From: Bacillota bacterium
GTDB lineage: Bacteria; Bacillota; UBA4882; UBA10575
DNA length: 37,845 bases
Direction: 5' to 3'
NCBI GenBank assembly: GCA_012727535.1
Contig: JAAYGU010000050.1
Span: 1 to 37,845, forward strand
The notes beneath the pieces are model-generated. The model made no database searches. It was not told the origin of the DNA and was given only the letters and a program-made list of their open reading frames with translations. Numbering within the stretch: the stretch's first letter is position 1; each line of letters opens with the position of its first letter. Shown in pieces: positions 1 to 37,845 of this stretch. The translations under genes were made by a program, and so were the position numbers.

Positions 1-7
1 TAGTTAC

Positions 8-178
8 CTCTTAAGGTGCCTTTACAGGCTTAATAGGGAAACAGGTGCAAATCCTGTACGGTCCCGCCACTGTGAGAGGGGAGTTATCTTGACCAAAGCC
101 ACTGGCTGGTGCCGGGAAGGCGTCAAGAAGCGATGATCCCGAGTCAGGAGACCTGCCTTAAGTAGTCGCTCGCATAAC
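8..178 (+). promoter_or_regulatory. Cobalamin riboswitch aptamer
   Basis: The RNA binds adenosylcobalamin or a related cobalamin and controls the btuB-tonB-exbB-exbD operon. The conserved core is clear: AAGGTGCC near 13-20, AGGGAAACAGGTGCAAATCC around 37-56, the CGGTCCCGCCACTGTGA block at 59-75, a second GCCACTG at 98-104, GGGAAGGCG around 115-123, and CCGAGTCAGGAGACCTGCC at 139-157. The closing stem P1 pairs CTTAAGG (10-16) with CCTTAAG (156-162). A hairpin followed by a T run lies downstream at 215-249, so the switch most likely acts by premature termination. The operon promoter lies left of the window. Confidence 0.96.
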
Positions 179-214
179 CTACGGACGATAGGGGGTGATG
201 GGTATTTTGCACTC

Positions 215-249
215 AAACCTTTAATCCGCTGTTGGTTAAAGGTTTTTTT
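215..249 (+). terminator. Riboswitch-controlled intrinsic terminator
   Basis: A perfect 10-bp stem, AAACCTTTAA (215-224) with TTAAAGGTTT (236-245), has an 11-nt loop and runs into seven Ts (243-249). It lies between the cobalamin aptamer and btuB and is the natural expression platform: when the ligand is bound, transcription should stop here. No alternative anti-terminator pairing was worked out in detail. Confidence 0.93.
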
Positions 250-311
250 GTGCCAAACAATCCGGTAGACACCCGGTACGAATCTTTAATTTTCAAAGGA
301 GGTTTCTTCAT

Positions 312-2120
312 TTGTTGAAACGTTCATTTATCTGCATACTCCTGCTCGTTCTGCTCTGCACGGTTACTTTTGCAGCCGGAGCGGAGGAAGAAGAGCAGTT
401 TCATCTCGAACTGGTCGTTACTGCCACGAAAATTCCGCAGGAAATTACCGAGGCACCGGGGATGGTTTATACCATTGACCAAGAGGATATAGAAGCTAAC
501 CAGAACAAAACTGTCGCCGATTTACTTACCGACGAAGGTTTTACGATTTCAACTTATGGCGGGGAGGCTAATCAAGCTACCGTCCGGTTGGACAGCTCTT
601 CAGCGGAACAAACACTCATTATGGTTGATGGGATACCGCTCCACGGCGGAACCATGGGGATCATTGATCTGAGTTATTTTCCAGTAACCGGTACCGAAAA
701 GATTGAAGTGGTCAAAGGCCCCTTATCCGCCCTCTATGGTGCCAATGCCCTGGGCGGGGTGGTCAATATTATTCCGAATCTAACCGGGAAACCGGGACTC
801 GGCTTCACCCTGAGCGGCGGTTCCTACCTTTCCGGACGAACCGGTCTTACGCTGATCAGGGAAAACTGGGGAATTGCCATGGGCGGCAGTACCACAGACG
901 GGCATCGCGCCCACTCGGCGACGACCGGCCATTATCTGGCGGTCCAATACAATCCGCTCGACACGCCGGACGGTTTACTCAAAATCTATGGTAGTTACCG
1001 GACGAAATCTGCCCAAATCCCAACAAATCTTTTTTGGCCATCATATGGAAACCAAGATGATCAAAACTTCATTTTTAATCTCACTGGGAAAAAAGAGTTC
1101 GATCATAGTTCCCTAGAGGCCAAACTATCCTACCAAACCTGGGACAACTTCTATGAAACTTTAGACGAAAATTTAATCGTCACCGAACAGGATCGCCACC
1201 TCACCTCCCGGTTAGGCACTGATCTGACTTACCGGCTCGAAAGAGGCACTCACCGCTTCCTGGCCGGATTAGACTTTAACTATGATACTACAGACAGCAC
1301 AGCCACCGGTTTTCACCGACGGCGTGGGATCGGCCTCTATCTCCAGGACTTGTGGGATCTTAACGACTACCTTTTACTCCACTCCGGTGTACGATGGGAT
1401 CGGATCGGAGATTTTCAGCCGGCCCTCTCGCCACGTCTCGGCCTTACCTGGTTTATCAACGACCAGTTCAACCTAGGGGTCAATTACGGAACCGCTTTCC
1501 GGATACCAACCATGAACGATATGTATGGCAAATGGGGAGGAAATCCGGACCTTAAACCGGAACAAGGAAAAAAAGTGGAACTAACCACCAGCTGGCAAAA
1601 AGGAGCATTGACCTTTTCCGCCAATGTATTCCGCTCACTTCTCCGTGATGGAATTGTGTGGGCTGATCCCGATGGCGATGGTACGTTCTTACCAGAGAAT
1701 GTGGAAAAGTTAAAAACTGCCGGGTTTAGTCTGCGTTCTGCGTACAACTGGGGACCAATTATAACCGGCCTCAACTATACATATCTTGACCAAAGGGGTT
1801 GGGATCCCCTTAATGCCGGTTTTACCCGGGATTTAAACTTCTTTGGCCAACACCAGGTAAATCTAAAAGTCCAAGCCAAGTGGGGAAGATTTAGGATAAA
1901 AACCAGAGGCCAAGTGGTGGCTGCGCGCCGTGATGAACGTTTTCTAGACAGCACAATGCCGGATTATTTCCTCCTCTCTACGGCTTTAGACTACCAACTT
2001 GATGAGCATTGTACACTTAACCTGGCACTAGAGAATTTAACCGACACCAAATATGAGATTCAATACGGCTATCCAATGCCGGGCCGGTGTTTCCGGCTTA
2101 ATCTGAAGATCCGGTATTGA
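312..2120 (+). CDS. btuB: BtuB-type TonB-dependent outer-membrane cobalamin receptor
   Basis: This is an outer-membrane gated channel that imports cobalamin with energy passed on by TonB. The 602-residue product starts at a TTG, eight bases after AAAGGAGG (296-303). Residues 1-24 form a signal peptide. A TonB-box-like stretch, LELVVTATK, follows near residues 32-40. The plug domain occupies roughly 40-155, with the typical IMVDGIPL and EVVKGPLSALYGANALGGVVNIIP-like signature. The rest is the beta barrel, ending in an aromatic residue (LKIRY) as outer-membrane proteins do. The length matches BtuB. The cobalamin riboswitch directly upstream makes cobalamin or a cobinamide-like corrinoid the likely substrate. 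The gene starts an operon with tonB, exbB and exbD. No btuC, btuD or btuF for inner-membrane uptake is present in the window. Confidence 0.95.
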   Translation: MLKRSFICILLLVLLCTVTFAAGAEEEEQFHLELVVTATKIPQEITEAPGMVYTIDQEDIEANQNKTVADLLTDEGFTISTYGGEANQATVRLDSSSAEQTLIMVDGIPLHGGTMGIIDLSYFPVTGTEKIEVVKGPLSALYGANALGGVVNIIPNLTGKPGLGFTLSGGSYLSGRTGLTLIRENWGIAMGGSTTDGHRAHSATTGHYLAVQYNPLDTPDGLLKIYGSYRTKSAQIPTNLFWPSYGNQDDQNFIFNLTGKKEFDHSSLEAKLSYQTWDNFYETLDENLIVTEQDRHLTSRLGTDLTYRLERGTHRFLAGLDFNYDTTDSTATGFHRRRGIGLYLQDLWDLNDYLLLHSGVRWDRIGDFQPALSPRLGLTWFINDQFNLGVNYGTAFRIPTMNDMYGKWGGNPDLKPEQGKKVELTTSWQKGALTFSANVFRSLLRDGIVWADPDGDGTFLPENVEKLKTAGFSLRSAYNWGPIITGLNYTYLDQRGWDPLNAGFTRDLNFFGQHQVNLKVQAKWGRFRIKTRGQVVAARRDERFLDSTMPDYFLLSTALDYQLDEHCTLNLALENLTDTKYEIQYGYPMPGRCFRLNLKIRY

Positions 2121-2131
2121 GGTGAGTCCCA

Positions 2132-3127
2132 ATGTTCGCCCGGGCTTTAATCATTTCCCTCCTCCTCCATCTGCTCCTCTTTGCTCTAAGCGAAGCAGGA
2201 TTATTTGCTATTTGTCTTCGCCCACCGACGGTCCCCCCCACCGAACCGTCCCGGCGGGTTATAAACCTGGTTGAGCCCTTGAGCTTCGCCGCGGCTGCGG
2301 AGGAGGAGAACCCGGTCGTCACCGCACTACCGCCGGGCGCAAAAACGGTCCACCAATCCGTTGACGATTTAAAGCCCGAGTGCAAACCTGACCCACCCCT
2401 CAATGAGCGGGTAAAAAAAGAAAAAGAAGAAAAAGGGCCGGTTTCTCCTGTCCTTACACCGGCCCCCGCTTCTCTTCCACCAACCGAAGATAATGAAGTT
2501 GTCCCTGAAGATAATGCAGTTCTCCCTTTGTTGCCAGCGCAGTTACCGATTGAAGCGCCGCCGTTACTTGAGCCTACCCCACCCATCTCACCCCCGCCCA
2601 CTGAATCCGTTAATACCTCTCCGTTACCGGAAGGGGCCATGGCCGAAGGAGAGGAACAACCGGAGAGAAGGGATGCATTGGTTGATGAAGCGGGAATTCG
2701 GGTGGGCAATGTACCGGGGACGATTCTTGGACAAGAAGAGCCCGGTGAGTTCGACCTGAATCCCGTCATCCCCACCGCGCTAGGGGCTGTGGAGCAATTA
2801 GAGGTCGGAGGCGTGCCTGACCTTGCTTCCTCTGCCTTAGAGAGCACCCCGTCAACCGGCCCGGTCCAACTCTACCATCCTGCTCCGGTCTATCCCCGCC
2901 AAGCCCGGCGCCGGGGCTGGGAGGGTACGGTTTGCCTGGAAGCCGTGATTAATCGGGAGGGTCAAGTGGTGGCAGTGGCCATCACCGCCTCTTCCGGCTA
3001 TGAGCTGCTCGATCAAGCGGCATGCCAAGCGGTCGAAAAGTGGCGTTATACCTGGCCGGCTGGGGAAACGGCCCTGCCGGATGAGTATTTAATCACGATT
3101 AAAATAAGCTTTCAACTGGAGGAGTAA
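2132..3127 (+). CDS. tonB: TonB energy-transducing protein
   Basis: TonB spans the periplasm and carries energy from the ExbB-ExbD motor to outer-membrane receptors. The 331-residue protein has one N-terminal membrane segment (about 4-22), a long middle region rich in Pro and Glu (about 30-200, with PPTVPPTEPSRR and similar stretches) and a C-terminal TonB domain (about 250-331) with the typical YPRQARRRGWEGTV and ASSGYELLDQAA motifs. The start ATG lies 11 bases after btuB, behind AGGTGAG. Its position between btuB and exbB suggests a TonB devoted mainly to B12 uptake. The middle linker is unusually acidic, and I could not assign any domain to residues 200-245. Confidence 0.93.
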   Translation: MFARALIISLLLHLLLFALSEAGLFAICLRPPTVPPTEPSRRVINLVEPLSFAAAAEEENPVVTALPPGAKTVHQSVDDLKPECKPDPPLNERVKKEKEEKGPVSPVLTPAPASLPPTEDNEVVPEDNAVLPLLPAQLPIEAPPLLEPTPPISPPPTESVNTSPLPEGAMAEGEEQPERRDALVDEAGIRVGNVPGTILGQEEPGEFDLNPVIPTALGAVEQLEVGGVPDLASSALESTPSTGPVQLYHPAPVYPRQARRRGWEGTVCLEAVINREGQVVAVAITASSGYELLDQAACQAVEKWRYTWPAGETALPDEYLITIKISFQLEE

Positions 3128-3129
3128 AG

Positions 3130-3573
3130 ATGTACCTACTTGAACAGGGCGGCTTTTTTATGTGGCCTTTACTGGTCTGCTCCGTCTTAATGGTCGCCAT
3201 TATCCTGGAGCGCTTTTATGTTTTCACTGCTTATATGAAAAAACCTCTCATCTCGTACGAAACACCACAGTTAACCTTAGAGACCCTGCGCCAGCGCCTC
3301 ATTATGCTCAGCACCATTATTACCATCGCTCCCATGCTCGGGCTCTTAGGTACGATCTCCGGTTTAATGAAATGTTTCCAATTGTTGGGCACCCAAGCCA
3401 CCCTCTATAATCCACAGGAAGTTAGTCTGGGCATTAGTGAAGCCCTGCTCACAACGGGTGTGGGCTTGGTTATCACAGTGGTCGGCCAGATCTTTTATAA
3501 TTATTTCCTCGCCCGCTTGGAGCGCTATGTTAACCAGTATAACTTCCAGCTCGAGGAGGGTACAGATGAATAA
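3130..3573 (+). CDS. exbB: ExbB/MotA/TolQ-family proton channel subunit (short)
   Basis: ExbB forms the inner-membrane proton channel that powers TonB. The 147-residue product has three membrane segments (about 10-30, 58-78 and 107-130) and the family motifs MWPLLVCSVLMVAIILERF near the start and APMLGLLGTISGLMKCFQ around 63-80. It is much shorter than E. coli ExbB (about 240 residues) because the first cytoplasmic loop is nearly absent; short forms of this kind occur elsewhere in the MotA/TolQ/ExbB family. The ATG follows GGAGGAG, which overlaps the tonB stop. The gene overlaps exbD by eight bases, so the two are translationally coupled. Confidence 0.9.
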   Translation: MYLLEQGGFFMWPLLVCSVLMVAIILERFYVFTAYMKKPLISYETPQLTLETLRQRLIMLSTIITIAPMLGLLGTISGLMKCFQLLGTQATLYNPQEVSLGISEALLTTGVGLVITVVGQIFYNYFLARLERYVNQYNFQLEEGTDE

Positions 3574-3982
3574 GCAGCCACTTACCCTCCGACCTCTCCC
3601 GAAACCGCGCGTGGAGATCATCAACCTGATTGATGTCATGATCACGCTGGTCGCTTTTTTCATGCTGACCACCGTCTTTGCCGGGCAACAACAACGCTTG
3701 GAGCTCGAGCTGCCGGTCGTCCAGAACGGGGAAAACAACTCATCCCTGCCGGAACACGAGTTTCTCCTGATTGAACTGGATCACGACGGAAAGCTCTCTT
3801 TTCAGGGTTCACACCTCCCGCTTTCCGCCCTCCCCACAGTGCTCCTGGAACAAAACCCGGCCCGGCCGGTCCTACTTAGAGCAGACCGTACCTGTTCTTA
3901 TGAAATGGTGGTCTGGATCATTGACCAGCTCAAGGCGGCCGGCCTTAACCAACTGGCGCTGGAAGTCAAAACAGCCCAATAA
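3566..3982 (+). CDS. exbD: ExbD/TolR-family proton channel subunit
   Basis: ExbD is the partner of ExbB. It has one membrane helix and a periplasmic domain and couples proton flow to TonB. I chose the ATG at 3566 because GAGGAGGG (3553-3560) sits at ideal distance and the resulting 138-residue protein has the normal ExbD N terminus. A short basic cytoplasmic part is followed by INLIDVMITLVAFFMLTTVF, whose Asp near residue 23 matches the essential membrane Asp of the family. The C-terminal part has the usual ExbD fold, ending in LALEVKTAQ. The gene overlaps exbB by eight bases and is the last of the operon. No strong terminator was seen downstream, only a short GCGCTG/CAGCGC hairpin at about 3991-4012 without a T run. 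Confidence 0.92.
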   Translation: MNKQPLTLRPLPKPRVEIINLIDVMITLVAFFMLTTVFAGQQQRLELELPVVQNGENNSSLPEHEFLLIELDHDGKLSFQGSHLPLSALPTVLLEQNPARPVLLRADRTCSYEMVVWIIDQLKAAGLNQLALEVKTAQ

Positions 3983-4066
3983 GTTTTTCCGCGCTGCGAC
4001 TCCCTCCAGCGCCGCCTCATTCTATGCTAAACTTAGGAATCATTCTTCTGTTTGCAGCTGCCTTTC

Positions 4067-5680
4067 TTAATAGAGGCGCTCATAATATTCTTCAACCATC
4101 CGCTGAGCGGAAAACTGCCACTGGGTCTGTTCGATACTGGCGCGCATCATCCTTTCCCATTGATCACGCCGCTCGTAATAAGTGGGGATAATATCCTGCA
4201 GTAAGGTATGGTAAAGGGACTCTAGATCCACCCGATCCTGTCCCGGCCCCTCGTATCCATCACCAATCTGCCAGCCGGTTTCCCCCGGCTGATACCCTTC
4301 CGGCCACCAGCCGTCTAAGACGCTGAAGTTTAGAACCCCGTTCATCGCCGCCTTCATCCCCGAAGTCCCGCTGGCTTCCATCGGCCGGCGCGGGTTGTTG
4401 AGCCACAGATCACAGCCGCGAGTCATGAGTCGTCCGATCTTCATATCATAATCCTGTAGAAAGACCACGCTCTCCGGATAACGCGAGGCGACCTTATAGA
4501 TCCGGGCCACAATCTTCTTCCCCTCCAGGTCATTGGGGTGCGCTTTCCCGGAGAAGATCAACTGGAGTTGCCCCGCTTGGAGTAAAGGATCGATCACCTC
4601 CAGCTCCCGAAAGATCAGATCGCCTCTTTTATACGCGGCCATGCGCCGGGCAAACCCGATCGTCAATACTTCTTCCTTTAAACGTACCCCATTCCTTAGG
4701 TAGACCTCCTCCAGCAATTTCCGTTTCGCCGCCAGATGGGCGGCCCAGAGACTTTCTCCCCGCTGATGGGCGAGGACAATCTCCGGATCCTGCCAGGTCC
4801 CGCGGTGCACCCCATTCGTTATCCCAATGATCTCCGGAGTTCCTGTTACCCCACTCCACATTTTCCGCGCGGTCGCCGCATGTAATTGGGCCACGGCATT
4901 AACCTTTTTCGCCAGTCGCATACTGGCCACCGTCATGTTAAAAGGCTCGCCCCCCAGCTTTAACATTTCGCCATAGGTCAAGCCGTTGTAGGCACCCATA
5001 TACCTAAGCAGTTCATGCTCATGGACCTCATTCCCCTCTTTCACTGGGGTATGGGTCGTGAAGACAATCTGTTCCCTGGTTGCCGCCAAGTCCTCCTCAA
5101 ATGAGATGCCCTGTACTTCAATCTTTTCCCGTAGTAACTCGATTCCGGCCGGCAGCGGGTGACTATCATTAAAATGATAGACATCCACCTTAATCCCCAG
5201 CTTCTTGAGGGCACGAATCCCCCCGATCCCCAGGATCATCTCCTGGGCAATCCGCTCTTCGGAAAACCACCCATAGAGCTGCCCGGTGATCAAGCGGTCA
5301 TTATTCTCCGGGAGGTTGGCATCGAGGAGATACAAGGGCGCGTTCTGGAAAGCCGTACACTTCCAGACCTTGCAACGGACCTGCCGCCCCCTGATCCGCA
5401 CCTGGACGGTCACGCCGGTATCCTCCAAAAAGTCATACTGATATTCGTGATAGCAATCGTAGACCAGACCATGGCGGTCAATTAACTGCCGGGTATACCC
5501 CTGACGCCAGAGGATCCCGACGCCAACTAAGGGATAGTTGCCATCCCGGGCGGCTTTCAAGATATCTCCGGCAAGAATCCCCAAACCTCCCGAGTAGATC
5601 TTAAAATCCTCATGGAGACCAAATTCCATACAAAAATAGGCAACTCTAGGCCGTTTGACTTCTTCAACCCCGATTTTCAC
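4067..5680 (-). CDS. glgP: Alpha-glucan phosphorylase, short GT35 type
   Basis: The enzyme splits alpha-1,4-glucans with phosphate to give glucose 1-phosphate, using pyridoxal phosphate, in the cytoplasm. The 537-residue protein belongs to the short GT35 branch (about 550 residues, as in Thermotoga AgpA) rather than the roughly 800-residue GlgP type. Recognisable blocks are SGGLGILAGD near 30-39, HFNDSHP near 169-175, the FARRMAAYKR block near 343-352, and RRPMEASGTSGMKAAMNG near 431-448, in which Lys443 should hold the cofactor. The GTG start follows GGAGGGG with eight bases between and overlaps the TGA of the upstream GH13 gene by four bases, which indicates translational coupling. The pair probably breaks down storage glucan or maltodextrins. 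Confidence 0.93.
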   Translation of the reverse strand: MKIGVEEVKRPRVAYFCMEFGLHEDFKIYSGGLGILAGDILKAARDGNYPLVGVGILWRQGYTRQLIDRHGLVYDCYHEYQYDFLEDTGVTVQVRIRGRQVRCKVWKCTAFQNAPLYLLDANLPENNDRLITGQLYGWFSEERIAQEMILGIGGIRALKKLGIKVDVYHFNDSHPLPAGIELLREKIEVQGISFEEDLAATREQIVFTTHTPVKEGNEVHEHELLRYMGAYNGLTYGEMLKLGGEPFNMTVASMRLAKKVNAVAQLHAATARKMWSGVTGTPEIIGITNGVHRGTWQDPEIVLAHQRGESLWAAHLAAKRKLLEEVYLRNGVRLKEEVLTIGFARRMAAYKRGDLIFRELEVIDPLLQAGQLQLIFSGKAHPNDLEGKKIVARIYKVASRYPESVVFLQDYDMKIGRLMTRGCDLWLNNPRRPMEASGTSGMKAAMNGVLNFSVLDGWWPEGYQPGETGWQIGDGYEGPGQDRVDLESLYHTLLQDIIPTYYERRDQWERMMRASIEQTQWQFSAQRMVEEYYERLY

Positions 5681-7731
5681 CTGTTTTCCCCTCCAGTAAA
5701 CTTGTTGGCAAACCCAATCAGCACTTCACCCGGATGAAGCAGGCGTTTCTCCTTTAAAATCCACTGCTGGTCCGCTAATCCTCCGGCGGTATGAACCAGC
5801 GTCACTGCGGAAAAGCTTTGGCGGAGCTCTCCCGGTAATAGTTCCGCTCCCGTTACCCTGACCTGGTTCCGGAAGTCACGGTTGGCAATAAAGAGTAATA
5901 ATTGACCTAGCTCCGCCGTGAAATAAGCAAAATGAACCAGTTTTTTTCTGGTAATCCGCAGACTCGCTTTGACTAAATTCTCCTTCTGCAGGAGATGAAG
6001 GAAACGCCGGCGTAAAGTTGCTGCCTTGCGCAGTAGCGTAAGCATAAACTCGCGCTCTTCATTCAGCCAAGGCAGCCGGTACAGGTCAAAAAAAGCCAGT
6101 TTCCCGTACATGGGATCATCTTCCGCCAGCACATACCGGCCGGCCGCCGTATTATCCAACCCTAAATTCATTGGTTGCTTCTCCATTAGCTCCATTCCGT
6201 TATTGATTAGCGGGACAACCTTCGGCAGAAAATAGTTTAATAGCACCAAAAGCTCTAAGCGGGTTTTCTCCGGATGGTACCAGGCCGCCCGCGGAGTATC
6301 GGGCAGCTCAAGCGCGCCGGTTAAGGGTAGCTTGGATGATTGTAACAGCGTAAAAACTTTACGACTGAACCCCTTCTTCCCGACCTCCTTATACTTGAGC
6401 CACAGGTCGCCAGTGATAAAGTCGTACCCACATTCCTTGGCCAGAGCAGAATTTTTCGCATTAAACTCTTCCGACCAGAGGATAAAATCGGGCCGACCAG
6501 CCCGGGCCTTTTCAATGATCGCCCGGTTCAAGGCCGAAGGTAAAGCATGTCCCATGTCGATGCGGGCGCCGTCAATCCCAAATTTATCCCGGTAATAGGG
6601 GATGATATTCGTTATATACTCCCATAACTCCCGATTGGGGACTTCGCCCGGATAGTGATTTAAACGGGCAATATCCTGTAAAAGGTAAGGAGGTTGCTCC
6701 GGTGTAATGTATTTCCTGGCCTTGGGATGATGGTCGAAGTAATACCGCAGATAAGTCACATCTTCCCAAGGTGGCTGCGGGTCACCGATCACATCAGAAA
6801 AACCCGGAACCGTGGTCACCCCAAACTCTTGTTCAATCAGGGTGAGGGGATTTTCCTTACTATGGCCGTACTCTTCCTGGAAAGCCTTCCAGCGCTTAGG
6901 ATCCAGTTCCGACGGGGAAGGCCGGAACTTCGCCAGGTAACTTTGGATCTCTTTTGCTTTGTATAAAACCTCTACCTCTTGCTGGCTGCGCCCGTCCGCT
7001 CTCTTAACCTTCTTCACGGTTGGGGGAGCAAAACCATCGTTGGCGGCGAGGTCTATCCAGTAAAACCATTCCGGATGCCCACTGATTAAGTCATTATCGC
7101 GGGAGGCAGTCCGGAAGGCAAAATCGAGCATCACCTGGCAACCCAGCAAATGACAGCCTTCGACGAAGGCACCAAACTCCGTCGCCAGTAAGGACGGGGT
7201 CATCTCTCCTAGTAGCGGATCGTGGAGCAGCGGATCTAATTGGTAAAAATTCTTAATCGCATAGGGGCTGCCCAGTTCTCCCTTCTTATATATTTCTCCG
7301 ATGGCAAAGATCGGCAATAAGTAAATAATGTCAACGCCCAAACTTTTCAGGAAAGGAAGAAGGGCGATTGCCTTTAAAAAAGTCCCGGGCAGGAGCGGTT
7401 CGCCCGGATAGTGGTCCCAGGCGGTCAAGGTCCGTAACAGAGTACTATAAATAATTCTCCCACTGAGCTTGTCTCCAGTTTTGGGAGGTTCTTCGTTCCT
7501 GCCCTGGCCCTGTTCGTTTGTTCCCCGGCTGTTTTCGCCTTGGGTACAGATCCATTCCAATGCCGCCCGAAAGTATTGGGCCGGATTAACGCTAATCTCT
7601 CCCGGCCGTGTTGGTGCGATCGTATAATCTTTAAAGCCAAAACAATTCCAAACCTCCGGGAGGAAATATGGTCTTTCGGCATTGGCCTCTTTCCGCTGCA
7701 ACAGCTCGATTAGGGTTTTTAGATTTGTCAT
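5677..7731 (-). CDS. GH13 alpha-amylase-family enzyme (maltosyltransferase/amylase-like)
   Basis: This is a cytoplasmic GH13 enzyme (no signal peptide) expected to hydrolyse or transfer alpha-1,4-glucan units. In the 684-residue protein I see region II as DGARID with nucleophile Asp392, region III as WSEEF with the acid/base Glu at 421 or 422, and region IV as LPDTPR with Asp478. The usual His of the NHD motif in region IV is replaced by Pro477. A long insertion (about 225-345) follows the first beta strands, and the C-terminal part (about 595-684) looks like a beta-sandwich domain. The context with a short glucan phosphorylase recalls Thermotoga maltosyltransferase, but I cannot fix the activity from sequence. 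The ATG lacks a close Shine-Dalgarno; GAGGAG lies about 16 bases upstream. Confidence 0.85.
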   Translation of the reverse strand: MTNLKTLIELLQRKEANAERPYFLPEVWNCFGFKDYTIAPTRPGEISVNPAQYFRAALEWICTQGENSRGTNEQGQGRNEEPPKTGDKLSGRIIYSTLLRTLTAWDHYPGEPLLPGTFLKAIALLPFLKSLGVDIIYLLPIFAIGEIYKKGELGSPYAIKNFYQLDPLLHDPLLGEMTPSLLATEFGAFVEGCHLLGCQVMLDFAFRTASRDNDLISGHPEWFYWIDLAANDGFAPPTVKKVKRADGRSQQEVEVLYKAKEIQSYLAKFRPSPSELDPKRWKAFQEEYGHSKENPLTLIEQEFGVTTVPGFSDVIGDPQPPWEDVTYLRYYFDHHPKARKYITPEQPPYLLQDIARLNHYPGEVPNRELWEYITNIIPYYRDKFGIDGARIDMGHALPSALNRAIIEKARAGRPDFILWSEEFNAKNSALAKECGYDFITGDLWLKYKEVGKKGFSRKVFTLLQSSKLPLTGALELPDTPRAAWYHPEKTRLELLVLLNYFLPKVVPLINNGMELMEKQPMNLGLDNTAAGRYVLAEDDPMYGKLAFFDLYRLPWLNEEREFMLTLLRKAATLRRRFLHLLQKENLVKASLRITRKKLVHFAYFTAELGQLLLFIANRDFRNQVRVTGAELLPGELRQSFSAVTLVHTAGGLADQQWILKEKRLLHPGEVLIGFANKFTGGENR

Positions 7732-8054
7732 CTTCGACTGCTGTTTCTCTCCTCTTGGCGACTCCTCCCTCTGGCCAGGTGAATGTCTAGACCAAGAGTC
7801 CTTCCTCTATTTTCGCCTGTTTCTTTTGGGAAAAACCATTCCACTAAGCTAATTTCACCCTCTAGTCTAACCTTTATCATTCAACTTTACTTATTTCGGC
7901 GCTCCTTTTTGATCTTGCCTAGCAAATCTCTTTCCCGTTTCGCTCGTCGCTTGTTTTTAACTATTCATACTTGTATTCAACGCTTGCCTTCCAAACAACC
8001 TATTGTTCCTGGCTATTTATGCTCTGCCGTGCTCCTTTAGGTGTTCCCGTCACT
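7732..8054. other. Intergenic stretch without a recognised gene
   Basis: This 323-base stretch separates the start of the GH13 gene from the end of the PiT gene, both on the minus strand, so it should hold the promoter of the glucan operon and the end of the phosphate transporter transcript. It is strongly strand-biased, being purine-rich on the minus strand. I found no convincing -35/-10 pair, no terminator hairpin and no known riboswitch. An open frame on the plus strand (about 7783-8040) has no recognisable protein features and no ribosome binding site, so I do not count it as a gene. Confidence 0.5.
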
Positions 8055-9053
8055 TTAGAACAAATTTTGCAAAAGAAATACCGTCACAAACCCGATTAAC
8101 CCACAGACCGGGAAAGTCAACAGCCAGGCCAGTACCAACTCTCTTACTACTCCCCAGTTCACTGCCGCAAGACCCTTGGTAGCCCCTGCTCCCATAATCG
8201 CGGTATTAATGGTATGGGTCGTACTGAGCGGGATCCCCAAATGAGAAGCGAACAGGATAGAAGCGGCCGCGGCGGTTTGCGCGGCAAACCCTTGTTCCGG
8301 CTCAATCTTCACCATTTTTATCCCTACTTTCTCAATAATCTTCCAACCCCCGGTCGAAGTCCCGACGCCCATCACCACCGAACAGAGGATAATCACCCAC
8401 GTTTGCACCGTAAACGTGGGTATGGTCCCGGATAAGAGCAAGGCGAGCGTAAAAAGGCCAATAAACTTTTGGCCGTCATTACTCCCGTGACTAATCGCCA
8501 TTCCCCCCGCCGCGATGACCTGCAGGGTATTAAAGACGCGTTGGCTGGTCTTAGGGGAGAGATCGCTAAACAAAAACCGGAGTAACCAAGCAGTAACCCA
8601 ACCGCCGACCGCTCCGAAACATGAGGAAATCACCAGTCCGAGCAGTACCTTTTTCCAACCGGAGAGCAACAACACGCCGGGACCGGCAGTAGCCAGCCCT
8701 GCGCCGGCTAATCCGGCGATCAGAGCATGGCCTTCACTGGTCGGAATCCCCGCCCGCGAGACCGCCGTCGACCAAACAACAATCGCGACCATGGACGCGC
8801 CCAAGGTGACTAGATTAACGGCTTCCGGGCGGACAATCTCCGTCCCTATTGTTTTAGCCACTTCCCGACCATAAAAGGCGCCGATCATATTTCCCAGTAC
8901 AGCCAACCCCACCGCTGTTTTTGGTTTGAGTGCTTTCGTCGCCACAACGGTTGTAATGGCATTCGGCGCATCAGTCCAGCCGTTGACAAATTCCGAGGCC
9001 AGGATCAAACCCAATACTAAAAGCAGACGGCAATCGATGCTTTTCCCCTCCAT
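8055..9053 (-). CDS. pit: PiT-family inorganic phosphate transporter
   Basis: This inner-membrane carrier of the PiT family takes up inorganic (often metal-complexed) phosphate using an ion gradient. The 332-residue protein has about ten hydrophobic segments and both halves of the duplicated PiT signature: FVNGWTDAPNAITTVVATKA near residues 22-41, and ISHGSNDGQKFIGLF in the second half. The ATG at 9053 has only a weak preceding AGAGG. A GGAGGGG inside the first codons hints that translation might begin slightly further in, but no good downstream start fits it. No PhoU-like (DUF47) gene accompanies it, unlike many bacterial pit loci. It follows the SCIFF maturase gene, separated by a strong hairpin. 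Confidence 0.93.
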   Translation of the reverse strand: MEGKSIDCRLLLVLGLILASEFVNGWTDAPNAITTVVATKALKPKTAVGLAVLGNMIGAFYGREVAKTIGTEIVRPEAVNLVTLGASMVAIVVWSTAVSRAGIPTSEGHALIAGLAGAGLATAGPGVLLLSGWKKVLLGLVISSCFGAVGGWVTAWLLRFLFSDLSPKTSQRVFNTLQVIAAGGMAISHGSNDGQKFIGLFTLALLLSGTIPTFTVQTWVIILCSVVMGVGTSTGGWKIIEKVGIKMVKIEPEQGFAAQTAAAASILFASHLGIPLSTTHTINTAIMGAGATKGLAAVNWGVVRELVLAWLLTFPVCGLIGFVTVFLLQNLF

Positions 9054-9108
9054 CCTCTACCAGCTGATCACCTAAGTATATTAGTGACGGAGGGGAAAAA
9101 TCACTAGC

Positions 9109-9146
9109 AAGCAAAACACCCCGTAAACTTACGGGGTGTTTTGCTT
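9109..9146 (-). terminator. Long hairpin at the end of the SCIFF maturase gene
   Basis: Two perfect 18-base arms (9109-9126 and 9129-9146) with almost no loop contain AAAACACCCCGTAA and its complement. The hairpin includes the stop codon and last five codons of the maturase gene. On the minus strand no long T run follows, but the arms themselves end in TTTTGCTT; on the plus strand CTTCTTTT follows. It likely ends or stabilises the SCIFF transcript before pit. Confidence 0.7.
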
Positions 9147-10511
9147 CTTTTCCTGCTCGGCAATTTGGGCGGCGTTTAAGGCTAACGCGCATTCCAGTCT
9201 TTTTTGGAGTAAACGGCAGGCTAAAGTATCGGGTTTTAAAATGTCACCATTGGCAAAATAAGCATGGGCATGACAACCGCCGCTACAATAGTACCGCGCC
9301 CAACACGTACTGCACCCTTCCTTCGCATAGAATCGCGCCCGGCCAAAGACCGCTCGGATCTCTGGTGCGGTAATCCCGGAAAAAACATCGCCCACGATAA
9401 ACTGTTTCTCTCCGACAAACTGATGGCAGGGGTATAATTCGCCCTGAGGCGTCACCGCCAGGTAATCAAATCCAGCCCCGCAGCCCAAAAGCCGCTTCGG
9501 TAAACAGGGCCCTTTCTCCAGGTCCACGACAAAGTGGAAGAAGCGGAAAGGATCCCCCGCCTGGTGTCTTTCCCAATAAAAGGCGGCCAACCGGTCGTAT
9601 TCTTCATCGATCCGGGGTAGATCTTCCTCCCGGAGGGCATAGGGGAGATCCGGGGCACAAACCACCGGTTCAATTGAGATCGAGCGCATCCCCAGCTCGT
9701 AAAGGTGCTTGACATCTTCACTAAAGTCCAAGTTAAACCGGGTAAAGGTCCCGCGCACATAGTAATTTATCTCCGGAAAATCGCGGATCACCTCTTGGAT
9801 CCGTGGTACGATCCGCTGATAGGTGCCCTTGCCCCGCATCCGGTCATTTACGGCTTCCCGCCCGTCCAAACTTAAGACTAAACCCATCCGGTGCTGGCGC
9901 AAGAATTCCAAAAGTTCGCGGCTTAACCCGAGAGTATTGGTGGTCAAGGTAAAATGCATCTTCTTGCCCACCGCTGCCGCTTTTTCCTCTCCGTAAGGCA
10001 CTAAGTCCAACAGCAGTTCCGTATTGAGGAGCGGTTCTCCGCCAAAGAAATCCACTTCCAAGTGGTCCTTCGCTCCAGAGTTGGCACAGAGAAAGTCAAT
10101 CGCGGCCCGTCCGACCGCCGGCGGCATAATACTCCGGTCCCCACCGAAAGCGCCACCGCCCGCAAAACAATAGACACACCGTAACTGGCAATCATGGGTC
10201 AGATGAAGACAGAGCGCTTTCAGCTCCGGTTTTAAATTAAAGACCGGTTCTTCCAAAAAAGGATCCCTTTCTGGAAGGTAACCCGCTTGTTTTAAAGCCG
10301 CCAGTTCTTCTTCTACTTCCTCTCTAACCGCCTGCGAACAGCGGTTCACCAACAATTGCCGGTATTCAGCAGCCTTCTCCGGTTGGGCTTCAGCCCGGAG
10401 CCGCCAAAAAGTCGGTTCGTCAATCCGAAAAAGCGAATTGGAAGGGGTGTCAAACAGATAATACTGATCAGAAAAAGAGAAAACATGCCAATTCATCTTC
10501 TCACCATCCAT
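9129..10511 (-). CDS. scfB: SCIFF maturase, radical SAM/SPASM protein
   Basis: This enzyme installs thioether cross-links in the six-cysteine SCIFF peptide encoded just upstream (10563-10700), using S-adenosylmethionine and iron-sulfur clusters. The 460-residue protein has an N-terminal peptide-recognition region (about 5-80), the radical SAM motif Cys108-x3-Cys112-x2-Cys115, GGEP near 157-160, and a SPASM domain with Cys344, Cys362, Cys400, Cys403, Cys409, Cys413 and Cys432. Length and cysteine spacing match SCIFF maturases of Clostridia. The first ATG (10511) has a poor ribosome binding site. The ATG five codons later (10496), giving MNWHVFSF, resembles the family N terminus better and may be the true start. 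A terminator hairpin lies between peptide and maturase genes, so less maturase than peptide is expected. Confidence 0.95.
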   Translation of the reverse strand: MDGEKMNWHVFSFSDQYYLFDTPSNSLFRIDEPTFWRLRAEAQPEKAAEYRQLLVNRCSQAVREEVEEELAALKQAGYLPERDPFLEEPVFNLKPELKALCLHLTHDCQLRCVYCFAGGGAFGGDRSIMPPAVGRAAIDFLCANSGAKDHLEVDFFGGEPLLNTELLLDLVPYGEEKAAAVGKKMHFTLTTNTLGLSRELLEFLRQHRMGLVLSLDGREAVNDRMRGKGTYQRIVPRIQEVIRDFPEINYYVRGTFTRFNLDFSEDVKHLYELGMRSISIEPVVCAPDLPYALREEDLPRIDEEYDRLAAFYWERHQAGDPFRFFHFVVDLEKGPCLPKRLLGCGAGFDYLAVTPQGELYPCHQFVGEKQFIVGDVFSGITAPEIRAVFGRARFYAKEGCSTCWARYYCSGGCHAHAYFANGDILKPDTLACRLLQKRLECALALNAAQIAEQEKKQNTP

Positions 10512-10519
10512 CTTTCCAT

Positions 10520-10549
10520 AAAAAAAGAAAATGCCCGGTTCTTCCGGGC
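10520..10549 (-). terminator. Intra-operon terminator between scfA and scfB
   Basis: On the minus strand GCCCGG (10549-10544), loop AAGAA, CCGGGC (10538-10533) is followed by ATTTTCTTTTTTT (10532-10520). This is a short intrinsic terminator in the 51-base gap between the SCIFF peptide gene and its maturase gene. Partial readthrough would set a peptide-to-enzyme ratio well above one. Confidence 0.85.
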
Positions 10550-10562
10550 TTCTCCGCTATTG

Positions 10563-10700
10563 CTATTTCTCGCAAACCTGGTTCCCTACGGTGCAAGAAG
10601 TTTTGCAGGCCGATTGACAAGAATTCGCACAGCGCCCACAACCACCGGTTTGGACCGTCGATTGCAATTTCTTTAAAACCACCGGTTTAATATGCTTCAA
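10563..10700 (-). CDS. scfA: SCIFF six-cysteine precursor peptide (ranthipeptide)
   Basis: This is a 45-residue precursor of a ribosomally made peptide with thioether links, the SCIFF (six cysteines in forty-five residues) family that is nearly universal in Clostridia. The protein begins MKHIKPVVLKKLQSTVQTGG (the leader) and the core holds Cys21, Cys24, Cys28, Cys32, Cys36 and Cys43. The leader is very close to the family consensus. The start is a TTG (10698-10700) with GGAGGG six bases upstream; the TTG start and small size make the gene easy to miss. It lies directly upstream of its radical SAM maturase, behind a near-consensus promoter and a leader that can fold. The biological role of mature SCIFF is not settled. 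Confidence 0.97.
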   Translation of the reverse strand: MKHIKPVVLKKLQSTVQTGGCGRCANSCQSACKTSCTVGNQVCEK

Positions 10701-10719
10701 AACTTTCCCTCCATTCCCT

Positions 10720-10784
10720 CTGGATTAGTCCATGATTATGTTGAATATTTCCGGCCAAAACATCGCTTAGGCCCGGCTAATCAG
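10720..10784 (-). promoter_or_regulatory. Foldable 5' leader of the SCIFF gene
   Basis: The roughly 95-base untranslated leader between the predicted start of transcription (near 10794) and the TTG start can close a stem with one bulge between CTGATTAG (minus strand, 10784-10777) and CTAATCCAG (10728-10720). Inside it GGCC (10773-10770) can pair with GGCC (10756-10753) around a 13-base loop. The closing stem ends about eight bases before the Shine-Dalgarno. This is a structural inference from complementarity only; no known riboswitch class was recognised. Confidence 0.4.
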
Positions 10785-10800
10785 GGATTATGCCTTTTTT

Positions 10801-10829
10801 AGTATATGATTTAATCCTAGTTTTGTCAA
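10801..10829 (-). promoter_or_regulatory. Near-consensus sigma-A promoter of the SCIFF operon
   Basis: Reading the minus strand, TTGACA (10829-10824) is followed after exactly 17 bases by TATACT (10806-10801). This is a perfect -35 and a five-of-six -10 box, the best promoter in the window. Transcription should start near 10794, about 94 bases before the scfA start codon. The promoter lies only some 30 bases after the pfkA stop, so the SCIFF genes need not rely on readthrough from pfkA. Confidence 0.88.
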
Positions 10830-10859
10830 TGCCCAACACACTGAAGAGACAGAGTCCTG

Positions 10860-11939
10860 TTACACCCCAAAGGAAATCCCAATGCTCCGCGCCGTTTTTA
10901 CCAGTTCTCCCTCGGGCGGAACGGTTTTCAATTCTTTAACCACTTCCGCAATCGGAACTGCTCCGATCTCCCAGCCTTGAAGGCTGGTCATCATCCCAAA
11001 CTTACCTTCTAGCGCCAGTTGAACCGCAGCCACGCCATACCTACTCGCCAGAATGCGGTCAAAAGCCGACGGTTTTCCGCCCCTCTGGAGGTGGCCGAGA
11101 ACCGTCACCCGCGTTTCAAACCCGGTCATCGCCTCCAAATCGCTGGCCACTTTCCCGCCAATCCCGCCTAACCGTACTGGCTCCGGGCTCCCCTCGACAA
11201 TGCGCTTAACCACCTGCTCGCCGTCTTGCGGCCTGGCTCCTTCGGCGACAACGATAATACTGAAATGGCGGCCGCGGTTCTTCCGCTCCATAATCTTCTG
11301 AACTACCTGGTCTAAACAGAAAGGAATCTCCGGAATCAGCACCACATCTGCGCCGCCGGCAATCCCGGCTTGTAAGGCAATCCAGCCGGCATTTCTCCCC
11401 ATCACCTCCAAGACCATGATCCGGTGGTGGGATTCAGCCGTCGTGTGTAATTTTTCAATGGCATCTGTCGCCGTATCAATTGCTGTCATAAAACCAAAAG
11501 TTAGATCAGTGCCGCTTAAATCATTATCGATGGTTTTCGGCACCCCGATAATCTTAACGCCTTTCTTGATGAAATCATGAGCACACGACAATGTCCCGTC
11601 GCCGCCGATCACAATCAAGCAATCAAGTTCGTGTTGTTCCAGATGCCGGATCGCTTGGTCGGAAAGATCAGCATACTGGGTTTCGCCGTCTTTTTCGATC
11701 CGAAAATGAAAGGGATTGTCCCGGTTGGACGACCCTAAAATGGTACCGCCCTTAATCAGAATCCCAACCACTTCTTTCGGCGTCAACCGCAGATAATGAT
11801 TGAGCACGACACCGCGGAAACCGTCACGGAACCCGATCACTTCGATTTGATGTTCATCGGCAGTTTTGACAATCGCCCGTAAGACGGCATTTAACCCCGG
11901 GCAATCTCCTCCCCCGGTTAAAACTCCGATTCTTTTCAT
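10860..11939 (-). CDS. pfkA: 6-phosphofructokinase
   Basis: The enzyme phosphorylates fructose 6-phosphate to fructose 1,6-bisphosphate in glycolysis. I chose the ATG at 11939 (protein MKRIGVLTGGGDCPGLN) because GGAGGGGG lies five to ten bases upstream; a longer frame has no ribosome binding site. The 359-residue protein shows GGGDCPGLNA near 9-18, GGDGT at 102-106 and PKTIDND at 124-130. The Gly after the Asp in GGDGT is the residue found in ATP-dependent enzymes (PPi enzymes usually have Asp there). PKTIDND with Lys is shared with PPi enzymes and with the ATP-dependent group III enzymes. This combination suggests an ATP-using group III phosphofructokinase. It follows the MATE gene by 47 bases. 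Confidence 0.93.
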   Translation of the reverse strand: MKRIGVLTGGGDCPGLNAVLRAIVKTADEHQIEVIGFRDGFRGVVLNHYLRLTPKEVVGILIKGGTILGSSNRDNPFHFRIEKDGETQYADLSDQAIRHLEQHELDCLIVIGGDGTLSCAHDFIKKGVKIIGVPKTIDNDLSGTDLTFGFMTAIDTATDAIEKLHTTAESHHRIMVLEVMGRNAGWIALQAGIAGGADVVLIPEIPFCLDQVVQKIMERKNRGRHFSIIVVAEGARPQDGEQVVKRIVEGSPEPVRLGGIGGKVASDLEAMTGFETRVTVLGHLQRGGKPSAFDRILASRYGVAAVQLALEGKFGMMTSLQGWEIGAVPIAEVVKELKTVPPEGELVKTARSIGISFGV

Positions 11940-11986
11940 TGTACCCCCTCCACCAAGTCGCAAAGTCTCCAATATCTTCCCGTATT

Positions 11987-13393
11987 TTAGGCCGGGTTAA
12001 CTTTTCCCACCCGCGCCCGCGCATACTTCCATTCTCCGGACCGGAACCGTAAGAAAATAATGATCGAACGGGTATATTGATCCAAGACAAAGGCGGCCCA
12101 CGCCCCAATCAATCCCCATTGAAAGACTTGAACAAAAATTCGAGCGACAAAGACCCGAAAGATCCAGATGCCCAAAGCCGAAGCGATTAAAGGATACACC
12201 GTATCGCCGGCCCCCCGTAAAGCGCCCGCCAACGAAAGCTGGGTGGACTGACCCGGCAAGGAAAGGGCAAAGATCTTCAGAATAGTTCCGGCCATCGCAG
12301 CAACCGCCAGATCAGTGGTATACAGCCGGGCAAAAGCATGAGAAAACAGAATATACATCAACCCCACAAAACTGGCGACAGCCACGGCCATTTTATGAAC
12401 CGTATGCGCATACTTCTCCGCTTTGGGTACATCACCAGCACCAAGGCTCTGCCCGACCAGCGCCGTCGAAGCAATCGAAAAAGCCATGCTGGGGGCGAAT
12501 GATAAACCGTTAATATTTATTCCGATCTGATGAGCAGCAAAATGTAAAGTCCCTAGTGCAGAGACGGTACGGGCGAACATCATAATGCCGCTTTGCAAGA
12601 CAAACTGTTCTAAGGCTGCCGGCATACCAATCGAGAATACTTTCTTGATCGTCTGCGGATAAAGCCGGTAATCATCTTTAAGCCGCAACGAAATTTTGGT
12701 ATGCCGCGAAAAATAAAGAACATACAATCCGGCCAGGCAGGCCAACAAGCGGGCAATCGTGGTGGAAAGCGCCGCACCCGCGACCCCTAATTGCGGAAAT
12801 CCCCATTTCCCGTAGATCAGCACATAGTTGCCAAAAACATTGAGGAGGTTGCTCCCCACATTATAGACCATCGGAATTCTGGTTTCTCCCGCGCCCCGGA
12901 GGGAAGCGGTAATGCCCATCGTCATCGCTTGGAACAATAATCCGGCAGCTACAATTTGAAAATAGTCAACAGCCATCTCCATCGTATCAGGACCGGCACC
13001 CATAAACCTGGCAACTGGACGGGCACTACACACCCCTATAGCACTCATGAATAGACCTAAAAAAAAGTTAACCACAATAATTTGGCGTGTAACGGAACGG
13101 GCTTCGTTTAAGTTTTTCCCCCCGACATTCCAGGCAACCAATGTTGTGGTCCCGATATTGACCGCAGCAAAAACTGCCATAAGGAGCATAAACGGCTGAC
13201 GGGTTAATCCGACGGACGCAATCGCAGCCGGACCCAACCCCCCCACCATGATCATATCTATCATCTCAAACAGGGTCGACAAAACCAATTCGATAAAGGC
13301 CGGAGCGGTAATGGCGATAATTTCTTGCCATAACGGTTGCGAACGAAAACTCAAACGTGTCTGAATTCTTTCTTTTAACCCTACTTGTTTCAA
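11987..13393 (-). CDS. MATE-family multidrug/metabolite exporter
   Basis: This inner-membrane antiporter of the MATE family pumps out cationic compounds or metabolites using a sodium or proton gradient; the substrate here is unknown. I place the start at a TTG (13393), eight bases after GGAGG, giving a 468-residue protein; a TTG five codons earlier has no ribosome binding site. About twelve hydrophobic segments in two similar halves are seen, with IELVLSTLFEMIDMIMVGGL near the N terminus and the repeated GAGDT-type turns (LRGAGETRIPM and LRGAGDTVYPL) typical of MATE proteins. A TATAAT-like sequence on the minus strand at 13465-13460 could be its -10 box, but no good -35 accompanies it. The gene probably precedes pfkA in one transcript. 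Confidence 0.9.
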   Translation of the reverse strand: MKQVGLKERIQTRLSFRSQPLWQEIIAITAPAFIELVLSTLFEMIDMIMVGGLGPAAIASVGLTRQPFMLLMAVFAAVNIGTTTLVAWNVGGKNLNEARSVTRQIIVVNFFLGLFMSAIGVCSARPVARFMGAGPDTMEMAVDYFQIVAAGLLFQAMTMGITASLRGAGETRIPMVYNVGSNLLNVFGNYVLIYGKWGFPQLGVAGAALSTTIARLLACLAGLYVLYFSRHTKISLRLKDDYRLYPQTIKKVFSIGMPAALEQFVLQSGIMMFARTVSALGTLHFAAHQIGININGLSFAPSMAFSIASTALVGQSLGAGDVPKAEKYAHTVHKMAVAVASFVGLMYILFSHAFARLYTTDLAVAAMAGTILKIFALSLPGQSTQLSLAGALRGAGDTVYPLIASALGIWIFRVFVARIFVQVFQWGLIGAWAAFVLDQYTRSIIIFLRFRSGEWKYARARVGKVNPA

Positions 13394-13564
13394 GCTGCTA
13401 TCCTCCAATTATTCGCTACTTAGTCCAATCATAACTGCATACAATATTACATTATTATCATTATATCATCTTTTTCTCCACTTTTTTGGAGTAAGACTTC
13501 TTTTCGGGTTACTACTTTGTTAACACATTTGGTAGTTTACGCTCCAATGACAAGCAGGGAAATA

Positions 13565-13591
13565 GAAAAAGGGCTACCCTCCGGGTAGCCC
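13565..13591 (-). terminator. Intrinsic terminator after queF
   Basis: On the minus strand GGGCTACCC (13591-13583), loop GGA, GGGTAGCCC (13579-13571) is followed by TTTTTC (13570-13565). This perfect nine-base-pair hairpin with a T run ends the yhhQ-queF transcript ten bases after the queF stop. Confidence 0.93.
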
Positions 13592-13600
13592 CGTCCTCCT

Positions 13601-14002
13601 TTATGCTTCTTTTTGCCGACCATCCACCCTGGCCTTAGCGACTAATTTAATCCCGCCCCGTGGTTTTTGGGCAACTGTTACTTCCACCCAGAAAGGTTGG
13701 CAGGCGGCAGCCACATCCTGGGCTATTTGGGCGGCCAACGCTTCACAAAAAACCCCTTCCTCCCGGAAACTCCACAGATAGAGCTTTAAACTTTTACTTT
13801 CAATACAGGCCTGATCCGGGGCATATTCAATCGTCACCGTCTCCCAATCGGGCTGTCCGGTCACCGGGCAAATGCTGGTCACCTCATCGCTCTCCATCAC
13901 CACCGTCTCTACCCCTTCCGGTTTAGGAAACGTATCCAGGTTCCGTGAAGGCTCCCGTACCGTTTTTCCTAAAGCGGTAAAATCAGTTTTCGGCATCGTC
14001 AT
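13601..14002 (-). CDS. queF: preQ0 reductase, NADPH-dependent 7-cyano-7-deazaguanine reductase
   Basis: QueF reduces the nitrile of preQ0 to the amine preQ1 with NADPH in queuosine biosynthesis. The 133-residue protein has the unimodular (YkvM-like) QueF fold: the catalytic Cys45 in ICPVTGQPDW, Asp52 in the same motif, and the ESKSLKLYLWSFR motif at 68-80 that marks QueF against related GTP cyclohydrolases. It is shorter than Bacillus QueF (about 165 residues) at the N terminus. The start ATG overlaps the stop of yhhQ by four bases, so the two are translationally coupled and share the preQ1 riboswitch. The second ATG, two codons later, could also be used. Confidence 0.94.
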   Translation of the reverse strand: MTMPKTDFTALGKTVREPSRNLDTFPKPEGVETVVMESDEVTSICPVTGQPDWETVTIEYAPDQACIESKSLKLYLWSFREEGVFCEALAAQIAQDVAAACQPFWVEVTVAQKPRGGIKLVAKARVDGRQKEA

Positions 14003-14703
14003 TTGTCACGCCTCCAATCAAAACTAAATGGGTTATACTTGACATCAAAATCAAAGACATCCAACTGCTCCCGGCGCTTAATCCATCTAACCACTATATA
14101 GGTTAACGGAGTAACTGCAATTTCATACGACACTTTCCATAGATACTGCGCCAACATCATCGCCCAGAGTGCCGTCTGGGGCATCGTCCCCATAAAGGCG
14201 ACAATGATAAATAAGAAGGTGTCGATCCCTTCCCCCACAATGGTTGAGGCGATCGTCCGCAGCCATAGCCAACGCCCTTTGGTTTTCACCTTAATTTTGG
14301 AAAGCAGCGCCGCATTGAGCAACTCCCCAACAAAATAGGCCGCCGTAGAAGCAGCAACCAGCCGGGGGGTCATTCCCAAGACCGTGCGGTAAGCCTGTTG
14401 GCCCTGCCAGAACTCTGGGTAAGGCAAAGCCAGGGTCAAGGCAAAGACCAATGCCATCAATAAATTAGCGAATAAACCAAGCCAGATCGTAAAGCGGGCT
14501 TGCTTAAACCCATAAACCTCGGTCAAAATATCGCCTGTAATATAGGTTAAAGGAAAGAGAAAGACGGCTGCGGGCAGCGTTACCCCAAAGAAAGTCGCCA
14601 TTTTACCCGCCACAATGTTGGAGAGTAAAAGGTTAGTAATGAAGAAGGAAGAGAGGAAAAGATAACATGGGGTTAAAGTGGATCTCTGTTCTTGTTGGCT
14701 CAT
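13999..14703 (-). CDS. yhhQ: YhhQ-family queuosine precursor transporter
   Basis: YhhQ proteins are inner-membrane carriers that import preQ0, preQ1 or related queuosine precursors. The 234-residue product has about six hydrophobic segments and the family blocks ITNLLLSNIVAGKM near 22-35, LFPLTYITGDILTEVYGFK near 50-68 and TIVGEGIDTFLFI near the second half. The start ATG lies eight bases after GGAGG, which is part of a preQ1-I riboswitch tail, so translation is probably turned off when preQ1 is plentiful. It forms an operon with queF. No queC, queD or queE is present here, which fits salvage of imported precursor, although synthesis genes may lie elsewhere. Confidence 0.95.
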   Translation of the reverse strand: MSQQEQRSTLTPCYLFLSSFFITNLLLSNIVAGKMATFFGVTLPAAVFLFPLTYITGDILTEVYGFKQARFTIWLGLFANLLMALVFALTLALPYPEFWQGQQAYRTVLGMTPRLVAASTAAYFVGELLNAALLSKIKVKTKGRWLWLRTIASTIVGEGIDTFLFIIVAFMGTMPQTALWAMMLAQYLWKVSYEIAVTPLTYIVVRWIKRREQLDVFDFDVKYNPFSFDWRRDK

Positions 14704-14710
14704 TTCAGCA

Positions 14711-14750
14711 CCTCCAGTTTTGATGACGCGGGTTATCTGGATAACCGCGT
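14711..14750 (-). promoter_or_regulatory. preQ1-I riboswitch (translational)
   Basis: On the minus strand a 40-base element forms an H-type pseudoknot. P1 pairs ACGCGG (14750-14745) with CCGCGT (14731-14726). The loop CCAG (14740-14737) can pair with CUGG (14717-14714) in an A-rich tail, CATCAAAACTGGAGG. That same tail holds the Shine-Dalgarno GGAGG of yhhQ, so ligand binding would hide it. Size, GGTT...ACCC core and tail match preQ1 class I, and both controlled genes handle preQ1 precursors. Confidence 0.88.
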
Positions 14751-14762
14751 AGATTTTATTAT

Positions 14763-14791
14763 ATTATATCCTGTTTTTCTTGACTAGTCAT
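14763..14791 (-). promoter_or_regulatory. Promoter of the yhhQ-queF operon
   Basis: On the minus strand ATGACT (14791-14786, four of six to the -35 consensus) is spaced 17 bases from a perfect TATAAT (14768-14763). Transcription should start near 14756, only a few bases before the preQ1 riboswitch, which fits a minimal leader. Confidence 0.72.
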
Positions 14792-14838
14792 TTCAGAACG
14801 GCTTTTTGGTATTCACCCGCCTTTTCTTTAAGCTTAAA

Positions 14839-14867
14839 TTGCTTCCCGCTGCCGCTTGGTGTATTAT
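14839..14867 (+). promoter_or_regulatory. Possible promoter of the LiaF-like gene
   Basis: TTGCTT (14839-14844) and TATTAT (14862-14867) are spaced by 17 bases on the plus strand, about 170 bases before the LiaF-like start. The -10 is five of six to consensus and the -35 is weak. The stretch from 14868 to 15021 holds no other feature that I can identify. Confidence 0.4.
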
Positions 14868-15033
14868 GATATTAAGTACGTCGGCAACTATCCTCATAAA
14901 CCACTTATCCTCCTCCCTTTTCGTGGCCGGTGACCCTAGTTGGGATAGTTATTTTACCCGCTCAGAGTCTGAATTGGTTAATAGATCTTTTCCCGGTTCA
15001 GCTTACCCCGAACCGAAGCGCGGAGGAATCAAA

Positions 15034-15960
15034 ATGAAACCAATAAACTTTCTTCTGGGTCTTTTTCTGCTTTTATTAGGCACTGTTTTCTTCATGAACA
15101 GCATTGGCTACTGTTCATGGGCTTTGCTTCGCTTATCACCGCTCATCGGGCCGTTTTTACTCATCCTATTAGGTATCGGCCTTCTCTGGAAAGAAAGAAT
15201 CCCCAAGGGAATCGCCTTTGGGCTTGTTCTTCTCTTTGTCGGAGTTACTGTAGCTTTCTATTTAATAAACCCTCAGTTTAGTCCGGTCCAGAAGGCCGAA
15301 ACTCACTTGCTGGTCAACTTCGACGCTTACCCGGAACTATCCGCCGGCAAACTTAAGCTTAAATACGGAGCCGGGGAATTAACGCTTGGTGCAACCTCTG
15401 AACACTGGGTGGAAGGCCGGTTCAGAGGATTACCCGCCGTCCCCAACTTTACTGAAAAAAACCGGAAATTACACCTTAATATCAGGCCGAAAATTCACAT
15501 CGGGCGGCGTTCTCGCGCTGGTCAACAACGATCTGTCTGGAAACTTAATCTCTCTCCTCAATTACCTTGGGAGATCGAGCTTCAGACCGGCGCGATCAAA
15601 GGAAATCTGAATCTAACGGGAATTCCTCTCCACCAACTGAACCTAAAAATCGGTGCCAGTGCGATGGAGATCAGACTCGGCGGAAATGGTCAATATTCCT
15701 TGGTGCGAATCGACACAGGGGCTTCCGATCTACGTATTTTCGTCCCCGTAAGCGTCGGCTTAAGAGTGAAACTGGACGGGGCGCTCACCAAAACCAACTT
15801 GGAGGCTTCCGGACTCTTCTTCAGCAATCATCGCTTTGTTTCGGAAAATTACGAATCAGCCGCCGAACGGATCGACCTTGAGCTGAATCTCGCCGTCAGC
15901 AGATTGGAGATTATAAGAATCCCGGTTCCGGTTCATGGCGCTACTGGACCAGTAATCTAA
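15034..15960 (+). CDS. LiaF-like membrane protein with C-terminal toastrack-like domain
   Basis: The protein probably senses or responds to cell-envelope conditions, as LiaF-type proteins do; its exact job is unknown. I chose the ATG at 15034 because GGAGG (15022-15026) precedes it at eight bases; the frame is open further upstream but has no ribosome binding site and no plausible protein start. The 308-residue product begins with hydrophobic helices (about 5-22, 34-52, 58-78) like the LiaI/LiaF transmembrane region. After about residue 90 it is a soluble, repetitive beta-rich domain (KLKYGAGELTLG, IKGNLNLTG, MEIRLGGN, LRIFVPVSVGLRVKLDGAL), typical of the DUF4097/LiaF toastrack fold. No liaRS two-component genes are adjacent; it stands alone between divergent and convergent neighbours. 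Confidence 0.75.
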   Translation: MKPINFLLGLFLLLLGTVFFMNSIGYCSWALLRLSPLIGPFLLILLGIGLLWKERIPKGIAFGLVLLFVGVTVAFYLINPQFSPVQKAETHLLVNFDAYPELSAGKLKLKYGAGELTLGATSEHWVEGRFRGLPAVPNFTEKNRKLHLNIRPKIHIGRRSRAGQQRSVWKLNLSPQLPWEIELQTGAIKGNLNLTGIPLHQLNLKIGASAMEIRLGGNGQYSLVRIDTGASDLRIFVPVSVGLRVKLDGALTKTNLEASGLFFSNHRFVSENYESAAERIDLELNLAVSRLEIIRIPVPVHGATGPVI

Positions 15961-16032
15961 GAATCGTAAGCAATAGAAACGATTTGCCGGCCACGGTCTC
16001 CGAGAATATTACCTCGGACAAGGAAGCCAACT

Positions 16033-16067
16033 TTTTAAAAAGCCGTCGTTGATTGGTTTAAACGACG
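16033..16067 (-). terminator. Terminator of the ketopantoate reductase-like gene
   Basis: On the minus strand CGTCGTT (16067-16061) pairs with AACGACG (16050-16044) around a ten-base loop and is followed by GGCTTTTTAAAAAG. It lies 14 bases after the stop of the gene ending at 16081 and may serve both converging genes. Confidence 0.7.
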
Positions 16068-16080
16068 ACTTTCTCTTGGT

Positions 16081-17004
16081 TTAGTAACGATCCGGATAGG
16101 TTTTTTCCACAGTCCGAATCATCCGTAACAAACAGTCATTCACCGGTGTGGCCACCCCGTATTCCTTCCCTAAGGCCACTATCGTACCGGCAAAACTCTC
16201 CACTTCCGTTTTCCGTCCGGCCTCAACATCCTGCAACATTGAAGTCTTCCCCTCGGGAGAAAGCTTGGCAATCACCTGCCGGTAACCCCGGATATCATCT
16301 TCGGTCAGCCGAATCCCTTTTTTCTCTGCGATCCGGAGCACTTCACCGCAGGCCATCTCCATTAATTCTCGGGCCTCCCCGATTGTTTGGAAGACATGAT
16401 AAGGGGCTTTCAGCACCGCCGATACCTGGTTCAGCCCGACATTCAACATAAATTTCCACCAGAGTTCCCGCAGCATGTCTTCTGGAATCTGGTACGGGAT
16501 CCCGGTCCGGTCAAACAATCCTTTCACCGCTTGGACTTTTGGCGAATAGGTTAGATTCTGTTTTTCCCCAAAGACCACCTTCCCATAGGTCGTAAACCGG
16601 GTGGCCCGCCCTTCCCGCGTAGCATCAATCCCCACCACAAAGGCATAGAGTAACTTGTCCATGCCAAACTCCCGCTCCAGGATCTCCTCGCTGGTGATCC
16701 CGTTCAAGAGGGAAAGGATGATCGTCTCTTCGCCGATAAAGGGGCGCATCAGGCGGATCGCGGTGGATAAATGATGCTGTTTGACTGCCACAAGCATCAG
16801 GTCAACCGGTTCAGAGGCCATCTCCGGTGTTACCAGATTAAACTGGTACGTAGTCTGGTTCACCATCACCCCATGAGCACGATATTCCTCGTAACGTTCG
16901 GGATCAACAATTACTTTGACTAAGTCCGGATCAACGCTCTGCATTTTAGCCGCGTAAACACTCCCCACGGCACCCAGTCCAATCAGTCCAACTCTTTGAA
17001 TCAA
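16081..17004 (-). CDS. 2-dehydropantoate 2-reductase family protein
   Basis: The enzyme should reduce ketopantoate (or a related 2-keto acid) with NADPH; in the pathway to coenzyme A this gives pantoate. The 307-residue protein has the N-terminal Rossmann motif GLGAVGS (9-15), the LMLVAVKQHH block near 69-78, the catalytic Lys184 in ELWWKFMLNVGLNQVSA, and a C-terminal helical domain with TEVESFAG. Length and motifs fit PanE/ApbA. No panB, panC or panD gene is near, and the family includes paralogues of unknown substrate, so I withhold the gene symbol. The start is a TTG at 17004, with AAAGGAG about 13 bases upstream and a closer AAGG. It is probably co-transcribed with the TIM-barrel gene upstream. 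Confidence 0.88.
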   Translation of the reverse strand: MIQRVGLIGLGAVGSVYAAKMQSVDPDLVKVIVDPERYEEYRAHGVMVNQTTYQFNLVTPEMASEPVDLMLVAVKQHHLSTAIRLMRPFIGEETIILSLLNGITSEEILEREFGMDKLLYAFVVGIDATREGRATRFTTYGKVVFGEKQNLTYSPKVQAVKGLFDRTGIPYQIPEDMLRELWWKFMLNVGLNQVSAVLKAPYHVFQTIGEARELMEMACGEVLRIAEKKGIRLTEDDIRGYRQVIAKLSPEGKTSMLQDVEAGRKTEVESFAGTIVALGKEYGVATPVNDCLLRMIRTVEKTYPDRY

Positions 17005-17073
17005 TACCTTAAACAGACTCCTTTCTTAAACCTCTAACAAGCTCCTGGTTGTATTTTTTACTAGCGCATTGGT

Positions 17074-17901
17074 TTAACCAACCATTGATAGCGCTGGCCC
17101 GAGAAATCCCATAGATATTTTCAAGTCGCTTAGAAAGTCATATTTGATCTTACCTTCAATCGCCACGGCTCCTTTATAACCCAAATCGACCAAAAATTTA
17201 AAGATCGACAAGAAATCTAGCCCGCCCAACCCTGGAAAAAATCTATTATTGTCGGAAATATGTAGTGATTCATAGAATTCCTGGTATTTAAGGAGAGTTC
17301 CAAAGCTGCTTCGTTCTTCAATATTCATATGAAAGGTGTCAGGCAAAACCTTAAGATAAGGGTTGTTATAATCTTTGATCAGGCTTACGGCTTCCTCAAC
17401 CGTATTGGCAACAGCCGACTCATAATGATTAGTCGCCTCAATTAAGATGGGTACTTTATATTTTAAGGCATCCTGACCCAATTCACCGATCGATTCCTGA
17501 AAGAGTCTTTGGGCTTTTTCCTTGTCACCGCCGACCGCTCCTTTCACAAAGCCAAAGATCACCCCAGCTTCACATTCTGCGGCATATTCTATAATCTGTC
17601 GACAAGTCTGAACAGCCTTTAACCTTACCCTGCGCTCCTCATGCGCGAGAGTTAGATTATGTTTTTTTGCTAAGCCGCCTGTAGCAAACATGGTCATTTG
17701 CAGCCCAAAATTCCCGAGATATCTTTTTAAATCGACGGGATCGGTCTGAAGATCGGTAATATTTAACTCGACACCGGAAAATCCGTACTTTTGGAGGAGC
17801 TGAAACTTTTCCACCATCGACTGAGCATAAATATTATCTACCGGTGGAAGCTGAATGGAAAGCGGAAAAATATACCTTGATTCGTTCATCCTTACGTTCA
17901 T
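17074..17901 (-). CDS. Sugar phosphate isomerase/epimerase-like TIM-barrel protein
   Basis: It belongs to the xylose isomerase-like TIM-barrel (AP endonuclease 2) superfamily, whose members isomerise or epimerise sugars and hydroxy acids with a divalent metal. With the ATG at 17901 (AAAGGA about 11 bases upstream) the protein has 275 residues. Probable metal ligands are Glu155 (ILIEATNHYE), Asp188 (LPDTFHMN), His214 (LHISDNNR) and Glu249 (VAIEGK), in the usual order. The ISDNNRFFPGLGGLDF stretch resembles the part of the family that acts on keto-sugars or hydroxypyruvate, but the substrate is unknown. The next gene downstream, a reductase of 2-keto acids, may act in the same pathway; this is inference from a 69-base gap. 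Confidence 0.85.
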   Translation of the reverse strand: MNVRMNESRYIFPLSIQLPPVDNIYAQSMVEKFQLLQKYGFSGVELNITDLQTDPVDLKRYLGNFGLQMTMFATGGLAKKHNLTLAHEERRVRLKAVQTCRQIIEYAAECEAGVIFGFVKGAVGGDKEKAQRLFQESIGELGQDALKYKVPILIEATNHYESAVANTVEEAVSLIKDYNNPYLKVLPDTFHMNIEERSSFGTLLKYQEFYESLHISDNNRFFPGLGGLDFLSIFKFLVDLGYKGAVAIEGKIKYDFLSDLKISMGFLGPALSMVG

Positions 17902-18137
17902 CTTTGCATCGATCCTTTCTGTTTCCCAAAAACATCTTTTGCCCAATATTAGCTACTGACCGGTACTTTTCCTGAGATTAAAAAGATGCTAAAAATCCAG
18001 TGGAGACTTCCTTTTTTCAGAAGCTATGGTAATATTAAGTTTAATTATCACTTAAATTCTTTCCAGAGCAAAAGCATCTCACCAAGAATGAACAATTATA
18101 CTGAATCAGCAACAAAACTAGATAGGAAGTGTCTTTC

Positions 18138-19031
18138 TTGAAGATCCGCCCTTATGCGGCTGCTGCCCTCTCTTCGTTCATCTTCGGCTTTTCTTTTATG
18201 TTCACCAAAGGCGCTCTTAACTTTGTCACCCCCAATCAGTTACTGGCCTTCCGCTTTACCATAGCGGCTCTGGTGATGACCCTCTTACGGGCGCTCCGCC
18301 TTATTAAAATTGAGTTACGGGGCCGGGCAATCAAGGGCGTTCTACTCTTAGCTTTGGTCCAACCGGTTCTTTATTTTTGTTGTGAAACAACCGGGGTCAA
18401 CCTGACCACTTCCTCAGAAGCCGGGCTGATGATCGCCCTGATCCCGGTCTTTGTTACGGTCCTGGCGGCCTTGACGCTCAAAGAAATACCCACCCCTCAC
18501 CAACTGTTTTTTATCTTTCTGTCCGTGGCTGGGGTCGTCTTGATCGTCAGTGGCGGAGAGGGCATCGAGGGTTCCGGACATACTTTTGGCCTCCTGGCGC
18601 TCTTGGGGGCGGTCCTGGCGGCAGCGGTCTATGATATTCTTTCCCGGTGGCTCTCCACCCAATTCCGCCCGGTCGAGATCACCTTTGTCATGATGTGGTT
18701 CGGCGCCCTTTTCTTCGACGCCGCTGTTCTAATCGAACTTTGGCAGAAAGGGGAGCCTCTCCATCTCCTGGCCTTATTACAAGTGAAAGAGGTCTGGTCG
18801 GCCCTCTTATACCTAGGGATCTTCTCCTCAATTATCGCCTTCTTCTGTACAAACTACGCTCTCTCACAGATCGAGGCCTCCCGGGCGGCGGTCTTTGCCA
18901 ATCTCTCCACCATCATCTCCGTCGTGGCCGGCATCACTTTCCTGGGTGAGCCTTTCTATTCGTACCATTTAGCCGGCGGTGGGCTAATTCTTTTGGGAGT
19001 CTGGGGAACCAACCGGTTCGGCCGCGGCTAA
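18138..19031 (+). CDS. EamA/DMT-family transporter
   Basis: This inner-membrane exporter belongs to the drug/metabolite transporter superfamily, and the substrate is unknown. With a TTG start at 18138, eight bases after AGGAAG, the protein has 297 residues; a GTG three codons earlier overlaps that ribosome binding site and is less likely. About ten hydrophobic helices form two EamA repeats. The first carries FIFGFSFMFTKGAL and ends near the cytoplasmic RALRLIKIELRGR loop. The second carries AAVYDILSRWLS and ends with FLGEPFYSYHLAGGGLILLGVW, a typical EamA close. It stands alone, convergent with the DUF2161 gene. Confidence 0.9.
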   Translation: MKIRPYAAAALSSFIFGFSFMFTKGALNFVTPNQLLAFRFTIAALVMTLLRALRLIKIELRGRAIKGVLLLALVQPVLYFCCETTGVNLTTSSEAGLMIALIPVFVTVLAALTLKEIPTPHQLFFIFLSVAGVVLIVSGGEGIEGSGHTFGLLALLGAVLAAAVYDILSRWLSTQFRPVEITFVMMWFGALFFDAAVLIELWQKGEPLHLLALLQVKEVWSALLYLGIFSSIIAFFCTNYALSQIEASRAAVFANLSTIISVVAGITFLGEPFYSYHLAGGGLILLGVWGTNRFGRG

Positions 19032-19104
19032 GGCGAGAACATCCAAAACTCAAATTACTCCTCTGAAAGACTCCATTTCAAGCCCTGGCCTTTATCCCTC
19101 ATTT

Positions 19105-19842
19105 TCATTCCCCGGTCCCCTTTTCCTCTAATAAGCCGTAGTAGTAAGCAACCAGTTCCGGAAATTCCTTTAGTTCCTGCTCGCCCAGTTGGCTAAGTTG
19201 ATAGATGCCACGTTCCACCCGTTCAAACCAACCATAGTAGTTATTGTATAAGATCGAAAAGGTCTTTTTGCCGGTACCCAAGGCTCTTAACTTCTTGGGC
19301 GCCAGCGGCCCGTACTTCTGCAGGCAACAGGCAATCTGAATCGCCTGCTCTTTATAAGCGGTCATCAGTTTTTTACCCGTACTTCCGCCTAAGTTATAAT
19401 TGGCGTGACGCCCTTCAATCTCCATTTTTAGGCTACTTAATTGGCGCCGGCCCGCCTGCCGATTTTTTTGTCGATCAAAGGGCGCCGGAAAGATAGGAAT
19501 CTCAACCCGGGGACTGACCGCCTGAAAAGAAACCGTAATTAAGCCGAGTTCTAACCGCCTCACCAGCAGGCAGAGTTCTTTCCACCTCCGGGATGACGGG
19601 CTGTCATCCGGTCGGGGAATGGCAATATAAACCTCACTGGTCAACCGTTGCCGTTTCACGGCTTGGATCAACAAATCAAGGTTTATCCTGCGTTTTAACT
19701 CCACAATGATTAATTCATCATCTTTCGAGGCGGTTAAATCGCAACCCTTTACTTCCCCGTGTACTTCATAGCCAAGCTGCGTGAAAAAGTCGTGGATGGG
19801 TTGGTATAAATCCGTCTCCAATATGTTTACCGCTGCTTTCAC
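19105..19842 (-). CDS. DUF2161-family PD-(D/E)XK nuclease-like protein
   Basis: The protein belongs to a family annotated as DUF2161, thought to have a PD-(D/E)XK phosphodiesterase fold; its role is unknown. In the 245-residue product the N-terminal part shows the typical core: Asp35 in CDLTAS, then IIVELKRR with Glu48 and Lys50. The C-terminal part, from about residue 170, looks like a winged-helix DNA-binding domain (YGPLAPKKLRALGTG, then YNNYYGWFERVERGIYQLS). The start is a GTG preceded by GGAAGG at a tight spacing of three bases, so initiation may be weak. It follows the UPF0173 gene on the same strand across a structured 76-base gap. Confidence 0.8.
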   Translation of the reverse strand: MKAAVNILETDLYQPIHDFFTQLGYEVHGEVKGCDLTASKDDELIIVELKRRINLDLLIQAVKRQRLTSEVYIAIPRPDDSPSSRRWKELCLLVRRLELGLITVSFQAVSPRVEIPIFPAPFDRQKNRQAGRRQLSSLKMEIEGRHANYNLGGSTGKKLMTAYKEQAIQIACCLQKYGPLAPKKLRALGTGKKTFSILYNNYYGWFERVERGIYQLSQLGEQELKEFPELVAYYYGLLEEKGTGE

Positions 19843-19856
19843 ACCCCTTCCGCTGC

Positions 19857-19916
19857 AATGGTCTTGTCCGTCTTAACCTTGTTGGCACCTCGTCAGGTCA
19901 AGACGGCATCGCCATT
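19857..19916. repeat. Structured inverted repeat between two genes
   Basis: AATGG (19857-19861) faces CCATT (19912-19916) on the outside. Within, CCGTCTT-A-ACCT (19868-19879) faces AGGT-C-AAGACGG (19895-19906), an 11-pair stem with one mismatch and a 15-base loop. It fills nearly the whole gap between the UPF0173 and DUF2161 genes. No T run follows in either direction, so it does not look like an ordinary terminator. Confidence 0.6.
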
Positions 19917-19918
19917 CG

Positions 19919-20551
19919 TTACTCCTGTTCTTTAATCTCAACCCGTACTTTTCTGCTGAGCAACTCCTTAAACCGGTTAGCGTCGTCCACCGTACCAACC
20001 ACTCCGCTCCCATAATGCATTGGGATCGCTACCTCTGCTTTCAGATCCTGGGCCGCTGTGGCGGCCTCTTCTGCCGTCATCACGTATGTTCCTGAGACCG
20101 GAAGCAAAGCTACATCGGTCTTAATGCTCTGCATTTCGGGAATCCGGTCGGTATCACCGGCAAAATAGATCCTCTGCCCGGCGGCAGTGAGCACATATCC
20201 AACCCAGTTTTTCTCCTTGGGATGAAACGTCTTGTTGGTATTATAAGCCGGGACAACTTCAATCGTAATACCCTGCACCGTGATGGTCTCACCCGGCCGG
20301 ACCGCCTTGGTCTCCCCCTCCAGACCATCCACGCAGTCCGGTGGTCCAACCACTACAGTCTTAGCCCCTCTGATCTTCATAATGTCTTCCGGGGAAAAAT
20401 GATCATAGTGTTCGTGGGAGACGAGGATCAGATCAGCCGTCTCCCCTTGGTTAATCTGAAAAGGATCAAGGTAAATAACCTGGTCTTGGTCGCCGATTAT
20501 CTTAAAAGCGGCATGCCCCAGCCAGTGAATCCGCGATAAAACCTTTTCCAT
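19919..20551 (-). CDS. UPF0173 metallo-beta-lactamase-fold hydrolase
   Basis: This metal-dependent hydrolase of the metallo-beta-lactamase fold belongs to the UPF0173 (YtkL-like) group; the natural substrate is unknown. I chose the ATG at 20551 because GGAGG lies eight bases upstream and the protein then starts MEKVLSRIHWLGHAAFKI, as family members do; a longer frame has no ribosome binding site. In the 210-residue product the metal ligands are His46, His48, Asp50 and His51 of SHEHYDHF, Asp133 in FAGDTDR and His179 in IPMHYG. Length and motifs are complete. It may be co-transcribed with the DUF2161 gene. Confidence 0.92.
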   Translation of the reverse strand: MEKVLSRIHWLGHAAFKIIGDQDQVIYLDPFQINQGETADLILVSHEHYDHFSPEDIMKIRGAKTVVVGPPDCVDGLEGETKAVRPGETITVQGITIEVVPAYNTNKTFHPKEKNWVGYVLTAAGQRIYFAGDTDRIPEMQSIKTDVALLPVSGTYVMTAEEAATAAQDLKAEVAIPMHYGSGVVGTVDDANRFKELLSRKVRVEIKEQE

Positions 20552-20722
20552 CCTTAACACCTCCGCTTTGCTCCGCATGGTTTTTTTATATTGTACCATA
20601 ATATACCTTACCCTACCTCCCTCCGGCTCTCCCTGTTAACCTACCCAGCTCGTCGGCGGTCCTCCGGAGAAAACAATGCGCAGAAGAATGATAGCAAAGG
20701 GATGTTTCCGCCGTTTGCTCCT

Positions 20723-21349
20723 TTATTTTAATTTCCGGCAGCAGATTACCCGATGTCCATGACTACTGGGATCATCAAGCTCATTAAAGAGCACCCGGCA
20801 GTTATTCTCCGCGAGAAGCTGTAAGTAATGCTCAACCGATAATGAACTATAGTAAAACTCGACCCCGTGCATCGTTGAGCGTAATTCACCAGCTCCGCCG
20901 CCAGCGGTGAATAAAAAAACACCATCCTTCGCTAGCCAAGCAGTTATTTTCCTGATCGTACTGGCCTGTTTGTCCAGGGGAAGATGGAAAAGGGAATCCC
21001 AGGCCAAAATGGCATCAAATTGCCGCTCGATTTCACAGCGGCTGACATCCGCTCGTAGAAAGAGGGCACCGGGTACATTTTTACGAGCTTTATTAATCAT
21101 TTCCCTTGAAATATCTAAACCATACACCTTCGCACCGGAAGCAACCAACTGTTTGGTATGGGGTAGTCCAGGGCCGCAGCCCAATTCGAGGATCGTCTGT
21201 CGACGTACATATCTCCCCTTGGCCGGCAACAACGACAGAAAGCGTTCGATATATTGTGTACCATAGGTCTGTGTTCTGGTTTTTTCATAGTAATCAGCGA
21301 TTTGGTCATACCGCTGCCCGATTTCTTCTGGTGAGAGACGCAACGTCAA
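20723..21349 (-). CDS. Class I SAM-dependent methyltransferase
   Basis: This is a small-molecule or macromolecule methyltransferase of the class I Rossmann type; the target is unknown. The 208-residue protein shows motif I ILELGCGPG at 53-61, an acidic end of strand two in VYGLDISREM near 75-84, and FDAILAWDSLFHLP as motif IV near 111-124. It matches the UbiE/methyltransf_11-like group in length. The start is a TTG (21349), with another TTG two codons later; neither has a strong ribosome binding site, so it may depend on translation from the amidohydrolase gene 36 bases upstream on the same strand. Confidence 0.88.
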   Translation of the reverse strand: MTLRLSPEEIGQRYDQIADYYEKTRTQTYGTQYIERFLSLLPAKGRYVRRQTILELGCGPGLPHTKQLVASGAKVYGLDISREMINKARKNVPGALFLRADVSRCEIERQFDAILAWDSLFHLPLDKQASTIRKITAWLAKDGVFLFTAGGGAGELRSTMHGVEFYYSSLSVEHYLQLLAENNCRVLFNELDDPSSHGHRVICCRKLK

Positions 21350-21385
21350 TGCTAAAACCCCCGTCCGATAATATCTTTTTCCCCT

Positions 21386-22177
21386 CTAGAGCCGGAGTAA
21401 GCGTTGGGCGTTTCCCCCTAGAATCAGCTGTTTTTCTTCCTCCATTAGCCGTAGAGATTTTAGCTTCGCGATCTCTGCTTGTGGGTCACTCCAGGGTGCA
21501 TCACTCCCAAACAAGATCTTCTCCACCCCGTGGTCCCGGATCATTTTTCCCATCCGCTCGACACCAAGTTCTCCAAAAGAATAGGCCGTATCAAAATAAA
21601 GCTCCGTGCCGACCAGATCTTCCTCGACCGCTTCCCAACACCGAAATCCTCCCATATGGGCGGCAATGATGGTTGCTCCCGGAAACATGGTAAGTAACCT
21701 CTTTAACTGCCGGGGATGACCGAGGCTGCTGTCGGGATACCACAGGTCGACACCAGTATGGAACAAGGCCATTAATCCAGCTGTAAAGATCGCTTCATAA
21801 AGTGGAAACATCTTCGGGTCTTCGATATAAAAATCTTGATAGTTCGGATGAAATTTCACCCCTTTTATTCCTGCTTCCACCAACCATTTAAGCTCATCCC
21901 GCCACTGTGGATAATCAGGATGAAGTGTACCAAAACTAATGACCCGCTCTTCCTGCGCACTAACAGCCCACCGGTTCACTCCTACCGTTTGCTCAGGTTT
22001 GGTCGCAATCGGTTGCAAAACTGCCAGGTCAATTCCGGCTCTATCCATTACGGTCCTTAACTGATTGACCGTACCATCAAAATAAGGCGCCGTACCGGCA
22101 CGCTGCGCTAAAATGGATAACGCCCGCGGAGCCAATTCCCCCGGAAAACAATGGACGTGAAGGTCAATAATCATCAT
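21386..22177 (-). CDS. Amidohydrolase-family (COG2159-like) metal-dependent hydrolase/decarboxylase
   Basis: It belongs to the amidohydrolase-2 group of TIM-barrel enzymes, many of which are decarboxylases or lactone hydrolases; the substrate is unknown. In the 263-residue protein the metal and active-site residues are visible: His7 and His9 in DLHVHC, His110 in GVKFHPNYQDF, His140 in ALFHTG, His174 in IIAAHMGG and Asp226 in ILFGSDAPW. The start ATG is one of two adjacent ATGs behind GGGGTG. The gene probably leads a two-gene unit with the methyltransferase downstream. Confidence 0.88.
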   Translation of the reverse strand: MMIIDLHVHCFPGELAPRALSILAQRAGTAPYFDGTVNQLRTVMDRAGIDLAVLQPIATKPEQTVGVNRWAVSAQEERVISFGTLHPDYPQWRDELKWLVEAGIKGVKFHPNYQDFYIEDPKMFPLYEAIFTAGLMALFHTGVDLWYPDSSLGHPRQLKRLLTMFPGATIIAAHMGGFRCWEAVEEDLVGTELYFDTAYSFGELGVERMGKMIRDHGVEKILFGSDAPWSDPQAEIAKLKSLRLMEEEKQLILGGNAQRLLRL

Positions 22178-22399
22178 CTACACCCCATTTTAGTTTAGAC
22201 TTACCAATCCCTGCTTTTCCCCTGCTTAGCCAGCCACCATGATGAATAATTCGTTTTAACTTCTACAATTTTGCCCGTTTTTCCTCTTCGTTCTCCAGCT
22301 AACGGCCTTTTAACGTAAGAGACTTCCCCTCTTCAGCCACCGGCCATTACTCCCGAGCCGCACAAGTCAAAGCGTAAAAAAATTTAGGCATGACACACA
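22178..22399. other. Intergenic region between kinase terminator and amidohydrolase
   Basis: About 220 bases separate the end of the sensor kinase transcript from the amidohydrolase gene on the same strand. A TTGACT on the minus strand near 22373 could be a -35 box, but the spacing to any -10-like sequence is poor. I see no gene, known RNA or repeat here. Confidence 0.4.
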
Positions 22400-22431
22400 T
22401 AAAAAAAGGAATGGCCAAATAGGCAATTCCT
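22400..22431 (-). terminator. Terminator of the sensor kinase operon
   Basis: On the minus strand AGGAAT-T-GCC (22431-22422) pairs with GGC-C-ATTCCT (22416-22407), with one mismatch and a short loop, and is followed by seven Ts (22407-22401). It lies 60 bases after the kinase stop codon. Confidence 0.85.
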
Positions 22432-22490
22432 GAATTAAAGTTAACTTTAACCACACAATTCAAATCGCTTTAGGTCAATCGACAATACCT

Positions 22491-25271
22491 TTAAAGCACT
22501 TGCTGTAAGACTTGGAGTAACTCATCGATCTTGTAAGGCTTACTTACTACCCCTGAAAAACCATACTTTTTATACTCCGCCATAATTGGATCATCCGCAT
22601 AGCCGCTGGAGACGATGGCTTTGATCTCCGGATCAATCCTCCGCAGATGGTCTATGACTTCAAGACCTCCCATCCCGCCGGGGATTGTTAAATCCAAAAC
22701 CACCACGTCAAAAGGCCTTCCCTCCTGGCAGGCACGGGTAAAGGTATCAATCGTTTCTTGACCGTCACCAGCCAATACGATCTCATAACCATAACTTTGG
22801 AGCAATGAACCAACCGCAGTACGGATGTTGAACTCATCATCCATCAAGAGGATTCTCCCATCCACCCGGGCCGTAGCTCTCTCGCGTACCGTTTCCACCG
22901 TTGGGATTGCTGAGGTGGTTGCCGGTAAATAAAGCATAAAGCTGGAACCCTTGCCGACTTGTGATTCTACCTCAATTTCACCATCGTGTTGATGAATGAT
23001 GGAAATAGCCGTAGCCAGCCCAAGGCCGTTGCCCGTTTCTTTCGTAGTAAAAAAGGGATCAAAAATTTTATCAATTATCTCGCTACTGATGCCGATACCC
23101 TGATCCTTAATGGTTAGTTTTACATATTTACCAGGCTTTAACCTGTTGCCCGGGGAGATTTCTACATTTTCCGCGATAATTTCGATAATTCCCCCGTTCG
23201 GCATGGCTTGCTTGGCATTGATAACCAGATTATGGATTACCTGACTGATCTGTCCTTCATCAATCGGAACCGCCCATAATTGTTCTGCGATCTGATAATG
23301 TGCTTTAATCTTAGACCCGCTCAGCACGAACTCTGTCGTATCCTTGATTAAGCCAATCAGAGTGGCATTTTTTTTGATCGGCGCTCCTCCCTTGGCAAAG
23401 GTCAATAATTGCTTCGTCAACCCGGTGGCTTTATGAGCAATCTCAACAATTTCACGCAAGGACGGTCTGATATCCTCATTACGGTCGAAATAAAAAGCCG
23501 CCAATTGGATATTAGAAATAATTGCCGCCAAGATGTTATTGAAATCGTGAGCAATACCCGCCGCTAAAACCCCTAGTGATTCCAGCTTCTCTGTTTTGAG
23601 GAGCTCCCGCTCCGCCTGGCGCTGCTCCGAGATGTCTAAAATAATAGTTACTGTCCCAATCCGTTTACCGTTTTGTAGTTTAATTGGGGAGCTTTCAACA
23701 AAAACCGGTATTTCCCGCAAATCCGTGTTCACCAAGACCGTATTGCTATAACTTACACCAGGTTCGAGCTGGGTAATCGGTTCACTGGTTCGATCATTTA
23801 AGAGATAAAGTATTTTCCGGATAGGTTTTCCCAACGCCTCTGCTTCAGAATAACCGGTAAGTTTTTCTGCAGCATCATTGAAGAAAATCACCCGTCCCAC
23901 ATTATCAGTCGCAATCACTCCTTCAGCCAAGGAATTTAAGGTAACCCGGAGCAATTCCCGTTCCGAAGCCAAGTTTTCCTCTTCCATCCGTTTGCGTTCG
24001 GTGATATCAACATTTATCCCCATCACCTTAACCGTACGTTCATTCTCCTTACAAACAAAACCCTTAGACAGCAACCAAAATTCCTGATTATCCTGGGTAA
24101 TCCGATATTCAACCTCAAAATTCTGACCGTCCACCATCGCCTGCTCCAGTACCTGTCGGACCAACTTCCGGTCTTCGGGATGAATTCTCTGTAGGTACTC
24201 GGCCCAAGACTGTGTCCGATACACTCCCTGCCCATTGGTAATTAGCCAGGTTAAAACATCGGTCCCCGCTTCCCAACTCCAACTCTGAATACCGGCTGTT
24301 GAGAGCGCCAAGTGTAATTGTTTTTCACTCTGTCGCAGCTCCTCAACGAGCAAAATGTTCTCATAAGCAAGCACTACCTGCTTGCTCAGGGCCATAACCA
24401 TTTCTTCTTCCTCATCCGTAAAAGCTAAACCGGTTAGCTCATTAATGAGGCATAGCCAGCCGTAGGTGCGACTGGGCGAAGCCAATGGCACAACCATCCA
24501 GGATCTAAACCTTTCCGTTCCTTGCACATTTACAGTTGCGGTCTGGCTAGTTACTTGTCGCCACCGTAAAGGTACACCTTTCTCCATCACTTGCCGGATC
24601 GCATTCGCCGGCGGCAGCAGCTCTGCTGTACAGAAGAGAGAAGGATCGCTTCCCTGTTCTCCCCGGTAATAATAGGTTTTTCCCTTTTCATCTTGAAGCG
24701 CCAAAAGCGAGTTGGTGCAATTTAGGATCTCACAGACCGCGCGGCAGAAAGTACTAAGTAAATGAACCGGGTTTCGAACTCTAACCATACTCAAACTAAG
24801 CTCCATTAACATCGCCAGCTTTAGCCCGGCATCATGAAAATATTTGGAGGGGCTGGGATTGAGCGGGCGCTCGGTGGTCAATGGAGTATCGGTCTTTTGG
24901 GATGAAACCCCAAGTACTTTCCCGACCGTCTTTATAATGTAGGAGGGGTCCGAAGGTTTGGGGATCAACCGGTAGTTACCGGTGAGCTCGTCGAGGTGAA
25001 TAACTTCAGGTAAACGGTAGAGGGCTGTATAGAAGATCACCGGGATTTTGGCCAACTCTGTTTCCGCTCTTAATCGTCGAAAAAATTCTATCCCGTCCAT
25101 CCCCGGCATAACAATATCACAGATAATCAAATCCGGTTGTTCTTTTTGGGCTATACTTAACGCCACCAAGCCGTCACCCGCTTCAAAAAGGTGGTGACCC
25201 ATCGACTCTAGTAAAGTAACAAGCATTTGCCGGCTCAAGGCATGGTCTTCAACAATTAAAATCTTCGCCAT
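22491..25271 (-). CDS. Hybrid sensor histidine kinase, REC-GAF-PAS-PAS-HisKA-HATPase-REC
   Basis: This is a cytoplasmic phosphorelay protein without membrane segments. Domain order in the 926 residues: receiver (1-120, acceptor Asp52 in CDIVMPGMDG), GAF (about 165-305), PAS (about 318-425, ending VDITERKRMEEE), PAS (about 440-550), HisKA with His575 in AGIAHDFNNIL, HATPase (about 665-785, with NLVINAKQAM, DQGIGIS and GNGLGLATA), and a second receiver (about 805-926, acceptor Asp860). A kinase flanked by receivers at both ends can take and pass phosphate in a relay. The ATG follows AAAGGGGG at nine bases. The only related sequence nearby is a broken receiver gene directly upstream; no output regulator is in the window, so the target and signal are unknown. 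Confidence 0.94.
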   Translation of the reverse strand: MAKILIVEDHALSRQMLVTLLESMGHHLFEAGDGLVALSIAQKEQPDLIICDIVMPGMDGIEFFRRLRAETELAKIPVIFYTALYRLPEVIHLDELTGNYRLIPKPSDPSYIIKTVGKVLGVSSQKTDTPLTTERPLNPSPSKYFHDAGLKLAMLMELSLSMVRVRNPVHLLSTFCRAVCEILNCTNSLLALQDEKGKTYYYRGEQGSDPSLFCTAELLPPANAIRQVMEKGVPLRWRQVTSQTATVNVQGTERFRSWMVVPLASPSRTYGWLCLINELTGLAFTDEEEEMVMALSKQVVLAYENILLVEELRQSEKQLHLALSTAGIQSWSWEAGTDVLTWLITNGQGVYRTQSWAEYLQRIHPEDRKLVRQVLEQAMVDGQNFEVEYRITQDNQEFWLLSKGFVCKENERTVKVMGINVDITERKRMEEENLASERELLRVTLNSLAEGVIATDNVGRVIFFNDAAEKLTGYSEAEALGKPIRKILYLLNDRTSEPITQLEPGVSYSNTVLVNTDLREIPVFVESSPIKLQNGKRIGTVTIILDISEQRQAERELLKTEKLESLGVLAAGIAHDFNNILAAIISNIQLAAFYFDRNEDIRPSLREIVEIAHKATGLTKQLLTFAKGGAPIKKNATLIGLIKDTTEFVLSGSKIKAHYQIAEQLWAVPIDEGQISQVIHNLVINAKQAMPNGGIIEIIAENVEISPGNRLKPGKYVKLTIKDQGIGISSEIIDKIFDPFFTTKETGNGLGLATAISIIHQHDGEIEVESQVGKGSSFMLYLPATTSAIPTVETVRERATARVDGRILLMDDEFNIRTAVGSLLQSYGYEIVLAGDGQETIDTFTRACQEGRPFDVVVLDLTIPGGMGGLEVIDHLRRIDPEIKAIVSSGYADDPIMAEYKKYGFSGVVSKPYKIDELLQVLQQVL

Positions 25272-25289
25272 TTTGCCATGCCCCCTTTC

Positions 25290-25559
25290 TCAGGTAACGC
25301 TCCCGGCCTCCGCAGGGTTTGGCTTGTTCTCGAAACAATACTCAATCAGTTGGAACGATTGCCCAGGAATAATCGGCTTACCAATATAACCGCTATAACC
25401 GCCAAAACCTGCTGCCAGAGGCTTTTCCCGTCCAGCCGCTGCGTCCTCGTTTTCTCCGATGCAGGCGGTAAAGACCATATCTGTAAAATCCTTTAACAAA
25501 TCAGTTATGATTTCTGAATTACTCTGGTCATCCTCATTCACCATAATCCGTTTTCTCAA
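25290..25559 (-). pseudogene. Internally deleted receiver-domain (CheY-like) remnant
   Basis: The 89-residue frame (TTG start 25559, GGGGG eight bases upstream) begins MRKRIMVNEDDQSNSEIITD, the start of a receiver domain with its acidic pair. It then reads ACIGENEDAAAGREKP and jumps to LAAGFGGYSGYIGKPI, the end of a receiver domain with the conserved Lys-Pro. The middle 45 to 50 residues, including the phospho-accepting Asp and the Thr/Ser strand, are absent without a frame change. A short duplication (GGTTATA-GC-GGTTATA) lies just before the Lys-Pro. It cannot work as a receiver. It sits 18 bases upstream of the hybrid kinase, so an intact regulator probably once preceded it. Confidence 0.75.
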
Positions 25560-25770
25560 GCTATCATCCCCCTTTTCATAAATTTGGAGTTCCTCGAGGA
25601 CCGGCGGTGAAGTTCTTCTCCCACCATCCAAGTTTTACTGGCGACATAACCGCCAAATAACCAGGCTGGTTTACTGCCAGGTAAATACCTCCCGATGTAT
25701 CCCGTTGTAATGATCTGCATTAGCTTGGGAGTTTCCGCAGCAACATCCATAAAAACCATTGAATTTCGAC

Positions 25771-25822
25771 AAAAAAACGGTTCGTAGGAGTCGTTATTCA
25801 AAGACTGAAACTTTACGAACCG
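25771..25822 (-). terminator. Terminator-like hairpin in the kinase operon leader
   Basis: On the minus strand CGGTTCGTA (25822-25814) pairs perfectly with TACGAACCG (25786-25778) around a 27-base loop and is followed by seven Ts (25777-25771). It lies about 210 bases before the receiver remnant and about 35 bases after the predicted start of transcription, so it would stop most transcripts unless relieved. The region from 25560 to 25770 holds several short dyads but no gene I can support. Confidence 0.65.
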
Positions 25823-25847
25823 CGTTTTTAATAAAACGAACAACCAT
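25794..25847 (-). CDS. Candidate 17-residue leader peptide
   Basis: An ATG at 25847, seven bases after GGAGAG, opens a 17-codon frame, MVVRFIKNAVRKVSVFE, ending in TAA. The frame contains the left arm of the terminator-like hairpin (25814-25822) and stops eight bases before the right arm. Ribosome position on this frame could therefore decide whether the hairpin forms. No run of one amino-acid codon is present, so a classic amino-acid attenuator is not obvious. The peptide is basic and amphipathic. Evidence is limited to the ribosome binding site, position and overlap. Confidence 0.35.
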   Translation of the reverse strand: MVVRFIKNAVRKVSVFE

Positions 25848-25862
25848 GAGCTTACTCTCCAA

Positions 25863-25891
25863 ATTAAATTATATTGTCAGATTACTGTCAA
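25863..25891 (-). promoter_or_regulatory. Promoter of the kinase operon or leader transcript
   Basis: On the minus strand a perfect TTGACA (25891-25886) is 17 bases from TTTAAT (25868-25863). A perfect TATAAT (25873-25868) also overlaps this, but would have only a weak -35 (ACAAAT). Either way transcription should start near 25856-25861. The flanking plus-strand stretch 25892-26158 is AT-rich and presumably holds the promoter of the DUF438 gene, which I could not pin down. Confidence 0.65.
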
Positions 25892-26158
25892 TTTGTAATT
25901 GTTTATTCTGTTACTTCTGCAAATAACAAAAAAATCCCTTCTCTTTCCGTAATTATATCTCACTTTCTTATGTTTAATTTTTTTAATATTGGCATCTTAT
26001 GGGTATAAGCTCCGGCAGCGATTCTGTCTTGGCCTGATTATCATCCACTTCGCTCCCCTAGTGGTAACTACATTCGGCAACAACTAGCTTATGGTCTGGA
26101 CGGTATGAAAAAGTCCAATTTGGAGAAGATTAGGAGAAGATATTGAGGAGGGAATAAA

Positions 26159-27391
26159 ATGAGTGAACTGATTAACAATCGTGAGTATCGCCAGCAGGTT
26201 TTAAAAGAGATCATCAGCCAACTTCATCAGGGGAAAAGTGTCGATGAAGTAAAGGACAAGTTTGAGGAGGTGTTTCAGAGCGTTTCCGCCGCCGAAATTG
26301 CAGAGATGGAGCAAGCCCTGGTCCAGGAAGGGTTACCGATCGAAGAGATTCAACGCTTATGTGATGTACATGCCTCCGTCTTTAAAGGGTCAATTGAAGA
26401 GATCCACCAACCGCCAGCAGCTGCTGACCAGCCCGGACACCCGGTTCATACCTTCAAACTAGAAAATCGAGCACTGGAAGAGTTAATCAACAAAGAGATC
26501 AAACCGCATTTGACTGCTTTTCTTGAAAACGACAGTCCGGAAGCGGTTAAACAGCTAGCGGACCAGCTTGACCAGCTATCGCAGATCGAGAAGCACTATA
26601 CCCGTAAAGAAAACTTACTCTTTCCCTTCCTCGAAAAGTACGGAATTACCACTCCCACCCAAGTAATGTGGGGGGTTGATGATGAGGTTAGAACGGCCAT
26701 TAATGAAGCACAAAAGGTGCTTGCCAACTACGAGGGCCCTCCCGAACAGGTAAAAGAGAAAATTAAGGCTGCCGTAACACGAGTAAACGAGATGATTTTT
26801 AAAGAAGAAAATATTCTTTTCCCGATGGCCCTCGAAACTTTAACCGAAGACGAATGGTTAAAAATTGCGGAAGAAAGCGCAGAAATCGGCTTCTGCCTTA
26901 TTCAGCCACCAGGGGTTTGGAAACCACGGAATATTAATGTAGAAGCTAAGGTCCAAGCCGAAGGGGAAAAACCGGCCGACGGATACCTTCGCTTTCCCAC
27001 CGGGATCCTTTCCCCTGATGAAATCCACCAGATCTTTAATACACTACCCGTTGACCTTACTTTCGTCGACCGCGATGGCCTCGTCAAGTATTTCTCGGGC
27101 AAAGACCGGATCTTTCCCCGTACCAAAGCCGTGATTGGAAGGGACGTCAAAAACTGCCATCCACCGGCCAGTGTCGACGTTGTCGAGAAAATTGTAGAGG
27201 ATCTACAGTCCGGGCGTAAAGACCACGAAGCCTTCTGGATTCGCATGGGACCTCGCTATGTTTATATCCGTTATTTCGCTGTCCGCAACGAACAGGGCGA
27301 GTATTTAGGAACTTTGGAAGTAACCCAGGATATACAGCCCCTCCAGGAAATCTCTGGTGAAAAAAGACTTTTGGAAGAAGAGTCGAAGTAA
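26159..27391 (+). CDS. DUF438-hemerythrin-PAS protein
   Basis: This is a cytoplasmic protein likely to sense oxygen, nitric oxide or redox state through a di-iron hemerythrin-like domain and a PAS domain; its exact role is unknown. In the 410-residue product DUF438 covers about 10-80. The hemerythrin-like bundle covers about 92-235, with probable iron ligands His97, His117, His146, Glu151 and Glu216 or 217 (HTFKLE, KPHL, EKHYTRKENLLFPFLEKYG, FKEENILFP). The PAS domain covers about 285-395, with GRDVKNCHPPASVDVVEKI. This domain order is a known combination in anaerobic Bacillota. The ATG follows GAGGAGGG at six bases. It faces away from the sensor kinase operon across about 300 bases. Confidence 0.92.
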   Translation: MSELINNREYRQQVLKEIISQLHQGKSVDEVKDKFEEVFQSVSAAEIAEMEQALVQEGLPIEEIQRLCDVHASVFKGSIEEIHQPPAAADQPGHPVHTFKLENRALEELINKEIKPHLTAFLENDSPEAVKQLADQLDQLSQIEKHYTRKENLLFPFLEKYGITTPTQVMWGVDDEVRTAINEAQKVLANYEGPPEQVKEKIKAAVTRVNEMIFKEENILFPMALETLTEDEWLKIAEESAEIGFCLIQPPGVWKPRNINVEAKVQAEGEKPADGYLRFPTGILSPDEIHQIFNTLPVDLTFVDRDGLVKYFSGKDRIFPRTKAVIGRDVKNCHPPASVDVVEKIVEDLQSGRKDHEAFWIRMGPRYVYIRYFAVRNEQGEYLGTLEVTQDIQPLQEISGEKRLLEEESK

Positions 27392-27416
27392 GCAAGGACA
27401 AAGCTTTTATTCCCTC

Positions 27417-27445
27417 TTGACCTGGCTCTTAAGATCAGGTACGAT
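27417..27445 (+). promoter_or_regulatory. Promoter of trpB with an overlapping dyad
   Basis: TTGACC (27417-27422) and TACGAT (27440-27445) are spaced by 17 bases. An imperfect dyad, ACCTG...CAGGT (27420-27440) centred on TTAA, spans the spacer and touches both boxes, a usual position for a repressor site. No T-box, leader peptide with Trp codons or terminator was seen between here and trpB. Confidence 0.55.
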
Positions 27446-27561
27446 TAACTTTAATAGTGATTTTATTGGGAAATTACCTGTAAGACTTAGCATTCATTAC
27501 AGATCAGTACAGGATGTACCGTAAAATCGAGCAGAGCATAGTTCGAGAGGAGTAAGTAAAG

Positions 27562-28746
27562 ATGAGTTTACCTGATGAGCAAGGCTATTTTGGGGAATAT
27601 GGCGGACGCTTTGTCCCTGCAAATTTAAGCAAGGTTTTGGATGAGGTCAAGGAAGCATTTTACCGGTACAAAGATGATCCGGAATTCCAAAAGGAGTTAG
27701 CCCATTACTTAAGGGATTATGTAGGGCGGCCAACTCCGCTTTATTATGCTGAACGGCTCACTAAAGAGATGGGTGGGGCCAGAATTTATTTAAAACGTGA
27801 AGATTTAAATCATACCGGCGCCCACAAAATCAACAATACCTTGGGCCAAGTGTTACTGGCCAAACGTTTAGGCAAGAAACGGATTATTGCCGAAACCGGC
27901 GCTGGCCAACATGGGGTAGCCACCGCCACCGCCTGCGCTTTGTTTGGAATGGAATGTATCATCTACATGGGAGAAGAAGACACCCGCCGGCAGGCTTTAA
28001 ATGTCTTTCGTATGGAGCTCTTAGGGGCGAAAGTTGTTCCGATCACCACCGGGACTCGCACCATGAAAGAAGCGATTGACGAGGCTCTCCGTGATCTGGT
28101 TAGTAATTATCACAATACATATTACATGATTGGCTCGGCCGTCGGACCTGATCCTTACCCGGAAATGGTCAAACATTTTCAATCTGTCATCGGCGTCGAA
28201 GCCCGACAACAGATCCTAGAAAGCGAGGGGCAACTCCCCGATTATTTGGTGGCATGTGTGGGTGGCGGAAGTAATGCCATTGGTCTTTTTGCTCCTTTTT
28301 ATCACGACCAAACTGTTCAAATGGTCGGAGTAGAACCGGCAGGGAAAGGGCTGGACACCCCAGATCATGCGGCCACCATCTGCAAAGGCACGCCCGGTGT
28401 TATCCATGGGTTCAAATGTTATCTTCTCCAAGACGAGCAAGGTGAACCTCTGCCCGTTTACTCTATTGCTGCCGGACTAGATTATCCCGGGGTCGGACCG
28501 GAACACTCTTATTACCATGACACAGGTCGTGCTCGGTATGTTACCGTCACCGACCAAGAAGCGGTGGCGGCCTTCATAAAATTATCCAAGGTGGAAGGGA
28601 TCATACCGGCGGTAGAAAGTTCCCATGCGGTGGCTTACGCATTAAAACTGGCGGCTACCCTTACTCCAGAACAAACCATCATCATCTGCCTCTCCGGACG
28701 CGGAGATAAGGATGTAACCGAGATCGTCAAGATCCTACGGGGATAA
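27562..28746 (+). CDS. trpB: Tryptophan synthase beta chain (TrpB1 type)
   Basis: TrpB joins indole (or indole from TrpA) with serine to make tryptophan, using pyridoxal phosphate. The 394-residue protein is of the TrpB1 type. It begins [16 protein letters not shown], has [16 protein letters not shown] with the cofactor Lys89, [10 protein letters not shown] around 113-122, the phosphate-binding [10 protein letters not shown], and ends with [10 protein letters not shown]. The ATG follows GAGAGGAG. No trpA or other trp gene is adjacent, which is unusual for a TrpB1. The next genes on the same strand encode a polar amino-acid importer. Either the remaining trp genes lie elsewhere or this enzyme salvages indole. 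Confidence 0.95.
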
Positions 28747-28783
28747 TTGATACCAGGCGTTCCTTTTTTTAACACTTTAAGCC

Positions 28784-28812
28784 TTTACTATATGTTCAAT
28801 TTCAAGTACAAT
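28784..28812 (+). promoter_or_regulatory. Possible promoter of the amino-acid ABC transporter
   Basis: TTTACT (28784-28789) and TACAAT (28807-28812) are spaced by 17 bases, about 37 bases before the binding-protein start. A TATATT follows at 28821-28826. The T run after trpB (28764-28770) lacks a clear hairpin, so readthrough from trpB is also possible. Confidence 0.45.
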
Positions 28813-28848
28813 TACTTATGTATATTAATTCTAAAGGGGCGATTATTT

Positions 28849-29655
28849 ATGAAACGGTCTTTTGCCTACGGTTTACTGTTGATGGCTGTAATGATGTTGG
28901 TCTTTTCGGGTTGTATCGGCTCATCAAAAGATAATTCTTGGGAGAAAGTCAAAAACAAGGGCGAATTCGTCCTCGGACTAGACGACAGCTTTCCTCCCAT
29001 GGGTTTTCGCGATGAAAATGGCCAGATCGTCGGTTTCGACGTTGACTTAGCCCGCGAAGTCTGCTCTCGTCTCGGAGTTTCGCTTAGACTTCAACCCATC
29101 AACTGGGATGCGAAAGAGCAAGAGCTTAATACCGGAAATATCGATTGTATCTGGAATGGCTTAACGATCACTCCTGAGCGCGAAAAGACCCTACTCTTTA
29201 CCAAACCTTACATGAACAACCGCCAGGTATTAGTGGTGCGGGCCGATTCCAGTTACACCTCTCCCTCTGATTTTGCCGGGAAAAAACTTGGGATCCAAGC
29301 CGGTTCCAGTGCGCATGATGCTTTAAACAGCGCACCTGAGTTCAAGGCCAACCTGGCGGCGGTGATTGAGTTCGATGAAAATATGACCGCACTCATGGAT
29401 CTGGAACTGGGCGGACTGGATGTTGTGCTGATGGATGAGATCGTAGCCCGTTTTTATATCCAACAAAAAAGCAAAAACTATTCCGTGCTCGATGAAGCTT
29501 TGGCCACCGAGGAATACGGAATTGGCTTCCGCAAAAATGACCAGGAACTAAGGGATAAAATTCAGGAAACCTTAGAAGCAATGCACAATGACGGTACACT
29601 CGCCGAGATCTCCTCTCGTTGGTTCGGGCGGGACATCACTGTACTTGGCCAATAA
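28849..29655 (+). CDS. Amino-acid ABC transporter substrate-binding lipoprotein
   Basis: This extracytoplasmic binding protein of the polar amino-acid (family 3) type captures an amino acid for the permease and ATPase encoded downstream. I chose the ATG at 28849, ten bases after AAAGGGG, because the protein then begins with a lipoprotein signal, MKRSFAYGLLLMAVMML, and a lipobox ending VFSGC, with Cys22 as the acylated residue. The 268-residue product shows GLDDSFPPMGFRDENGQIVGFDVDLAREV near 46-75, shortened here as GFDVDLAREV, and the WNGLTITPER signature near 103-112. The ligand cannot be told from sequence; cystine, glutamine or another polar amino acid are all possible. A terminator hairpin follows, which should raise its level above that of the membrane parts. 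Confidence 0.93.
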   Translation: MKRSFAYGLLLMAVMMLVFSGCIGSSKDNSWEKVKNKGEFVLGLDDSFPPMGFRDENGQIVGFDVDLAREVCSRLGVSLRLQPINWDAKEQELNTGNIDCIWNGLTITPEREKTLLFTKPYMNNRQVLVVRADSSYTSPSDFAGKKLGIQAGSSAHDALNSAPEFKANLAAVIEFDENMTALMDLELGGLDVVLMDEIVARFYIQQKSKNYSVLDEALATEEYGIGFRKNDQELRDKIQETLEAMHNDGTLAEISSRWFGRDITVLGQ

Positions 29656-29762
29656 AGTGCAGACCGGCGTTCTCTACAGAAATAATACTTTAGATTTTAG
29701 ATCATAGCCGGGTGAAATAAGGTCACTGTTACTGGATGGTCTTCACTAAACTGACGTTACCA

Positions 29763-29803
29763 AAAAGGGTTGTGAGTTCTTGCAAAATCTCATGGCCCTT
29801 TTT
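29763..29803 (+). terminator. Intra-operon terminator after the binding protein
   Basis: AAAAGGG-TTGTGAG (29763-29776) pairs with CTCATGG-CCCTTTT (29789-29802), with three G-T wobbles, giving a 14-pair stem with a 12-base loop and ending in five Ts. It lies about 110 bases after the binding protein and 80 bases before the permease, so it likely attenuates the downstream membrane genes. Confidence 0.85.
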
Positions 29804-29881
29804 CACTGATCAAACTAAATATAAAGAATTATCTGCCAATCACCTTACTAACGGAACAATATCGAAAAAGGGGTTTTAATT

Positions 29882-30556
29882 ATGATTTCTTTCGGGGACA
29901 GTGCCAACTTTTTAAGGTTGTTCGGGCTCCTCGGCAACGGAGCGCTTACCACTTTGCGAATTTTCTACCTCACTCTGCTTTTCTCGCTTCCCTTGGGCTT
30001 AATAATTGCTCTAGGACGAATGTCACACCTAAAGTGGATTAGTTCCCCTTTGAAGTTCTTCATTCTGATTATGCGCGGGACCCCTTTAATCTTACAACTG
30101 ATTTTCTTCTACTTTGCTCCTTTTTATATGCTTCCTGAAGGCCTTAGATTCAGTTTGCCTCGGTTTACGGCGGCCATCATCGCTTTTTCACTTAATTACG
30201 CCGCCTATTTTGCTGAAATTTATCGTGGTGGGATCGAATCAATCCCGCGCGGGCAATATGAGGCCGCTGCCGTCTTAGGTTTCACCAAGGGGCAGACTTT
30301 TTTCCGGATCATCCTTCCTCAGGTCATCAAGCGGATTCTCCCTCCGATTAGTAATGAGGTTATCACCTTGGTTAAAGACACCGCGCTGGTTCAGGTCCTC
30401 GGTATATCCGAGCTGTTTCGGGTCGCCAAAAACGAGTCCTCACGGATTTTTTCGACGACGCCACTCTTTGTCGCCGGTCTATTTTACCTCATAATGAACT
30501 GGGTAGTGACGAAGGTCTTTGAAAAATCCGAGAAAAAACTGAGTTATTATCAATAG
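29882..30556 (+). CDS. Amino-acid ABC transporter permease
   Basis: This is the inner-membrane channel of the polar amino-acid importer. The 224-residue product has about five membrane helices and the His/Glu/Gln/Arg/opine permease signature: GALTTLRIFYLTLLFSLPLGL near the start, RGTPLILQLIFFYF near 66-79, and the coupling loop EIYRGGIESIPRGQYEAAAVLGF near 112-134 (EAAAVLGF contacts the ATPase). The start ATG is 13 bases after GAAAAAGGGG. Only one permease gene is present, so it should act as a homodimer. The ATPase gene follows 12 bases later. Confidence 0.94.
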   Translation: MISFGDSANFLRLFGLLGNGALTTLRIFYLTLLFSLPLGLIIALGRMSHLKWISSPLKFFILIMRGTPLILQLIFFYFAPFYMLPEGLRFSLPRFTAAIIAFSLNYAAYFAEIYRGGIESIPRGQYEAAAVLGFTKGQTFFRIILPQVIKRILPPISNEVITLVKDTALVQVLGISELFRVAKNESSRIFSTTPLFVAGLFYLIMNWVVTKVFEKSEKKLSYYQ

Positions 30557-30568
30557 GAGGGTAGAATC

Positions 30569-31342
30569 ATGCCAATCTTACAAGTAAAAAATCTCGTCAA
30601 GAATTTTGATGGTCTGGAGGCAGTCAACGACGTCTCCTTTACGATTACGCGCGGCGAAGTACTGGCCGTAATTGGACCTTCCGGCTCGGGTAAAAGCACC
30701 CTCTTACGCTGCCTCACCCTGTTGGAAAAGATCGATCAGGGCACCGTGATCTTTGCCGGTAAAACAATGGTCGAGACTTCTTCCAAAGGCCTGGTCCAAT
30801 ACGCTCCAGAGGAACAACTAAGAAAGATCCGGCCACGCTTGGGAATGGTCTTTCAGAGTTTCAATTTATTCCCTCACTTTTCCGTTCTGCAAAATATCAC
30901 TGAGGCTCCGGTCCGGGTAGGCGGCCTAACGGAAGCCGCTGCGCAAGAGATCGCCTTTGAGTTGTTGGCGAAGATTGGTTTAAGTGATAAAGCCAATGCA
31001 TATCCTTACCAACTCTCTGGCGGCCAAAGCCAACGGGTAGCTATTGCCCGGGCGCTTGCGATGAAACCGGATATTCTCTTTTTTGATGAGCCTACTTCGG
31101 CATTAGACCCAGAATTAACCGGCGAAGTCTTGAAAGTGATCCGTACCTTGGCCGAAGAAAAGATGACCATGATGGTTGTTACCCATGAGATGAGTTTCGC
31201 CTATGAGGTCGCCGATCGTGTTCTGTTTATGGACAAAGGCCAGATTATCGAGGAAGGCATCCCCGAGCAGATTTTCCGGCAGCCGACCAATGAAAGAACC
31301 AAAGCTTTTCTGAAAAACTTTAATTATGGTTCCAGATTTTAA
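30569..31342 (+). CDS. Amino-acid ABC transporter ATP-binding protein
   Basis: This ATPase powers the polar amino-acid importer. In the 257-residue product I see Walker [10 protein letters not shown] (36-44), the Q-loop in [12 protein letters not shown], the ABC signature [15 protein letters not shown], Walker [15 protein letters not shown] and the switch His in VVTHEM. It matches GlnQ/ArtP-type subunits in length and motifs. The ATG follows AGGAGG, 12 bases after the permease stop. Together with the lipoprotein and one permease it makes a complete importer. Confidence 0.95.
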
Positions 31343-31483
31343 GCTTCCAAAAGTGGATTGGCGGAACTTGAAAAGCGATTAAAAACCAAGCGTCCTGCTT
31401 TCCGTAACTACATGCATAGAAATACTTTAACAATCTCATACTATATAAAGCTATCCCGGAAAGAAAATAATAAAGAGTGTATC

Positions 31484-31948
31484 ATGAAGATGAAGTTGGA
31501 AACGGAAAACGAATTTGTTCGAGGTACTGTCTCCGGGGCAATCAGCGCCACGGCGATTTGTTTGTTTTCGGAACTTTTTGAGGCGATTGGCCTCGCCAAA
31601 CACTGTTGGCTTTATTTGGCTGGGCAACCGATTATGAATTTTAACCATGGTTTTTTGCCGACTGTCTTCGCTATCCTTTTACACCTCGGGATAGGTTCCT
31701 TTTGGGGTGTGATTTCCGCCTTTCTGTTTTCCAAGGTTTTTACCGACCGGTATTATCTACTTAAAGGGATAGTGATTGGGTTTGCCATCTTTTTTCTACA
31801 CTTTGGGCTGTTGAATCAGACTTTCCATTACCGTCCGGCCTTACGGGCGGACTTATTAACCCTCTTTATTTTCTTCCTCAGTTATTTGCTTTATGGCGGC
31901 TTAACCGCCTTTCTCCTTCGCAAACTACCTCTTGACGATCCTTCCTAG
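31484..31948 (+). CDS. Small uncharacterised membrane protein
   Basis: I do not recognise a confident family; it resembles YqhR-like or DUF1440-like small membrane proteins. With the ATG at 31484 the product has 154 residues and four hydrophobic helices (about 14-35, 58-82, 88-107, 122-143), with short charged loops and a basic C-terminal end, LLRKLPLDDPS. The frame is open further upstream but that part is charged and unlike a protein start. The ribosome binding site is weak (AAAGAG about eight bases upstream). It lies 140 bases after the ABC ATPase on the same strand and may be read through from it. Confidence 0.6.
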   Translation: MKMKLETENEFVRGTVSGAISATAICLFSELFEAIGLAKHCWLYLAGQPIMNFNHGFLPTVFAILLHLGIGSFWGVISAFLFSKVFTDRYYLLKGIVIGFAIFFLHFGLLNQTFHYRPALRADLLTLFIFFLSYLLYGGLTAFLLRKLPLDDPS

Positions 31949-32223
31949 GATTTCCAAGGCGAAATTTATTTCCCCTGTGAATGATTGATTGCTCCTTGGA
32001 TCTCCGCTGGCAAGGGGCTGACAAACTTTTCGGCATCTAGGCGGCTACCGCCCACAACACCAAAATGTTAAAAATGTTACTTTAGAATCAGCGGTGACCA
32101 ACTCTATAGCATCTTTTTGCTATGGTTTGGTCACAGCCACCATTCGCCGTCGGTTGAAGCTGAAAAGTGAGAGCCGAGAATAGGAGACGTCGCTTTCTAC
32201 CTAATTCCCAGCTTAAATTCGAA
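31949..32223. other. Intergenic region with an inverted repeat, no gene seen
   Basis: This is the gap between two convergent units. It contains the dyad described at 32094-32134 and is otherwise featureless: no tRNA, no supported reading frame and no known RNA motif. Confidence 0.5.
32094..32134. repeat. 41-base imperfect inverted repeat
   Basis: GTGACCAA (32094-32101) faces TTGGTCAC (32127-32134), and ATAGCA (32106-32111) faces TGCTAT (32118-32123) around a T-rich loop; a small internal loop separates the two parts of the stem. There is no T run after either arm, so an ordinary terminator is unlikely. Confidence 0.6.
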
Positions 32224-32265
32224 CAAAAAAAGAGGCCAACTCCACAATACAAGGAGTCAGGCCTC
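32224..32265 (-). terminator. Terminator of the DUF3798 ABC transporter operon
   Basis: On the minus strand GAGGCC...GACTCC (from 32265) pairs with GGAGTT-GGCCTC (ending at 32232), with a small mismatch near the middle, and is followed by seven Ts (32231-32225). It lies 26 bases after the last permease stop. Confidence 0.93.
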
Positions 32266-32290
32266 AATGTGATTTCTGCGCATATATTCC

Positions 32291-33424
32291 TTATTCCTTA
32301 TCTCTACTCGCTGCCTTTTTCTTCGTCTGCCAGGCGTGGAGCGCCAGGGCAACGGCAATGACACCATAGGCGAGGAAACTGCGGAAGTACTCACCAACTT
32401 GGGGAATACCCAAGATCCGTTGGCCGGCAAGGGGCGAGACCACAAACAGAGTATGGAAGAGCAATACACCGATCAGGGCGTTCCAGATCGTAGCCTTAGA
32501 GATCGAAGCACCACCGATTAAAATGGCCGCAATCGAAAACATTCCAACCTGTTCGTGACTGTTATAGGTGTTAAAGGTACCGATGTTTTGGAGATAAATC
32601 AGCTGGCCCCAAGCTCCCAAGACCGTCGAGATCATGATCGCGATCAGCCGGATGCGGTCGACGTTAATTCCGGAAACAGCGGCAATATGCATATCCTGGC
32701 CGACGGCACGCATTTGTTGCCCCAACTTCGTCTTAGTAAAGTAAGCAGTAAAGAGGCACAAGAGGCCAATGGCCAGAAAAGTTGCCCAGGGTATCTTGAA
32801 AGGTCCCAATCTTAATGAGCTGAGCAGGGCGTTATCCAATGCCTTGTTGACCGCTATTAAGTCCATTGTATTACGGAGCCCAATCCCGGAGGAAAGCATC
32901 ATCTTAGGATTCGACATCGGAATCAGGGTACCGACTAAGACCAAAAAGATCAGTTGATAAACACCGTTCGCGAAGAAACCTAATATATACCCGGTTACCA
33001 TCTCCCGTCCTTTGGCTCGGTTCAGAACCAACCCAGTTAAATAACCTGCGATTAGCGAAAACGGAACCGAAATGAGAGCAGCCAGGAAAAATCCGGGCAA
33101 TCCCCCGATTTCCAGATGGGTGATGATAATCAGAGCAGCCTGACCGGACATGGCGCCGATCACAATCCCAAAGTTCAACCCCAACCCGGCGATCACCGGG
33201 ATAATCAACGATAAAACAAGAAAAGAGTTCCTCGCCAGGCGGGTAATGATCTCATTCACTAAAAAGCGAGGATTCAGACCAGCGGCAATGATCCCCAGCA
33301 AACAGAGTGCTGTAAAGAAGAGTGGAACTGACAACTCGCCCAGGATCAGTTCGAGGTTCTTTCCCTCTTTTAATTTTACTGTTTTTTCCGATAAGGTTTG
33401 TGGTGCAATTTTTGGTTCGTTCAT
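32291..33424 (-). CDS. ABC transporter permease, second subunit (sugar/BMP-like type)
   Basis: This is an inner-membrane subunit of the DUF3798-type uptake system. The 377-residue protein has about ten hydrophobic helices and belongs to the branched-chain/ribose (BPD_transp_2) permease group, shown by GLGLNFGIVIGAMSGQAALI near 80-99, the coupling-loop-like TKLGQQMRAVGQDMHIAAVSGIN, and the AAILIGGASISKATIWNALIG motif. The ATG follows GAGGGGG and the gene starts four bases after the stop of the other permease, so the two are probably coupled. It differs clearly from its partner permease, so the channel should be a heterodimer. Confidence 0.9.
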   Translation of the reverse strand: MNEPKIAPQTLSEKTVKLKEGKNLELILGELSVPLFFTALCLLGIIAAGLNPRFLVNEIITRLARNSFLVLSLIIPVIAGLGLNFGIVIGAMSGQAALIIITHLEIGGLPGFFLAALISVPFSLIAGYLTGLVLNRAKGREMVTGYILGFFANGVYQLIFLVLVGTLIPMSNPKMMLSSGIGLRNTMDLIAVNKALDNALLSSLRLGPFKIPWATFLAIGLLCLFTAYFTKTKLGQQMRAVGQDMHIAAVSGINVDRIRLIAIMISTVLGAWGQLIYLQNIGTFNTYNSHEQVGMFSIAAILIGGASISKATIWNALIGVLLFHTLFVVSPLAGQRILGIPQVGEYFRSFLAYGVIAVALALHAWQTKKKAASRDKE

Positions 33425-33428
33425 TTTT

Positions 33429-34505
33429 TTACCCCCTCTCGTTCCTCGTTAAAGCATAGAGGATCATGCCATTACTGATAATCATCCGGGCGATTTCACT
33501 AATATCAGTCCCCTGTAGCACGGTTTGTGTGACCGGTAAGGCAATGGTCAATAGCGTTTGGAAAAGAACGGCACCGATGATAATATGACCGACTGTTGCT
33601 TTCTTTAAGGTCGCCCCGCCAATCAAGGCAGCAGCCACGGCCGGGAAGGCCATATAAAGAGGCGCCGTATATAACTGGAGAAACCCATAACTTTGAGCGT
33701 AAACCACCGCCCCGAGCGCTGCCAGGGCATTCGACATCATAACACTGATATACCGCATGCGACGGACGTTAATCCCGGAAGACATGGCATACATCGGATT
33801 GGCACCGGTCGCGACCATGGCCATGCCAGTACGGGTGCGGAAAAACAGATGAGCTAGCCAACAGAAGAAACCAAAAAACAACAATAAACCGGTCGGAATA
33901 TTCACTCCGAAAAGTTTAAATGCAAGGAAATTATTGAGAATTTTACTATAATGCTCATACAAAGTAAGGGTGACCCGCAACCCCTTTCCGCCGATAGCCC
34001 AGACCATGGAGGGATTTTTAAAGGGAGCCGTCAACCAGAAGATGCACATGCCAGCCACTACCGCAAAACCAACATAAGTCCCGACCATCATCTCCTGACC
34101 ACGGACCCTTTCCAGTAAGGCAGCATATAAATAGCCTGTCAGGAGGGCCAGGGGCAGGGCGCAGAGCATAGCGGTAAAAAGTCCGGTGAAACCGGTTAAA
34201 TCATACTCCATACTGATCACACCGCCGACTAAGCCACAGACAAAGCCGACCGGCAGACCGAAGTTGAGGCCCACTCCCGTAACCAAAGTGGGAAGCATCG
34301 CTAAGACTAAAAGGCCGTTCATTCCGATCCGATCCAGGGAAGCGCTCAGGAGAATGGTCAGATCCATTTTCATAATAAAAGCTAGAATAAATAGGCCTAA
34401 AAGAAAAAGACAGATAATTAAACGAGGCAAGCCGAATTTTTCATAAAAGTTTCTGAGATGGCTGGGGCTGCAAATGCTTTTAACTTTGGACATGTTCAAT
34501 TCCAT
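33429..34505 (-). CDS. ABC transporter permease, first subunit (sugar/BMP-like type)
   Basis: This is the partner inner-membrane subunit of the DUF3798-type system. I chose the ATG at 34505, eight bases after GGAGG, over a TTG three codons earlier that has no ribosome binding site. The 358-residue protein has about ten hydrophobic helices with the BPD_transp_2 pattern: GVGLNFGLPVGFVCGLVGG near 57-75, RTRTGMAMVATGANPMYAMSSGIN as the coupling loop, and AAALIGGATLKKATVGHIIIG. The start overlaps the Shine-Dalgarno region at the end of the ATPase gene. Both permeases share GLNFG and GIN motifs, indicating an old duplication. Confidence 0.9.
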   Translation of the reverse strand: MELNMSKVKSICSPSHLRNFYEKFGLPRLIICLFLLGLFILAFIMKMDLTILLSASLDRIGMNGLLVLAMLPTLVTGVGLNFGLPVGFVCGLVGGVISMEYDLTGFTGLFTAMLCALPLALLTGYLYAALLERVRGQEMMVGTYVGFAVVAGMCIFWLTAPFKNPSMVWAIGGKGLRVTLTLYEHYSKILNNFLAFKLFGVNIPTGLLLFFGFFCWLAHLFFRTRTGMAMVATGANPMYAMSSGINVRRMRYISVMMSNALAALGAVVYAQSYGFLQLYTAPLYMAFPAVAAALIGGATLKKATVGHIIIGAVLFQTLLTIALPVTQTVLQGTDISEIARMIISNGMILYALTRNERG

Positions 34506-34506
34506 C

Positions 34507-36108
34507 TCAACCAACCTCCTTTACCGGCTGCTTACCGGAGATCATTAAGCCAAAGTCCAGATCGGAGGCATCCGGTTTCAGTATTCCGGCAACCTTCCCT
34601 CTATAAACTAAGGCGATACGATCGCAGATTCTTCTTAATTCATTTAGTTCGCTGGATGTCATAATAATTGTCATGCCATATTCCCGGTTAAAATGCACCA
34701 AAAGGTCAAGCACCAGTTGTTTGGCACCAATATCGATCCCCCGTGTCGGTTCAGAGACCCAAAGGATCTCGGGCTCCAAGGAGAAGGCGCGGGCCAAACA
34801 GACCTTCTGTTGGTTACCGCCGGAAAGTCGTCGAACCGGTTGATTCGGGCCGGTACAACGGATATCTAAATCTTTAATTATTTTCAAAGCATACTCGCGC
34901 ACGGCTTTTTGGTCAAGAAGATGAACCCCAGGGAGAATGGTTCTCCGTAAGAACTTGTTCTGTGCTTCAATACTGGTTAAAACAATATTCACCGCAATTG
35001 ACTCGTCCAATAATAAACCAACACCCCGCCGGTCTTCGGAGACAAAGGCCATTTTTGCATCCAAGGCGGCTTTTGGGTCATTGAGTTTAAGCGCTTCTCC
35101 GTCCTTAATTACCTCTCCAGTAGCCGGGTATAAACCCATCACCCCATTGGCAATCCCGACCTTACCTTGACCGGCTAATCCGCCGATCCCTAAAATCTCG
35201 CCCCGGCGTACTTTAAGGTCTAAACCGCGGACCCGTTCACCCGGCATCTCAACGGTCAGATCTTTCAACTCAAGGATAATATCATCGTCATCGGGCTCAA
35301 CTGAGCGGGACGGCAGTTGACCGCGTTCCACTTTACGGCCGACCATCAACTCGGCGATCTCTTCCACACTGGTTTCCTCCCGAGTTAGGGTCTTGACCAA
35401 TTCCCCATCCCGGAGAATGCTGATGGTATCACTACAAGCCATCACTTCATCCAAGCGGTGGGTGATAAAGAGAATTGAAATTCCCTGTTCCGCCAGGCGT
35501 TTCATTGCCGTAATCAGGTGGTTGGCTTCACTCTCAGCCAAAACCGCAGTCGGCTCGTCAAACACAATTACGCGGGCGCGCTTTTTATCGATTTCCCGGG
35601 CAATCTCTACAAATTGCATATAACCAACCGGCAGGCGGGAAACATAAGCATTTTCATCAATCTCTAACCCCAGTTTCTCCAATGCCCGGATGCTATCTTG
35701 TCGCATCGCAGCGTAATCCAGAGTCTCCATATTAGAGCCGAGGATCTTACTGACCAGGTTGGGTTTGGTCGGTTCGCGGTTAAGTTTGATATTTTCCATT
35801 ACTGTAAAACCCGGAATTAGCATAAACTCCTGGTGAACCATCCCGATGCCCAACTCCATCGCCTGACGTGGGGAGTTGATCTTGACGACTTGGCCATCCA
35901 TAATAATATCGCCCTCAAAACCCCCTGTATCATGAATAACGGGCATCCCGAAGATCAAATTCATCAGAGTGGATTTTCCAGCGCCGTTTTCTCCGACGAT
36001 AGCATGAATCTCTCCTGGCTTTACAGAAAGATTGATCCCTTTCAAGACAGTATTGCCAAAGTAACTTTTGGTAATGTTCTTGAGTTCGAGAACTGAAAAT
36101 TCAGGCAA
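34507..36108 (-). CDS. RbsA-type double ABC ATPase of the DUF3798 transporter
   Basis: This ATPase has two fused nucleotide-binding domains, as in ribose/BMP-type importers. In the 533-residue product the first domain is intact: Walker A GENGAGKST near 39-47, Walker B VIVFDEPTAVLAES and the switch His in ITHRLDEV. The second domain keeps the signature LSGGNQQKVCLARAF but has a degenerate Walker A (GLAGQGKVG) and, at Walker B, VSEPTRGID with Ser where Asp is usual. The first domain's signature region is also changed (LPVGYMQFVEIAREI instead of LSGG), so one composite site is probably catalytic, a pattern known in this subfamily. The start is a TTG about 11 bases after GAGGGG. It lies between binding protein and permeases. 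Confidence 0.92.
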   Translation of the reverse strand: MPEFSVLELKNITKSYFGNTVLKGINLSVKPGEIHAIVGENGAGKSTLMNLIFGMPVIHDTGGFEGDIIMDGQVVKINSPRQAMELGIGMVHQEFMLIPGFTVMENIKLNREPTKPNLVSKILGSNMETLDYAAMRQDSIRALEKLGLEIDENAYVSRLPVGYMQFVEIAREIDKKRARVIVFDEPTAVLAESEANHLITAMKRLAEQGISILFITHRLDEVMACSDTISILRDGELVKTLTREETSVEEIAELMVGRKVERGQLPSRSVEPDDDDIILELKDLTVEMPGERVRGLDLKVRRGEILGIGGLAGQGKVGIANGVMGLYPATGEVIKDGEALKLNDPKAALDAKMAFVSEDRRGVGLLLDESIAVNIVLTSIEAQNKFLRRTILPGVHLLDQKAVREYALKIIKDLDIRCTGPNQPVRRLSGGNQQKVCLARAFSLEPEILWVSEPTRGIDIGAKQLVLDLLVHFNREYGMTIIMTSSELNELRRICDRIALVYRGKVAGILKPDASDLDFGLMISGKQPVKEVG

Positions 36109-36134
36109 CTTTCAAAACCCCTCTCGGTAAGAAT

Positions 36135-36159
36135 TATGGCGCCACTAATGGGCGCCATA
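36135..36159. repeat. Perfect hairpin before the ABC ATPase gene
   Basis: TATGGCGCC (36135-36143) faces GGCGCCATA (36151-36159) around a seven-base loop. It lies between the terminator at 36166-36193 and the ATPase ribosome binding site. No T run follows on the minus strand. It may protect the 5' end of the downstream message. Confidence 0.6.
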
Positions 36160-36165
36160 AGGGAG

Positions 36166-36193
36166 AAAAGGCGGGCGCGTTCGCCCCGCCTTT
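36166..36193 (-). terminator. Intra-operon terminator after the DUF3798 binding protein
   Basis: On the minus strand AAAGGCGGG-GCG (from 36193) pairs with CGC-CCGCCTTTT (ending at 36166), with one bulge, and is followed by CTCCC rather than a long T run. It lies 33 bases after the binding-protein stop and should reduce expression of the ATPase and permeases relative to the binding protein. Confidence 0.7.
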
Positions 36194-36226
36194 CCCTCTC
36201 CTTTGGTCAAGTTAAAAAAGTAATTT

Positions 36227-37363
36227 TTATTCCCCAAAAATATGAGAATCCACGATGTACATATAGAAGTTACCTTCGTCGCTGAGACGAGCCATCTTGA
36301 TTTCAGTTTCAGCAACTTCACTGATCACTTCAGAGACAGCATCTATATCGTTAAGATCTAATTTGCCTTCCAAGGCTAATTTCGCAACTTCAACGCCGCC
36401 AATGGAGTGGAGGAAACCAGTAGCAACCGGCCAGGTCGCAAAACGGCCCGCGCGTCCGGCTTCAACAATCTTATCATCGATGGCTTCCATAATCGCAGGG
36501 AAATTACCTTTAATCTCATCGGTAATTTCAAGCGCCAAAGCACCTGGGTAACCATGGGTTGGGCTCGGGCAGCATTGTTCTGGGAAAATAGCACCGGTCT
36601 GCAGAGCAGCGGCAATTAATGGCTCCTGCATCGCACAGTTGGTGGAGAAGAGAGCAATATCCTTGCCATATTTGGCAACCTGACGGGGCACGTCTTCTAA
36701 AATAAACTGCTGGGAAGCAGGAATTCCACCTTCACCCATTGGATCGGGTGCATTGACATCCACAAACTCCATCCCTAACTCTTCGCATTCAGCGCGCATC
36801 AGGTCACGCCGTTCAGCCAATTGAGCATAGGACATATGCCGCGGGAAAGAGTAATGAAGCAGCGCGGTGGCGCCCATTTTTTTCGCCAGTTGCGGGATTG
36901 TTTTACCCCGTTCCGGCTGATTCGGGATGAGGGTTACCTCAACCTCCCGCTCAAGCAAGGGCGGATCTTCGTGCGGTAGACCGGCGATAAAGATCATCTC
37001 CGGGCGGGTTTCACGAACCCGGCGGACAGCAGCAATGGTCCCGGGAACAGCTTGGTTGACGATAATGGCTTTCACTTCCGGATCAGCAGCCAAACCGGTA
37101 ATTTGAGCAATGTAAGTCTCCTGTTCCTGCATGAAATTGTCCGGATACGTAACATGTTTAATGAGGTCAGGATATTTAGCGATGGCTGCTTCTGCTCCCC
37201 GGTACTCGTCTTCGTTCTGAGATACGGTACCGGTGACGATGCCGATTTTAAATCCGGTGGCATCGGTTGCGACCTCAGGAACGGAAGTTCTGGTAAAATA
37301 AACAGCGGCAAGGGCCACTACCACAACAACCGCAAGGATCAGAATGAGAACCTTCTTGGACAC
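36227..37363 (-). CDS. DUF3798-family periplasmic-binding-like protein
   Basis: This is the presumed solute-binding component of the ABC uptake operon; the ligand of DUF3798 proteins is not known to me. I chose the GTG at 37363 because AAGGAGG (37378-37372) precedes it at eight bases; a longer frame has no ribosome binding site. The 378-residue protein has one N-terminal hydrophobic segment (about 5-25), then FKIGIVTGTVSQNEDEYRGAE-like opening strands near 38-55, typical of the type 1 periplasmic-binding fold, and two-lobed alternation after that. There is no lipobox Cys, unlike the amino-acid binding lipoprotein at 28849, so it should be periplasmic or anchored by its helix. Conserved-looking Cys residues occur in STNCAMQEP and PEQCCPSP. 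Confidence 0.9.
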   Translation of the reverse strand: MSKKVLILILAVVVVVALAAVYFTRTSVPEVATDATGFKIGIVTGTVSQNEDEYRGAEAAIAKYPDLIKHVTYPDNFMQEQETYIAQITGLAADPEVKAIIVNQAVPGTIAAVRRVRETRPEMIFIAGLPHEDPPLLEREVEVTLIPNQPERGKTIPQLAKKMGATALLHYSFPRHMSYAQLAERRDLMRAECEELGMEFVDVNAPDPMGEGGIPASQQFILEDVPRQVAKYGKDIALFSTNCAMQEPLIAAALQTGAIFPEQCCPSPTHGYPGALALEITDEIKGNFPAIMEAIDDKIVEAGRAGRFATWPVATGFLHSIGGVEVAKLALEGKLDLNDIDAVSEVISEVAETEIKMARLSDEGNFYMYIVDSHIFGE

Positions 37364-37397
37364 AATACTTACCTCCTTATAATTTACCTGTACATTC

Positions 37398-37436
37398 CAG
37401 AACATCTGCGTTCTGTGTATACAGAATAATTATTCT
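37398..37436. repeat. Two dyads upstream of the DUF3798 gene
   Basis: CAGAAC (37398-37403) faces GTTCTG (37410-37415), and a perfect 14-base palindrome AGAATAATTATTCT lies at 37423-37436. Both are 20 to 60 bases before the Shine-Dalgarno. They could be binding sites for a repressor or activator, or fold in the leader RNA. The second is AT-rich and somewhat like Fur/PerR-type sites but lacks their central base. Confidence 0.5.
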
Positions 37437-37508
37437 CCATGAAAAATCATTCTCCTGCTACTTTCAGGGTAATAAAGCACTTGATAAATTATGCCATCAA
37501 CCAGCACC

Positions 37509-37536
37509 TTTATAATTCACATTATATCATAGTAAA
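37509..37536 (-). promoter_or_regulatory. Possible promoter of the DUF3798 transporter operon
   Basis: On the minus strand TTTACT (37536-37531) is 16 bases from TATAAA (37514-37509); a TATAAT (37526-37521) also lies between them but has no good -35. Transcription from here would give a leader of about 140 bases containing the dyads at 37398-37436. Confidence 0.35.
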
Positions 37537-37553
37537 GCAAAGATGGCTTGTTT

Positions 37554-37602
37554 TTTTAAAAAAACACCTCTTGTTTCATCTTGCCCGATGAAACAAGAGG
37601 TG
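37554..37602 (-). terminator. Strong intrinsic terminator
   Basis: On the minus strand CACCTCTTGTTTCATC (37602-37587) pairs perfectly with GATGAAACAAGAGGTG (37580-37565) around a six-base loop, and the stem is followed by a T run. It would stop transcription coming from the transposase remnant or an older gene before it enters the DUF3798 operon. The stretch 37603-37656 has no other feature. Confidence 0.9.
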
Positions 37603-37656
37603 CCTGGAAAGTTAAATGATAACAGCACAGGGATTACTCCCTTGCTTCCGTATAAA

Positions 37657-37845
37657 TCAAAATCGCATCGCGCAGAAAAGCCGCCGCTCCGGGTTGATAA
37701 GGACCGCGGTAGCGTCATCAAAGCCCATTTCAAGTATTTGCATGGCCTTGGGTGCTTTTTTCTCAAATGTCTCCAAGGTTTGATTCAATAACAACCGGGC
37801 AGTACCGATATCAGGCGCATCCAGAATAGCTCGCAGATGCGGATA
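37657..37845 (-). pseudogene. Truncated IS256-family transposase (3' part, cut by window edge)
   Basis: The reading frame enters from the right edge and ends in a TGA at 37657. Its residues HLRAILDAPDIGTARLLLNQ and the following TLETFEKKAPKAMQILEMGF match the helical region of IS256-family (mutator-type) transposases. Normally FDDATAVLxLPE is followed by the segment with the last catalytic Glu (ERLNxEI). Here the match ends after FDDATAVL and the frame stops 14 residues later (INPERRLFCAMRF), so the C-terminal catalytic part is lost. No terminal inverted repeat is visible between here and the terminator. I infer a decayed element; how much of the 5' part survives cannot be seen. Confidence 0.8.

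Follow-up and report, generated by a model that had tools for sequence, protein, structure and literature searches.

In E. coli, a cobalamin riboswitch precedes btuB, and uptake runs through BtuB, TonB, ExbBD and BtuFCD; the tonB and exbBD genes are not part of the riboswitch operon and work for many different receptors. For diderm Firmicutes, the available text of a 2025 survey (PMC12204202) presents Negativicutes as the only ones with detected Ton systems and deems the complete Ton systems of Clostridia likely non-functional; for TonB in diderm Firmicutes it also refers to previous studies. In Halothermothrix orenii, according to the excerpted report (PMC2626281), an outer membrane and TonB/ExbB/ExbD are found, a receptor was not detected, and the function was left open. 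In a proteome study of Halanaerobium congolense (PMC6544827, partial text), TonB-dependent transporters of B12 and iron are named; a link of such transporters to B12 in Halanaerobium has thus been suggested before. Related ground is covered, as far as the accessible portions go, by PMC10628300, PMC545781 and PMC3764172. A literature search, with subscription papers mostly beyond reach, did not turn up any description of riboswitch-btuB-tonB-exbBD operons from diderm Bacillota.

Here we analyze an operon of this kind at the start of a 37,845-nucleotide stretch of DNA (hereafter the window, contig C9 of its assembly). Our main reading, to which we assign a probability of about 0.78, is that it serves corrinoid uptake in a diderm Bacillota and is repressed by B12, that it carries its own motor and works with an unlinked BtuFCD importer, and that a second Ton set attends to another envelope task.

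Leader and genes of the operon

A cobalamin riboswitch aptamer (RF00174) occupies positions 2-174 of the + strand, with a score of 121 bits (E 4.8e-30) against a gathering score of 31.5 bits and a match that spans model positions 1-189 of 189. No other Rfam gathering match was obtained in the window, and a genome-wide RF00174 search returned this single element. Because the riboswitch begins at contig base 2, any upstream promoter falls outside the assembly. Promoter-like sites were as frequent as expected (3 found, 3.0 expected), and internal promoters may exist.

The aptamer is followed by a candidate intrinsic terminator, a hairpin of 12 pairs with a T-run (215-245, +). Terminator-like patterns in window positions 1-4100 are not in excess (6 observed, shuffle mean 4.8), so the case for the terminator rests on its position in the leader and on its recurrence in relatives. 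When the leader was folded after being cut before the 3' arm of the terminator, an antiterminator was predicted (187-226, +) in which 187-203 pair with 211-226, an arrangement incompatible with the terminator. The predicted fold of the full leader contains the terminator and one upstream hairpin. The early pairing was compared over seven related platforms: it is clear in three (the window, L027 and L030), variant in two (L028, L029) and absent in two (L031, L032); the full fold yields the terminator in five and an alternative in two (L027, L029). Such folds are compatible with, rather than proof of, a riboswitch that would halt transcription upon cobalamin binding. Other leaders of the order look different: by eye, no terminator of this kind was seen in genomes G010-G012, and an AGGAGG ahead of the start codon sits in a conserved hairpin region. 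Together, these features suggest that control in G010-G012 is exerted at the level of btuB translation.

The first gene (312-2120, +) starts with TTG and encodes a btuB-like TonB-dependent receptor of 602 amino acids, with barrel (PF00593, 5e-43) and Plug (PF07715, 2.9e-20) domains, a matching predicted fold and, by eye, a Ton-box-like ELVVTA near the N-terminus. Next comes tonB (2132-3127, +; 331 amino acids; TonB_C 5.3e-20), whose product has a Pro-rich middle and, by eye, an S-x3-H motif within its N-terminal (first) membrane helix. The exbB gene (3130-3573, +; MotA_ExbB 2.4e-23) encodes a short form of 147 amino acids that matches TIGR02805 (exbB2) over nearly its full length, with 57.9 bits and thus under the cut-off of 135.35. 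The last gene, exbD (3566-3982, +; 138 amino acids; ExbD 4.6e-20), corresponds to a listed open reading frame, 3437-3982, whose start was placed further upstream. The membrane Asp of ExbD is retained in 5/5 aligned ExbDs; we take this residue and the TonB S-x3-H to be significant. The four genes are adjacent and make up a complete Ton system, with all matches above Pfam cut-offs, a Shine-Dalgarno-like sequence ahead of each gene (by eye) and intergenic distances of 11 (btuB-tonB), 2 (tonB-exbB) and -8 bases (exbB-exbD). The compact riboswitch-terminator-btuB-tonB-exbB-exbD operon proposed in the first-pass annotation is therefore borne out, and its claim that the motor genes lie under the B12 switch agrees with their place inside the riboswitch-led run, from which control by cobalamin is predicted.

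Envelope, receptors and Ton sets in the genome and its order

The genome (2.23 Mb in 150 contigs, 98.1% complete, 2.0% estimated contamination) carries BamA, an Omp85 protein with POTRA domains, followed by OmpH, as well as LpxC, which is present in 17/17 genomes of the order. By these three markers, the organism, a member of Bacillota related to Hydrogenispora, is an LPS-type diderm, as the diderm reading in the first-pass annotation had anticipated. The same annotation had spoken of Clostridia-like Bacillota. The phylum is right; however, Hydrogenispora is classed by NCBI as Bacillota, incertae sedis, so the lineage is not Clostridia proper. The SCIFF genes it had noticed are indeed found: a maturase (9129-10511, -) lies over the curated cut-off of TIGR03974 (502 vs 425 bits), and a Cys-rich 45-amino-acid open reading frame (10563-10700, -) resembles the SCIFF peptide by eye.

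A search for Plug domains across the genome, blind to receptors with an unrecognised plug or located in assembly gaps, detected one TonB-dependent receptor, that of the riboswitch operon, and none besides. In the order, exactly one receptor is present in 13/17 genomes and none in 4/17. A cobalamin riboswitch lies upstream of the receptor gene in all 13 receptor-bearing genomes (the window and 12/12 other loci); in L031 and L032 the element is cut off where the contig stops. No cobalamin riboswitch was found in the receptor-less genomes G003, G007 and G008, and the one found in receptor-less G015 stands ahead of btuFCD. Two riboswitches apparently present in G002, and likewise in G006, were rejected as duplicates, since each pair represents a single element seen at two contig ends (100% identity over 93 and 127 bases).

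The inner-membrane importer, said to be missing, is not missing from the genome. Genes resembling btuF, btuC and btuD (binding protein PF01497, FecCD permease PF01032 and ATPase PF00005) lie together on contig C89, unlinked to the window, and are 61-68% identical to the riboswitch-led btuFCD sets of G014 and G015; the RF00174 search found no riboswitch at the C89 genes. The absence of btuFCD was accordingly discarded.

Two kinds of ExbB coexist in the order. The short form is present in 9/17 genomes, all nine receptor-bearing, and in 12/13 receptor-bearing genomes one contig carries btuB and, after it, tonB, with the reservation that in G001 the tonB stretch holds Ns and gives a weak match (2e-5). 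In G013 the contig ends within btuB, and tonB opens contig C149, which has ExbB too and then the window's next genes. Four genomes (G002, G004, G005 and G006), out of the five receptor-bearing members of sister genus g2, have btuB-tonB without exbBD; hence, a dedicated motor is not universal. The long ExbB (open frames of 207-248 amino acids) is found in 17/17 genomes, receptor-less ones included. Its surroundings were read out in 11 genomes, the four receptor-less among them, and ExbD adjoins it in 11/11 and TonB in 10/11; in G003 the contig ends there. The second tonB-exbD-exbB set of the present genome is on contig C89. Our counts cover tonB genes at the operon and beside the long ExbB, and further tonB genes may exist; those other than the operon's do not track the receptor. 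Since its ExbB is kept in four genomes without a detected receptor, the second set looks like a housekeeping one and not a shared uptake motor, even if its TonB, ExbB and ExbD could serve BtuB too.

Distribution among relatives and in the phylum

An alignment search of named genomes gave 567 confirmed loci, the best 80 of which were considered; a single-protein search for BtuB relatives in named genomes gave none. Seven loci (L038-L041, L044, L045, L047) are repeats of order contigs. Among 14 loci scanned from the best 80, 11 have RF00174 immediately ahead of btuB (L042, L043, L046, L048, L049, L050, L051, L053, L054, L056 and L072) and one, L079, ahead of btuFCD-btuB, and no riboswitch was found at L052 and L062. 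Within the same best 80, TonB, ExbB and ExbD follow in L042, L043, L048, L050, L051, L053, L056, L057, L075 and L079, and TonB alone in L049 and L072. Halanaerobiales account for L048-L051, L053, L056, L075 and L079, of which seven come from named strains. In L079 and L042, cobalamin riboswitches precede consecutive btuFCD, btuB, tonB, exbB and exbD genes. The 13 genomes reached through these related loci (again from the best 80 of 567) have one receptor in 11 cases and two in the other 2.

In a sample of the phylum, a receptor was detected in 34 of 299 genomes, exactly one in 27 and from 2 to 15 in 7. Single receptors are preceded directly by the riboswitch in 20/27 genomes: all 9 that belong to the order, and 11 of the 18 outside it (G045, G053, G101, G108, G133, G166, G216, G226, G244, G296 and G309; by coordinates, G216, G166 and G226 are L043, L072 and L048). 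Also outside the order, the cobalamin riboswitch is absent from the flank read in G057, G169, G179, G231 and G305, and none lies within the flank of G143, where btuC, btuD, btuB, tonB, exbB and exbD form a row (btuC and btuD were assigned by similarity). The riboswitch count covers 17 of these 18 genomes, all but the weak match G120. In the 11 riboswitch-led genomes outside the order, the same run includes tonB in 10 (the contig of G309 ends) and exbB plus exbD in 5. Among the seven multi-receptor genomes, the best receptor is riboswitch-led in one (G250) and not in the other six.

A quick tree of BtuB, with truncated L029 and the seven loci that repeat order contigs left out, places the order, related MAGs and Halanaerobiales in one set (support 98). 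Sequences from Atribacterota (one) and from Bacteroidota or Ignavibacteriota (six) fall into this set as well, so transfer of BtuB between phyla at some point is likely, as judged from this tree. In the ExbB tree, the ExbB part of the TonB/ExbB comparison suggested in the first-pass annotation, L037 was left out because of its Ns. Module and housekeeping ExbBs of the order group against the Halanaerobiales modules, but the tests do not reject a topology that unites every module ExbB in a single clade (p-AU 0.179); more than one origin of the module motor is thus compatible with this tree.

Alternatives, proposed mechanism and known systems

The identity of the ligand admits more than one explanation. 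The receptor could take another ligand (heme, a siderophore, a cobalt chelate), and the riboswitch would then read B12 status indirectly. The best NCBIfam match of the receptor is TIGR01779 (BtuB), yet with 205.5 bits it stays under the cut-off of 599.7, and a sequence profile search ranked CirA slightly ahead of BtuB, nearly equal. However, when an AlphaFold model of the receptor (11 sequences, pLDDT 76.6, pTM 0.78) was used in a fold search, the E. coli BtuB:TonB structure came first and B12 receptors made up 14 of the first 15 rows; furthermore, every receptor-bearing genome of the order has the riboswitch upstream, and in relatives the receptor gene is found in runs with btuFCD. By fold nearness and by its genetic links to B12, the receptor is BtuB-like, and these same three lines make a corrinoid the best call for its ligand; another ligand seems very unlikely. 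Four B12-binding matches, including a methyltransferase-type corrinoid protein and two radical-SAM-like proteins, were detected in the genome, all under curated cut-offs. A different objection is that contig C9 might be a contaminant from another bacterium, an idea invited by the fragmented assembly and its estimated contamination. But SCIFF genes are among the window's other genes, and G013, of the same genus, holds the same module (over two contigs), followed there too by glucan phosphorylase and amylase-like genes. On this synteny contamination was rejected, and we consider its chances negligible.

More serious is the possibility that the receptor takes up corrinoid as we propose while the motor is not a dedicated one and in part escapes B12 control, either because tonB-exbBD have an internal promoter or because the housekeeping ExbBD drives BtuB too. 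The second TonB/ExbB/ExbD set of the genome is in its favor, as are the g2 genomes that have tonB without exbBD and the 5/11 riboswitch-led single-receptor genomes outside the order in which no exbBD is near tonB. Against it, tonB is a nearly constant member of the operon, inside the order and outside (where the remaining case is at a contig edge), the short ExbB has never been seen without a receptor, and the genes are tightly packed. On balance, we judge this alternative unlikely. The first-pass idea of a motor devoted to corrinoid uptake thus stands in part: a single receptor was detected (one Plug match; assembly gaps remain) and the motor genes belong to the riboswitch operon, whereas a second motor exists and most g2 operons have no exbBD. 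Other tonB genes had been named beforehand as evidence that would weaken the idea, and the set on C89 does so.

Under the reading of a B12-repressed operon with its own motor, scarcity of cobalamin would let the leader read through by way of the predicted antiterminator, and one transcript would then provide BtuB, its own TonB and a proton motor made of the short ExbB and ExbD. Driven by proton-motive force, the motor would pull on the BtuB plug and admit corrinoid into the periplasm, from which the unlinked BtuFCD of C89 would carry it over the inner membrane. With ample cobalamin, the aptamer would fold, the terminator at 215-245 would form, and receptor and motor would be turned off together; the second TonB-ExbB-ExbD set would meanwhile perform another envelope task. 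We read the locus as a conventional and well-conserved BtuB-Ton machine whose regulatory setting is unusual: the sole active outer-membrane importer detected in the genome, motor included, is one B12-controlled operon.

A broader proposal, for which we see the odds as evenly balanced, is that diderm Bacillota, many-receptor lineages apart, in effect use TonB-dependent import for one substrate, corrinoid, with TonB (and often ExbBD) inside the riboswitch regulon and a separate, receptor-less Ton set doing envelope work. If so, B12 sufficiency would shut off all TonB-dependent import in such bacteria, and the receptor-less Ton set of Halothermothrix orenii would be accounted for. Within the order there is a natural comparison between a motor that occurs in step with the B12 receptor and a receptor-less one that persists throughout, and through it the role of the latter can be tested.

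Our data disagree with the claim, as worded in the accessible part of PMC12204202, that Negativicutes alone among diderm Firmicutes have detected Ton systems. Riboswitch-led Ton operons are conserved in LpxC-bearing relatives of Hydrogenispora, and cultured Halanaerobiales have similar loci, which suggests that functional systems have been overlooked or placed among Clostridia; the Clostridia systems of that survey, to judge from the same part, may partly be the lineages described here.

Among known systems, that of E. coli shares with the present one the receptor fold, the riboswitch before btuB, the Ton motor and BtuFCD, and differs in that here the motor genes are inside the operon and one receptor was found. 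A close likeness is that of Halanaerobiales loci, such as Halanaerobacter jeridensis (L079) and Halanaerobium saccharolyticum (L050), with the same riboswitch-btuB-tonB-exbB-exbD run; their ExbB is, however, of the long form (205-226 amino acids versus 147), btuFCD is joined in L079, and the comparison covers the uptake loci and the receptor counts. In Caldithrix abyssi, the available text (PMC5317091) describes a riboswitch-led btuB, a predicted TonB-ExbB-ExbD complex and BtuCDF, as here, but an operon of btuB and btuF without the motor. In Anabaena, going by the excerpts of PMC10878165, a cobalamin riboswitch governs a polycistronic message for receptor and BtuFCD in the btuB2 operon; unlike in the present operon, uptake needs an unlinked tonB3, and there are two BtuBs. 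Veillonella parvula, in the portion available of PMC5491611, is likewise a diderm Firmicute with TonB-dependent transport, with nine TonB systems compared with the one receptor found here. Lastly, the TonB-ExbB-ExbD of H. orenii, as far as it is described in the partial text of PMC2626281, resembles the receptor-less second set of the order.

Receptors and expression platforms within the order

The receptor of one g2 genome (L037, in G001) groups with the g3 receptor L036 of G009, with a support of 100 and apart from the other g2 receptors. The grouping suggests that the riboswitch-led receptor operon has been exchanged. In another genome, G016, the receptor ORF (L026:4441-6461) is broken into two frames of 506 and 268 aa, and the cause is either a frameshift or an assembly error.

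Expression platforms of the riboswitch vary within one family. When loci L033, L034 and L035 were compared by eye with the window, L027, L028 and L030, some platforms were seen to be terminators and others a hairpin covering the Shine-Dalgarno sequence.

Other genes of the window's genome

A TonB-ExbB-ExbD set lacking a receptor is found with its downstream genes on contig C89 (L022:2734-7355). After the set comes a large, secreted-looking protein with a weak CARDB match, whose identity is 69-78% across seven genomes of the family and 38% in G016; an SLH-domain protein comes next in the window's own genome. The set and its neighbours may constitute a Ton-driven envelope system that operates without a receptor.

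The SCIFF genes of the window (9129-10700, minus strand) comprise a maturase, which scores over its cut-off, and an adjoining 45-aa Cys-rich ORF that resembles the SCIFF peptide.

Questionable and distant hosts

Two receptors from single-receptor genomes outside the order, of 1040 aa (L222:144-3266, G179) and 1015 aa (L223:626-3673, G305), look SusC-like by eye, and their contigs are perhaps Bacteroidota contaminants. The riboswitch-btuB-tonB arrangement is also present in L072, a MAG titled Aneurinibacillus. Aneurinibacillus is a monoderm genus, and the title may be wrong. Lastly, btuB-tonB-exbB-exbD was found in an Atribacterota MAG (L057), whose receptor and ExbB both cluster with their Halanaerobiales counterparts.
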